Part shown: positions 1-35,000 of the stretch, in pieces | Numbering within the stretch: position 1 is the stretch's first letter | Layout: every line of letters begins with the position of its first letter | Source of the DNA: Faecalibacter bovis | GTDB lineage: Bacteria > Bacteroidota > Bacteroidia > Flavobacteriales > Weeksellaceae | Assembly: GCF_017948305.1 (NCBI RefSeq) | Contig: NZ_CP072842.1 | Span: 1-35,000 of the forward strand | DNA: 35,000 nt | Reading direction: 5' to 3' | Notes under the pieces: model-generated | The model's input: the letters and a program-made list of their open reading frames with translations, nothing else | What the model was told of the DNA's origin: nothing | Databases searched by the model: none | Program-made: the position numbers and the translations under genes

Positions 1-1428
1 ATGACAATAACAGCAAACTCTGTGTGGGAAAACTGTTTAAAATACATCAAAGACAACATTGCCGAAGATGCATTTAACACATGGTTTTTGCCTATACGAC
101 CTGCAAAAATAAATGGTAACATTTTAACTATACAAGTTCCTAGTAAATTCTTTTATGAGTGGCTTGAGGAACATTATATCAAAATTTTAAAGAGCGCCTT
201 ACAACGTGAGTTAGGTGGAGACGCTAAATTGGTATATAGTATACTTATGGATCAAAAAACGCAAGGACGTGATCCATATACTGTTCGTATCCCAAGTTCA
301 AATAAAGAAAAGCCTCAACCACAAGAAGTTGATGCACCGATTCCGATGGATAAAACGAGATTAATGAATCCGTTTGTTATCCCAGGTTTACAAAAATTAA
401 AGATTGACTCTCAACTAAATCCAAATTATACTTTTGATAATTTTATCGAAGGTGAATCGAATCGTTTAGCTCGTGCAGCAGGTCGTGCGATTGCAAAACG
501 TCCAGGTGGAACATCTTTCAACCCGCTATTTATATATGGTAGTGTTGGATTAGGAAAAACACACTTAGTACATGCTATTGGTTTAGAAGTTAAAGAACTT
601 CATCCAGATAAAACAGTATTGTACGTTTCAACCGAAAAATTTACACAACAGTTTATTGAAGCTGTTAAAAATAATAACCAAAACGATTTCATCCACTTTT
701 ATCAAATGATTGATGTATTAATCATGGATGATATTCAATTTTTATCTGGAAAAGCGAAAACACAAGAAGTTTTCTTCCATATTTTTAATCATTTACACCA
801 AAGAGGTAATCAGATTATTTTAACATCTGATAAATCTCCGGCTGATATTCAAGATATGGAACAACGTTTAATTTCTCGTTTCAAATGGGGATTATCAGCA
901 GATTTACAAAATCCTGATTATAATACTCGTTTACATATTTTAAAACAAAAATTAGAGAAAGACGGAATTATTTTCCCAGATGAAGTAATGGATTATATTG
1001 CTCAGAATATTGATACCAATGTTCGTGAGTTAGAAGGTTCATTAAATTCAATCATCGCTCAAGCTACTTTAAACAAAAGAGAAATTACTTTAGAATTAAC
1101 AGCGCGTACGTTATCTAAATTAGTACAAACTGCTCGTAAAGAAATCTCTATCGAATACATTCAAAAAACAGTTTGCGAGTATTTTAAAGTTTCTATTGAC
1201 GACATTCAATCGAAAACTCGTAAACGTGATGTTGTACAAGCTAGACAATTAGCGATGTATTTCGCAAAACAATATACAAAAGCATCTTTAGCAAGTATCG
1301 GATCGCAAATTGGTAAAAGAGATCACGCAACTGTTTTACATGCTTGTAAAACAGTTAAAAACTTACAAGAAACAGATAAAGCATTTAGAGGATATATAGA
1401 AGATATCTCTCGTAAAATTGCGGATTAA
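1..1428 (+). CDS. dnaA: Chromosomal replication initiator protein DnaA
   Basis: The product (475 aa) is the AAA+ ATPase that binds DnaA boxes and opens the origin. An N-terminal interaction domain (about 1-85) is followed by a short linker. The ATPase core has Walker A at about 180-188 (GSVGLGKTH) and Walker B at 240-246 (LIMDDIQ). The C-terminal helix-turn-helix carries the DnaA signature RDHATV at 440-445. The length is normal for the family. The ATG is base 1 of the window, so the promoter and any upstream origin cannot be seen. A phosphatase and a methyltransferase follow on the same strand after 24 and 8 bp, so they are probably co-transcribed. Confidence 0.98.
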   Translation: MTITANSVWENCLKYIKDNIAEDAFNTWFLPIRPAKINGNILTIQVPSKFFYEWLEEHYIKILKSALQRELGGDAKLVYSILMDQKTQGRDPYTVRIPSSNKEKPQPQEVDAPIPMDKTRLMNPFVIPGLQKLKIDSQLNPNYTFDNFIEGESNRLARAAGRAIAKRPGGTSFNPLFIYGSVGLGKTHLVHAIGLEVKELHPDKTVLYVSTEKFTQQFIEAVKNNNQNDFIHFYQMIDVLIMDDIQFLSGKAKTQEVFFHIFNHLHQRGNQIILTSDKSPADIQDMEQRLISRFKWGLSADLQNPDYNTRLHILKQKLEKDGIIFPDEVMDYIAQNIDTNVRELEGSLNSIIAQATLNKREITLELTARTLSKLVQTARKEISIEYIQKTVCEYFKVSIDDIQSKTRKRDVVQARQLAMYFAKQYTKASLASIGSQIGKRDHATVLHACKTVKNLQETDKAFRGYIEDISRKIAD

Positions 1429-1452
1429 TCTTTGTTCTAAATAGCTCATACA

Positions 1453-1899
1453 ATGAAAATATTAATGGTTTGCTTAGGTAACATTTGCCGTTCACCTTTA
1501 GCAGAAGGTATTTTACAAGCAAAAGTTGGAGACAATCATATAGTAGATTCAGCTGGAACTGGAAATTGGCATGTTGGTGAACAACCAGATCGTAGATCTA
1601 TCGCTGTGGCTAAAAAATATGGTGTGGATATATCGGACCAACGAGCAATGCATTTTAATCCAATTTTCTTTGAAGAGTTTGATTTGATTTTTGCGATGGA
1701 TAAACAAAATTCTATCGATTTGCAGCAATTAGCTCGAACAGAAGAAGAACGTAATAAAATCAAATTAATTTTGAAAGAAGGTTTGGGCGTAGCGCAAAAT
1801 GTACCTGATCCTTACTACGAAAAAGATGAGGCTTTTGACCACGTATATCAATTATTAGATAAAGCAACTGATGGCCTTATCGAAAAATACAATTTATAA
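1453..1899 (+). CDS. Low-molecular-weight protein-tyrosine phosphatase
   Basis: This 148-aa cytoplasmic enzyme hydrolyses phosphotyrosine through a cysteinyl-phosphate intermediate. The P-loop CX5R lies at the extreme N-terminus (CLGNICRS, Cys7 and Arg13), and the general-acid motif DPYY is near residue 119, as in the LMW-PTP family. Length is typical. It starts 24 bp after dnaA and ends 8 bp before the methyltransferase gene, so the three probably form one transcript. The substrate cannot be read from sequence. No tyrosine kinase or exopolysaccharide cluster lies nearby, so a capsule role is not supported here. Confidence 0.93.
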   Translation: MKILMVCLGNICRSPLAEGILQAKVGDNHIVDSAGTGNWHVGEQPDRRSIAVAKKYGVDISDQRAMHFNPIFFEEFDLIFAMDKQNSIDLQQLARTEEERNKIKLILKEGLGVAQNVPDPYYEKDEAFDHVYQLLDKATDGLIEKYNL

Positions 1900-1907
1900 T
1901 ATCTATA

Positions 1908-2615
1908 ATGACAACTGCTAAAGTTTATCTTATCCCAAGTTTATTGGGAGAGAGTCCATATAACAGAGTTTTACCTGAATTTAACTTAGAAGTTATTCGA
2001 TCGATCAACACTTTTGTGGTTGAAAACGAAAAATCTGCTCGAAAATTCATCAAACAAGTTTGTCCTGAAAAAGTTCAAGCTGATTTAGATCTATATATTT
2101 TAGACAAAGATACAGACGCACAAGAATTATTTGAATTGGTTAAATTATTAGACCAAGGAAAAACAATTGGAATTATCTCTGAAGCTGGTTTACCAGCTGT
2201 GGCAGATCCAGGTTCACAATTAGTTAAAGTTGCGCAAGACAAAAAAATTCAAGTGGTTCCTTTAGTAGGACCATCATCTATTTTGATGGCTTTAATGGCT
2301 TCTGGAATGAATGGTCAAAACTTTGCTTTTCATGGTTATTTACCAATTGAAAAAAACGAGCGTAAAAAACGTTTAGGACAATTGGAAGCCGAAAGTTCGA
2401 AAACTGGAATTGCTCAAATCTTTATGGAAACACCATATAGAAATAATCAGATGATAGATGATTTAACGAAAATCTTACGCGCTGATACTAAAATATGTGT
2501 GGCTTGTGATATTACTTTAGAAACAGAAGACATCAGAACACGATCAATCAAAGACTGGAAAAAAGAAGATTATGATTTTCATAAACGTCCAGCTATATAC
2601 GTCATGCAAGCCTAA
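1908..2615 (+). CDS. SAM-dependent methyltransferase of the RsmI/tetrapyrrole-methylase fold
   Basis: The 235-aa protein resembles RsmI, which 2'-O-methylates C1402 of 16S rRNA. Landmarks are the glycine-rich stretch IISEAGLPAVADPGS (about residues 89-103), the VGPSSILMALMASG segment and the FHGYLP motif. The N-terminus (VYLIPSLLGE) departs from the usual RsmI opening, so this is the shorter Bacteroidota paralogue rather than a certain RsmI. Its rRNA substrate is inferred from the family. It follows the phosphatase gene by 8 bp. Its TAA overlaps the TAG of the convergent gene downstream, leaving no room for a terminator between them. Confidence 0.85.
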   Translation: MTTAKVYLIPSLLGESPYNRVLPEFNLEVIRSINTFVVENEKSARKFIKQVCPEKVQADLDLYILDKDTDAQELFELVKLLDQGKTIGIISEAGLPAVADPGSQLVKVAQDKKIQVVPLVGPSSILMALMASGMNGQNFAFHGYLPIEKNERKKRLGQLEAESSKTGIAQIFMETPYRNNQMIDDLTKILRADTKICVACDITLETEDIRTRSIKDWKKEDYDFHKRPAIYVMQA

Positions 2616-3256
2616 TTGATAGAATCTTTACTATCAACTAAAACATCAGGTTGACGATCTTTAGAAAAATCAAGAACAGCTTTAATATTTGCAAAAACCT
2701 CTCTGAATTTATGTTCATTGAGGTTTTTATATTTTGATCGATCCGCATTATATCCAATACAATCTACCCCCATCATTTTACCTAAAAAAGTTGCTCGAGT
2801 TAAATGAAAATTTTGAGTAATGTAAATCACTTTATCAAACTGAAAGATATTTTTTACCCTATAAACTGTACTATAAGTATCTAAACCACCTGCATCGATG
2901 TAAGTATTTTCAATCGGAACGCCATTATCCAAAATGTATTGCTCCATCACATCAATTTCATTAAAATTATGATTTAATCGTTCACCAGATAATATAATTA
3001 TATTAATCTTATCCGAATAGTATAAATCCAAAGCCGTGTCTAACCTATCTTTTAAATAAGTTCCAGGAGTTCCGTCCGGATTTAATTTTGCACCATACAC
3101 TACTCCTACTCTATATTTAGATGGAATATCAAATTTATCTTGAAAAATAAATCGTGAAGTATAGGCTTGTAAGCAGATAAGAAATACAAGAAGAGACAAT
3201 GTACCTATTATAAATAGTGCTGTAACTCTTGTAATTATAAATTTTCCTATTCGCAT
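2612..3256 (-). CDS. SanA/YdcF/ElyC-family (DUF218) membrane-anchored protein
   Basis: The protein has 214 aa. A single N-terminal membrane helix (about 8-30, FIITRVTALFIIGTLSLLVF) is followed by a DUF218 domain with VVYGAKLNPDGTPG, IIILSGE and YITQNFHLTRA segments, as in SanA and YdcF. SanA-type proteins affect envelope barrier function and vancomycin exclusion in enterobacteria. The biochemical activity is not established, and here the role is inferred. It is convergent with the methyltransferase gene, with stop codons overlapping by 3 bases. A CATCTTTG sequence at 3279-3286 (minus strand), 22 bp before the ATG, is one mismatch from the Bacteroidota -7 box and may be its promoter. Confidence 0.85.
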   Translation of the reverse strand: MRIGKFIITRVTALFIIGTLSLLVFLICLQAYTSRFIFQDKFDIPSKYRVGVVYGAKLNPDGTPGTYLKDRLDTALDLYYSDKINIIILSGERLNHNFNEIDVMEQYILDNGVPIENTYIDAGGLDTYSTVYRVKNIFQFDKVIYITQNFHLTRATFLGKMMGVDCIGYNADRSKYKNLNEHKFREVFANIKAVLDFSKDRQPDVLVDSKDSIN

Positions 3257-3356
3257 TTAACTGTTTAACTAACTTGTACAAAGATGTATGATATGATTTT
3301 AAATCAAAAAAATTAAATGCTAATTTTATACTAAATTTATAGACTTTTAAAATAGA

Positions 3357-4148
3357 ATGAATAAGATAGATTTAAGAACAGTTACTGTAGAGCGTTATTT
3401 ACAGGCTTTAAGAGAAGGTGGATCGCTTCCTGCATTAGCTGATGCTGATGATGGTTTTAAATATGTTTTAAAATTTAAAGGAGCTGGACACGGACCTCGT
3501 ATGTTAATTTCTGAATTATTAGGTGGTGAAATTGCTCGTAAATTAGGTTTTAAAGTGCCTGAATTAGTTTTTGCTTCATTGGATGTTGATTTTGGAAGAA
3601 CTGAAGCTGATGAGGAAATTCAGGATTTGTTAAAATTTAGTGAAGGAACAAATTTAGCTTTACATTTTTTATCCGGAGCAATCAATTACGATCCAGCGGT
3701 AATGACAATTGATGACAAATTAGCTTCGCAAATCGTTTGGTTAGATGCTTTTATAACCAATGTAGACCGTACCTATCGCAATACAAATATGTTGATGTGG
3801 AATAAAGAATTATGGTTAATTGATCATGGTGCTGCTTATTATTTTCATCATTCTTGGGATAATTGGGAAGCTTCTGCTAAAACAAAATTCCCACAAATTA
3901 AAGATCATGTTTTACTAAGAAATGCAACGAAACTTGAAGAAGTTGATGCTGAATTTAAAGCAATTTTAACGTGTGATTTTGTTGATGAATTAGTGGATTT
4001 AATTCCTGATGAATGGTTAGAAACAGAAGCTTATCACATGACTGAAGATCAAATGCGTTCGATATACAAAACGTTTATCAAAATAAGATTAGAAAACTCT
4101 ATTAACTTTATAAATGAAGCCAACGATGCAAGAAAAAATCTTATATGA
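3357..4148 (+). CDS. HipA-like kinase family protein
   Basis: The 263-aa protein resembles the compact HipA-like kinases (HipA_2 type). Visible kinase features are an N-terminal YVLKFKG strand with Lys39 as the likely ATP-binding lysine, a catalytic loop with Asp137, Arg138, Asn142 and Asn144 (NVDRTYRNTN), and a metal-binding IDHG at 155-158 in the position of DFG. It is much shorter than full-length HipA, and there is no HipB-type antitoxin beside it. Its last 23 bases overlap the DUF3037 gene, which implies translational coupling. A TAAATTTA at 3332-3339, 17 bp before the ATG, is one base from the -7 consensus. The target is unknown, and calling it a toxin would go beyond the evidence. Confidence 0.85.
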   Translation: MNKIDLRTVTVERYLQALREGGSLPALADADDGFKYVLKFKGAGHGPRMLISELLGGEIARKLGFKVPELVFASLDVDFGRTEADEEIQDLLKFSEGTNLALHFLSGAINYDPAVMTIDDKLASQIVWLDAFITNVDRTYRNTNMLMWNKELWLIDHGAAYYFHHSWDNWEASAKTKFPQIKDHVLLRNATKLEEVDAEFKAILTCDFVDELVDLIPDEWLETEAYHMTEDQMRSIYKTFIKIRLENSINFINEANDARKNLI

Positions 4149-4509
4149 GTATTCAATCATTCGCTTTGTTCCTAAGGTAGAGCGAGAAGAATTTATAAAT
4201 GTTGGTGTGATTATTTTTTCGAAGCGTGAAAATTATTTAAAAGTCAAATACTTTATCAATGATCAGCGAATTAATGCCTTTGCTCATGATTTTGATTTGA
4301 GTTTTATAGATTCCAATCTAAAAGCATTAAGTCAAATTGCGGAAGGTTCTAATCCTTTTTCTGATGTTTCTAAATTTGAAATTCACGAACGTTTTCGTTG
4401 GTTAACTGCCGTTAGAAGTTCTTGTATCCAAACCTCTCGTCCGCATCCAGGAAAAACTTTTAATCTTGATCGTAAACTTGACGAATTATATAAAGAACAC
4501 GTTGTTTAA
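4126..4509 (+). CDS. DUF3037 family protein
   Basis: This small protein (127 aa) belongs to the uncharacterised DUF3037 family, recognised by its N-terminal block EYSIIRFVPKVEREEF followed by INVGVIIF. An upstream ATG at 4114 would add four residues. The ATG at 4126 is preferred because it gives the usual MxEKxLYEYSIIR opening and reduces overlap with the kinase gene. The 23-base overlap with that gene suggests the two products are made together, and HipA-like kinases are often found next to DUF3037 genes. There is no signal peptide or membrane helix. The function is unknown. A kinase substrate or regulatory partner is only a guess. Confidence 0.83.
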   Translation: MQEKILYEYSIIRFVPKVEREEFINVGVIIFSKRENYLKVKYFINDQRINAFAHDFDLSFIDSNLKALSQIAEGSNPFSDVSKFEIHERFRWLTAVRSSCIQTSRPHPGKTFNLDRKLDELYKEHVV

Positions 4510-4588
4510 AATTTTAACTATTTATATTTCAATTAATTAAATTTTATTTCTTAACTTTATAAAACAGAACAATTAATATTTTATCGCC

Positions 4589-4915
4589 ATGAGTACATTA
4601 AGAAACAGAGTTCAGTTAATTGGACACGTAGGACAAGATCCAGAAATAAAAATTTTAGAAAACAACAAGAAATTAGCTCGATTGAGTTTAGCGACAAACG
4701 AAAGCTATTCCAATGCTAAAGGTGAAAAAGTAGAACAAACTACTTGGCATAATTTAGTCGTTTGGGGTAATTTGTCTAGTATCGTTGAGCAGCACGTTAC
4801 AAAAGGGAAGCAAATCGCTGTCGAAGGAAAATTGTCTTATAACGATTTTACAACGAAAGAAGGTATTGTGAAACATGTAGCTGAGATAGTCGTAGAAGAA
4901 ATTGTATTGTTGTGA
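4589..4915 (+). CDS. ssb: Short single-stranded DNA-binding protein
   Basis: The 108-aa protein is a single OB fold of the SSB family: MSTLRNRVQLIGHVGQDPE at the start, then LARLSLATNESY, the WHNLVVWGN strand and GKQIAVEGKLSYNDF. It stops right after the OB fold (EIVVEEIVLL) and lacks both the disordered linker and the acidic DDDIPF-type tip through which canonical SSB recruits repair proteins. It is therefore likely a secondary paralogue, with the main SSB encoded elsewhere. A near-consensus -7 box (TAACTTTA, 4552-4559) lies 29 bp upstream. A strong hairpin terminator follows at 4924. Confidence 0.88.
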   Translation: MSTLRNRVQLIGHVGQDPEIKILENNKKLARLSLATNESYSNAKGEKVEQTTWHNLVVWGNLSSIVEQHVTKGKQIAVEGKLSYNDFTTKEGIVKHVAEIVVEEIVLL

Positions 4916-4923
4916 TCTAAAAG

Positions 4924-4953
4924 GAAATGGGAACCCAACGGTTCCCATTTCTT
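4924..4953. terminator. Bidirectional intrinsic terminator, ssb / sufS
   Basis: A perfect 12-bp inverted repeat (4924-4935 with 4940-4951) encloses a 4-base loop (CAAC) and sits between two convergent genes. It is T-rich downstream on the plus strand, and its minus-strand exit reads TTTCCTTTT-like. It probably ends both the ssb and sufS transcripts. Confidence 0.8.
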
Positions 4954-4975
4954 ATTATTTAAAATAGTTTTATTC

Positions 4976-6199
4976 TTATCCTAACATTCGGATGGCTGTT
5001 TTTAAGCCATCGATAAAGATATCTACTTCTTCTTTGGTATTGTAGATACCAAAAGAAGCGCGAACTGTTCCTGGAATCCCAAAATGGTGCATAATTGGCT
5101 GTGCACAATGATGACCTGTACGAACAGCAATTCCTTTTTTGTCTAAGATCATTCCGACATCAGAAGAGTGAACTCCATCTAATTTTAAATTGAAAGAAAC
5201 TGCTCCTGCGTGTTTTGCATCTTTTGCATATATTTCAACTTCTTCAAATTCAGATAAACGCTCGATTGTATATTCAACTAATTCGTCTTCGTAAGCGTGA
5301 ATCGCATCAATACCGATTTCATTGATAAAATCCACAGCAGCTCCTAAACCAATAATTCCAGCAACATCAGGCGTACCTGCTTCGAATTTGAATGGTAAAC
5401 AAGCGTATGTAGAAACTTCCATCGTTACATCTTTAATCATCTCTCCTCCTCCGTGGAAGGGTGGTAATTGATTTAAGATTTCTTCTTTTCCATATAAAAT
5501 TCCGATTCCAGTTGGTCCGTACATTTTATGTCCAGAAAATGCTAAGAAATCAGCATCTAAAGCTTGAACATCAATTTTTGTATGCGGAACCGATTGCGCT
5601 CCATCAATTAAAACCCAAGCACCTTTAGCATGTGCTTTTTCGATAATTGTTTCAATTGGATTAACAACTCCTAACGCATTCGATACTTGATTTACACAAA
5701 CTAATTTCGTTTTATCCGTCAATAAATCATCTAATTTATCAATGTCTAAAGTTCCTTCAGCTGTTAATGGAATGTATTTTAATTTTGCTCCAGTTCTTTG
5801 CGTTACCAATTGCCAAGGCACAATATTCGAGTGATGTTCAATTTCTGTAATGATAATCTCGTCATCAGCCGTTAATAATTGTCCAATTGTATTGGCTACT
5901 AAATTGATTGATTCTGTTGTTCCACGTGTGAAAATTACCTCGTGATCGTGTTTCGCATTGATAAATGCTTGAATCTTACGACGAGATTCTTCCATTAAAT
6001 CCGTTGCTTCTTGACTTAACGTATGAATTCCACGGTGAACATTGGCATTGTATTTTTCGTAATATTCGTTTAAAATATCTAATACAACTTTAGGCTTTTG
6101 AGAAGTTGCTCCGTTATCAAAATAAACTAATGGTTTCCCGTTAACTTCACGATTTAAAATAGGGAATTGACTTCTTATATATTGAATATCTAATGACAT
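4976..6199 (-). CDS. sufS: SufS-type cysteine desulfurase
   Basis: This PLP-dependent enzyme (407 aa) releases sulfur from cysteine and passes it as persulfide to the Suf scaffold. The PLP lysine is in FSGHK (Lys225), and the persulfide cysteine is in TGHHCAQP (Cys365), typical of group II SufS. The ATG at 6199 is chosen because it gives the family start MSLDIQYIRSQFPIL. The longer TTG start at 6223 is part of an apparent -7 promoter box (TAACTTTG, 6221-6228) and should not be translated. It is the last gene of the suf cluster but is separated from sufD by a terminator-like hairpin, so it may be expressed independently. No SufE or SufU gene is seen here. Confidence 0.96.
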   Translation of the reverse strand: MSLDIQYIRSQFPILNREVNGKPLVYFDNGATSQKPKVVLDILNEYYEKYNANVHRGIHTLSQEATDLMEESRRKIQAFINAKHDHEVIFTRGTTESINLVANTIGQLLTADDEIIITEIEHHSNIVPWQLVTQRTGAKLKYIPLTAEGTLDIDKLDDLLTDKTKLVCVNQVSNALGVVNPIETIIEKAHAKGAWVLIDGAQSVPHTKIDVQALDADFLAFSGHKMYGPTGIGILYGKEEILNQLPPFHGGGEMIKDVTMEVSTYACLPFKFEAGTPDVAGIIGLGAAVDFINEIGIDAIHAYEDELVEYTIERLSEFEEVEIYAKDAKHAGAVSFNLKLDGVHSSDVGMILDKKGIAVRTGHHCAQPIMHHFGIPGTVRASFGIYNTKEEVDIFIDGLKTAIRMLG

Positions 6200-6220
6200 T
6201 TCTGTTACTTTTTGATGGTT

Positions 6221-6228
6221 CAAAGTTA
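6221..6228 (-). promoter_or_regulatory. Predicted -7 promoter box of sufS
   Basis: TAACTTTG matches the Bacteroidota TAnnTTTG element exactly. It is 21 bp before the sufS ATG and lies after a hairpin terminator. No clear TTG is seen at -33. Confidence 0.6.
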
Positions 6229-6240
6229 CTCGATTTAGTC

Positions 6241-6281
6241 TAAATAAAAAAGTAAGTATCCAAGAACTGAATACTTACTTT
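6241..6281 (-). terminator. Terminator-like hairpin between sufD and sufS
   Basis: A perfect 11-bp inverted repeat (6249-6259 with 6271-6281) has an 11-base loop. On the minus strand it is followed by a T-rich tract (6250-6241), so it has the form of an intrinsic terminator or attenuator acting on transcripts leaving sufD. Confidence 0.6.
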
Positions 6282-6324
6282 ATATTTTAAATGATAAGTT
6301 TACTTGAAACTTAAAACTCTTTTA

Positions 6325-7644
6325 TTAATTCAATTCGAAATCAATATCCACACCTAATTTAGCTGCGATCATGTGATTCACTACATTTTGAATTTCCTCA
6401 ATTTCTACACGTTGTAAAGCATCCGATGCGAAAGCATATAATAATAAAGCTTTAGCTTCTTTCTTAGGAATACCACGTTGTTGCATGTAGAATAATGAAT
6501 CTTCTGCTAATTGACCAACTGTACATCCGTGAGAACATTTTACGTCATCTGCAAAAATCTCTAACTGAGGTTTAGTGTTGATCGAAGCTGAATCAGATAA
6601 TAAAACGTTGTTATTTTGTTGGAACGCATTTAATTTCTGAGCTTCTTTGTGAACGAAAATTTTTCCGTTGAAAACACCTTCAGATTTTCCGTCATAAATT
6701 CCTTTGTATAACTCGTGAGATTCACAGTTCGGGAAATTATGCTCAACAAATGTGTGGTGATCCACGTGTTGTTTATTCTCGATCATTGTAATTCCATCCA
6801 TTACCGAATTACAGTTTTCTCCGTTTTGGAAGAAATTTAAATTGTTACGAACAATTTTACCTCCGAATGAAAAAGTAAATACGTGCGCACGAGAATCGCG
6901 TTCTTGGTTGATGTATGTATTATCAATTAAAGAAACATTATCTGTATCGTTTTGGAATTTGTATAAGTATAAATCAGCGTTTTTACCCACGTTTACTTCC
7001 GTTAATGCATTCGTTAAGTTTGCAGTTTCGTTTAAAGTAACGTGTTTTTCGATGATTTGAACTTTCGCTTGATCTCCAATTACAACTAAATTTCTTGGTT
7101 GTAATAAAGCTTCTTGCGTATTTCCAGTTGCGATGTATAATACTTCAATCGGTTTTTCTACAATTTTGTTTTTAGCAACTTGCACGAAGAAACCTTCTGT
7201 TGCATACGCGTTATTTAAAGCGACGAAAGCTTCGTTTTTTAACGCAATTTTACCGTAGAATTGCTCTACAACTTCTTGGTAAGAAGCATCTACTAAAACC
7301 TCGCTTAAAGGCTTAATTGTAACTTCTTCTGAAGCGATAGAAGATAATGCTGCATCAAATTTACCGTTTACGAAAACAACTTTGTTCGAATCTAAGTTGT
7401 TTACAAATAAACCATTGATTGTTTCAGCATCAACAGTTGCTTCTTCAGCATTTAAAGTATAATCAACTTTAACTAAAGGTGCAACATTTGTATATTTCCA
7501 TTCTTCGTCTTTACGTTTTGGAAAACCTTCATTATTAAAGATTTCAATCGCTTCCTTACGTAATCCATCAACAGTTGGATTCGTTTGGTTCGCTTCTAAA
7601 AACGCATTATGACGAGAAACTAAATTTTCTTTTAAATCAATCAT
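6325..7644 (-). CDS. sufD: Fe-S cluster assembly scaffold subunit SufD
   Basis: SufD (439 aa) pairs with SufB and the ATPase SufC in the SufBC2D scaffold that builds Fe-S clusters. The family is recognised by the N-terminal FPKRKDEEWKYTN segment and the C-terminal beta-helix block with SHGCTVGQL, ending in FYMQQRGIPKKEAKALLLYAF, which parallels SufB. Length is normal for SufD. It starts 78 bp after sufC, a gap holding an AT-rich hairpin (7660-7704). It is followed by a terminator-like hairpin before sufS. The ATG at 7644 gives the usual acidic/amphipathic N-terminus. Confidence 0.95.
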   Translation of the reverse strand: MIDLKENLVSRHNAFLEANQTNPTVDGLRKEAIEIFNNEGFPKRKDEEWKYTNVAPLVKVDYTLNAEEATVDAETINGLFVNNLDSNKVVFVNGKFDAALSSIASEEVTIKPLSEVLVDASYQEVVEQFYGKIALKNEAFVALNNAYATEGFFVQVAKNKIVEKPIEVLYIATGNTQEALLQPRNLVVIGDQAKVQIIEKHVTLNETANLTNALTEVNVGKNADLYLYKFQNDTDNVSLIDNTYINQERDSRAHVFTFSFGGKIVRNNLNFFQNGENCNSVMDGITMIENKQHVDHHTFVEHNFPNCESHELYKGIYDGKSEGVFNGKIFVHKEAQKLNAFQQNNNVLLSDSASINTKPQLEIFADDVKCSHGCTVGQLAEDSLFYMQQRGIPKKEAKALLLYAFASDALQRVEIEEIQNVVNHMIAAKLGVDIDFELN

Positions 7645-7659
7645 TTTAGATATTGTATT

Positions 7660-7704
7660 AATGTATTATGTAAGAAGTAAAAAGTACTTTGTACTTAATA
7701 CATT
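7660..7704. repeat. AT-rich nested inverted repeat between sufC and sufD
   Basis: An inner 6-bp stem (AAGTAC 7682-7687 with GTACTT 7691-7696) lies within outer arms AATGTATTA (7660-7668) and TAATACATT (7696-7704), with 13 unpaired bases on one side. It lacks a T-tract, so it looks like an mRNA processing or stability element rather than a terminator. Function is not known. Confidence 0.4.
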
Positions 7705-7722
7705 TTACATTTTACAAAATGT

Positions 7723-8478
7723 TTAGATTCCTGCCTCTTCTTTAACCCAGTCGTAACCTTTTTCTTCTAATTCTAAAGCTAATTCTTTACCTCCAGATTT
7801 GATGATTTTTCCGTCCGCTAAAACGTGAACGAAATCAGGAACGATGTAGTCTAATAAACGTTGGTAGTGCGTAATTACTAAAACTCCGTTGTTTTCGTTT
7901 TTGAACGCGTTAACCCCTTCAGCAACGATACGTAAAGCATCAATATCTAAACCAGAATCAGTTTCATCTAAGATTGCTAATTTTGGGTTTAACATTAACA
8001 TTTGAAAAATTTCGTTACGTTTTTTCTCACCTCCAGAGAAACCTTCGTTTAAAGAACGAGATAAGAAATCTTTTTTGATTCCTAATAACTCAGCTTTCGC
8101 ACGAATTTCTTTTAACATTTCTGAAGCTCCCATTTCTTCTAAACCTTGCGCTTTACGCGTTTCGTTGATAGAAGTTTTGATGAAGTTTGTTACAGAAACA
8201 CCTGGAATTTCGATTGGGTATTGGAAAGACATGAAAATTCCTTTTTGAGCTCTCTCTTCTGGAGCTAACTCTAAAATTGATTCATCATCTAATTGAATAT
8301 CTCCTCCAGTTACTTCGTAATCTTCTCTACCTGTAATAACATTTGATAAAGTTGATTTACCAGCACCGTTAGGTCCCATGATTGCGTGAACCTCACCTGG
8401 ATTGATTTGTAAATTTAATCCTTTTAAAATTTCGCGCTCTTCGATTCGAGCGTGTAAGTCTTGTATATTTAATAACAT
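7723..8478 (-). CDS. sufC: Fe-S cluster assembly ATPase SufC
   Basis: SufC (251 aa) is the ABC-type ATPase that drives conformational change in the SufB-SufD scaffold. Walker A is GPNGAGKST (35-43), the ABC signature is FSGGEKKR (147-154), and Walker B is [12 protein letters not shown] (167-178), with the SufC-specific [12 protein letters not shown] wording. The HYQRLL switch region is present in the C-terminal third. There are no membrane segments, as expected for a soluble ATPase. Upstream in the transcript is the four-helix-bundle gene and its repeat array instead of sufB directly. The downstream neighbour is sufD. Confidence 0.97.
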
Positions 8479-8479
8479 T

Positions 8480-8519
8480 TTTTGCTAATTTGAAAATTAG
8501 TAAATGTGATAATTAGTTA
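8480..8519 (+). repeat. Array of five degenerate 8-bp units, left flank of the IVP gene
   Basis: Five contiguous octamers fit WTKWGNWA, for example ATTTGAAA (8488-8495) and ATGTGATA (8504-8511). The array begins 1 bp after the sufC start codon and ends 1 bp before the IVP stop codon. The same unit recurs on the opposite strand beyond the other end of the IVP gene (8869-8900), so the gene is bracketed by inverted octamer arrays. Confidence 0.6.
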
Positions 8520-8520
8520 A

Positions 8521-8868
8521 TCACTTTGATTTTGATGTACTTATAATCTTGTTCACAATTTTAGAAATATTAATTAATTTATCCATCAATATTTCATTGT
8601 TAGGATAGCTTTCAGATAATTGACATAATTCTAACCAATATTTAGTTTCATCAATTTCTTTTGCTGCAATTTTAAATTTGTGAACAAAATCATTTAAACT
8701 TTCAGCATTCTGAGCTTCCCTAATATTTGCACCTATAGAAGTCCCTGATTTTAATAATTGGTTTGAAATTACAAACTTTTTACTAGCTTCAAGTTCTTCA
8801 CAATAAGTTATAATTAAGAGTGAAAATTCTAAAGATAATTTTAAAATGATATTCTCTTTTTCCATCAT
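8521..8868 (-). CDS. Four-helix-bundle protein (23S rRNA intervening-sequence protein / S23 family)
   Basis: The 115-aa all-helical protein carries the family core NQLLKSGTSIGANIREA (about 37-53), then DFVHKFKIAAKEIDETKYWLELC (in pieces, about 61-83). Such proteins were first found encoded in intervening sequences of 23S rRNA, and relatives include the Avd accessory protein of diversity-generating retroelements. Here the gene sits alone between sufB and sufC, which is unusual for a suf operon. Both flanks are arrays of degenerate 8-bp units in inverted orientation, and its ATG directly follows the upstream array. No reverse transcriptase or template repeat is nearby. Its biochemical role is unknown. 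A small mobile passenger is a reasonable inference. Confidence 0.88.
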   Translation of the reverse strand: MMEKENIILKLSLEFSLLIITYCEELEASKKFVISNQLLKSGTSIGANIREAQNAESLNDFVHKFKIAAKEIDETKYWLELCQLSESYPNNEILMDKLINISKIVNKIISTSKSK

Positions 8869-8900
8869 TAACTCATTATCAAATTTTCACATTCTCACAT
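8869..8900 (-). repeat. Array of four degenerate 8-bp units, right flank of the IVP gene
   Basis: Read on the minus strand from 8900 to 8869, four contiguous octamers fit ATKWGNNA: ATGTGAGA, ATGTGAAA, ATTTGATA and ATGAGTTA. They fill nearly all the space between the sufB stop and the IVP start codon, and mirror the plus-strand array at 8480-8519. Confidence 0.6.
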
Positions 8901-8903
8901 TAA

Positions 8904-10361
8904 TTATCCTACAGAACCTTCTAATGAGATTTCTAATAATTTCTTAGCCTCAACAGCAAATTCCATTGGTAATTTATCTAAAACCTCGCGGCTGAAACCG
9001 TTTACAATTAAAGCAATTGCTTTTTCAGTATCGATACCACGTTGATTACAATAGAATAATTGATCTTCACCAATTTTTGATGTTGTCGCTTCGTGTTCTA
9101 ATTGAGCAGATTTATTCTCAATTTCGATGTAAGGGAAAGTATGAGCTCCACATTCGTTACCCATTAATAATGAATCACACTGAGAGAAGTTACGAGCACC
9201 TTCAGCACCTTTCATTACCTTCACTAAACCACGGTATGAGTTTTGAGATTTACCCGCAGAAATACCTTTCGAAATAATCGTTGATTTCGAATTCTTTCCG
9301 ATGTGAATCATCTTTGTACCTGTATCCGCTTGTTGGTAGTGATTCGTTACAGCGATTGAGTAAAACTCACCAACTGAATTATCACCTTTTAAGATACAAG
9401 ATGGATATTTCCAAGTAACAGCAGAACCTGTTTCAACTTGAGTCCAAGCAACTTTTGCATTTTTCTCACAAACTGCACGCTTAGTTACAAAGTTAAATAC
9501 ACCTCCTTTACCGTTTTCATCACCTGGGAACCAGTTTTGTACTGTTGAATATTTAATCTCAGCATCATCCATGATCAATAACTCAACTACAGCAGCGTGT
9601 AATTGGTTTTCGTCACGCATTGGTGCTGTACAACCTTCTAAGTAAGAAACGTAAGAACCTTCGTCAGCGATTAATAATGTACGCTCGAATTGTCCTGTAC
9701 CAGCAGAGTTGATACGGAAATAAGTTGATAATTCCATTGGGCATCGAACACCTTTTGGAATATAACAGAATGATCCATCAGAGAAAACTGCAGAGTTTAA
9801 AGCTGCGTAGAAATTATCTGTTGGCGGGACAACTTTACCTATATATTTCTTAACTAATTCTGGATATTCTTTGATTGCTTCTGAAATTGAACAGAAAATA
9901 ATTCCTTTTTCAGCTAACGTTTCACGAAACGTTGTTTTTACTGAAACTGAATCAAATACAACATCAATAGCAACTCCAGTTAAACGTTTTTGCTCGTCTA
10001 AAGAAATACCTAATTTCTCAAAAGTTTTTAATAATTCAGGATCAACCTCGTCTAAACTCGCTAATTCTTTTTTTGGTTTTGGAGCAGCATAGTATTGAAT
10101 TGCTTGAAAATCTGGTTTTTCGTAAGTTACGTTGGCCCATTCAGGCTCTTCCATTTTTTCCCAAGCACGGAAAGCTTCTAAACGCCATTCCGTCATCCAT
10201 TCTGGCTCTTCTTTTTTTGCTGAAATAGCACGCACGATGTCTTCATTTAATCCGACTGGGAATTCTTCATATTCCATTTCAGTCGTCCAACCAAACTCAT
10301 ATTGTTTTTGGCTAGCAAGATCTTCACGTAGATCGTCTTCTGTATATTTTGTGTTACTCAT
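8904..10361 (-). CDS. sufB: Fe-S cluster assembly scaffold SufB
   Basis: SufB (485 aa) is the scaffold subunit on which nascent Fe-S clusters are built. The N-terminal [20 protein letters not shown] block, the [19 protein letters not shown] stretch and the C-terminal conserved region with [19 protein letters not shown] and [12 protein letters not shown] are all intact. Length matches the family (about 480 aa). It starts 3 bp after an unknown secreted-protein gene, and the iscA-like gene precedes that, so these lie in one operon. Downstream, the IVP gene with its octamer arrays separates it from sufC. Confidence 0.97.
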
Positions 10362-10364
10362 TTT

Positions 10365-11225
10365 CTAATACATTGTATAGGCAAACAAAAATTCGATTGG
10401 CTTTTCTTGTAAAGCCGGATTGCCTAAATAATTAAAACTTTTAATGCGATTTTCTTTATCTAAAGAAATATGGAACTTTTCTTTTCCTTGTAAAACAATT
10501 GCAAATTTTTGATCACTTATTGATTTTATTTGAGATTGCTCTCCTTTAATCAAATTAATTTTCAAAGTATTTGCATCAACTTCAGGCACATAATCTGTAA
10601 TGATTAAAGGAATTTTAAACGACGCATCGTTAAAACATACTTTATTAATGTCTTGACCAATTGAGCGTGTTATACGACAATTATGCATTAATCGATCTTC
10701 TGTACCTATTTGATTTTCTGTATATACTTTTTTTAAAAGAACATCACCTTCTAACCAAACCATTTCAAATTTTTGATTTGGTTTTTCGATGTACATTTTA
10801 TCTTCATTGTAATAAAATGTATTAAGTGTTGCATTTTTATCTTGGTAATGAATTACCTCTTTTGCAATCACTCCATCTTTATAATCATATTTTACCTGCA
10901 ACGCGTTACCAATTTGTTCACTAATCTCGAACATATCGATAGTTCCATCCTGATTATAAAGCGCTTTGTAAACTGGCGTTTTAATATTAGGATTTGCATT
11001 ACTTGTAATTGTAATGGATTTTACAGCTTTATTATTTACATCTAATGCATTAATAAAGTGTTTGACTCCAAAAATCCCAAAAAACATATTATCAGCATAC
11101 GCTTTATTTATTTTCTTGGAATCTTCTGTTACATTAAATGTCTTTAAAGATTCAGCATTGATGGTTTTCTGACCGAAAACCATCAAACTTTGTATCATTA
11201 AGACTATAAATGCAATTTTTTTCAT
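10365..11225 (-). CDS. Secreted protein of unknown function inside the iscA-suf operon
   Basis: I do not recognise this 286-aa protein. It opens with a clear signal peptide (MKKIAFIVLMIQSLMVFGQ), giving a periplasmic or surface product rich in beta-strand-like segments, with short pieces such as KYDYKDGVIAKEVIHYQDK and YYNEDKMYIEKP that suggest a repeated strand pattern. Two cysteines occur in the mature part. A longer frame reaches 11303 inside the iscA-like gene, but the ATG at 11225 is preferred because it begins the signal peptide and lies 4 bp from the iscA stop. The 3-bp gap to sufB shows tight coupling, although an exported protein has no obvious part in cytoplasmic cluster assembly. 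Confidence 0.85.
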   Translation of the reverse strand: MKKIAFIVLMIQSLMVFGQKTINAESLKTFNVTEDSKKINKAYADNMFFGIFGVKHFINALDVNNKAVKSITITSNANPNIKTPVYKALYNQDGTIDMFEISEQIGNALQVKYDYKDGVIAKEVIHYQDKNATLNTFYYNEDKMYIEKPNQKFEMVWLEGDVLLKKVYTENQIGTEDRLMHNCRITRSIGQDINKVCFNDASFKIPLIITDYVPEVDANTLKINLIKGEQSQIKSISDQKFAIVLQGKEKFHISLDKENRIKSFNYLGNPALQEKPIEFLFAYTMY

Positions 11226-11229
11226 AAGA

Positions 11230-11559
11230 TTAAACTGCAAAGCTTTCACCACATCCGCAAGTTCTACTTGCATTTGGATTGTTGAAAACGAAACCTTTTC
11301 CATTTAAACCTCCTGAATATTCTAAAGTCATACCAACCAAGTATAAGAAAGATTTTTTATCTACTAATATTTTTACTCCGTTGTCTTCGTATAACTTATC
11401 TTCTGGTTTTTGTTCTTTATCAAACTTTAAGTCGTAAGATAATCCTGAACATCCACCACTTGTTACACCTACTCTAACGAAAGATTCTTCGATTGAAGAT
11501 CCTTCTTCTTGCATAAGAGATGCAATTTTATTTTTAGCTTCTTCTGTTACTTTAATCAT
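11230..11559 (-). CDS. A-type iron-sulfur carrier (IscA/SufA/ErpA family)
   Basis: The 109-aa protein is an A-type carrier that receives Fe-S clusters from the Suf scaffold and delivers them to apoproteins. The three ligand cysteines are Cys37 (GGCSGLSY), Cys101 and Cys103 (TCGCGESF). Sequence alone does not separate IscA, SufA and ErpA, so no symbol is given. It is the first gene of the suf operon, with a good -7 box (TAATTTTG, 11593-11600) 33 bp upstream. The stop is 4 bp from the next gene. Confidence 0.94.
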   Translation of the reverse strand: MIKVTEEAKNKIASLMQEEGSSIEESFVRVGVTSGGCSGLSYDLKFDKEQKPEDKLYEDNGVKILVDKKSFLYLVGMTLEYSGGLNGKGFVFNNPNASRTCGCGESFAV

Positions 11560-11592
11560 CTTGATAAATCTTTAAAAGATTATTAATTATTG

Positions 11593-11600
11593 CAAAATTA
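11593..11600 (-). promoter_or_regulatory. Predicted -7 promoter box of the iscA-suf operon
   Basis: TAATTTTG fits TAnnTTTG exactly and lies 33 bp before the iscA-like ATG, in the only sizeable gap upstream of the operon. No IscR- or Fur-like palindrome was recognised around it. Confidence 0.6.
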
Positions 11601-11664
11601 CGATTTAGAAATAGATTAAATAAGCTTATAATATAAATTATAACAATAGCTTAACTATTTAAAT

Positions 11665-12639
11665 CTATATCTTTAAACCTAATTGTTTTCTTGTTCTTTT
11701 TAAAACTCCTTGAGCCACTTCACGAGCTTTAAATGCTCCATTTTCTAAGAAAGCATCTAGTGTTGCTTTATCGTCCATTAACTCATTAAATTTGATACGA
11801 GCATCTGCGTATTTCTCTAAAATTAATTCGTATAAAGCTTGTTTTGCGTGTCCATAACCGTAACCACCTTTTAAGTAGTTTTCACGCATTTCTTCAATTT
11901 GTTCTGGAGATGCTAACAATTTATAAATTGCGAAAACATTATCTGTATCAGGATTTTTTGGATCTTCTAACGGAGTTGAATCTGTTTCGATAGACATTAC
12001 CTGTTTACGTAATTGTTTTTCTGGCAAAAAGATATTGATAAAGTTGTTACGAGATTTACTCATTTTATTTCCATCAGTACCAGGAATAATCATTACTTGC
12101 TCATCAATTTTAGCTTCTGGGATTACAAAACTTTCACCCATTTGATTATTGAAACGAGAAGCCACGTCGCGTGTAATCTCTAAATGTTGTAATTGATCTT
12201 TTCCTACAGGAACTAAATTTGCATCGTATAATAAAATATCAGCTGCCATTAAAATTGGGTAAGTAAATAACCCAGCGTTAACATCTGCTAAATAATCTTG
12301 CTTGTCTTTGAAAGAGTGTGCTAAAGTTAATCGTTGGAATGGGAAAAAGTTTAATAAATACCACATTAATTCAGTTGTTTCTGTAACATCTGATTGACGG
12401 TAAAAAGCTACTTTTGAAGTATCTAAACCTAAAGCTAACCAAGTAGCAGCAACTTCGTAAGTATTTTGTTTTAAAACTTCCGCATCCTTAATTTGTGTTA
12501 AAGAATGTAAATCTGCAATAAAGATAAATGAATCATTTCCCTCTTGTTGAGTCATTTCAATCGCTGGCTGAATTGCACCTAAAATATTTCCTAAGTGCGG
12601 AGTTCCAGTCGCTTGAATTCCCGTAAGCACTCTAGCCAT
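11665..12639 (-). CDS. trpS: Tryptophanyl-tRNA synthetase
   Basis: This class I aminoacyl-tRNA synthetase (324 aa) charges tRNA-Trp. The HIGH-type motif appears as GTPHLGN (12-18) and KMSKS is intact (192-196). The SSN-like region LMWYLLNFFPFQRLTLAHSF and the PILMAADILLYDANLVPVG helix are also typical. Length is normal. It is probably monocistronic: a good -7 box lies 23 bp upstream (12663-12670) and the suf operon promoter lies beyond its stop. There is no leader peptide or T-box, consistent with Bacteroidota. Confidence 0.97.
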   Translation of the reverse strand: MARVLTGIQATGTPHLGNILGAIQPAIEMTQQEGNDSFIFIADLHSLTQIKDAEVLKQNTYEVAATWLALGLDTSKVAFYRQSDVTETTELMWYLLNFFPFQRLTLAHSFKDKQDYLADVNAGLFTYPILMAADILLYDANLVPVGKDQLQHLEITRDVASRFNNQMGESFVIPEAKIDEQVMIIPGTDGNKMSKSRNNFINIFLPEKQLRKQVMSIETDSTPLEDPKNPDTDNVFAIYKLLASPEQIEEMRENYLKGGYGYGHAKQALYELILEKYADARIKFNELMDDKATLDAFLENGAFKAREVAQGVLKRTRKQLGLKI

Positions 12640-12662
12640 TTCTGTTGATTTTTATAAGTTAG

Positions 12663-12689
12663 CAAAGATAATGTTTCAATGCCAATCAA
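12663..12689 (-). promoter_or_regulatory. Predicted trpS promoter
   Basis: The -7 box TATCTTTG (12663-12670) is an exact TAnnTTTG match 23 bp before the ATG, with a TTG (12687-12689) 16 bp upstream of the box in the -33 position. Confidence 0.6.
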
Positions 12690-12741
12690 CGAAATTTAAA
12701 CGAAAGTTTATGGGAATTTTATTTTTAATGATTAAAAATTA

Positions 12742-13356
12742 CTAATCATTAAAAAATGTGGAACGAATTTTACGATAAGGCCAAGTAATTGTATGAATTA
12801 CACGTTGTTTAAAAGTAGGTTTATAATTAATCTCACCAATAATTAAATCTTCGGAATTACCTAAAGGAATTACAATTTCTTGTGATAATTCTTCTTCTTT
12901 GTAAACAATTTCCATCTGATATTCAGGATCCTTAACTTCTAAAATATAAGTTTTTAGATTTTTTGGAACAATCAATGAGAATTCACCATATTCATTAGAA
13001 AATGATTCGATTGGGAAATTTTTTAATGTAATTTTAGAATCCATAATCGGAAAACCATTCAAATCATTCACTTTTCCTTTTATTTGAATAGAATCTTGTT
13101 GACCGAAAACACTTCCTACAAAAAAAACTAATCCTACAATTGACATCCGAAGCCTTGTTAGATTAGATAATGTTTCATTTTTTTTCACCAACATTCCACA
13201 CACCTTTTCTTCACGTTGAATTATATTTTGAATATCATTTGCTGAAAGCTGATTTAGATTATAAACATTGTTATTACAAGATGAACAAAATTTAACACGA
13301 TTAGTACCATTTAAATCATTCCACTTTTTATGACAAGGTTGAGGAATTTGAATCAT
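12742..13356 (-). CDS. Single-pass membrane protein with CxxC N-terminal module and carboxypeptidase-regulatory-like domain
   Basis: The 204-aa protein has three visible parts. Residues 1-60 hold Cys8, a CSSC pair (24 and 27) followed by NNNVYNL, and Cys53. I recall this HCxKxW...FCxxCxxxV pattern from many Bacteroidota membrane proteins, and it may bind metal. A membrane helix follows at about 67-86, ending in GQ. The rest (about 91-165) resembles a carboxypeptidase-regulatory/CarbopepD_reg fold (IKGKVNDLNGFPIMDSKITLKN in pieces). The topology would place the cysteine module in the cytoplasm and the beta domain in the periplasm. Function is unknown. It is divergent from the TonB-like gene. 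Confidence 0.75.
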   Translation of the reverse strand: MIQIPQPCHKKWNDLNGTNRVKFCSSCNNNVYNLNQLSANDIQNIIQREEKVCGMLVKKNETLSNLTRLRMSIVGLVFFVGSVFGQQDSIQIKGKVNDLNGFPIMDSKITLKNFPIESFSNEYGEFSLIVPKNLKTYILEVKDPEYQMEIVYKEEELSQEIVIPLGNSEDLIIGEINYKPTFKQRVIHTITWPYRKIRSTFFND

Positions 13357-13479
13357 AAATCTTAACGTTTTGTTAAAAATAACGATTTTTTAAAAATAAT
13401 TCAAATACTAACCAACCTTTTTAAAATTTATAGCATCTATTCATTGAATCGATTCACAAACCCTTAAAATTTTATTAAT

Positions 13480-14424
13480 ATGGAAAACAGAAAATTTTTA
13501 GATATACTTTTCGAAAATCGAAATAAATCTTACGGCGCTTATGAATTAAGAATTACAGAAAATCAATCTTTGATGAAAGCTTTATTTGCTGGAATTGGAA
13601 TAGTTGGTTTAGCTATGGGTGGATTTGTTTATTCAAACAAAATCGATACAATTGATTATTCAACAACACATGATGATGGTGTAGTTATCACTGTGATAGA
13701 TGTTCTTCCTCCAGTTGATGAAAATAAACTTGTTGAACCTCCAGTTGAAAAACCAACAGAAATAAAACGCGAACAATTAGATACAAAGCAAATTAAAGAG
13801 ATAATGCCAACTCCTACAAGTGTACCTAAAAAGGAAGAAACTATTGTAGATAGAAAAGAATTAGAAGGTGCAGATTTAGGAGCTGAAAACAGAGAAGGAA
13901 CAATCGCTTCGACTGGTCAAATAGGTGGTGGAGACGTTAGCGAAGGCGATAAAAACGTAACAGGAAATCAAAACAATAACACAATTCCGGCAGGAGCTGA
14001 AAATAAAATTCCAGAAATCGCTAGAAAACCAATTCGAACAAAAGACGCGAAAGTAATGGCTATTTTTCCTGGTTGCGAGAAAGAAACGAGCAAAGGAAAC
14101 GAAGCATTAACGAAATGTTTAAGCGATAAATTATCAAATGAATTATCGAATAACATGGAAGATTATGCAGCCATCGCGGAAAGAGAAAACAAAGCACAAG
14201 CTGTTGCTAAAATGAATTTTATTATCAATAAAAACGGTGAAATTACACAAGTAAAACCTTTAAACGGCAGCGATGTTTCTTTGGGTAAAGAAGCAAAAAA
14301 AGCATTAGAAAGAATCAATAAAGATTTACAACGAAAAGGAAAGAAAATAAAGCCTGCAAAATACGACGACAATACAGATGCAGATTTAATTTTCTCAATC
14401 CCGGTTCGATTTCAACAAATGTAA
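13480..14424 (+). CDS. TonB-like energy transducer
   Basis: The 314-aa protein has the flavobacterial TonB-family start FLDILFENRNKSYGAYELR, a single membrane helix at about 29-50, a Pro/Glu/Lys-rich periplasmic stretch (about 75-130, with PPVEKP repeats), and a C-terminal domain with MNFIINKNGEITQVKPL and IPVRF like TonB_C. It should couple the proton motive force to outer-membrane receptors. No exbB or exbD gene is next to it in this window. Downstream lie a small membrane protein and a PstS-like lipoprotein, an arrangement I associate with the flavobacterial exb-tonB locus. A hairpin terminator follows at 14449. Confidence 0.82.
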   Translation: MENRKFLDILFENRNKSYGAYELRITENQSLMKALFAGIGIVGLAMGGFVYSNKIDTIDYSTTHDDGVVITVIDVLPPVDENKLVEPPVEKPTEIKREQLDTKQIKEIMPTPTSVPKKEETIVDRKELEGADLGAENREGTIASTGQIGGGDVSEGDKNVTGNQNNNTIPAGAENKIPEIARKPIRTKDAKVMAIFPGCEKETSKGNEALTKCLSDKLSNELSNNMEDYAAIAERENKAQAVAKMNFIINKNGEITQVKPLNGSDVSLGKEAKKALERINKDLQRKGKKIKPAKYDDNTDADLIFSIPVRFQQM

Positions 14425-14448
14425 AAACAATCTACTAATTAAATTTTC

Positions 14449-14490
14449 ATAAAGTAGAAGTTTCATTCAGAGCTTCTACTTTATAATTTA
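14449..14490 (+). terminator. Hairpin terminator after the TonB-like gene
   Basis: A perfect 12-bp stem (14449-14460 with 14473-14484) has a 12-base loop and is followed by an AT-rich tail. The tail is not a pure T run, so termination may be partial. Confidence 0.55.
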
Positions 14491-14573
14491 ATACAGTTTT
14501 AACTAAAATAATCTCAACATCAGAAAAGTTGACTTCATTTAAAGTTGATTATTTTGTAATTTCGTAGCGAATT

Positions 14574-14765
14574 ATGAATAAAAATATTGCATACGGAATT
14601 ATTGGTTTCGGTTATTTTTTAATCGGAATATTTACTTGGAAGTACAAATATTTCATCTACCAGTTAGATGATATAAAAGCGACTTTATTTGGTATTCTAT
14701 TTATCGTTTACGGTTTATTTAGAATGTACCGCGCAATTAAAGCATACAGAAATGGTGAAAAATAA
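14574..14765 (+). CDS. Small two-helix membrane protein
   Basis: This 63-aa protein is essentially two membrane helices (about 6-22 and 36-53) joined by a short loop (YQLDDIKAT), with a basic C-terminal tail. It has no recognisable motif. Its last 14 bases overlap the PstS-like gene in another frame, which supports its being translated, and coupled translation of the two. A TAATTTCG about 10 bp before the start is one base from the -7 consensus. Function is unknown. Its place between a TonB-like protein and a substrate-binding lipoprotein suggests an envelope role. Confidence 0.75.
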   Translation: MNKNIAYGIIGFGYFLIGIFTWKYKYFIYQLDDIKATLFGILFIVYGLFRMYRAIKAYRNGEK

Positions 14766-15717
14766 AATATTGGCTTTAGGTGGAATTTTAGCCATCTCAT
14801 TGTTTACACAATCTTGTAACAAAAAAGAAGAAGTAAAAGTTGAAGAAAGTAAGACTAAAGGAATTGAAAAACCTTTACATACTTATGGTACTTTAAAAAT
14901 TACTGCTGATCCTAGTTACGAAAATGTTGTAAAAGCTTTGACTTCGATGTATCAAATTGAATATCCTGAAGTGAAATTCGAATACGATTACAAGATTGAA
15001 GAATTAGCAATTAAAGATTTATATGAAGGTAAATCTGAATTTGCTATTGTAAGTAAACCTTTAACTAAAGATCAAGAAACTTACTTATTCAATAAAACGA
15101 AAATCTTATATAAAGCTTCGCCAATTGGGATGGATGCTACTATTTTCGTTACTTCAAAAGAAAATCCAATAGATTCTATCAGTGTAAAAGATATTAAAGC
15201 TAATATCTATAATGAGAATGGTTCAATTAAATTAGTTTTTGATTATCCAAACTCAGCTAACTTTAATACAATTAATGACCGTTTAGGCATTACACCTCCA
15301 AAAGGTTTAGCTATTAAAGCGCTTAAGTCTGCAGATAATGTATTAGATTTTGTTCAGAATGATAAAAAAACGATTGGAATTATCGGACTTAATACGTTAT
15401 CTGACACAGATAATCCGAAAGTAAAAGATTATTTATCAAAAGTTAAAATTCTGAAAGTTGTAACCGATAAAGGTGAAATCTTTGAACCGAGTAACCCTAA
15501 TTTACGAAATGGAAATTATCCATTTCATCGTTTCATCTATTTCTTAAAAAATGAAAAAGGTTTTGGAATTGCGGCTGGATTATCGCGTTTTGCAGGTTCG
15601 CAACAAGGACAATTAATTATCTTGAAAGAAAATTTACAACCTTATTATTTGTATAAAAGGGAAGTTCAAATTAACGCGAATTCGTTAGAACCAAAGAAAG
15701 AAATTAAAGCTGATTAA
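14752..15717 (+). CDS. PstS-like substrate-binding lipoprotein
   Basis: The 321-aa protein begins with a lipoprotein signal ending in TQSC (Cys22). The body resembles the PBP-like fold of phosphate-binding PstS proteins: GTLKITADPSYENVVKAL near the start and a Ser/Gly-rich region with FAIVSKPLT. A longer frame starting at 14689 is rejected because the ATG at 14752 begins the lipoprotein signal. No pstA, pstB or pstC permease genes are present, so classical phosphate ABC transport is not supported. Next to a TonB-like gene it may deliver a ligand within the envelope. It overlaps the upstream small gene by 14 bases and ends at a strong terminator. Confidence 0.83.
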   Translation: MVKNKILALGGILAISLFTQSCNKKEEVKVEESKTKGIEKPLHTYGTLKITADPSYENVVKALTSMYQIEYPEVKFEYDYKIEELAIKDLYEGKSEFAIVSKPLTKDQETYLFNKTKILYKASPIGMDATIFVTSKENPIDSISVKDIKANIYNENGSIKLVFDYPNSANFNTINDRLGITPPKGLAIKALKSADNVLDFVQNDKKTIGIIGLNTLSDTDNPKVKDYLSKVKILKVVTDKGEIFEPSNPNLRNGNYPFHRFIYFLKNEKGFGIAAGLSRFAGSQQGQLIILKENLQPYYLYKREVQINANSLEPKKEIKAD

Positions 15718-15722
15718 AATAT

Positions 15723-15751
15723 AAAACACCTATTTTTTTAGGTGTTTTTTT
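15723..15751 (+). terminator. Intrinsic terminator after the PstS-like gene
   Basis: A perfect 10-bp stem (15723-15732 with 15739-15748) around a six-T loop runs into a T tract 5 bp after the stop codon. Confidence 0.85.
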
Positions 15752-15762
15752 ATTGCTCAATT

Positions 15763-16338
15763 CTAATTATTGTCTTTTATATTGTGTTTTTTGATCGTTT
15801 CTATGATAGCTTCTTTCATATAATTATTCAAAGAAACCTCATCATACAATTTTATAACTCTTATTAACTTTTGGGTATAAATCACATGAGTTTGTGCTTT
15901 TACTTTTAATTTTGAACGATTTGTAAATACAATTATCGATATAAAATCCAATGGCATTAATCCTTTTAAAACATGCTGCAACGCATAAATATGACCTTGA
16001 TTTTGCTTAATTGGATTATATAATTTGAATTGCTTTTTAAACAAATATTGTGTCCAATTATAACTCGATTCAGAACCGTAAACAGCACCTTTATAATTCT
16101 TCGTTTCTATGACAAAAATCCCAAAATCAGAAACTACAATATGATCGATTTGAGATTTTTTTCCGTTGATATTAAATACGACATCGTTTATTATTGTGTA
16201 TTTATTTTTATCTAATCTATTTAATTTCTTTCGTACAATTTTTTCACCTTCCTCACCTCTAATTTCGGCAGTTGATTTTCCAAAAATTAATAAAAATACA
16301 AATGCTAAAATCAGCAATATCCCAATAATCACTACCAT
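15763..16338 (-). CDS. Membrane-anchored NERD (nuclease-related) domain protein
   Basis: The 191-aa protein has one N-terminal membrane helix (2-20), then a NERD domain. It has GEEGEKIVRKKL at about 28-39, QIDHIVVSDFGIFVIETK at 63-80 (Asp65, Glu78 and Lys80 as the PD-(D/E)xK-like core) and NYKGAVYG after it. NERD domains are predicted nucleases of unknown target. Nothing nearby suggests a restriction or phage-defence cluster. It has its own -7 box (TACCTTTG, 16359-16366) 20 bp before the ATG, and converges on the PstS-like gene. Confidence 0.85.
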   Translation of the reverse strand: MVVIIGILLILAFVFLLIFGKSTAEIRGEEGEKIVRKKLNRLDKNKYTIINDVVFNINGKKSQIDHIVVSDFGIFVIETKNYKGAVYGSESSYNWTQYLFKKQFKLYNPIKQNQGHIYALQHVLKGLMPLDFISIIVFTNRSKLKVKAQTHVIYTQKLIRVIKLYDEVSLNNYMKEAIIETIKKHNIKDNN

Positions 16339-16358
16339 ATTTACTCAAAAAAAGAGCG

Positions 16359-16366
16359 CAAAGGTA
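16359..16366 (-). promoter_or_regulatory. Predicted -7 promoter box of the NERD gene
   Basis: TACCTTTG is an exact TAnnTTTG match, 20 bp before the ATG and just after the terminator of the upstream gene. No TTG is evident at -33. Confidence 0.6.
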
Positions 16367-16380
16367 GGTAATTATAATCA

Positions 16381-16407
16381 TAAAAAAAGGCTCGTTTTAA
16401 CGAGCCT
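16381..16407 (-). terminator. Intrinsic terminator after the PorP/SprF gene
   Basis: A GC-rich stem (AGGCTCG 16388-16394 with CGAGCCT 16401-16407, extendable by two A-T pairs) is followed on the minus strand by seven T residues. Confidence 0.85.
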
Positions 16408-16427
16408 ATATATTTTATATTGTAATT

Positions 16428-17390
16428 CTAATAGTATCTATCTCCCCAAGGATTTTGTAGATCGAAACCAAGGCTAAATAAGAAACCTTGTTTACGTCCA
16501 TCCACTTGGAAATCTGATAAACCAATATCATAAGCCATTCCTGCTTTTAACGATCCCACTTTTAGTTTTAACATTGGCGAAACAAATAAAGGTTGATTTC
16601 CGTTATTATCCAATCCTTGTTTATAACCAACTCCTACTCCAACTCCTTGACCATTATCTCCGAAACCGAAGTTAGCCAATACGTTTACATCTAAATGACG
16701 ATCTGAATTTGAGTTTAAGTTGTAAACAACAGACGGTTCTAAACGAATTCCTTCCGTGATATACCAATTATAACCCAAATTAAAGTAGTACCAAGTTGGT
16801 AAAGGTTCGATATTATTTAAGAAATATAAATTTTCACCTAATGGAATATCTAAAATAGACATACCCGCAGTAAAATTCATATACTTTACAGACATACCTA
16901 AATTTAAAAAGAAGGCATTATATGAATCAGTTTGTAAAGCTGGATCGTTTGGATTTTCTGCAACTACTCTTGAAAAATCAAATCGTTGAGAAACATTTGA
17001 CGCTCCAACCCCGAAAGAAAATGCACTTTCTTCTGCTTCTTCAGAATACGAACGATCATCTAATGGAATGTGATACGCAGCAGTTAAATTAAACCCTGTA
17101 AGTTTAGTTGCACCATTTCTATCATTAAAAAAGTATGCACCAACCGCTAATCGATCCACGACTGTTCCGTGAGCACTTACGGTCTGTGTACTTGGGCTAT
17201 CTGGTAAATCATCCCATTGATTTCTATGAGTTCCGTTGATAGAAATTACATTAGGATCTTGACCTGCATACGCTGGATTAATTAGCATTTTATCACCGAC
17301 CAAATAGTGATTATAAAATGGCAAACCTTGTTGAGCATACACGTTCTTAGTAGAACATAGTAGTAAACATAGTATTGCTAGTTTTTTCAT
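16428..17390 (-). CDS. PorP/SprF family type IX secretion outer-membrane protein
   Basis: The 320-aa protein has a signal peptide (to about NVYAQ, residue 20) and the family N-terminal block LPFYNHYLVGDKMLINPAYAG, followed by HRNQWDDLP and many amphipathic beta-strands expected of an outer-membrane barrel. PorP/SprF proteins act with the type IX secretion system. SprF-like members are needed to attach or export partners carrying the type B C-terminal domain. Its upstream neighbour 49 bp away is exactly such a protein, so this is probably its dedicated partner. A terminator follows the gene. Confidence 0.93.
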   Translation of the reverse strand: MKKLAILCLLLCSTKNVYAQQGLPFYNHYLVGDKMLINPAYAGQDPNVISINGTHRNQWDDLPDSPSTQTVSAHGTVVDRLAVGAYFFNDRNGATKLTGFNLTAAYHIPLDDRSYSEEAEESAFSFGVGASNVSQRFDFSRVVAENPNDPALQTDSYNAFFLNLGMSVKYMNFTAGMSILDIPLGENLYFLNNIEPLPTWYYFNLGYNWYITEGIRLEPSVVYNLNSNSDRHLDVNVLANFGFGDNGQGVGVGVGYKQGLDNNGNQPLFVSPMLKLKVGSLKAGMAYDIGLSDFQVDGRKQGFLFSLGFDLQNPWGDRYY

Positions 17391-17439
17391 ATTGTGTTAA
17401 ATTCTAAACAATAATACTTAATATTTTTAACATTTTTGA

Positions 17440-20400
17440 TTACTTATTCGATTTAATTGTAATATATCCTTGATATTTTAACTTAATCACAGTTTTAGTA
17501 TCAATATATTCAATGAAATACCAATAAGAATCTGAAGGTAGTTTACGATTATTTATAGTTCCATTCCAATTTAGTGCATTTGCACCTTCAGCTTCATAAA
17601 CTATTTTACCATAACGATTAAAAACTTGAATTCGTACATCTAAACTCGTATTTCTACCAATTGGTTTCCAAATATCATTAATTCCGTCACCATTTGGCGA
17701 GATAAAATTTGGTAAATTTAAATACACAACATCAGGTATAGACACAATTGCACATCCATTTTCTCTTACATAAACAGTATAAGATTCTCCCTTCTGAATT
17801 CCTAAAAATTTATTTGATCTTTGCCAATTTATACCGTCAATCGAATATTCTAAAACACCTCCATTTCCTTGAGCAATCACCTCTATTGAATCTAAATTTA
17901 AAATAATCTCTTTGATTATTGGTTCAGGAGAAGTTGAAACTTGAAGCGTTTTACGAGTAATACAACCATATTGGTTTTCGACCTCAACAATGTAATTTCC
18001 TACAGCTAAAGAAAATTGATTTCTAACTCCGAAAATTTCATTTCCATTTTGATCAAAAACGCGAGCAATGGTATAAGTTGATAAATCTAACAAATAATTC
18101 TGACCAGTACATGTAAATACATTTTGATCTAATTCTAAATCTAACATTGGGAATGGTTGATAGTTAAAAACAAGATCTTTAGTTCCACATTGATTAGGAT
18201 CTAAAAATTTGATTGTAACAACACCATTATTCGCAGTCATCGTTTGTACATACTGATTGATTGCTTGTTCAGTTTGTAAATTTGGATAAGTTGCTAAAAC
18301 TTGATTGATGTAATTACTTAAATAATTCGCTAAATCAGTCGTGTTAATTTCGCCACAAAATCTGTAAGGATTATTCGTAATATCTTGCTGAATAGAAGTA
18401 AAATCAATATTCAATTCACTTCCTTTATTGATGATAATCTCTTTGGTAGTTACACAGTTTGAATCCTGATAAAAATCCACTGTGAAAATAACTTGATCAG
18501 CCGTTCCAAAAGTTATTGGGTACACTTGATTTAAAACGATGTTTGTTTGATAATTAGCAACTTCAGCTTCAAATAAATCAATTAAAGTTTCGCGAGTAAA
18601 CACAATTGTATCATCACAGTTTGCTGTTAATTCTCGTGATGAATCATTAATTACTAACTTATTTACACGTTTTAATTCTATAAAATATTCATTAGAACAA
18701 TCTTCACTATTTAATTTTACAATAACCTTTATTCTTCTATCTGTTTGTAAATTATTTACTAAAGTAATTTCAGTATTTGATTCATCAAAAAATCTAAAAT
18801 CATATCTTGATACATCAACAGGATTTAAAATATTCTGAATTGCTAATTGCTTTAAATCTTGATTAGAATAATTGATAACCAAATTAGCATCTACACAAAA
18901 TTCTTGTTTAACAATTGATTCAGAATTTAACGTAATTGAACTTTCGTTTATAGAAAAAGTAAATTGTCTTGTTGTTGGACAACCTTCTTCAACTCGCACT
19001 TCAATAACTCCGTTACGATTTGTACGAATTATATTTAAAATTTCATTGGATTGAATTAAACTCCCTTGAAAATAAAACGTAAGATTCGCCGTCGTTCCAT
19101 TTCTTATTTCAGTTAATTTCTGATCAATTAATTCTTGTTTTAAATCAACTAAACAAGCCGTTAAATTTGCATCTACAATTGGTAATGTAGAAGTTTTATT
19201 AATCGTAATTGTTCCTGTAGTTCCAATACATCCTGTTGCATAATGCACAGGTATATAATTTAATATTAGTTGATTTCCATTTAAAGAAACAATATCACCA
19301 TCAAATACTTCTGTACCATTTGGTAAATAAAATTTAATATCATAATCCTCGTCATTAATAACTTGTGTTAAAAGTCTTAAATTAAGTTTATCAATCGTAA
19401 AAGTTGGATTACACGTTTCTATAATTGGATTACGATCAGTAATATATTTGATATTACGAACTGAAAAATCGAAATTCGAAGAAGCTTCACAACCGTTATT
19501 TCCAACATATTTTACTTTTCCATAAATGCGTTGAAAATGATCAGGTAAAGAAATTACATCTCCATCAGCATATCTCCTTCCATTTAGTTCAATATATTCA
19601 ATAATAAAATCATTTACATCACCATAATTTGTAACATTATCACGAATAATTTGATCATAATTAACAATAAATTGTGGTCCACATACTTCGTAACTTGCAT
19701 TATTAAAAAAGAATGAATAGTTAGGTTTGAAAGAAATCGGAATCGTATAGATATAAATTAATTTTCCCGAATCATCTTTTACTTGTGCGTAAATGGTTTG
19801 TTCTGATGTAACTGTACTTCCGACAGGTAGAATATTCTGAAAATTTTGATCTTGGTATAATGTAATATTTGATGAACCCGAATTAGCTTGTACTGCAGAA
19901 AATAGCTCATTATAAGTATATCCTTCTATTTCACATTTATTGTTAAATGTATTTATAGTACGTTCTTCAGCTACATTTATTTTAATATCAAACGCATCAA
20001 CTGTATTATTTCCGTAAACAGCAATTACAATTGTTTCACCTCTTAATAATTGTTCAGTTCCTTGGAAACCTTTTGCATAACCATTTCTACCTGAAGTTGT
20101 ATAACCTTCACAAATCTGAAGATCATCTTCCTTCAAACCTTTAATTAAAGCTTCACCTTCAACTGAACGAGCAGGTAAAATTGTTGAATTATTATTAAAA
20201 ATATCTTGTGGTCTACTTCCAACGGGCAATTTCCAAATTAAAAATCTAAAATCTGGTTTATTTGCAATTAAGTCAAATGCAAAAGTCATATCAAAATTTG
20301 CTTGAAAAGAATAATACTTGTAATAACGCGTAAAATTCATTCCACAGTTTATCGTGTTCGCACGAAACGCAACTGTATGTTCTTCAACTAATTGATTTGA

Positions 20401-20502
20401 AAATGTAAATCCGCCTGTTAATGGTGTAATAGTAGGCTGATTCTGTGCGTGGGCAGTAATAAATAAGAGTAGAGCAATTAAAAAATTGTGAATTTTTTTC
20501 AT
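17440..20502 (-). CDS. Large surface protein with gliding-motility-associated type B C-terminal sorting domain
   Basis: The 1020-aa protein starts with a signal peptide (MKKIHNFLIALLLFITAHAQ) and ends with a type B T9SS sorting domain (about 932-1020: FISPNGDGIND, VFNRYGKIVYE, LNWNGTINN, DSYWYFIEY). Between lie repeated modules of about 90-110 residues with paired cysteines and tails such as CEASSNF and CTGQNYLLDL, like bacterial surface adhesin repeats. It is predicted to be exported by T9SS and attached to the cell surface. A role in adhesion is plausible but unproven, and the domain's name does not by itself show a gliding role. The PorP/SprF partner is 49 bp downstream. Confidence 0.9.
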   Translation of the reverse strand: MKKIHNFLIALLLFITAHAQNQPTITPLTGGFTFSNQLVEEHTVAFRANTINCGMNFTRYYKYYSFQANFDMTFAFDLIANKPDFRFLIWKLPVGSRPQDIFNNNSTILPARSVEGEALIKGLKEDDLQICEGYTTSGRNGYAKGFQGTEQLLRGETIVIAVYGNNTVDAFDIKINVAEERTINTFNNKCEIEGYTYNELFSAVQANSGSSNITLYQDQNFQNILPVGSTVTSEQTIYAQVKDDSGKLIYIYTIPISFKPNYSFFFNNASYEVCGPQFIVNYDQIIRDNVTNYGDVNDFIIEYIELNGRRYADGDVISLPDHFQRIYGKVKYVGNNGCEASSNFDFSVRNIKYITDRNPIIETCNPTFTIDKLNLRLLTQVINDEDYDIKFYLPNGTEVFDGDIVSLNGNQLILNYIPVHYATGCIGTTGTITINKTSTLPIVDANLTACLVDLKQELIDQKLTEIRNGTTANLTFYFQGSLIQSNEILNIIRTNRNGVIEVRVEEGCPTTRQFTFSINESSITLNSESIVKQEFCVDANLVINYSNQDLKQLAIQNILNPVDVSRYDFRFFDESNTEITLVNNLQTDRRIKVIVKLNSEDCSNEYFIELKRVNKLVINDSSRELTANCDDTIVFTRETLIDLFEAEVANYQTNIVLNQVYPITFGTADQVIFTVDFYQDSNCVTTKEIIINKGSELNIDFTSIQQDITNNPYRFCGEINTTDLANYLSNYINQVLATYPNLQTEQAINQYVQTMTANNGVVTIKFLDPNQCGTKDLVFNYQPFPMLDLELDQNVFTCTGQNYLLDLSTYTIARVFDQNGNEIFGVRNQFSLAVGNYIVEVENQYGCITRKTLQVSTSPEPIIKEIILNLDSIEVIAQGNGGVLEYSIDGINWQRSNKFLGIQKGESYTVYVRENGCAIVSIPDVVYLNLPNFISPNGDGINDIWKPIGRNTSLDVRIQVFNRYGKIVYEAEGANALNWNGTINNRKLPSDSYWYFIEYIDTKTVIKLKYQGYITIKSNK

Positions 20503-20599
20503 TTGTTAGGTTTAATAGGTGTAAAGGTTAAAAATATTTATGATAATTTATGTTAAAGAAATGTTTTACCTCAGACTTTAATAATCATATAGAAAAAAT

Positions 20600-20607
20600 T
20601 ATCTTTG
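20600..20607 (+). promoter_or_regulatory. Predicted -7 promoter box of prfC
   Basis: TATCTTTG is an exact TAnnTTTG match, 20 bp before the chosen ATG at 20628. It supports that start over the TTG at 20619. Confidence 0.6.
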
Positions 20608-20627
20608 CAATCTGAAAATTGAAGAGA

Positions 20628-22214
20628 ATGTCTTTAGAACAAGAAATAAATAAACGTAAAACATTTGGTATCATTGCCCATCCTGATGCCGGGAAAACAA
20701 CTTTAACAGAAAAATTATTATTATTTGGTGGGGCTATTCAAGAAGCTGGAGCCGTAAAAAGTAATAAAATTAAGAAAGGTGCAACTTCCGATTTCATGGA
20801 AATTGAGCGTCAACGTGGTATCTCTGTTGCTACTTCTGTTTTAGCATTCGAATATAAAGGTAAAAAGATTAATATTTTAGATACTCCTGGACACAAGGAT
20901 TTCGCAGAAGATACTTATCGTACTTTAACTGCTGTAGATTCTGCAATTGTAGTAATCGACGTGGCAAAAGGGGTTGAGGAACAAACAATCAAATTAGTTG
21001 AAGTTTGTCGTATGCGTAATATTCCTATGTTGGTTTTCATTAATAAAATGGACCGTGAAGGAAAAGACGCTTTCGATTTAATGGACGAAGTAGAAACGAA
21101 ATTAGGTTTATCTGTTACTCCATTATCTTGGCCTATTGGTATTGGTGCTACTTTCAAAGGGATTTACAATATCTGGGAGAAAAACATCAATATTTTCACA
21201 GGAGATAATAAACAAAAAATTTCTGAGACAACACAAATCGAAGATTTAACAAGTCCTGATTTAGATAAATTAATCGGTGAAAATTACGCTGAAAATTTAC
21301 GTAACGAATTAGATTTAGTTAATGGAGTTTATCCAGAATTTGATCAGCAAGAATATATGAAAGGTAATTTACAACCTGTATTCTTTGGTTCTGCTTTAAA
21401 TAACTTCGGAGTTCGCGAATTATTAAACGCTTTCGTTGATATTGCTCCTACTCCACAATCTAAAGAAACTGACGTTAGAATTGTTGAACCGTACGAAAAT
21501 AAATTTTCTGGTTTCGTGTTCAAAATTCACGCGAATATGGATCCAAAACACCGTGACCGTTTAGCATTCGTGAAAATTGTTTCTGGTAAATTTGAACGTA
21601 ATACAAATTACTTACACGTTCGCCAAGGGAAATCAATGAAATTTGCTTCACCTAATGCATTCTTTGCAGATAAAAAAGAAGTTGTTGACGAATCTTATGC
21701 TGGTGACATCGTAGGTTTACATGATACAGGAAACTTCCGTATTGGTGATACATTAACTTCAGGCGAGAAATTTAATTTCAAAGGAATTCCTGCTTTCTCT
21801 CCAGAACATTTCCGTTACATCAATAACGCTGATCCAATGAAAGCTAAACAGCTGGAAAAAGGTATCGATCAATTAATGGACGAAGGTGTAGCGCAGTTAT
21901 TTACATTAGAAATGAATAATCGTAAAGTTATTGGTACTGTTGGTGCATTACAATACGAGGTTATTCAATACCGTTTAGAACACGAATATGGTGCAAAAGC
22001 AACATACGAACCGTTCTCTGTTCACAAAGCTTGTTGGATAGAAGTTGAAGACGAAAACACAGAAGAGTTTAGAGAATTTAAACGTGTAAAACAACGTTAT
22101 TTAGCTCGTGATAAATACAACCAATTGGTTTTCTTAGCAGATTCTGCATTCACAATTCAAATGACACAAGAAAAATTCCCTTCAGTGAAATTACACTTTG
22201 TAAGTGAATTTTAA
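20628..22214 (+). CDS. prfC: Peptide chain release factor 3
   Basis: RF3 (528 aa) is a translational GTPase that recycles RF1 and RF2 from the ribosome after peptide release. GTPase motifs are AHPDAGKT (17-24), DTPGHKDF (85-92) and NKMD (139-142), and the RF3-specific switch region SDFMEIERQRGISV follows G1. Domain II and the C-terminal EF-G-like domain follow, with full family length. The ATG at 20628 is chosen over TTG at 20619 (three extra residues). A terminator follows at 22226. It is divergent from the gliding-type surface protein. Confidence 0.97.
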   Translation: MSLEQEINKRKTFGIIAHPDAGKTTLTEKLLLFGGAIQEAGAVKSNKIKKGATSDFMEIERQRGISVATSVLAFEYKGKKINILDTPGHKDFAEDTYRTLTAVDSAIVVIDVAKGVEEQTIKLVEVCRMRNIPMLVFINKMDREGKDAFDLMDEVETKLGLSVTPLSWPIGIGATFKGIYNIWEKNINIFTGDNKQKISETTQIEDLTSPDLDKLIGENYAENLRNELDLVNGVYPEFDQQEYMKGNLQPVFFGSALNNFGVRELLNAFVDIAPTPQSKETDVRIVEPYENKFSGFVFKIHANMDPKHRDRLAFVKIVSGKFERNTNYLHVRQGKSMKFASPNAFFADKKEVVDESYAGDIVGLHDTGNFRIGDTLTSGEKFNFKGIPAFSPEHFRYINNADPMKAKQLEKGIDQLMDEGVAQLFTLEMNNRKVIGTVGALQYEVIQYRLEHEYGAKATYEPFSVHKACWIEVEDENTEEFREFKRVKQRYLARDKYNQLVFLADSAFTIQMTQEKFPSVKLHFVSEF

Positions 22215-22225
22215 TAAATTTATAT

Positions 22226-22253
22226 AACGAACCCTATTTTTGGGTTCGTTTTT
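22226..22253 (+). terminator. Intrinsic terminator after prfC
   Basis: A perfect 9-bp stem (22226-22234 with 22242-22250), AACGAACCC/GGGTTCGTT, with a T-rich 7-base loop and a following T run. Confidence 0.85.
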
Positions 22254-22282
22254 GCTATCAGTCAATTTTATTTACAAATACA

Positions 22283-23014
22283 ATGAAAAAAATATATTTA
22301 CCAATCTTACTTTCCGGATTATTTTTATTTTCTGGATGTGCAGAATTACAAACTGCTTCTCAAGTAGCAGGAATTTTAAATCAAGTTGGAGGATTAAACG
22401 GAATTACCAACGCTCAAATTTCATCTGGATTAAAAGAAGCTTTAAACTTAGGTTTATCTGAAGGAATCTTAAAATTAGGACAAAAAGGAGGTTTTTCTAA
22501 TAATGCATTAGCTAAAATTTTATTACCTGAAGAATTACAAGGAGTTGAAAAAACTTTACGTAGTGTTGGTTTAGGAAGTTTAGCTGATAAAGGTTTAAAA
22601 TTATTAAACGATGCAGCTGAAGATGCAGTTGTAGAAGCTGCTCCGATTTTTAAATCAGCGATTACAGGAATGTCTTTTCAAGACGCAACTGGAATTTTAA
22701 TGGGAGGTGATAACGCAGCAACAAATTATTTACAACAAAAAACATCTGCTCAGTTAACGGCTGCTTTCCAACCGAAAGTTGCAAATTCTCTTGGAAAAGT
22801 TGGAGCTGATAAAGTTTGGAGCCAAATTATTACAAAATACAATGCAATTGCAGGTAAAAACATCAACCCAGATTTAAATGGTTATGTGACTGAACAAGCT
22901 GTAAAAGGAGTATTTAATATGGTTGCAGAAAAAGAAGCTGGAATCAGAAATAATTCTGCGCAACGTTCTACAGATTTGTTAAAACAAGTATTCGCTTTAC
23001 AGGATAAAAAATAA
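22283..23014 (+). CDS. DUF4197 family lipoprotein
   Basis: The 243-aa protein has a lipoprotein signal ending in LFSGC (Cys19) and then the DUF4197 pattern: SSGLKEALNLGLSEGILKLG, ILLPEELQGVEKTLRSVGLG in pieces, and a helical C-terminal part ending in TDLLKQVFALQ. DUF4197 proteins are widespread in Gram-negative bacteria and uncharacterised. It should sit in the periplasm, anchored to a membrane. A terminator lies between it and prfC, so it is probably transcribed separately, although I see no clear -7 box. A bidirectional terminator follows. Confidence 0.87.
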   Translation: MKKIYLPILLSGLFLFSGCAELQTASQVAGILNQVGGLNGITNAQISSGLKEALNLGLSEGILKLGQKGGFSNNALAKILLPEELQGVEKTLRSVGLGSLADKGLKLLNDAAEDAVVEAAPIFKSAITGMSFQDATGILMGGDNAATNYLQQKTSAQLTAAFQPKVANSLGKVGADKVWSQIITKYNAIAGKNINPDLNGYVTEQAVKGVFNMVAEKEAGIRNNSAQRSTDLLKQVFALQDKK

Positions 23015-23021
23015 ATTTCAC

Positions 23022-23053
23022 AAAAAAAGGAATCAATTAGATTCCTTTTTTTT
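23022..23053. terminator. Bidirectional intrinsic terminator
   Basis: A perfect 13-bp stem (23022-23034 with 23040-23052) has a 5-base loop and A-tract/T-tract flanks, so it works on both strands. It lies between the DUF4197 gene and the convergent phytochrome gene, overlapping the latter's stop codon. Confidence 0.85.
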
Positions 23054-25226
23054 ATTCTGGTAATTTAAATTTTAATATAAAATTTGTCCCTTTATTTTCT
23101 TCACTTTCAAATTCAATAGAACCATCTAATCTTTCCATCATTCGTTGTACGATTGATAATCCTACACCATTTCCTCGAAAACCATCTGTATTAGACATGC
23201 GTGAAAATAGCTTAAACATTTTATCTTTATCAGCTTCTTTTATCCCAATTCCGTTGTCTTTGATCGAATAAATAACAAAATTCTGATCGCAAAAAGAAGA
23301 AATTTCTACTTTTGGATTTTCAGCTTTTGCTGAATATTTGATGGCATTGTTAATCACATTCAAAAATATTTCATAAGCCATCGTTTTATCTGCAAAAATC
23401 GGATTCAATTCATTAACAACAACCTCAGTATTTGGTAAATTATTATAAATTTTAGATTCGTAAATTATCCTATTTATCAATTCTTCGCAATGAACTTCCT
23501 GAACTAAAATTTCAGACTTTTTAGCCTTACTCAAATTCAGAATTTCTTGCATCATAAAAGTCAAATTATCAATTTCTGAAATTACATTTTTAATTTTATC
23601 CTGATTTAAACCTTCTTTCATTAAATTCTTTTGCAACAATTGGCAATTCAATTTCATGACAGAAAGCGGCGTTCTTAAATCATGTGAAACGGTATAAGTG
23701 AAAGAATCTAATTCTGAATTTACTTCTTTCAGCTGACTATATAATTCTGCAATTTTTAAAGATTTTATATGCGAAGTTTCAAGAATTAAAGTAATAATCT
23801 CTCTAATTGATTGTATGTCCTTTTCTTTCCATATTTTAGACTCTTTATTCGTGATTTTTTCCCAAATAGAAAAATTAGTTCTTGGAGCTAAAGTTTCCAG
23901 ATTATCTCTAACTTTTAAATAAGTAGTATTTTTTTCAGGAATTCCAGCCCATTTTGTTATACTTTTAAACTCTTTTTTTGTCCAGATTAAAAAACTTGAA
24001 TCACTTTTCGTAAGAAATTTAAAAGCGACACCCGCAGCATTTGAACTCAAATTTAATTCATCTCCATAATCTTTATAAAATGAATTTGAAACGTATAAAT
24101 CCATAATTTCATTATCTGAAGCCCATTTTTTAATAGACAATATTTCTTGATCCGAAGGACAAAAACCAAATTTAAAAATTTTACCATCTTTATATAAAGC
24201 AACGCCATCAGCTTTAGAAAACTTAAGCATTCCATCAAAGTTGGATATGATTTTATTGTAGTCATCCTCTATCAGCAAACTCTCTTTTAAATTAACTAAA
24301 AGTGAATTAAAACGTTCTTTAAATGCTATTTTCTCTTCGTATTTAAAGTTTACGTATGAAACACGAGATAGTTTAGTTAAAGAAACACATTGCAAGCGAA
24401 GATTTATTGGAATATGTTTTGGTTTTTCGTTTTGACAAGCGACTAAACCCCACAATTTTCCATTAACAACAATAGAAACAGAGAAACTTGCGGCTGCTTT
24501 AAAATTTTGTAAATACTTTAAATGGACTTTTGATAAAGCTCTAAATTCTGAATATGTTAAATCAATCGGTTCAGTTTTTTTTGAAACAAGACTCACACGA
24601 TCAGCATCAATATCAGAAACCAATCTATTTCTTTTTTTGATATAAAGATCACGTGCTTGTTTTGGAATATCAAATTCAGGGAAATGTAAACCTAAATAAC
24701 TATCAAATCCTTCATCAACATTTTCTGTAATACAAATACCGTTATTATCTTCTAAGAATTTATAGATTAAAACACGATTGTAACCTGTAATTTTTTTGAT
24801 TGAATCTACTAACGCTTGCCAATTTTCTTGCTTAGTGACTGAAAATAAAATTGACTCCGCATATTTATCATAAGTTGGATAATTATTCGGATTCAAATCT
24901 TTTTCCATTTCAATATAAAAATGGTTTTGAAAATGATAAACTACAACAAAATAACTTTTCCCATTAAAAGTATAAGTCTCCTTTATATACTCACCTTCTT
25001 TTTTATTAAGAATTGTATGAAAATCGTAATTGAACTGAAAATAAGTTTTTAAATCAGAACCAATAATTTGGTTAATCTTATATTGATTATCTAAAATTTC
25101 AGTTATATTTTCAGAAACGAAATTAATCTCAAATGAATTAACATCAACACCAATAACGTAGCCTTGGCTATTTATTTCGTTTAATATATGAATTTGTTCT
25201 TCATGGCATTGTTGGAATAATTTCAT
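23052..25226 (-). CDS. Bacteriophytochrome sensor histidine kinase
   Basis: This 724-aa protein has the full PAS-GAF-PHY photosensory core plus kinase. Cys7 in QCHEEQIHIL matches the biliverdin-binding cysteine. FPEFDIP (182-188) is the PASDIP-type motif with Asp186, and His235 (VHLKYLQN) matches the conserved GAF histidine. The second GAF histidine is replaced (ACQNE, 263-267). The PHY tongue has WAGIP (426-430) and PRTNF (448-452, usually PRxSF). HisKA follows with SHDLRTP (His515), then HATPase_c with N626/N627, DNGIG (657-661) and the GNGVGL box. It should sense red/far-red light through biliverdin, but neither a heme oxygenase nor a response regulator is adjacent. An unknown acidic protein gene lies 36 bp upstream in the same direction. 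Confidence 0.93.
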   Translation of the reverse strand: MKLFQQCHEEQIHILNEINSQGYVIGVDVNSFEINFVSENITEILDNQYKINQIIGSDLKTYFQFNYDFHTILNKKEGEYIKETYTFNGKSYFVVVYHFQNHFYIEMEKDLNPNNYPTYDKYAESILFSVTKQENWQALVDSIKKITGYNRVLIYKFLEDNNGICITENVDEGFDSYLGLHFPEFDIPKQARDLYIKKRNRLVSDIDADRVSLVSKKTEPIDLTYSEFRALSKVHLKYLQNFKAAASFSVSIVVNGKLWGLVACQNEKPKHIPINLRLQCVSLTKLSRVSYVNFKYEEKIAFKERFNSLLVNLKESLLIEDDYNKIISNFDGMLKFSKADGVALYKDGKIFKFGFCPSDQEILSIKKWASDNEIMDLYVSNSFYKDYGDELNLSSNAAGVAFKFLTKSDSSFLIWTKKEFKSITKWAGIPEKNTTYLKVRDNLETLAPRTNFSIWEKITNKESKIWKEKDIQSIREIITLILETSHIKSLKIAELYSQLKEVNSELDSFTYTVSHDLRTPLSVMKLNCQLLQKNLMKEGLNQDKIKNVISEIDNLTFMMQEILNLSKAKKSEILVQEVHCEELINRIIYESKIYNNLPNTEVVVNELNPIFADKTMAYEIFLNVINNAIKYSAKAENPKVEISSFCDQNFVIYSIKDNGIGIKEADKDKMFKLFSRMSNTDGFRGNGVGLSIVQRMMERLDGSIEFESEENKGTNFILKFKLPE

Positions 25227-25262
25227 TTTCTTTCATGTAGTTTAGGTTGTAATAGATAAATA

Positions 25263-25964
25263 TTACTTCATTTTTAGTCGTAATATATAATCTTCTAGAG
25301 AGTTTTCTTCAGTTTTTAATAATTCAAATTCGTCTTTGTTTACCAATTTTGAATCTAAAAATTTTATGACTTCTTCTGAATCTAAACTTGGATCAATTTT
25401 AATTCCTCCAAATTTTATTTTCTTCATGTAAACATAGAAATCATAATCAAAAGTATTTTCACCTAAATAAGTGTTGGCTACTTTTCCTTTCCATTTGATG
25501 TCATAAACACCAAATTCATCTGTATCAAGAAATGTAATTTCATGATTCGCAACAATGTCTTTACCTAACATTGACATTCCAAAAGCAAAATTTTCTTCCG
25601 CTTGTGTTAAATCGACAGGTAATATATCTAATAAAAAAGTATAATTATTTAAACTAGCAAAATCTAACTTTTCTTTATCTGTTGCGATAGAAATTCCTTT
25701 ATTTCCCCAGAATGTACTTGATAAAACACAGTGATCGTAATTAATCCACAATGATTTTTCAGTCATTTCGTCTGATACATTATCAATTTCCTCAATAATG
25801 TCCTCATATTCATCTTCTTGATCATATTGATCAGATTCTAAATGAAGATCCATTACGATATTAAAATTCTTATCTAATCGTGCATTCCAAACAAAATCTA
25901 CCACTTTATGTCCGTTAATAAATGGGCTATTACTGAAATATATTTTGTTATTTTCTTTACTCAT
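25263..25964 (-). CDS. Unknown acidic cytoplasmic protein upstream of the phytochrome gene
   Basis: I do not recognise this 233-aa protein. It has no signal peptide or membrane helix. A strongly acidic run (about 43-68, with DQEDEYEDIIEEID) follows an N-terminal segment SPFINGHKVVDFVWNA. The rest has alternating aromatic and charged residues typical of a soluble beta-rich fold (YDIKWKGKVANTYLGE, YDFYVYMKKIKFGG). It is not heme oxygenase-like and has no receiver domain. It starts downstream of the peptidase terminator and ends 36 bp before the phytochrome gene, so the two are probably co-transcribed. Confidence 0.75.
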   Translation of the reverse strand: MSKENNKIYFSNSPFINGHKVVDFVWNARLDKNFNIVMDLHLESDQYDQEDEYEDIIEEIDNVSDEMTEKSLWINYDHCVLSSTFWGNKGISIATDKEKLDFASLNNYTFLLDILPVDLTQAEENFAFGMSMLGKDIVANHEITFLDTDEFGVYDIKWKGKVANTYLGENTFDYDFYVYMKKIKFGGIKIDPSLDSEEVIKFLDSKLVNKDEFELLKTEENSLEDYILRLKMK

Positions 25965-26080
25965 AATATGGATTTTATTCCAAGTCTGAATTTACAACGT
26001 TTAATTTTACAATACAAAAAATCTATGAACAATATAAAGAATAATCTGTAATATTAAACACAATGAATTAAAATACAACA

Positions 26081-26117
26081 AATTAAAAAAGCGAGTAAAT
26101 TACTCGCTTTTTTAATT
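26081..26117 (-). terminator. Strong intrinsic terminator after the S9 peptidase gene
   Basis: A perfect 17-bp stem (26081-26097 with 26101-26117) with a 3-base loop, GC-rich near the tip and A/T-paired at the base. It starts 2 bp after the peptidase stop codon. The U-tract forms part of the stem. Confidence 0.85.
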
Positions 26118-26118
26118 C

Positions 26119-27993
26119 TTATAAAGTTTCTTTTAACCATTTATAAAATTCGGTGTGCCAAATAACAGAATTTTGAGGTTTTAATATCCAGTGATTTTCT
26201 TCTGGGAAATAAATCATTCTTGATTTAATACCTTTTAACTGCAATACTTGAAACGCTTCTTGACCTTGTCCCATCGGAACTCGATAGTCTTTTCCTCCGA
26301 TGTAAACTAACATTGGCGTGTTCCATTTATTTAACAACTCTGGATTACTTGGATCGAATTTAGAATACGTTTTTTGAGCGGCCTTATTATTCGTTTCCCA
26401 ATACGCACCACCAGCATCCCAATTTGTAAAGAAAACTTCTTCCGTTGTTCCGTACATTGATTTCAGGTTAAATACACCATTATGAGAAATAAAAGATTTG
26501 AATCGACCTTCATGAATACCTGCTAAATAGTAAACTGAATAACCACCATAAGATGCTCCAATTGCTCCTAAACGATCTTTGTCTACATAAGATTCTTTCG
26601 CAATATCATCAATAGCAGATAAATAATCTTGCATGACTTGTCCACCCCAATCTTTCGAAATTTGTTCGTTCCACTCTACACCATGACCTGGCATTCCGCG
26701 ACGATTTGGTGCGATAACAATGTAACCTTCAGCAGCCATTAATTGGAAATTCCAACGTGTAGAATAAAATTGTGTTAAAGCCGATTGTGGACCACCTTGA
26801 CAATACAATAATGTTGGATATTTTTTTGAAGGATCAAAATTTGGTGGATAAATAACCCAAGCCAACATATCTTTTCCGTCAGTTGTTTTTATCGTACGAG
26901 CTTCAACTTTACTTTTCGCTATAGAATCAAATATTTCTTTATTCTCGTTTGTTAACTGAGTTAATTTTCCAGATTTTAAATCTACAGAATAAATTTCAGC
27001 TGCGTGATTCATATCTGTTTTAGAAACAATCGCTTTGTCTGCTACGATTGCATATAATCCAGCTATATCAAATTGACCATTCGTGATTTGTTTAACCGTA
27101 AGCGTTTTTTTAGTCTTAAAGTTTACATCAACTTCAAATAATTGCATCGTCCCACCAATTGCAGCATTAAAGTAAATTTTCTTCCCATCTTCAGACCATT
27201 TATAGCTTCCAACAGTTCCGTCCCAGTGCTTCGTTAAATTAATTTCGATGTCACCTTTACGAACAATTAAATCATTTTTATCAGCTTCATATCCATCTCG
27301 TTCCATTGAAAGGAAAGCAAAATCTCCTTGCGAAGAAAAACTTGGCGAATTATCGTACCCCATTTTTCCTTCCGTGATATTTTTTGTTTGTTTAGATACT
27401 AAATCATATTCGTAAATATCTGTATTGGTACTTGTTGCGTAATCGGTACCATATTTCTTTTTAGAAACATATAAAATTTTAGATCCATCAGGAGCCCAAA
27501 CATATTCGCTAACACTGTAAGGTTGATCCTTTAAAATATCTAATTTTTCATTAGAATTTGAAACAAATAAATGATTGTAATTACCATCATTCCAAGTATC
27601 CCAATGTCTATAATTTAGTTCGTTATAAATTTGAACATTTGATTGATCCATTTCTGGATAATAATCTTTTCCGAAAACTTTTTGAAGTTTTACTTCATTC
27701 GTTTCAGCTTTTAAACCTGTTTTGGAAATAGATGTATCTTCAATTAAATTTTTATAATCAGTAATTTCAGAAGCTTTTCCTCCTGCTAATGAAATCATGT
27801 AAGTTTTTGTAGTGTCTTCCTGCGTTTTTACGTTTGTAGAAGTTACTTTGTAAACCACATTCTTTTTATCTTTTGTTACACCAACTGGTGAAACTTTTTT
27901 TACTTGCCATAATAATTCTGGCGTCATTACTTTTTGAGCCATAGCCGAAGTAGACAAAATTAAACTTGCTACCAAAAAAGAAAATCTATTCAT
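26119..27993 (-). CDS. S9 family prolyl oligopeptidase / dipeptidyl aminopeptidase
   Basis: The 624-aa exported serine peptidase has a signal peptide (1-20, ending SAMAQ). An N-terminal beta-propeller-like region follows (about 30-360, with WAPDGSKILYVS and WSEDGKKIYFNA blades), then an alpha/beta-hydrolase domain with GASYGG (Ser481), Asp569 (GGKDYRVP) and His601 (EENHWI). Together these form the catalytic triad of family S9. It should cleave short peptides in the periplasm, releasing dipeptides for uptake. A near-consensus -7 box (TACATTTA, 28016-28023) lies 22 bp upstream, and a strong hairpin follows the stop. Confidence 0.94.
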   Translation of the reverse strand: MNRFSFLVASLILSTSAMAQKVMTPELLWQVKKVSPVGVTKDKKNVVYKVTSTNVKTQEDTTKTYMISLAGGKASEITDYKNLIEDTSISKTGLKAETNEVKLQKVFGKDYYPEMDQSNVQIYNELNYRHWDTWNDGNYNHLFVSNSNEKLDILKDQPYSVSEYVWAPDGSKILYVSKKKYGTDYATSTNTDIYEYDLVSKQTKNITEGKMGYDNSPSFSSQGDFAFLSMERDGYEADKNDLIVRKGDIEINLTKHWDGTVGSYKWSEDGKKIYFNAAIGGTMQLFEVDVNFKTKKTLTVKQITNGQFDIAGLYAIVADKAIVSKTDMNHAAEIYSVDLKSGKLTQLTNENKEIFDSIAKSKVEARTIKTTDGKDMLAWVIYPPNFDPSKKYPTLLYCQGGPQSALTQFYSTRWNFQLMAAEGYIVIAPNRRGMPGHGVEWNEQISKDWGGQVMQDYLSAIDDIAKESYVDKDRLGAIGASYGGYSVYYLAGIHEGRFKSFISHNGVFNLKSMYGTTEEVFFTNWDAGGAYWETNNKAAQKTYSKFDPSNPELLNKWNTPMLVYIGGKDYRVPMGQGQEAFQVLQLKGIKSRMIYFPEENHWILKPQNSVIWHTEFYKWLKETL

Positions 27994-28055
27994 AATAATT
28001 TAACTTATTGTATCGTAAATGTACCATTTCATTTTAATATTCTCTATTAATCCAT

Positions 28056-28090
28056 AAAAAAAGCCATTACAAATTGTAATGGCTTTTTTT
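28056..28090 (-). terminator. Intrinsic terminator after the exported-protein gene
   Basis: A 15-bp perfect stem (28056-28070 with 28076-28090) with a 5-base loop and A7/T7 ends, capable of working in either direction, 21 bp past the stop of the gene at 28111. Confidence 0.85.
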
Positions 28091-28110
28091 TACTATTATT
28101 AAATTCTCGA

Positions 28111-28947
28111 TTAGAAATTAATTTGTTTTTTAGGCGTAAAAACAGGAATTACAGCTCCAAAAACAATATTTTGTTGGGAGAAGAAGAAATCCTGTTGTGC
28201 TTTATCAGATTTTGAACTTGTTGTACGAATATCATCCATATCAATATATCCACCTTTTAATTCAGCTTGGATAAAGAAATAATCCCAAAAAGTAAAATTG
28301 ATACCAACCATTGCGCCTAATCCAAAACCAGATAAATGAAACTCATCGTAACGATCTTGCCCCATTAAAGTGGTATTTGTTTTTGGATATAAAATTCCAG
28401 CCCCAAATCCTTCAGTTAAATTAACATCGATACCTTTTCCGTTTTTAGAAATTGGAAAATGAATTAAATTATCAAAACGACGAATTTCAATATTCGCATA
28501 ATTTAATCCATCTGTATGTTCAAATTTTAAGAAATCTTCGGTTAATTGGATTTCATCATTATTGTAAGTACCATCAAAGGCAGAACCGTTGTTAATGTAT
28601 CCACTCATTTTAGCGTATTGATTTTGATCCATTACATATTTCATGTGATCAATACCGAATGAAATATTCCAATTATCATGGAAAAAATATCCTAATCTAA
28701 AATTATATTGAGGAATTGTCATTTCTGCTGGATTAATAAATTTAATTCCAAAATCAGACTGACGATCATGAGCAATTACGTTATCTAAAGTAAAATCGTA
28801 GTTATCACCTTTAAATCTGATATCTGATTTCGTGTATTGACCATTATTCCAACCCCAATAAACATAAAACTTACCTTTATTTTCTTTCCCTTGTCCTAAT
28901 GCAAATGCACTGAACATACCAATTAATAATGCTATATATACTTTCAA
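28111..28947 (-). CDS. Exported, probably outer-membrane protein of unknown function
   Basis: I do not recognise the family. From the TTG at 28947 the product is 279 aa with a clean signal peptide (MKVYIALLIGMFSAFALGQ), then beta-strand-rich segments (KGKFYVYWGWNNGQYTKSD, YNFRLGYFFHDNWNISFGID) and a terminal phenylalanine, as in outer-membrane barrels. The first in-frame ATG (29025) would add 26 residues with no signal-peptide character and would place a promoter box inside the gene. The TTG is preferred: a TAAATTTG box (28963-28970) with TTG at -33 lies just upstream. Function is unknown. It is divergent from a small secreted-protein gene. Confidence 0.72.
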   Translation of the reverse strand: MKVYIALLIGMFSAFALGQGKENKGKFYVYWGWNNGQYTKSDIRFKGDNYDFTLDNVIAHDRQSDFGIKFINPAEMTIPQYNFRLGYFFHDNWNISFGIDHMKYVMDQNQYAKMSGYINNGSAFDGTYNNDEIQLTEDFLKFEHTDGLNYANIEIRRFDNLIHFPISKNGKGIDVNLTEGFGAGILYPKTNTTLMGQDRYDEFHLSGFGLGAMVGINFTFWDYFFIQAELKGGYIDMDDIRTTSSKSDKAQQDFFFSQQNIVFGAVIPVFTPKKQINF

Positions 28948-28962
28948 AATATAAATTTTGTG

Positions 28963-28992
28963 CAAATTTATCTCTTGTTTAGCGATTATCAA
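28963..28992 (-). promoter_or_regulatory. Predicted promoter of the exported-protein gene
   Basis: The -7 box TAAATTTG (28963-28970) and TTG (28990-28992) are separated by 19 bp, the best two-part match to the Flavobacterium TTG/TAnnTTTG promoter in the window. The box is 15 bp before the TTG start at 28947. Confidence 0.65.
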
Positions 28993-29080
28993 GTTGATTT
29001 TAAAAATTATTTTACAATTTAACATAACTTTTAATCAGTTTAAAAACAAAATTTTATGCTTTAAGAATGGCGAAAAGTGA

Positions 29081-29101
29081 TAAATTTTACTTAAATTTTA
29101 C
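29081..29101 (+). repeat. 10-bp direct repeat with an 11-bp period upstream of the small secreted-protein gene
   Basis: TAAATTTTAC occurs at 29081-29090 and again at 29092-29101, one helical turn apart, 47 bp before the ATG at 29149. It may be a binding site for a dimeric or tandem regulator, but low sequence complexity makes chance possible. Confidence 0.35.
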
Positions 29102-29133
29102 CTCGGAATATTTTATATTTTCATCTATTCTCT

Positions 29134-29141
29134 TATTTTTG
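29134..29141 (+). promoter_or_regulatory. Predicted -7 box of the small secreted-protein gene
   Basis: TATTTTTG fits TAnnTTTG exactly and ends only 7 bp before the ATG at 29149, so the transcript would be nearly leaderless. Confidence 0.5.
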
Positions 29142-29148
29142 CTTCGCT

Positions 29149-29529
29149 ATGAATTCAAAAGTAACAAAACATTTCTACAGCATTTTCTTTTCCCTGATCT
29201 TAATCTTTTCGATGAGTATCAGAGGATTTGCTGGTTATGTAGATTACTCAATAAAAATTCAAAATAATAAATGCGTTAGTGATAATGCTTCATCAACACA
29301 AGATGATGAGAGCACAACTAATAAATATACGAATACAAGTTCCTCTGAAGAAAATGAAAATCAAGGTTCGAATATGTTCGAAATTCTTGAAAAAATTAAC
29401 GATGAAGTAAACTACTGCTTCAAAATTTCAGAGCACAAAAAACTTACTAAAAATCAAGTCTATTATCACATGGACTTATTCTCGCTTTTAAAGCCGAGCC
29501 TAAATACTCCGCCTCCGGAGGTTATTTAA
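29149..29529 (+). CDS. Small secreted protein of unknown function preceding a SulP transporter
   Basis: The 126-aa protein has a signal peptide (about 1-28, ending RGFAG). A low-complexity Ser/Thr/Asp/Glu/Asn linker follows (about 45-74, with SSTQDDESTTNKYTN), then a short helical part with FEILEKINDEVNYCF and a proline-rich tail, TPPPEVI. Two cysteines lie in the mature part. I do not recognise a family. It is in the same direction as the SulP gene, 100 bp ahead, and has a promoter box only 7 bp before its ATG. It may be co-transcribed with the transporter. Confidence 0.7.
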   Translation: MNSKVTKHFYSIFFSLILIFSMSIRGFAGYVDYSIKIQNNKCVSDNASSTQDDESTTNKYTNTSSSEENENQGSNMFEILEKINDEVNYCFKISEHKKLTKNQVYYHMDLFSLLKPSLNTPPPEVI

Positions 29530-29629
29530 AATTAATGATATTATAAATTTTAATATTACTAAGCTAGAAATGGCTTGGCTTGTATTACTGTTTTCTAAAA
29601 TTTTAATTTTAAATAATTTAATTCATCTT

Positions 29630-31174
29630 ATGGATCTTTTTAAAACTTGGAAAAAAGACATACCTGCGAGTATTGTTGTTTTTTTCGTGGCTCTACCTTT
29701 ATGTCTTGGTGTAGCCTTAGCTAGTGGTGCTCCTGTATTTTCAGGAATTATTGCTGGTGTAATCGGTGGTATTGTTATCGGTTTTTTATCTAAATCTCCT
29801 ATTGGAGTTTCAGGACCTGCAGCTGGTTTAGTTGTAATTGTACTTAATGCTATCACAGATTTAGGGGCTTATGAACTATTTCTTGTAGCTGTTGTTTTAG
29901 CTGGTATTTTCCAAATAATTTTGGGAATCCTAAAAGCTGGTGTTATTGGATATTATTTCCCATCTTCAGTTATTAAAGGAATGCTATGTGCTATTGGTAT
30001 TTCTATCTTTTTAAAACAGATTCCATTAGCATTTGGTTACACAGAAAAGTTTGATATTTTTAATTTTTCTTTTAGCAATATTACAACTGGAGCTATTGTT
30101 ATCACAGCAATTTCTTTATTTATTTTAATTGTTTGGGATAATGTATTAGGTAAAAAATCAGCCTTCTTCAAATTATTACCTGGATCTTTAGTGGCAGTTT
30201 GTATTGGAATTTTATACCAAGTAACAATAGGTGAATCGAATCATGAAGTTTTTTCTATCGATCATAATTTATTAGTAAAAGTTCCTGTACCAGAATCTGT
30301 AACTGATTTCTTAGGACAATTTACTTTACCAGATTTCGCATCAGGATTAACCAATCCTTTAGTTTGGCAAGTTGCCTTTACAATTGCAATCGTTGGATCT
30401 TTAGAAACTTTATTATCTGTAGAAGCTACTGATAAAATTGACCCATTAAAACGTCAAACACCAACTAACCGCGAATTAATTGCGCAAGGTGTTGGTAACT
30501 CTTTATCAGGGTTAATCGGTGGTTTACCAATTACGCAGGTAATTGTACGATCTTCTGCAAATGCAATGAGTGGAGGTTTATCAAAACTATCAACAATCTT
30601 ACACGGTGTTTTATTATTAGTAAGTATTGTTTCAATCCCAATGTTTTTAAACTTAATTCCTAATGCAGTTTTAGCATCTATTTTATTAGTTATTGGTTAC
30701 AAATTAGGTAATCCAAAACAATTCTTAGATATGAAAAAATTAGGAAAAGATCAATTAATTCCGTTCGCTGTTACAGTTATTGCAATTTTAGCTACAGATT
30801 TATTAAAAGGAATTATCATCGGTTTAATCGTTGGTGTGGTTGTTTCTTTAATCAAATCGTACAACAACTCTCACGTAATGTTAGTAAAGGAAGGAAGCGT
30901 TTTCCATATGAATTTAGCTGAAGAGGTTACTTTCGTTAACCGTGGTGCTATTGTAAAAGAATTAGATCGTTTGGAGCCAGGTTCTAACTTAGAAATTGAC
31001 GTAAGAAAAACTAAAATTTTAGATTACGATATCATTGAATATTTTGACGAATTTAAAGTTAAAGCAAAAAATAATAATATTAACATCCGATTAATTTCGG
31101 AAAGAGGTATCGTAGATAATCCTCAGTCATTTAGAGAATTCTTCGGTTACGCTATTGTAGCAGGAGCACATTAA
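29630..31174 (+). CDS. SulP family inorganic anion transporter
   Basis: The 514-aa protein is a multi-span SulP transporter. The signature PLCLGVALASGAP lies at about 22-34, then a run of hydrophobic helices through about residue 420 and a C-terminal cytoplasmic STAS-like domain (about 430-510). SulP members carry sulfate, bicarbonate or other anions. The carbonic anhydrase gene 43 bp downstream points to bicarbonate here, by analogy with SulP-carbonic anhydrase pairs and fusions. The ATG at 29630 (MDLFKTWKKDIPASIVVF) is preferred to 29570, which adds 20 residues unlike the family start. Confidence 0.92.
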   Translation: MDLFKTWKKDIPASIVVFFVALPLCLGVALASGAPVFSGIIAGVIGGIVIGFLSKSPIGVSGPAAGLVVIVLNAITDLGAYELFLVAVVLAGIFQIILGILKAGVIGYYFPSSVIKGMLCAIGISIFLKQIPLAFGYTEKFDIFNFSFSNITTGAIVITAISLFILIVWDNVLGKKSAFFKLLPGSLVAVCIGILYQVTIGESNHEVFSIDHNLLVKVPVPESVTDFLGQFTLPDFASGLTNPLVWQVAFTIAIVGSLETLLSVEATDKIDPLKRQTPTNRELIAQGVGNSLSGLIGGLPITQVIVRSSANAMSGGLSKLSTILHGVLLLVSIVSIPMFLNLIPNAVLASILLVIGYKLGNPKQFLDMKKLGKDQLIPFAVTVIAILATDLLKGIIIGLIVGVVVSLIKSYNNSHVMLVKEGSVFHMNLAEEVTFVNRGAIVKELDRLEPGSNLEIDVRKTKILDYDIIEYFDEFKVKAKNNNINIRLISERGIVDNPQSFREFFGYAIVAGAH

Positions 31175-31217
31175 TCTCTCACACTTTATTTAATTAAACA
31201 TACAAATTTTGAATATA

Positions 31218-31853
31218 ATGAAAGCACATACATCAGAAACTCAATCGACAATTACACCTGAAAAGGCATTACAATTCTTAAAAGAAGGTAATGAAAGATT
31301 TGTAAGTAACTTAAAAGTTAACCGTAACTTATTAGAACAAGTGAATGATACAAGAGAAGGTCAATGGCCTTTTGCAGTTGTATTAAGTTGTATCGATAGC
31401 CGTACATCAGCTGAATTAATTTTTGATCAGGGGTTAGGTGATATTTTTTCTGTAAGAATTGCAGGTAACTTCGTAAATCAAGATATTTTAGGTTCTATGG
31501 AATTTGGGGCAAACGTAGCTGGAGCAAAAGTTATCGTTGTGCTAGGTCACTCTAAATGTGGTGCTTTAAAAGGTGGTTTAGACGCAGAAGCAATCAATGC
31601 TACTGAAATGAATAACTTAAGTCATTTAGTGAATCACTTTACTCCTATCATCGACGAAATCATCCAAGATGGTGAAGTACGTTCTTCTAAAAATGCAGAT
31701 TTATTAGAAAGATTAAATGTTTGTAACGTTCAGAAATCAATTGAAACAATTCGCGAAGAAAGTTCTACTTTAAGAAAACTTGAAGAAGAAGGAAAAATTA
31801 AAATTGTTGGTGCAAACTACTGTGTAGAATCAGGAGTTGTAACATGGTTATAA
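31218..31853 (+). CDS. Beta-class carbonic anhydrase
   Basis: This 211-aa zinc enzyme interconverts CO2 and bicarbonate. Zinc-site residues are Cys58 (in the CxDxR motif, CIDSR, with Asp60 and Arg62), His111 and Cys114 (HSKCG). The body has typical length and the GSMEFGANVAGAKVIVVLGH stretch. There is no signal peptide, so the enzyme is cytoplasmic. The ATG at 31218 is preferred to the TTG at 31209 because it gives the usual start. It follows the SulP gene by 43 bp, suggesting that imported bicarbonate is converted at once. A terminator follows at 31893. Confidence 0.95.
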   Translation: MKAHTSETQSTITPEKALQFLKEGNERFVSNLKVNRNLLEQVNDTREGQWPFAVVLSCIDSRTSAELIFDQGLGDIFSVRIAGNFVNQDILGSMEFGANVAGAKVIVVLGHSKCGALKGGLDAEAINATEMNNLSHLVNHFTPIIDEIIQDGEVRSSKNADLLERLNVCNVQKSIETIREESSTLRKLEEEGKIKIVGANYCVESGVVTWL

Positions 31854-31892
31854 AATAATCTTCGATTAAATTCGATTTTTATAAATGTAGTT

Positions 31893-31920
31893 AAGCCACT
31901 TCTTACGAAGTGGCTTTTTT
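31893..31920 (+). terminator. Intrinsic terminator after the carbonic anhydrase gene
   Basis: A perfect 10-bp stem (31893-31902 with 31907-31916) has a 4-base loop and a T run. It overlaps the 3' end of the convergent HsdR_N-like gene. Confidence 0.8.
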
Positions 31921-32367
31921 ATTTGGTGGCAATTCTCTTAAAAATTGATAACGTTTATTTTCATAATCCATAACACAATAATAATGATTTAATCCATTCG
32001 AAACCATTAACAATTCACTACCAATAATTCCGTTATAACGCGCAATCTGATCGAATGTTTCTTGCGTAATTTGTACCGAAGGCCTTTTACACTCTACCAT
32101 AATATATGGTTTCGCTTGTCGATAAACCACAATATCTGCTCTTTTTCGCATTCCTGTTTGGTTTACAGGAACTTCCAAAGCAATACTACTTGGCGAATAA
32201 CCAAGCGTATCAATCAGATAAAAAATAATATGTTGCCTTACCCATTCTTCTGGCGTATATACCATCCAAGATTTACGAATTCTACAAAAGATATAAGTCG
32301 AATCTTGGTCATTTCTCATTCGAATTTGGTAATTTGCCGGAAAATTTAATTTCGTTAATTCTGTCAT
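31903..32367 (-). CDS. HsdR_N-like PD-(D/E)xK domain protein
   Basis: The 154-aa protein matches the N-terminal domain of type I restriction R subunits (HSDR_N_2). The PD-(D/E)xK core is RADIVVY (Asp78) followed by MVECKRP (Glu92, Lys94). No helicase or DNA-translocase domain, methylase or specificity subunit is present, so a working restriction enzyme is not supported. The gene is divergent from holA, with only 3 bp between start codons; as I recall, this pairing is common in Flavobacteriia, which argues for a housekeeping role. A -7 box (TATCTTTG, 32394-32401, minus strand) lies inside holA. Function unknown. Confidence 0.83.
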   Translation of the reverse strand: MTELTKLNFPANYQIRMRNDQDSTYIFCRIRKSWMVYTPEEWVRQHIIFYLIDTLGYSPSSIALEVPVNQTGMRKRADIVVYRQAKPYIMVECKRPSVQITQETFDQIARYNGIIGSELLMVSNGLNHYYCVMDYENKRYQFLRELPPNKKATS

Positions 32368-32370
32368 TGT

Positions 32371-33381
32371 ATGAGTGCTGTAGAATCTTTGATCAAAGAT
32401 ATAAAAAACAAAAAGTTTTTACCGATCTACTTTCTTGCGGGGGAAGAACCTTTCTTTATTGATCAAATTACTGAAGCTTTAGAAGCGAATGTTTTGACTG
32501 AAGAGGAAAAAGGATTTAATCAAACCATTATTTATGGTCAAGATGTGGAAATGAACCAAGTTGTTGGGATTGCAAAGCAATATCCAATGGGTGCTGACAA
32601 AGCTTTTGTTTTGGTTAAAGAAGCCCAACATTTAAGCAAATCTATTGATGATTTGGACGCTTATGCCAATCAAATTCAAGAATCAACGGTTTTAGTTTTC
32701 AATTACAAAGGCAAAAAATTAGATAAACGTACAAAAATCTATAAAACACTAAATTCAAAAGGTTATTATTTTGAATTTAAACCTTTGTACGCCAACGAAA
32801 TTCCTACATTTATTGATGAACGCATTAAAGCGAACAAACAAACAATAGATCCAAAAGCTAAATTCTTGTTAGCCGAATATGTAGGTTCAGATTTATCAAG
32901 ATTATCTAATGAGTTAGATAAGTTAAAAACTATCGTTGGGATTTCGAATACTATTACGGTTGATGATATCGAAAAGCATATTGGTATAAGTAAAGAATAT
33001 AATAATTTCGAATTACGTTCGGCTATCGAAACACGTAACATCGAAAAGGCTTTCAAAATCATTAAATATTTCGAAAAAAATCCGAAGGATAATCCAATGG
33101 TTGTTACGATGACAGTAATATTTTCGTTGTTTACCAATATTATTCAATATCATATATTAGCAGATAAATCAAAAGCTAACGTAGCTAAAGAAATCGGAAT
33201 TAATCCATTTTTTGTTCAAGATTTAGCTGTTGCTGCTAATAATTATCCATTGAAAAAAGCGACGCGAATTGTTTCATTAATCAGAGAATATGACATGAAA
33301 GGAAAAGGAGTAAATTCTTCTGGAAACGTTACATCATCAGAGTTATTAGTAGAGTTAATTTATAAAATCATAAACTTCTAA
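32371..33381 (+). CDS. holA: DNA polymerase III subunit delta
   Basis: The delta subunit (336 aa) opens the beta sliding clamp in the clamp-loader complex. Typical features are the N-terminal IKNKKFLPIYFLAGEEPFFIDQI (in pieces) with the AAA+-like fold, and GSDLSRLSNELDKLKTIVG in the middle. The C-terminal helical collar domain (about 210-336) holds NNFELRSAIETRNIEKAFKI. The Walker A is degenerate, as expected for delta. It is divergent from the HsdR_N-like gene with 3 bp between starts, so its promoter must lie within that gene's coding region. Confidence 0.9.
   Translation: MSAVESLIKDIKNKKFLPIYFLAGEEPFFIDQITEALEANVLTEEEKGFNQTIIYGQDVEMNQVVGIAKQYPMGADKAFVLVKEAQHLSKSIDDLDAYANQIQESTVLVFNYKGKKLDKRTKIYKTLNSKGYYFEFKPLYANEIPTFIDERIKANKQTIDPKAKFLLAEYVGSDLSRLSNELDKLKTIVGISNTITVDDIEKHIGISKEYNNFELRSAIETRNIEKAFKIIKYFEKNPKDNPMVVTMTVIFSLFTNIIQYHILADKSKANVAKEIGINPFFVQDLAVAANNYPLKKATRIVSLIREYDMKGKGVNSSGNVTSSELLVELIYKIINF
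32394..32401 (-). promoter_or_regulatory. Predicted -7 box of the HsdR_N-like gene, inside holA
   Basis: TATCTTTG is an exact TAnnTTTG match 26 bp before the ATG at 32367 and lies in holA codons 8-11. No TTG was seen at -33. Confidence 0.45.
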
Positions 33382-33450
33382 TATCAAATTCTCGAATTAA
33401 ATCATCATAAATAACAATACTTACATAGATAAAGTAATAATTTTATCACT

Positions 33451-33458
33451 TAAATTTG
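33451..33458 (+). promoter_or_regulatory. Predicted -7 promoter box of trxB
   Basis: TAAATTTG is an exact TAnnTTTG match 18 bp before the chosen ATG at 33477. The earlier TTG (33462) would lie at or before the transcription start. Confidence 0.6.
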
Positions 33459-33476
33459 TAATTGAAAAAATATAAT

Positions 33477-34421
33477 ATGAACTCAAATATTTTAGATACT
33501 ATTATCATCGGTTCAGGTCCTGCAGGTTACACAGCTGCAATTTACGCTGCTCGTGCAAATATGAATCCTTTAGTTTTAACTGGTATGGAACCAGGTGGAC
33601 AATTAACTACAACTACAGATGTTGAAAATTTCCCAGGTTATCCAGAAGGAATTACTGGTCCAGAATTAATGGCAGATTTACAAAAACAAGCTGAACGTTT
33701 CGGAACTAAAATTCAATACGAATATGTTACAGAAGTAGTTTTTGGAGAAAATAATGGTGACGTACATACAGTAAAAACAAATACGGCTGAATATCAAACA
33801 AAATCAGTGATTATTTCAACTGGTGCTTCTGCTAAATATTTAGGATTAGAGGACGAGAAGAAATACGCTGGTAGTGGTGTTTCTGCTTGTGCTACTTGCG
33901 ACGGATTCTTTTACCGCGGTAAAGATGTTGCTGTTGTTGGTGGTGGTGATACCGCTGCAGAAGAAGCAACTTATTTAGCCAAACTTTGTAACAAGGTTTA
34001 TTTATTAGTTCGTAAAGACGAAATGCGTGCTTCTAAAGCAATGCAAGATCGTGTGGCTAATACGCCTAATTTAGAAGTTTTATATAATCACGAATTAATC
34101 GGTTTAGAAGGTGATAATGTTGTTGAAAAAGCTAAAATTATCAATAACGTAACGAACGAAGAAAACGAATTAATTGTTGACGGAGTTTTCATTGCAATTG
34201 GTCACAAACCAAATACTGATTTATTCAAAGGTAAATTAGATATGGACGAAACAGGTTACTTAATCACAAAAGGTCGTTCGTATGCTACAAATATTCCAGG
34301 AGTTTTTGCGGCTGGTGATGTGCAAGATTCTGTTTACCGTCAAGCAATTTCTGCTGCTGGTTCAGGTTGTGCTGCTGCTTTAGATGCAGAACGTTACGTT
34401 GCTGAATTCTTTGAAGGATAA
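33477..34421 (+). CDS. trxB: Thioredoxin-disulfide reductase
   Basis: The 314-aa flavoenzyme transfers electrons from NADPH to thioredoxin. FAD-binding GSGPAG is at 12-17, the redox-active CATC at 138-141 (CATCDGFF), and the NADPH-binding GGGDTA at 155-160. The C-terminal FAD segment IPGVFAAGDVQDSVYRQA is intact. The ATG at 33477 is preferred to the TTG at 33462, which lies too close to the predicted -7 box at 33451. A strong terminator follows, and beyond it only an RHS fragment. Confidence 0.97.
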   Translation: MNSNILDTIIIGSGPAGYTAAIYAARANMNPLVLTGMEPGGQLTTTTDVENFPGYPEGITGPELMADLQKQAERFGTKIQYEYVTEVVFGENNGDVHTVKTNTAEYQTKSVIISTGASAKYLGLEDEKKYAGSGVSACATCDGFFYRGKDVAVVGGGDTAAEEATYLAKLCNKVYLLVRKDEMRASKAMQDRVANTPNLEVLYNHELIGLEGDNVVEKAKIINNVTNEENELIVDGVFIAIGHKPNTDLFKGKLDMDETGYLITKGRSYATNIPGVFAAGDVQDSVYRQAISAAGSGCAAALDAERYVAEFFEG

Positions 34422-34443
34422 AATTTATTTATTACTATATATT

Positions 34444-34473
34444 AAAGCTCAACTTTATAAGTTGAGCTTTTTT
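34444..34473 (+). terminator. Intrinsic terminator after trxB
   Basis: A perfect 12-bp stem (34444-34455 with 34459-34470) with a 3-base loop and a T tract, 22 bp after the trxB stop codon. Confidence 0.88.
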
Positions 34474-34518
34474 ATTTATGATATGTATGCTAATTTTTTT
34501 ATATTTAGGAAGTGTTAA

Positions 34519-35000
34519 TATTATAATTACAAATACAACGGTAAAGAACTGCAGGATGAGTTTAATATCAATCTTTACGACAACGGAGCTCGTAACTACG
34601 ACCCTGCTATAGGACGTTGGTTTAATATCGATCCGTTGGCGGAGAAATCAAGACGTTTTTCTCCTTATACATATGCTCTTAATAACCCTGTATTCTTCAT
34701 AGATCCCGATGGGATGATGGCGGAACCGCCAAGAGATTTTAATGGTAATTGGTGGATTGATACTTCTGGTCTTTACATAAAAGCTGATAATTTTGATAAA
34801 ACTTACAATAAATATGCTTGGACAGGTAATTCTGAAGGTATATATGATACGTATAATGAAGCTTTTGGAGCAAATATAACTGCTAAAAGTGAAAGTGTAT
34901 TATCATATTATGGAAGTGTTAAAGGAGAATTTACAATAGGTGCTAGAGCGAGTGATGAAGTAAAAGGTGTTGGCGGATATGATATTAATTTAGGTTCTGT
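34519..35000 (+). pseudogene. RHS repeat-associated core fragment with C-terminal tip, 5'-truncated, cut by window end
   Basis: An open frame runs to the window end without a stop and has a textbook RHS core: [35 protein letters not shown], then [18 protein letters not shown] (about codons 5-65). A variable tail begins after DPDGM. In full RHS proteins this core closes a large repeat shell and releases a toxin-like tip. Here the frame is closed by TAA at 34516-34518, and the first in-frame ATG is at 34714, after the core, so no full RHS protein can be made. It looks like a displaced 3' end of an RHS gene. The core is richer in G+C than the tail. The tail's activity, and any immunity gene beyond the window, are unknown. 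Confidence 0.75.

Follow-up and report, generated by a model that had tools for sequence, protein, structure and literature searches.

Genes of the PF05635 family, which encode four-helix-bundle proteins of the 23S rRNA-intervening sequence type (here IVP), are common and, to our knowledge, without known function. REPIN/RAYT systems consist of a Y1 transposase gene flanked by inverted repeats that are also dispersed as gene-less pairs, with long vertical persistence, and Rickettsia palindromic elements are found in frame inside protein genes. The closest known element to the locus described here is the 23S rRNA intervening sequence, in which RNase III cuts 28-bp inverted repeats on either side of an S23 gene and for which the origin is given as unclear (PMC4990558). 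For the protein, homology between PF05635 and Avd has been suggested, and a reference title in the same source describes the family member XCC0516 as an assembly of five four-helix bundles (PMC10053308; chain 2gsc_A). Heptamer arrays have been described with no agreed role or mechanism in the accounts seen (PMC2670836, PMC4679880): the cyanobacterial 7-bp repeats are hairpin-capable and without known function, with a role in transcript stability or translational coupling suggested (PMC2670836), the Beggiatoaceae TAACTGA repeats are thought to be horizontally spread by no evident mechanism (PMC4679880), and 70 and 75 inverted GGGAATC pairs were reported in two species of Xanthomonas (PMC4692102). 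The terms "S23" and "four helix" have 0 occurrences in PMC4692102 and PMC4679880, and no paper linking S23/IVP genes to such arrays was found in the searchable part of the open-licence PMC literature.

The examined window is a stretch of 35,000 nucleotides from Faecalibacter bovis (contig NZ_CP072842.1, positions 1 to 35,000). An earlier note had placed an IVP-family gene between sufB and sufC in it, and the gene (8521..8868, minus strand, 115 aa) does match PF05635 with 72.8 bits against a curated cut-off of 33.8. The upstream ORF is sufB (8904..10361, minus strand) and the downstream one sufC (7723..8478, minus strand), for which orthologues were found in 14/14 genus genomes; the names of both, as that of sufD, come from reading the peptides. 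Directly 5′ of the IVP start codon lie four contiguous ATKWGNNA octamers on the minus strand (the left arm, 8869..8900, period-8 tandem score 15.2), and directly 3′ of its stop codon lie five contiguous WTKWGNWA octamers on the plus strand (the right arm, 8480..8519), inverted relative to the left arm, exactly as the earlier note had described them. When the right flank is reverse-complemented, the left flank is identical to it in 27/34 ungapped columns (z = 4.1 inverted and -1.3 direct, 400 shuffles), and the two arrays together with the gene fill almost the whole sufB-sufC spacer, as had also been stated. This cassette shares with the 23S rRNA intervening sequence the protein family, the terminal inverted repeats and the placement in a transcribed operon; it differs from it in lying between protein genes and in having arms made of short-unit arrays, and no G-U signature of RNA pairing was found in cassettes of the window type. 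Insertion in rRNA was considered and rejected: the window cassette is placed between two protein genes, sufB and sufC, the window gave no Rfam match at gathering score, and 0/20 examined gammaproteobacterial IVP loci were within rRNA.

Octamer arrays of similar quality turned out not to be common elsewhere in the genome, a point on which the earlier note had made its idea depend; 28 other stretches of 20 kb (560 kb, both strands) contained 0 runs of at least three WTKWGNWA or ATKWGNNA units. The same genome carries 3 IVP genes. In 595 kb of it, window included, of which 80 kb is intergenic, 9 intergenic tandem segments with a period of 7 or 8 were detected at a score of at least 11.5, and 3 of these abut or overlap an end of an IVP gene. 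An IVP-less, inward-facing pair of 7-bp arrays occupies the sufC-sufD spacer of the window (7661..7716, period-7 score 19.1), with a predicted hairpin of -18.1 kcal/mol (z -4.4); its unit type, by eye, is that of the IVP cassettes at the thiolase junction of other species (L016, L021 and L034), and the sufC-sufD spacer of other species holds different unit families. The groES-groEL spacer (named by reading) likewise contains an IVP-less array pair in this genome (L199, about 1600-1720) and an IVP cassette in another genome, G008 (L035). A 9-bp tandem repeat with the unit TTTTCCATC in about nine copies was also seen in this genome (L066:13619-13704).

PF05635 matches were identified in all 14 genus genomes (2 to 8 each) and in 116 of the 148 sampled phylum genomes (1 to 16 each). 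The flanks of 63 genus loci, 30 phylum loci and 80 named loci from many phyla were read by eye; most loci carry arrays of 7-8 bp units, which are usually inverted between the two sides, and the unit differs between loci. We scored left against right flanks by a z test, whose shuffles preserve single-base composition only and whose start codons are the ATG nearest the expected place, possibly off at some loci. Inverted flanks at z of at least 4 were found at 47/77 named loci (direct at 14/77), 16/30 phylum loci (direct at 2) and 14/62 genus loci (direct at 7), the test missing many AT-rich genus loci; 31/62 genus, 12/30 phylum and 15/77 named loci were low both ways (z under 3). Gammaproteobacterial loci, sampled afterwards (29/30 tried, five at contig edges, 24 scored), were inverted at z of at least 4 in 20/24 cases and direct in 2, with one of the 24 (L218, score near zero) being the same place as the named locus L155, and in one gammaproteobacterial family (the set around G534) 12/22 were inverted and 1 direct. 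Control ORFs in the same named loci reached the inverted threshold in 8/169 cases, 4 of these 8 being IVP genes by reading, and further control ORFs were inverted in 2/40. On plasmids, 14 of the 38 IVP-bearing records, mostly cyanobacterial, were judged by eye; the arrays were inverted in 9/14 and of direct type in 4, and 1 had no arrays. These counts come from sampling that took the best-scoring IVPs first, with weaker family members under-represented, and related loci in them are not independent (e.g. L266 and L268; L279, L280 and L284). The earlier note had raised the idea of a small mobile element with octamer-built ends, and it is supported by finding, in every group sampled, arrays built alike at many or most IVP loci. 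Its proviso that relatives should not carry the gene with unrelated flanks has a divided outcome: the same octamers recur at the suf junction in 5/14 genomes, and loci elsewhere keep the build of inverted arrays with other unit sequences.

Several loci in these sets have neighbourhoods of their own interest. In the gammaproteobacterial loci L276, L278, L279, L280 and L284 an IVP cassette lies directly before a tRNA read as tRNA-Gln, and on the cyanobacterial plasmids L247, L253 and L255 IVP genes are located, by the annotation, between cas6 and cas4 and between cas10 and a cmr3-family gene. A membrane-like ORF of 171 aa (L121:4630-5145) has strongly inverted flanks (z 22.7) that are unlike 7-8 bp arrays, and is possibly a different kind of cassette.

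A tandem signal was clear in 75/154 named-locus flanks, with period 7 in 51, period 8 in 21 and period 9 in 3, compared with 1/154 shuffled flanks; tandem arrays of about 7-bp units in spacers are a trait shared with STRR, and the unit of the window itself is of 8 bp. Over the 94 loci with z of at least 3, arm identity was 79% over a median of 38 bp. In the left arm, read in gene direction, G outnumbers C at 70/77 loci and C outnumbers G at 4. Arrays at one and the same junction differ among species, as 21 distinct left arrays were present among 29 thiolase-junction loci, and left arms nonetheless fit their own right arms (mean 14.17) better than right arms permuted among species at the same junction (10.56), with 0/20,000 permutations as high. 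Within its junction, the own arm was strictly first at 16/48 loci, where about 6 are expected, and at three small junctions it was so in 1/5, 1/4 and 1/4. The arms are kept alike by some process while the unit sequence turns over.

Comparison of junctions among relatives revealed several empty sites. At the fadB-to-thiolase junction (named by reading) an IVP cassette is present in 13/14 genus genomes, and in the remaining one (G013) only 3 nt separate stop from start, with neither array nor gene; the same 3 nt, with neither array nor gene, were found in two genomes of the same order (G147 and G101), which have no PF05635 match anywhere. The sufB-sufC junction holds the octamer cassette in five of the 14 genus genomes, another IVP with other arrays in G009, IVP-less inverted 7-mer pairs in six, an IVP-less 7-mer pair connected with the tail of an octamer cassette in G004, and in G006 a 26-nt spacer from which gene and arrays are both missing. 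Gene-less arrays are therefore common at this junction, but with another unit than that of the octamer cassette, and the varied contents indicate that the spacer was refilled more than once. The comparison of empty sites thus came out in favour of the mobile-element idea of the earlier note, and where a junction has empty sites, the whole cassette is either there or missing. On the IVP family tree (7 junction labels, 75 rows) the labels change 11 times compared with 42.7 when shuffled; the copies mostly follow their junction and movement is therefore rare. No target-site duplication was recognised by eye in the AT-rich spacers, and no direct sign of transposition was found. Some genus IVPs (L053, L059, L047 and L054) are split or have a stop codon, so copies decay.

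In four loci (L075, L091, L100 and L129) the IVP gene was identified inside a larger gene. The frame of the larger gene is +2 relative to the IVP, runs unbroken through it and beyond, and is open for 752, 728, 1103 and 1164 codons within the loci, respectively. Among 93 loci checked, exactly the three nested ones had no stop in the +2 frame and the other 90 had 5 to 23. Each of the four host genes gave a match to a DNA methyltransferase family, three to PF01555 and one to MmeI/N6_Mtase. Inverted arms were present at L075 (z 5.2), L100 (z 13.3) and L129 (z 5.6), and none was detected at L091 (z -0.9). The host ORF of L129 (nt 552-4043) has further arrays, which encode SQLSVTDNRKLITDN-like peptides, so that arrays seem to have entered its coding frame more than once. 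Short antisense frames across the IVP in L164, L173 and L177 were not taken as genes. The nested copies resemble Rickettsia palindromic elements in standing in frame inside protein genes, and differ from them in carrying a gene of their own in the second frame.

REPIN/RAYT systems resemble the cassette in having a gene with inverted repeats on both sides, probably also in that such repeats occur as dispersed gene-less pairs, and in long vertical persistence; unlike RAYT, the cassette gene is a PF05635 gene rather than a Y1 (HUH) transposase gene, and its unit sequence varies between copies. The genome of F. bovis gave one partial match to PF01797, covering 48/121 positions with 22.7 bits, or 23.7 bits when its frame neighbours are included, against a cut-off of 23, and 8/14 genus genomes gave none. 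Avd of diversity-generating retroelements is a suggested homologue of PF05635, but PF00078 (reverse transcriptase) has no match in the genome of F. bovis and none in 10/14 genus genomes. As there is no PF00078 match and only a partial Y1 match, neither a diversity-generating retroelement nor a RAYT is likely to drive the cassette here, and both candidates were set aside. IS and MITE elements also differ, since the cassette has no fixed terminal inverted repeats and its arm sequence differs between copies.

Taken together, we consider the cassette to be a unit in which the IVP is the dedicated protein, and the window copy to be one of a general class of inserted palindromic cassettes, with a probability of about 0.6. 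In this build the IVP gene has G-rich 7-8 bp units arrayed on its left and the inverted counterpart of that array on its right, and the recurrence of this layout in many phyla looks like a widespread and overlooked inserted element. Relatives of the IVP protein assemble into a pentameric ring and have been likened to Avd. The protein would act on the folded arms and recognise their hairpin form rather than a set sequence, so that cassettes with different units could persist or spread. Array pairs without an IVP would then be gene-less relatives of the cassette. That the protein reads the hairpin shape, and moves or maintains the element by it, is a tentative proposal, which we put at rather less than even odds.

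Perhaps another system makes and spreads array pairs, and the IVP is only carried in some of the loops without acting on the arrays. Pairs without the gene do occur, as in the sufC-sufD spacer of the window and in the inverted GGGAATC pairs of the two Xanthomonas species, as far as that account goes (PMC4692102), and they are common with the same polarity in G559, a genome with no PF05635 match, in which all ten both-strand clusters listed face inward likewise and the other clusters lie on one strand only. Published accounts of STRR, GGGAATC and TAACTGA describe, in the parts seen, arrays only, to which the IVP cassette adds a gene; all three are, like IVP arms, arrays of 7-bp units in spacers, and the GGGAATC arrays, like IVP arms, are often inverted pairs. 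At a junction read as accB-accC, GGGAATC-type arrays stand on both sides of an IVP gene (L298, L299, L301, L302 and L306), with a trace on the left side only at L309 and L311, and AGTAGGG-type arrays flank the IVP on a Nostoc plasmid (L248). In the G534 family, GGGAATC tandems were detected in 10/39 genomes without PF05635 and 9/20 with it, and one PF05635-less genome has 59 matches to the tandem; arrays can therefore persist in a cell that lacks the IVP, which speaks against the IVP as their sole cause. Gene-less inverted pairs of this family were matched to IVP arms by eye, not as a full census. On the other hand, matched arms are present at a large share of IVP genes and rarely at other ORFs of the same loci, and no period-7 or -8 intergenic array was found in 400 kb of four IVP-less Bacteroidota genomes (two of them GC-rich), compared with 9 (one poly-T) in 400 kb of four IVP-rich ones. 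We regard a carried IVP that does not act on the arrays as a serious competitor that is nevertheless somewhat unlikely.

The cassette may also have been domesticated as an operon spacer, with the IVP having a host function and the arrays tuning the translation or stability of the downstream gene. Purifying selection acts on the protein: comparison of four species gave a dN/dS of 0.09-0.19 for the suf copy, other sets gave 0.05-0.32, and values of about 0.1 mean that it is kept by selection. Long residence at the same junctions would suit such a role, as would the operon orientation of the IVP, which among loci with close neighbours is codirectional with both of them in 61/61 genus, 23/27 phylum, 57/70 named and 11/19 gammaproteobacterial cases; a comparable role has been suggested for the cyanobacterial 7-bp repeats, in the part of that account seen (PMC2670836). 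However, the cassette is cleanly absent from the same junction in relatives, and the IVP family occurs at unrelated junctions and also dual-coded inside methyltransferase genes, which makes domestication unlikely.

The earlier note had also raised a processing signal at the RNA level. A reading of this kind, which was considered, is that the cassette is an intervening sequence of the suf mRNA: its arms would pair once transcribed, and cleavage of the stem by RNase III would release the IVP segment from the mRNA. The precedent is the 23S rRNA intervening sequence with its S23 gene between RNase III-cut repeats, as that source presents it (PMC4990558), and the mostly codirectional IVP genes would suit it too. 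Own arms form a stronger duplex than swapped arms in 87/107 loci, which is expected, as any inverted repeat would give it, and the RNA of the window cassette folds, by prediction, better than shuffled RNA (z -4.4). But the predicted fold joins the window flanks by a short helix alone (8 bp in the MFE and 6 bp in the centroid structure), arm mismatches show no G-U bias on either strand (131 would-be G-U pairs in the transcript and 142 of the mirror type), and direct arrays occur at some loci. Together with the absence of rRNA copies among the gammaproteobacterial loci, this leaves the RNA-processing idea with little support, and we think it quite unlikely. RNA pairing as the cause of arm similarity is weakened by the same missing G-U bias and short flank helix; the likeness is probably not maintained by it, and hairpin-templated copying or a similar process at the DNA level would fit as its source.

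Chance arrays in AT-rich spacers, for which the genus set alone is weak counter-evidence (14/62 at z of at least 4), are refuted by the named (47/77) and gammaproteobacterial (20/24) loci, by the 0 octamer runs in 560 kb of the same genome and by a pattern that is equally strong in GC-rich genomes.

To return to the inserted cassette with a dedicated protein, its widest form is that IVP cassettes are mobile palindromic elements found across phyla, with ends coded by shape, as inward-facing arrays of whatever 7-8 bp unit, rather than by sequence, and with the ring-forming IVP as a dedicated mobility or maintenance factor; this we offer as a possibility, held with less than even confidence. If it is true, IVP cassettes would have gene-less relatives in the heptamer arrays of cyanobacteria, Xanthomonas and Beggiatoaceae, the 23S rRNA intervening sequences would be the special case of IVP cassettes that landed in rRNA, and such cassettes would also enter protein genes and be translated through in a second frame. 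The dual-coded IVPs in DNA methyltransferase genes would represent a rare case of a whole gene within the frame of another gene. The link between PF05635 and heptamer arrays makes both testable, as it joins a protein to a defined DNA or RNA partner and to natural empty sites.
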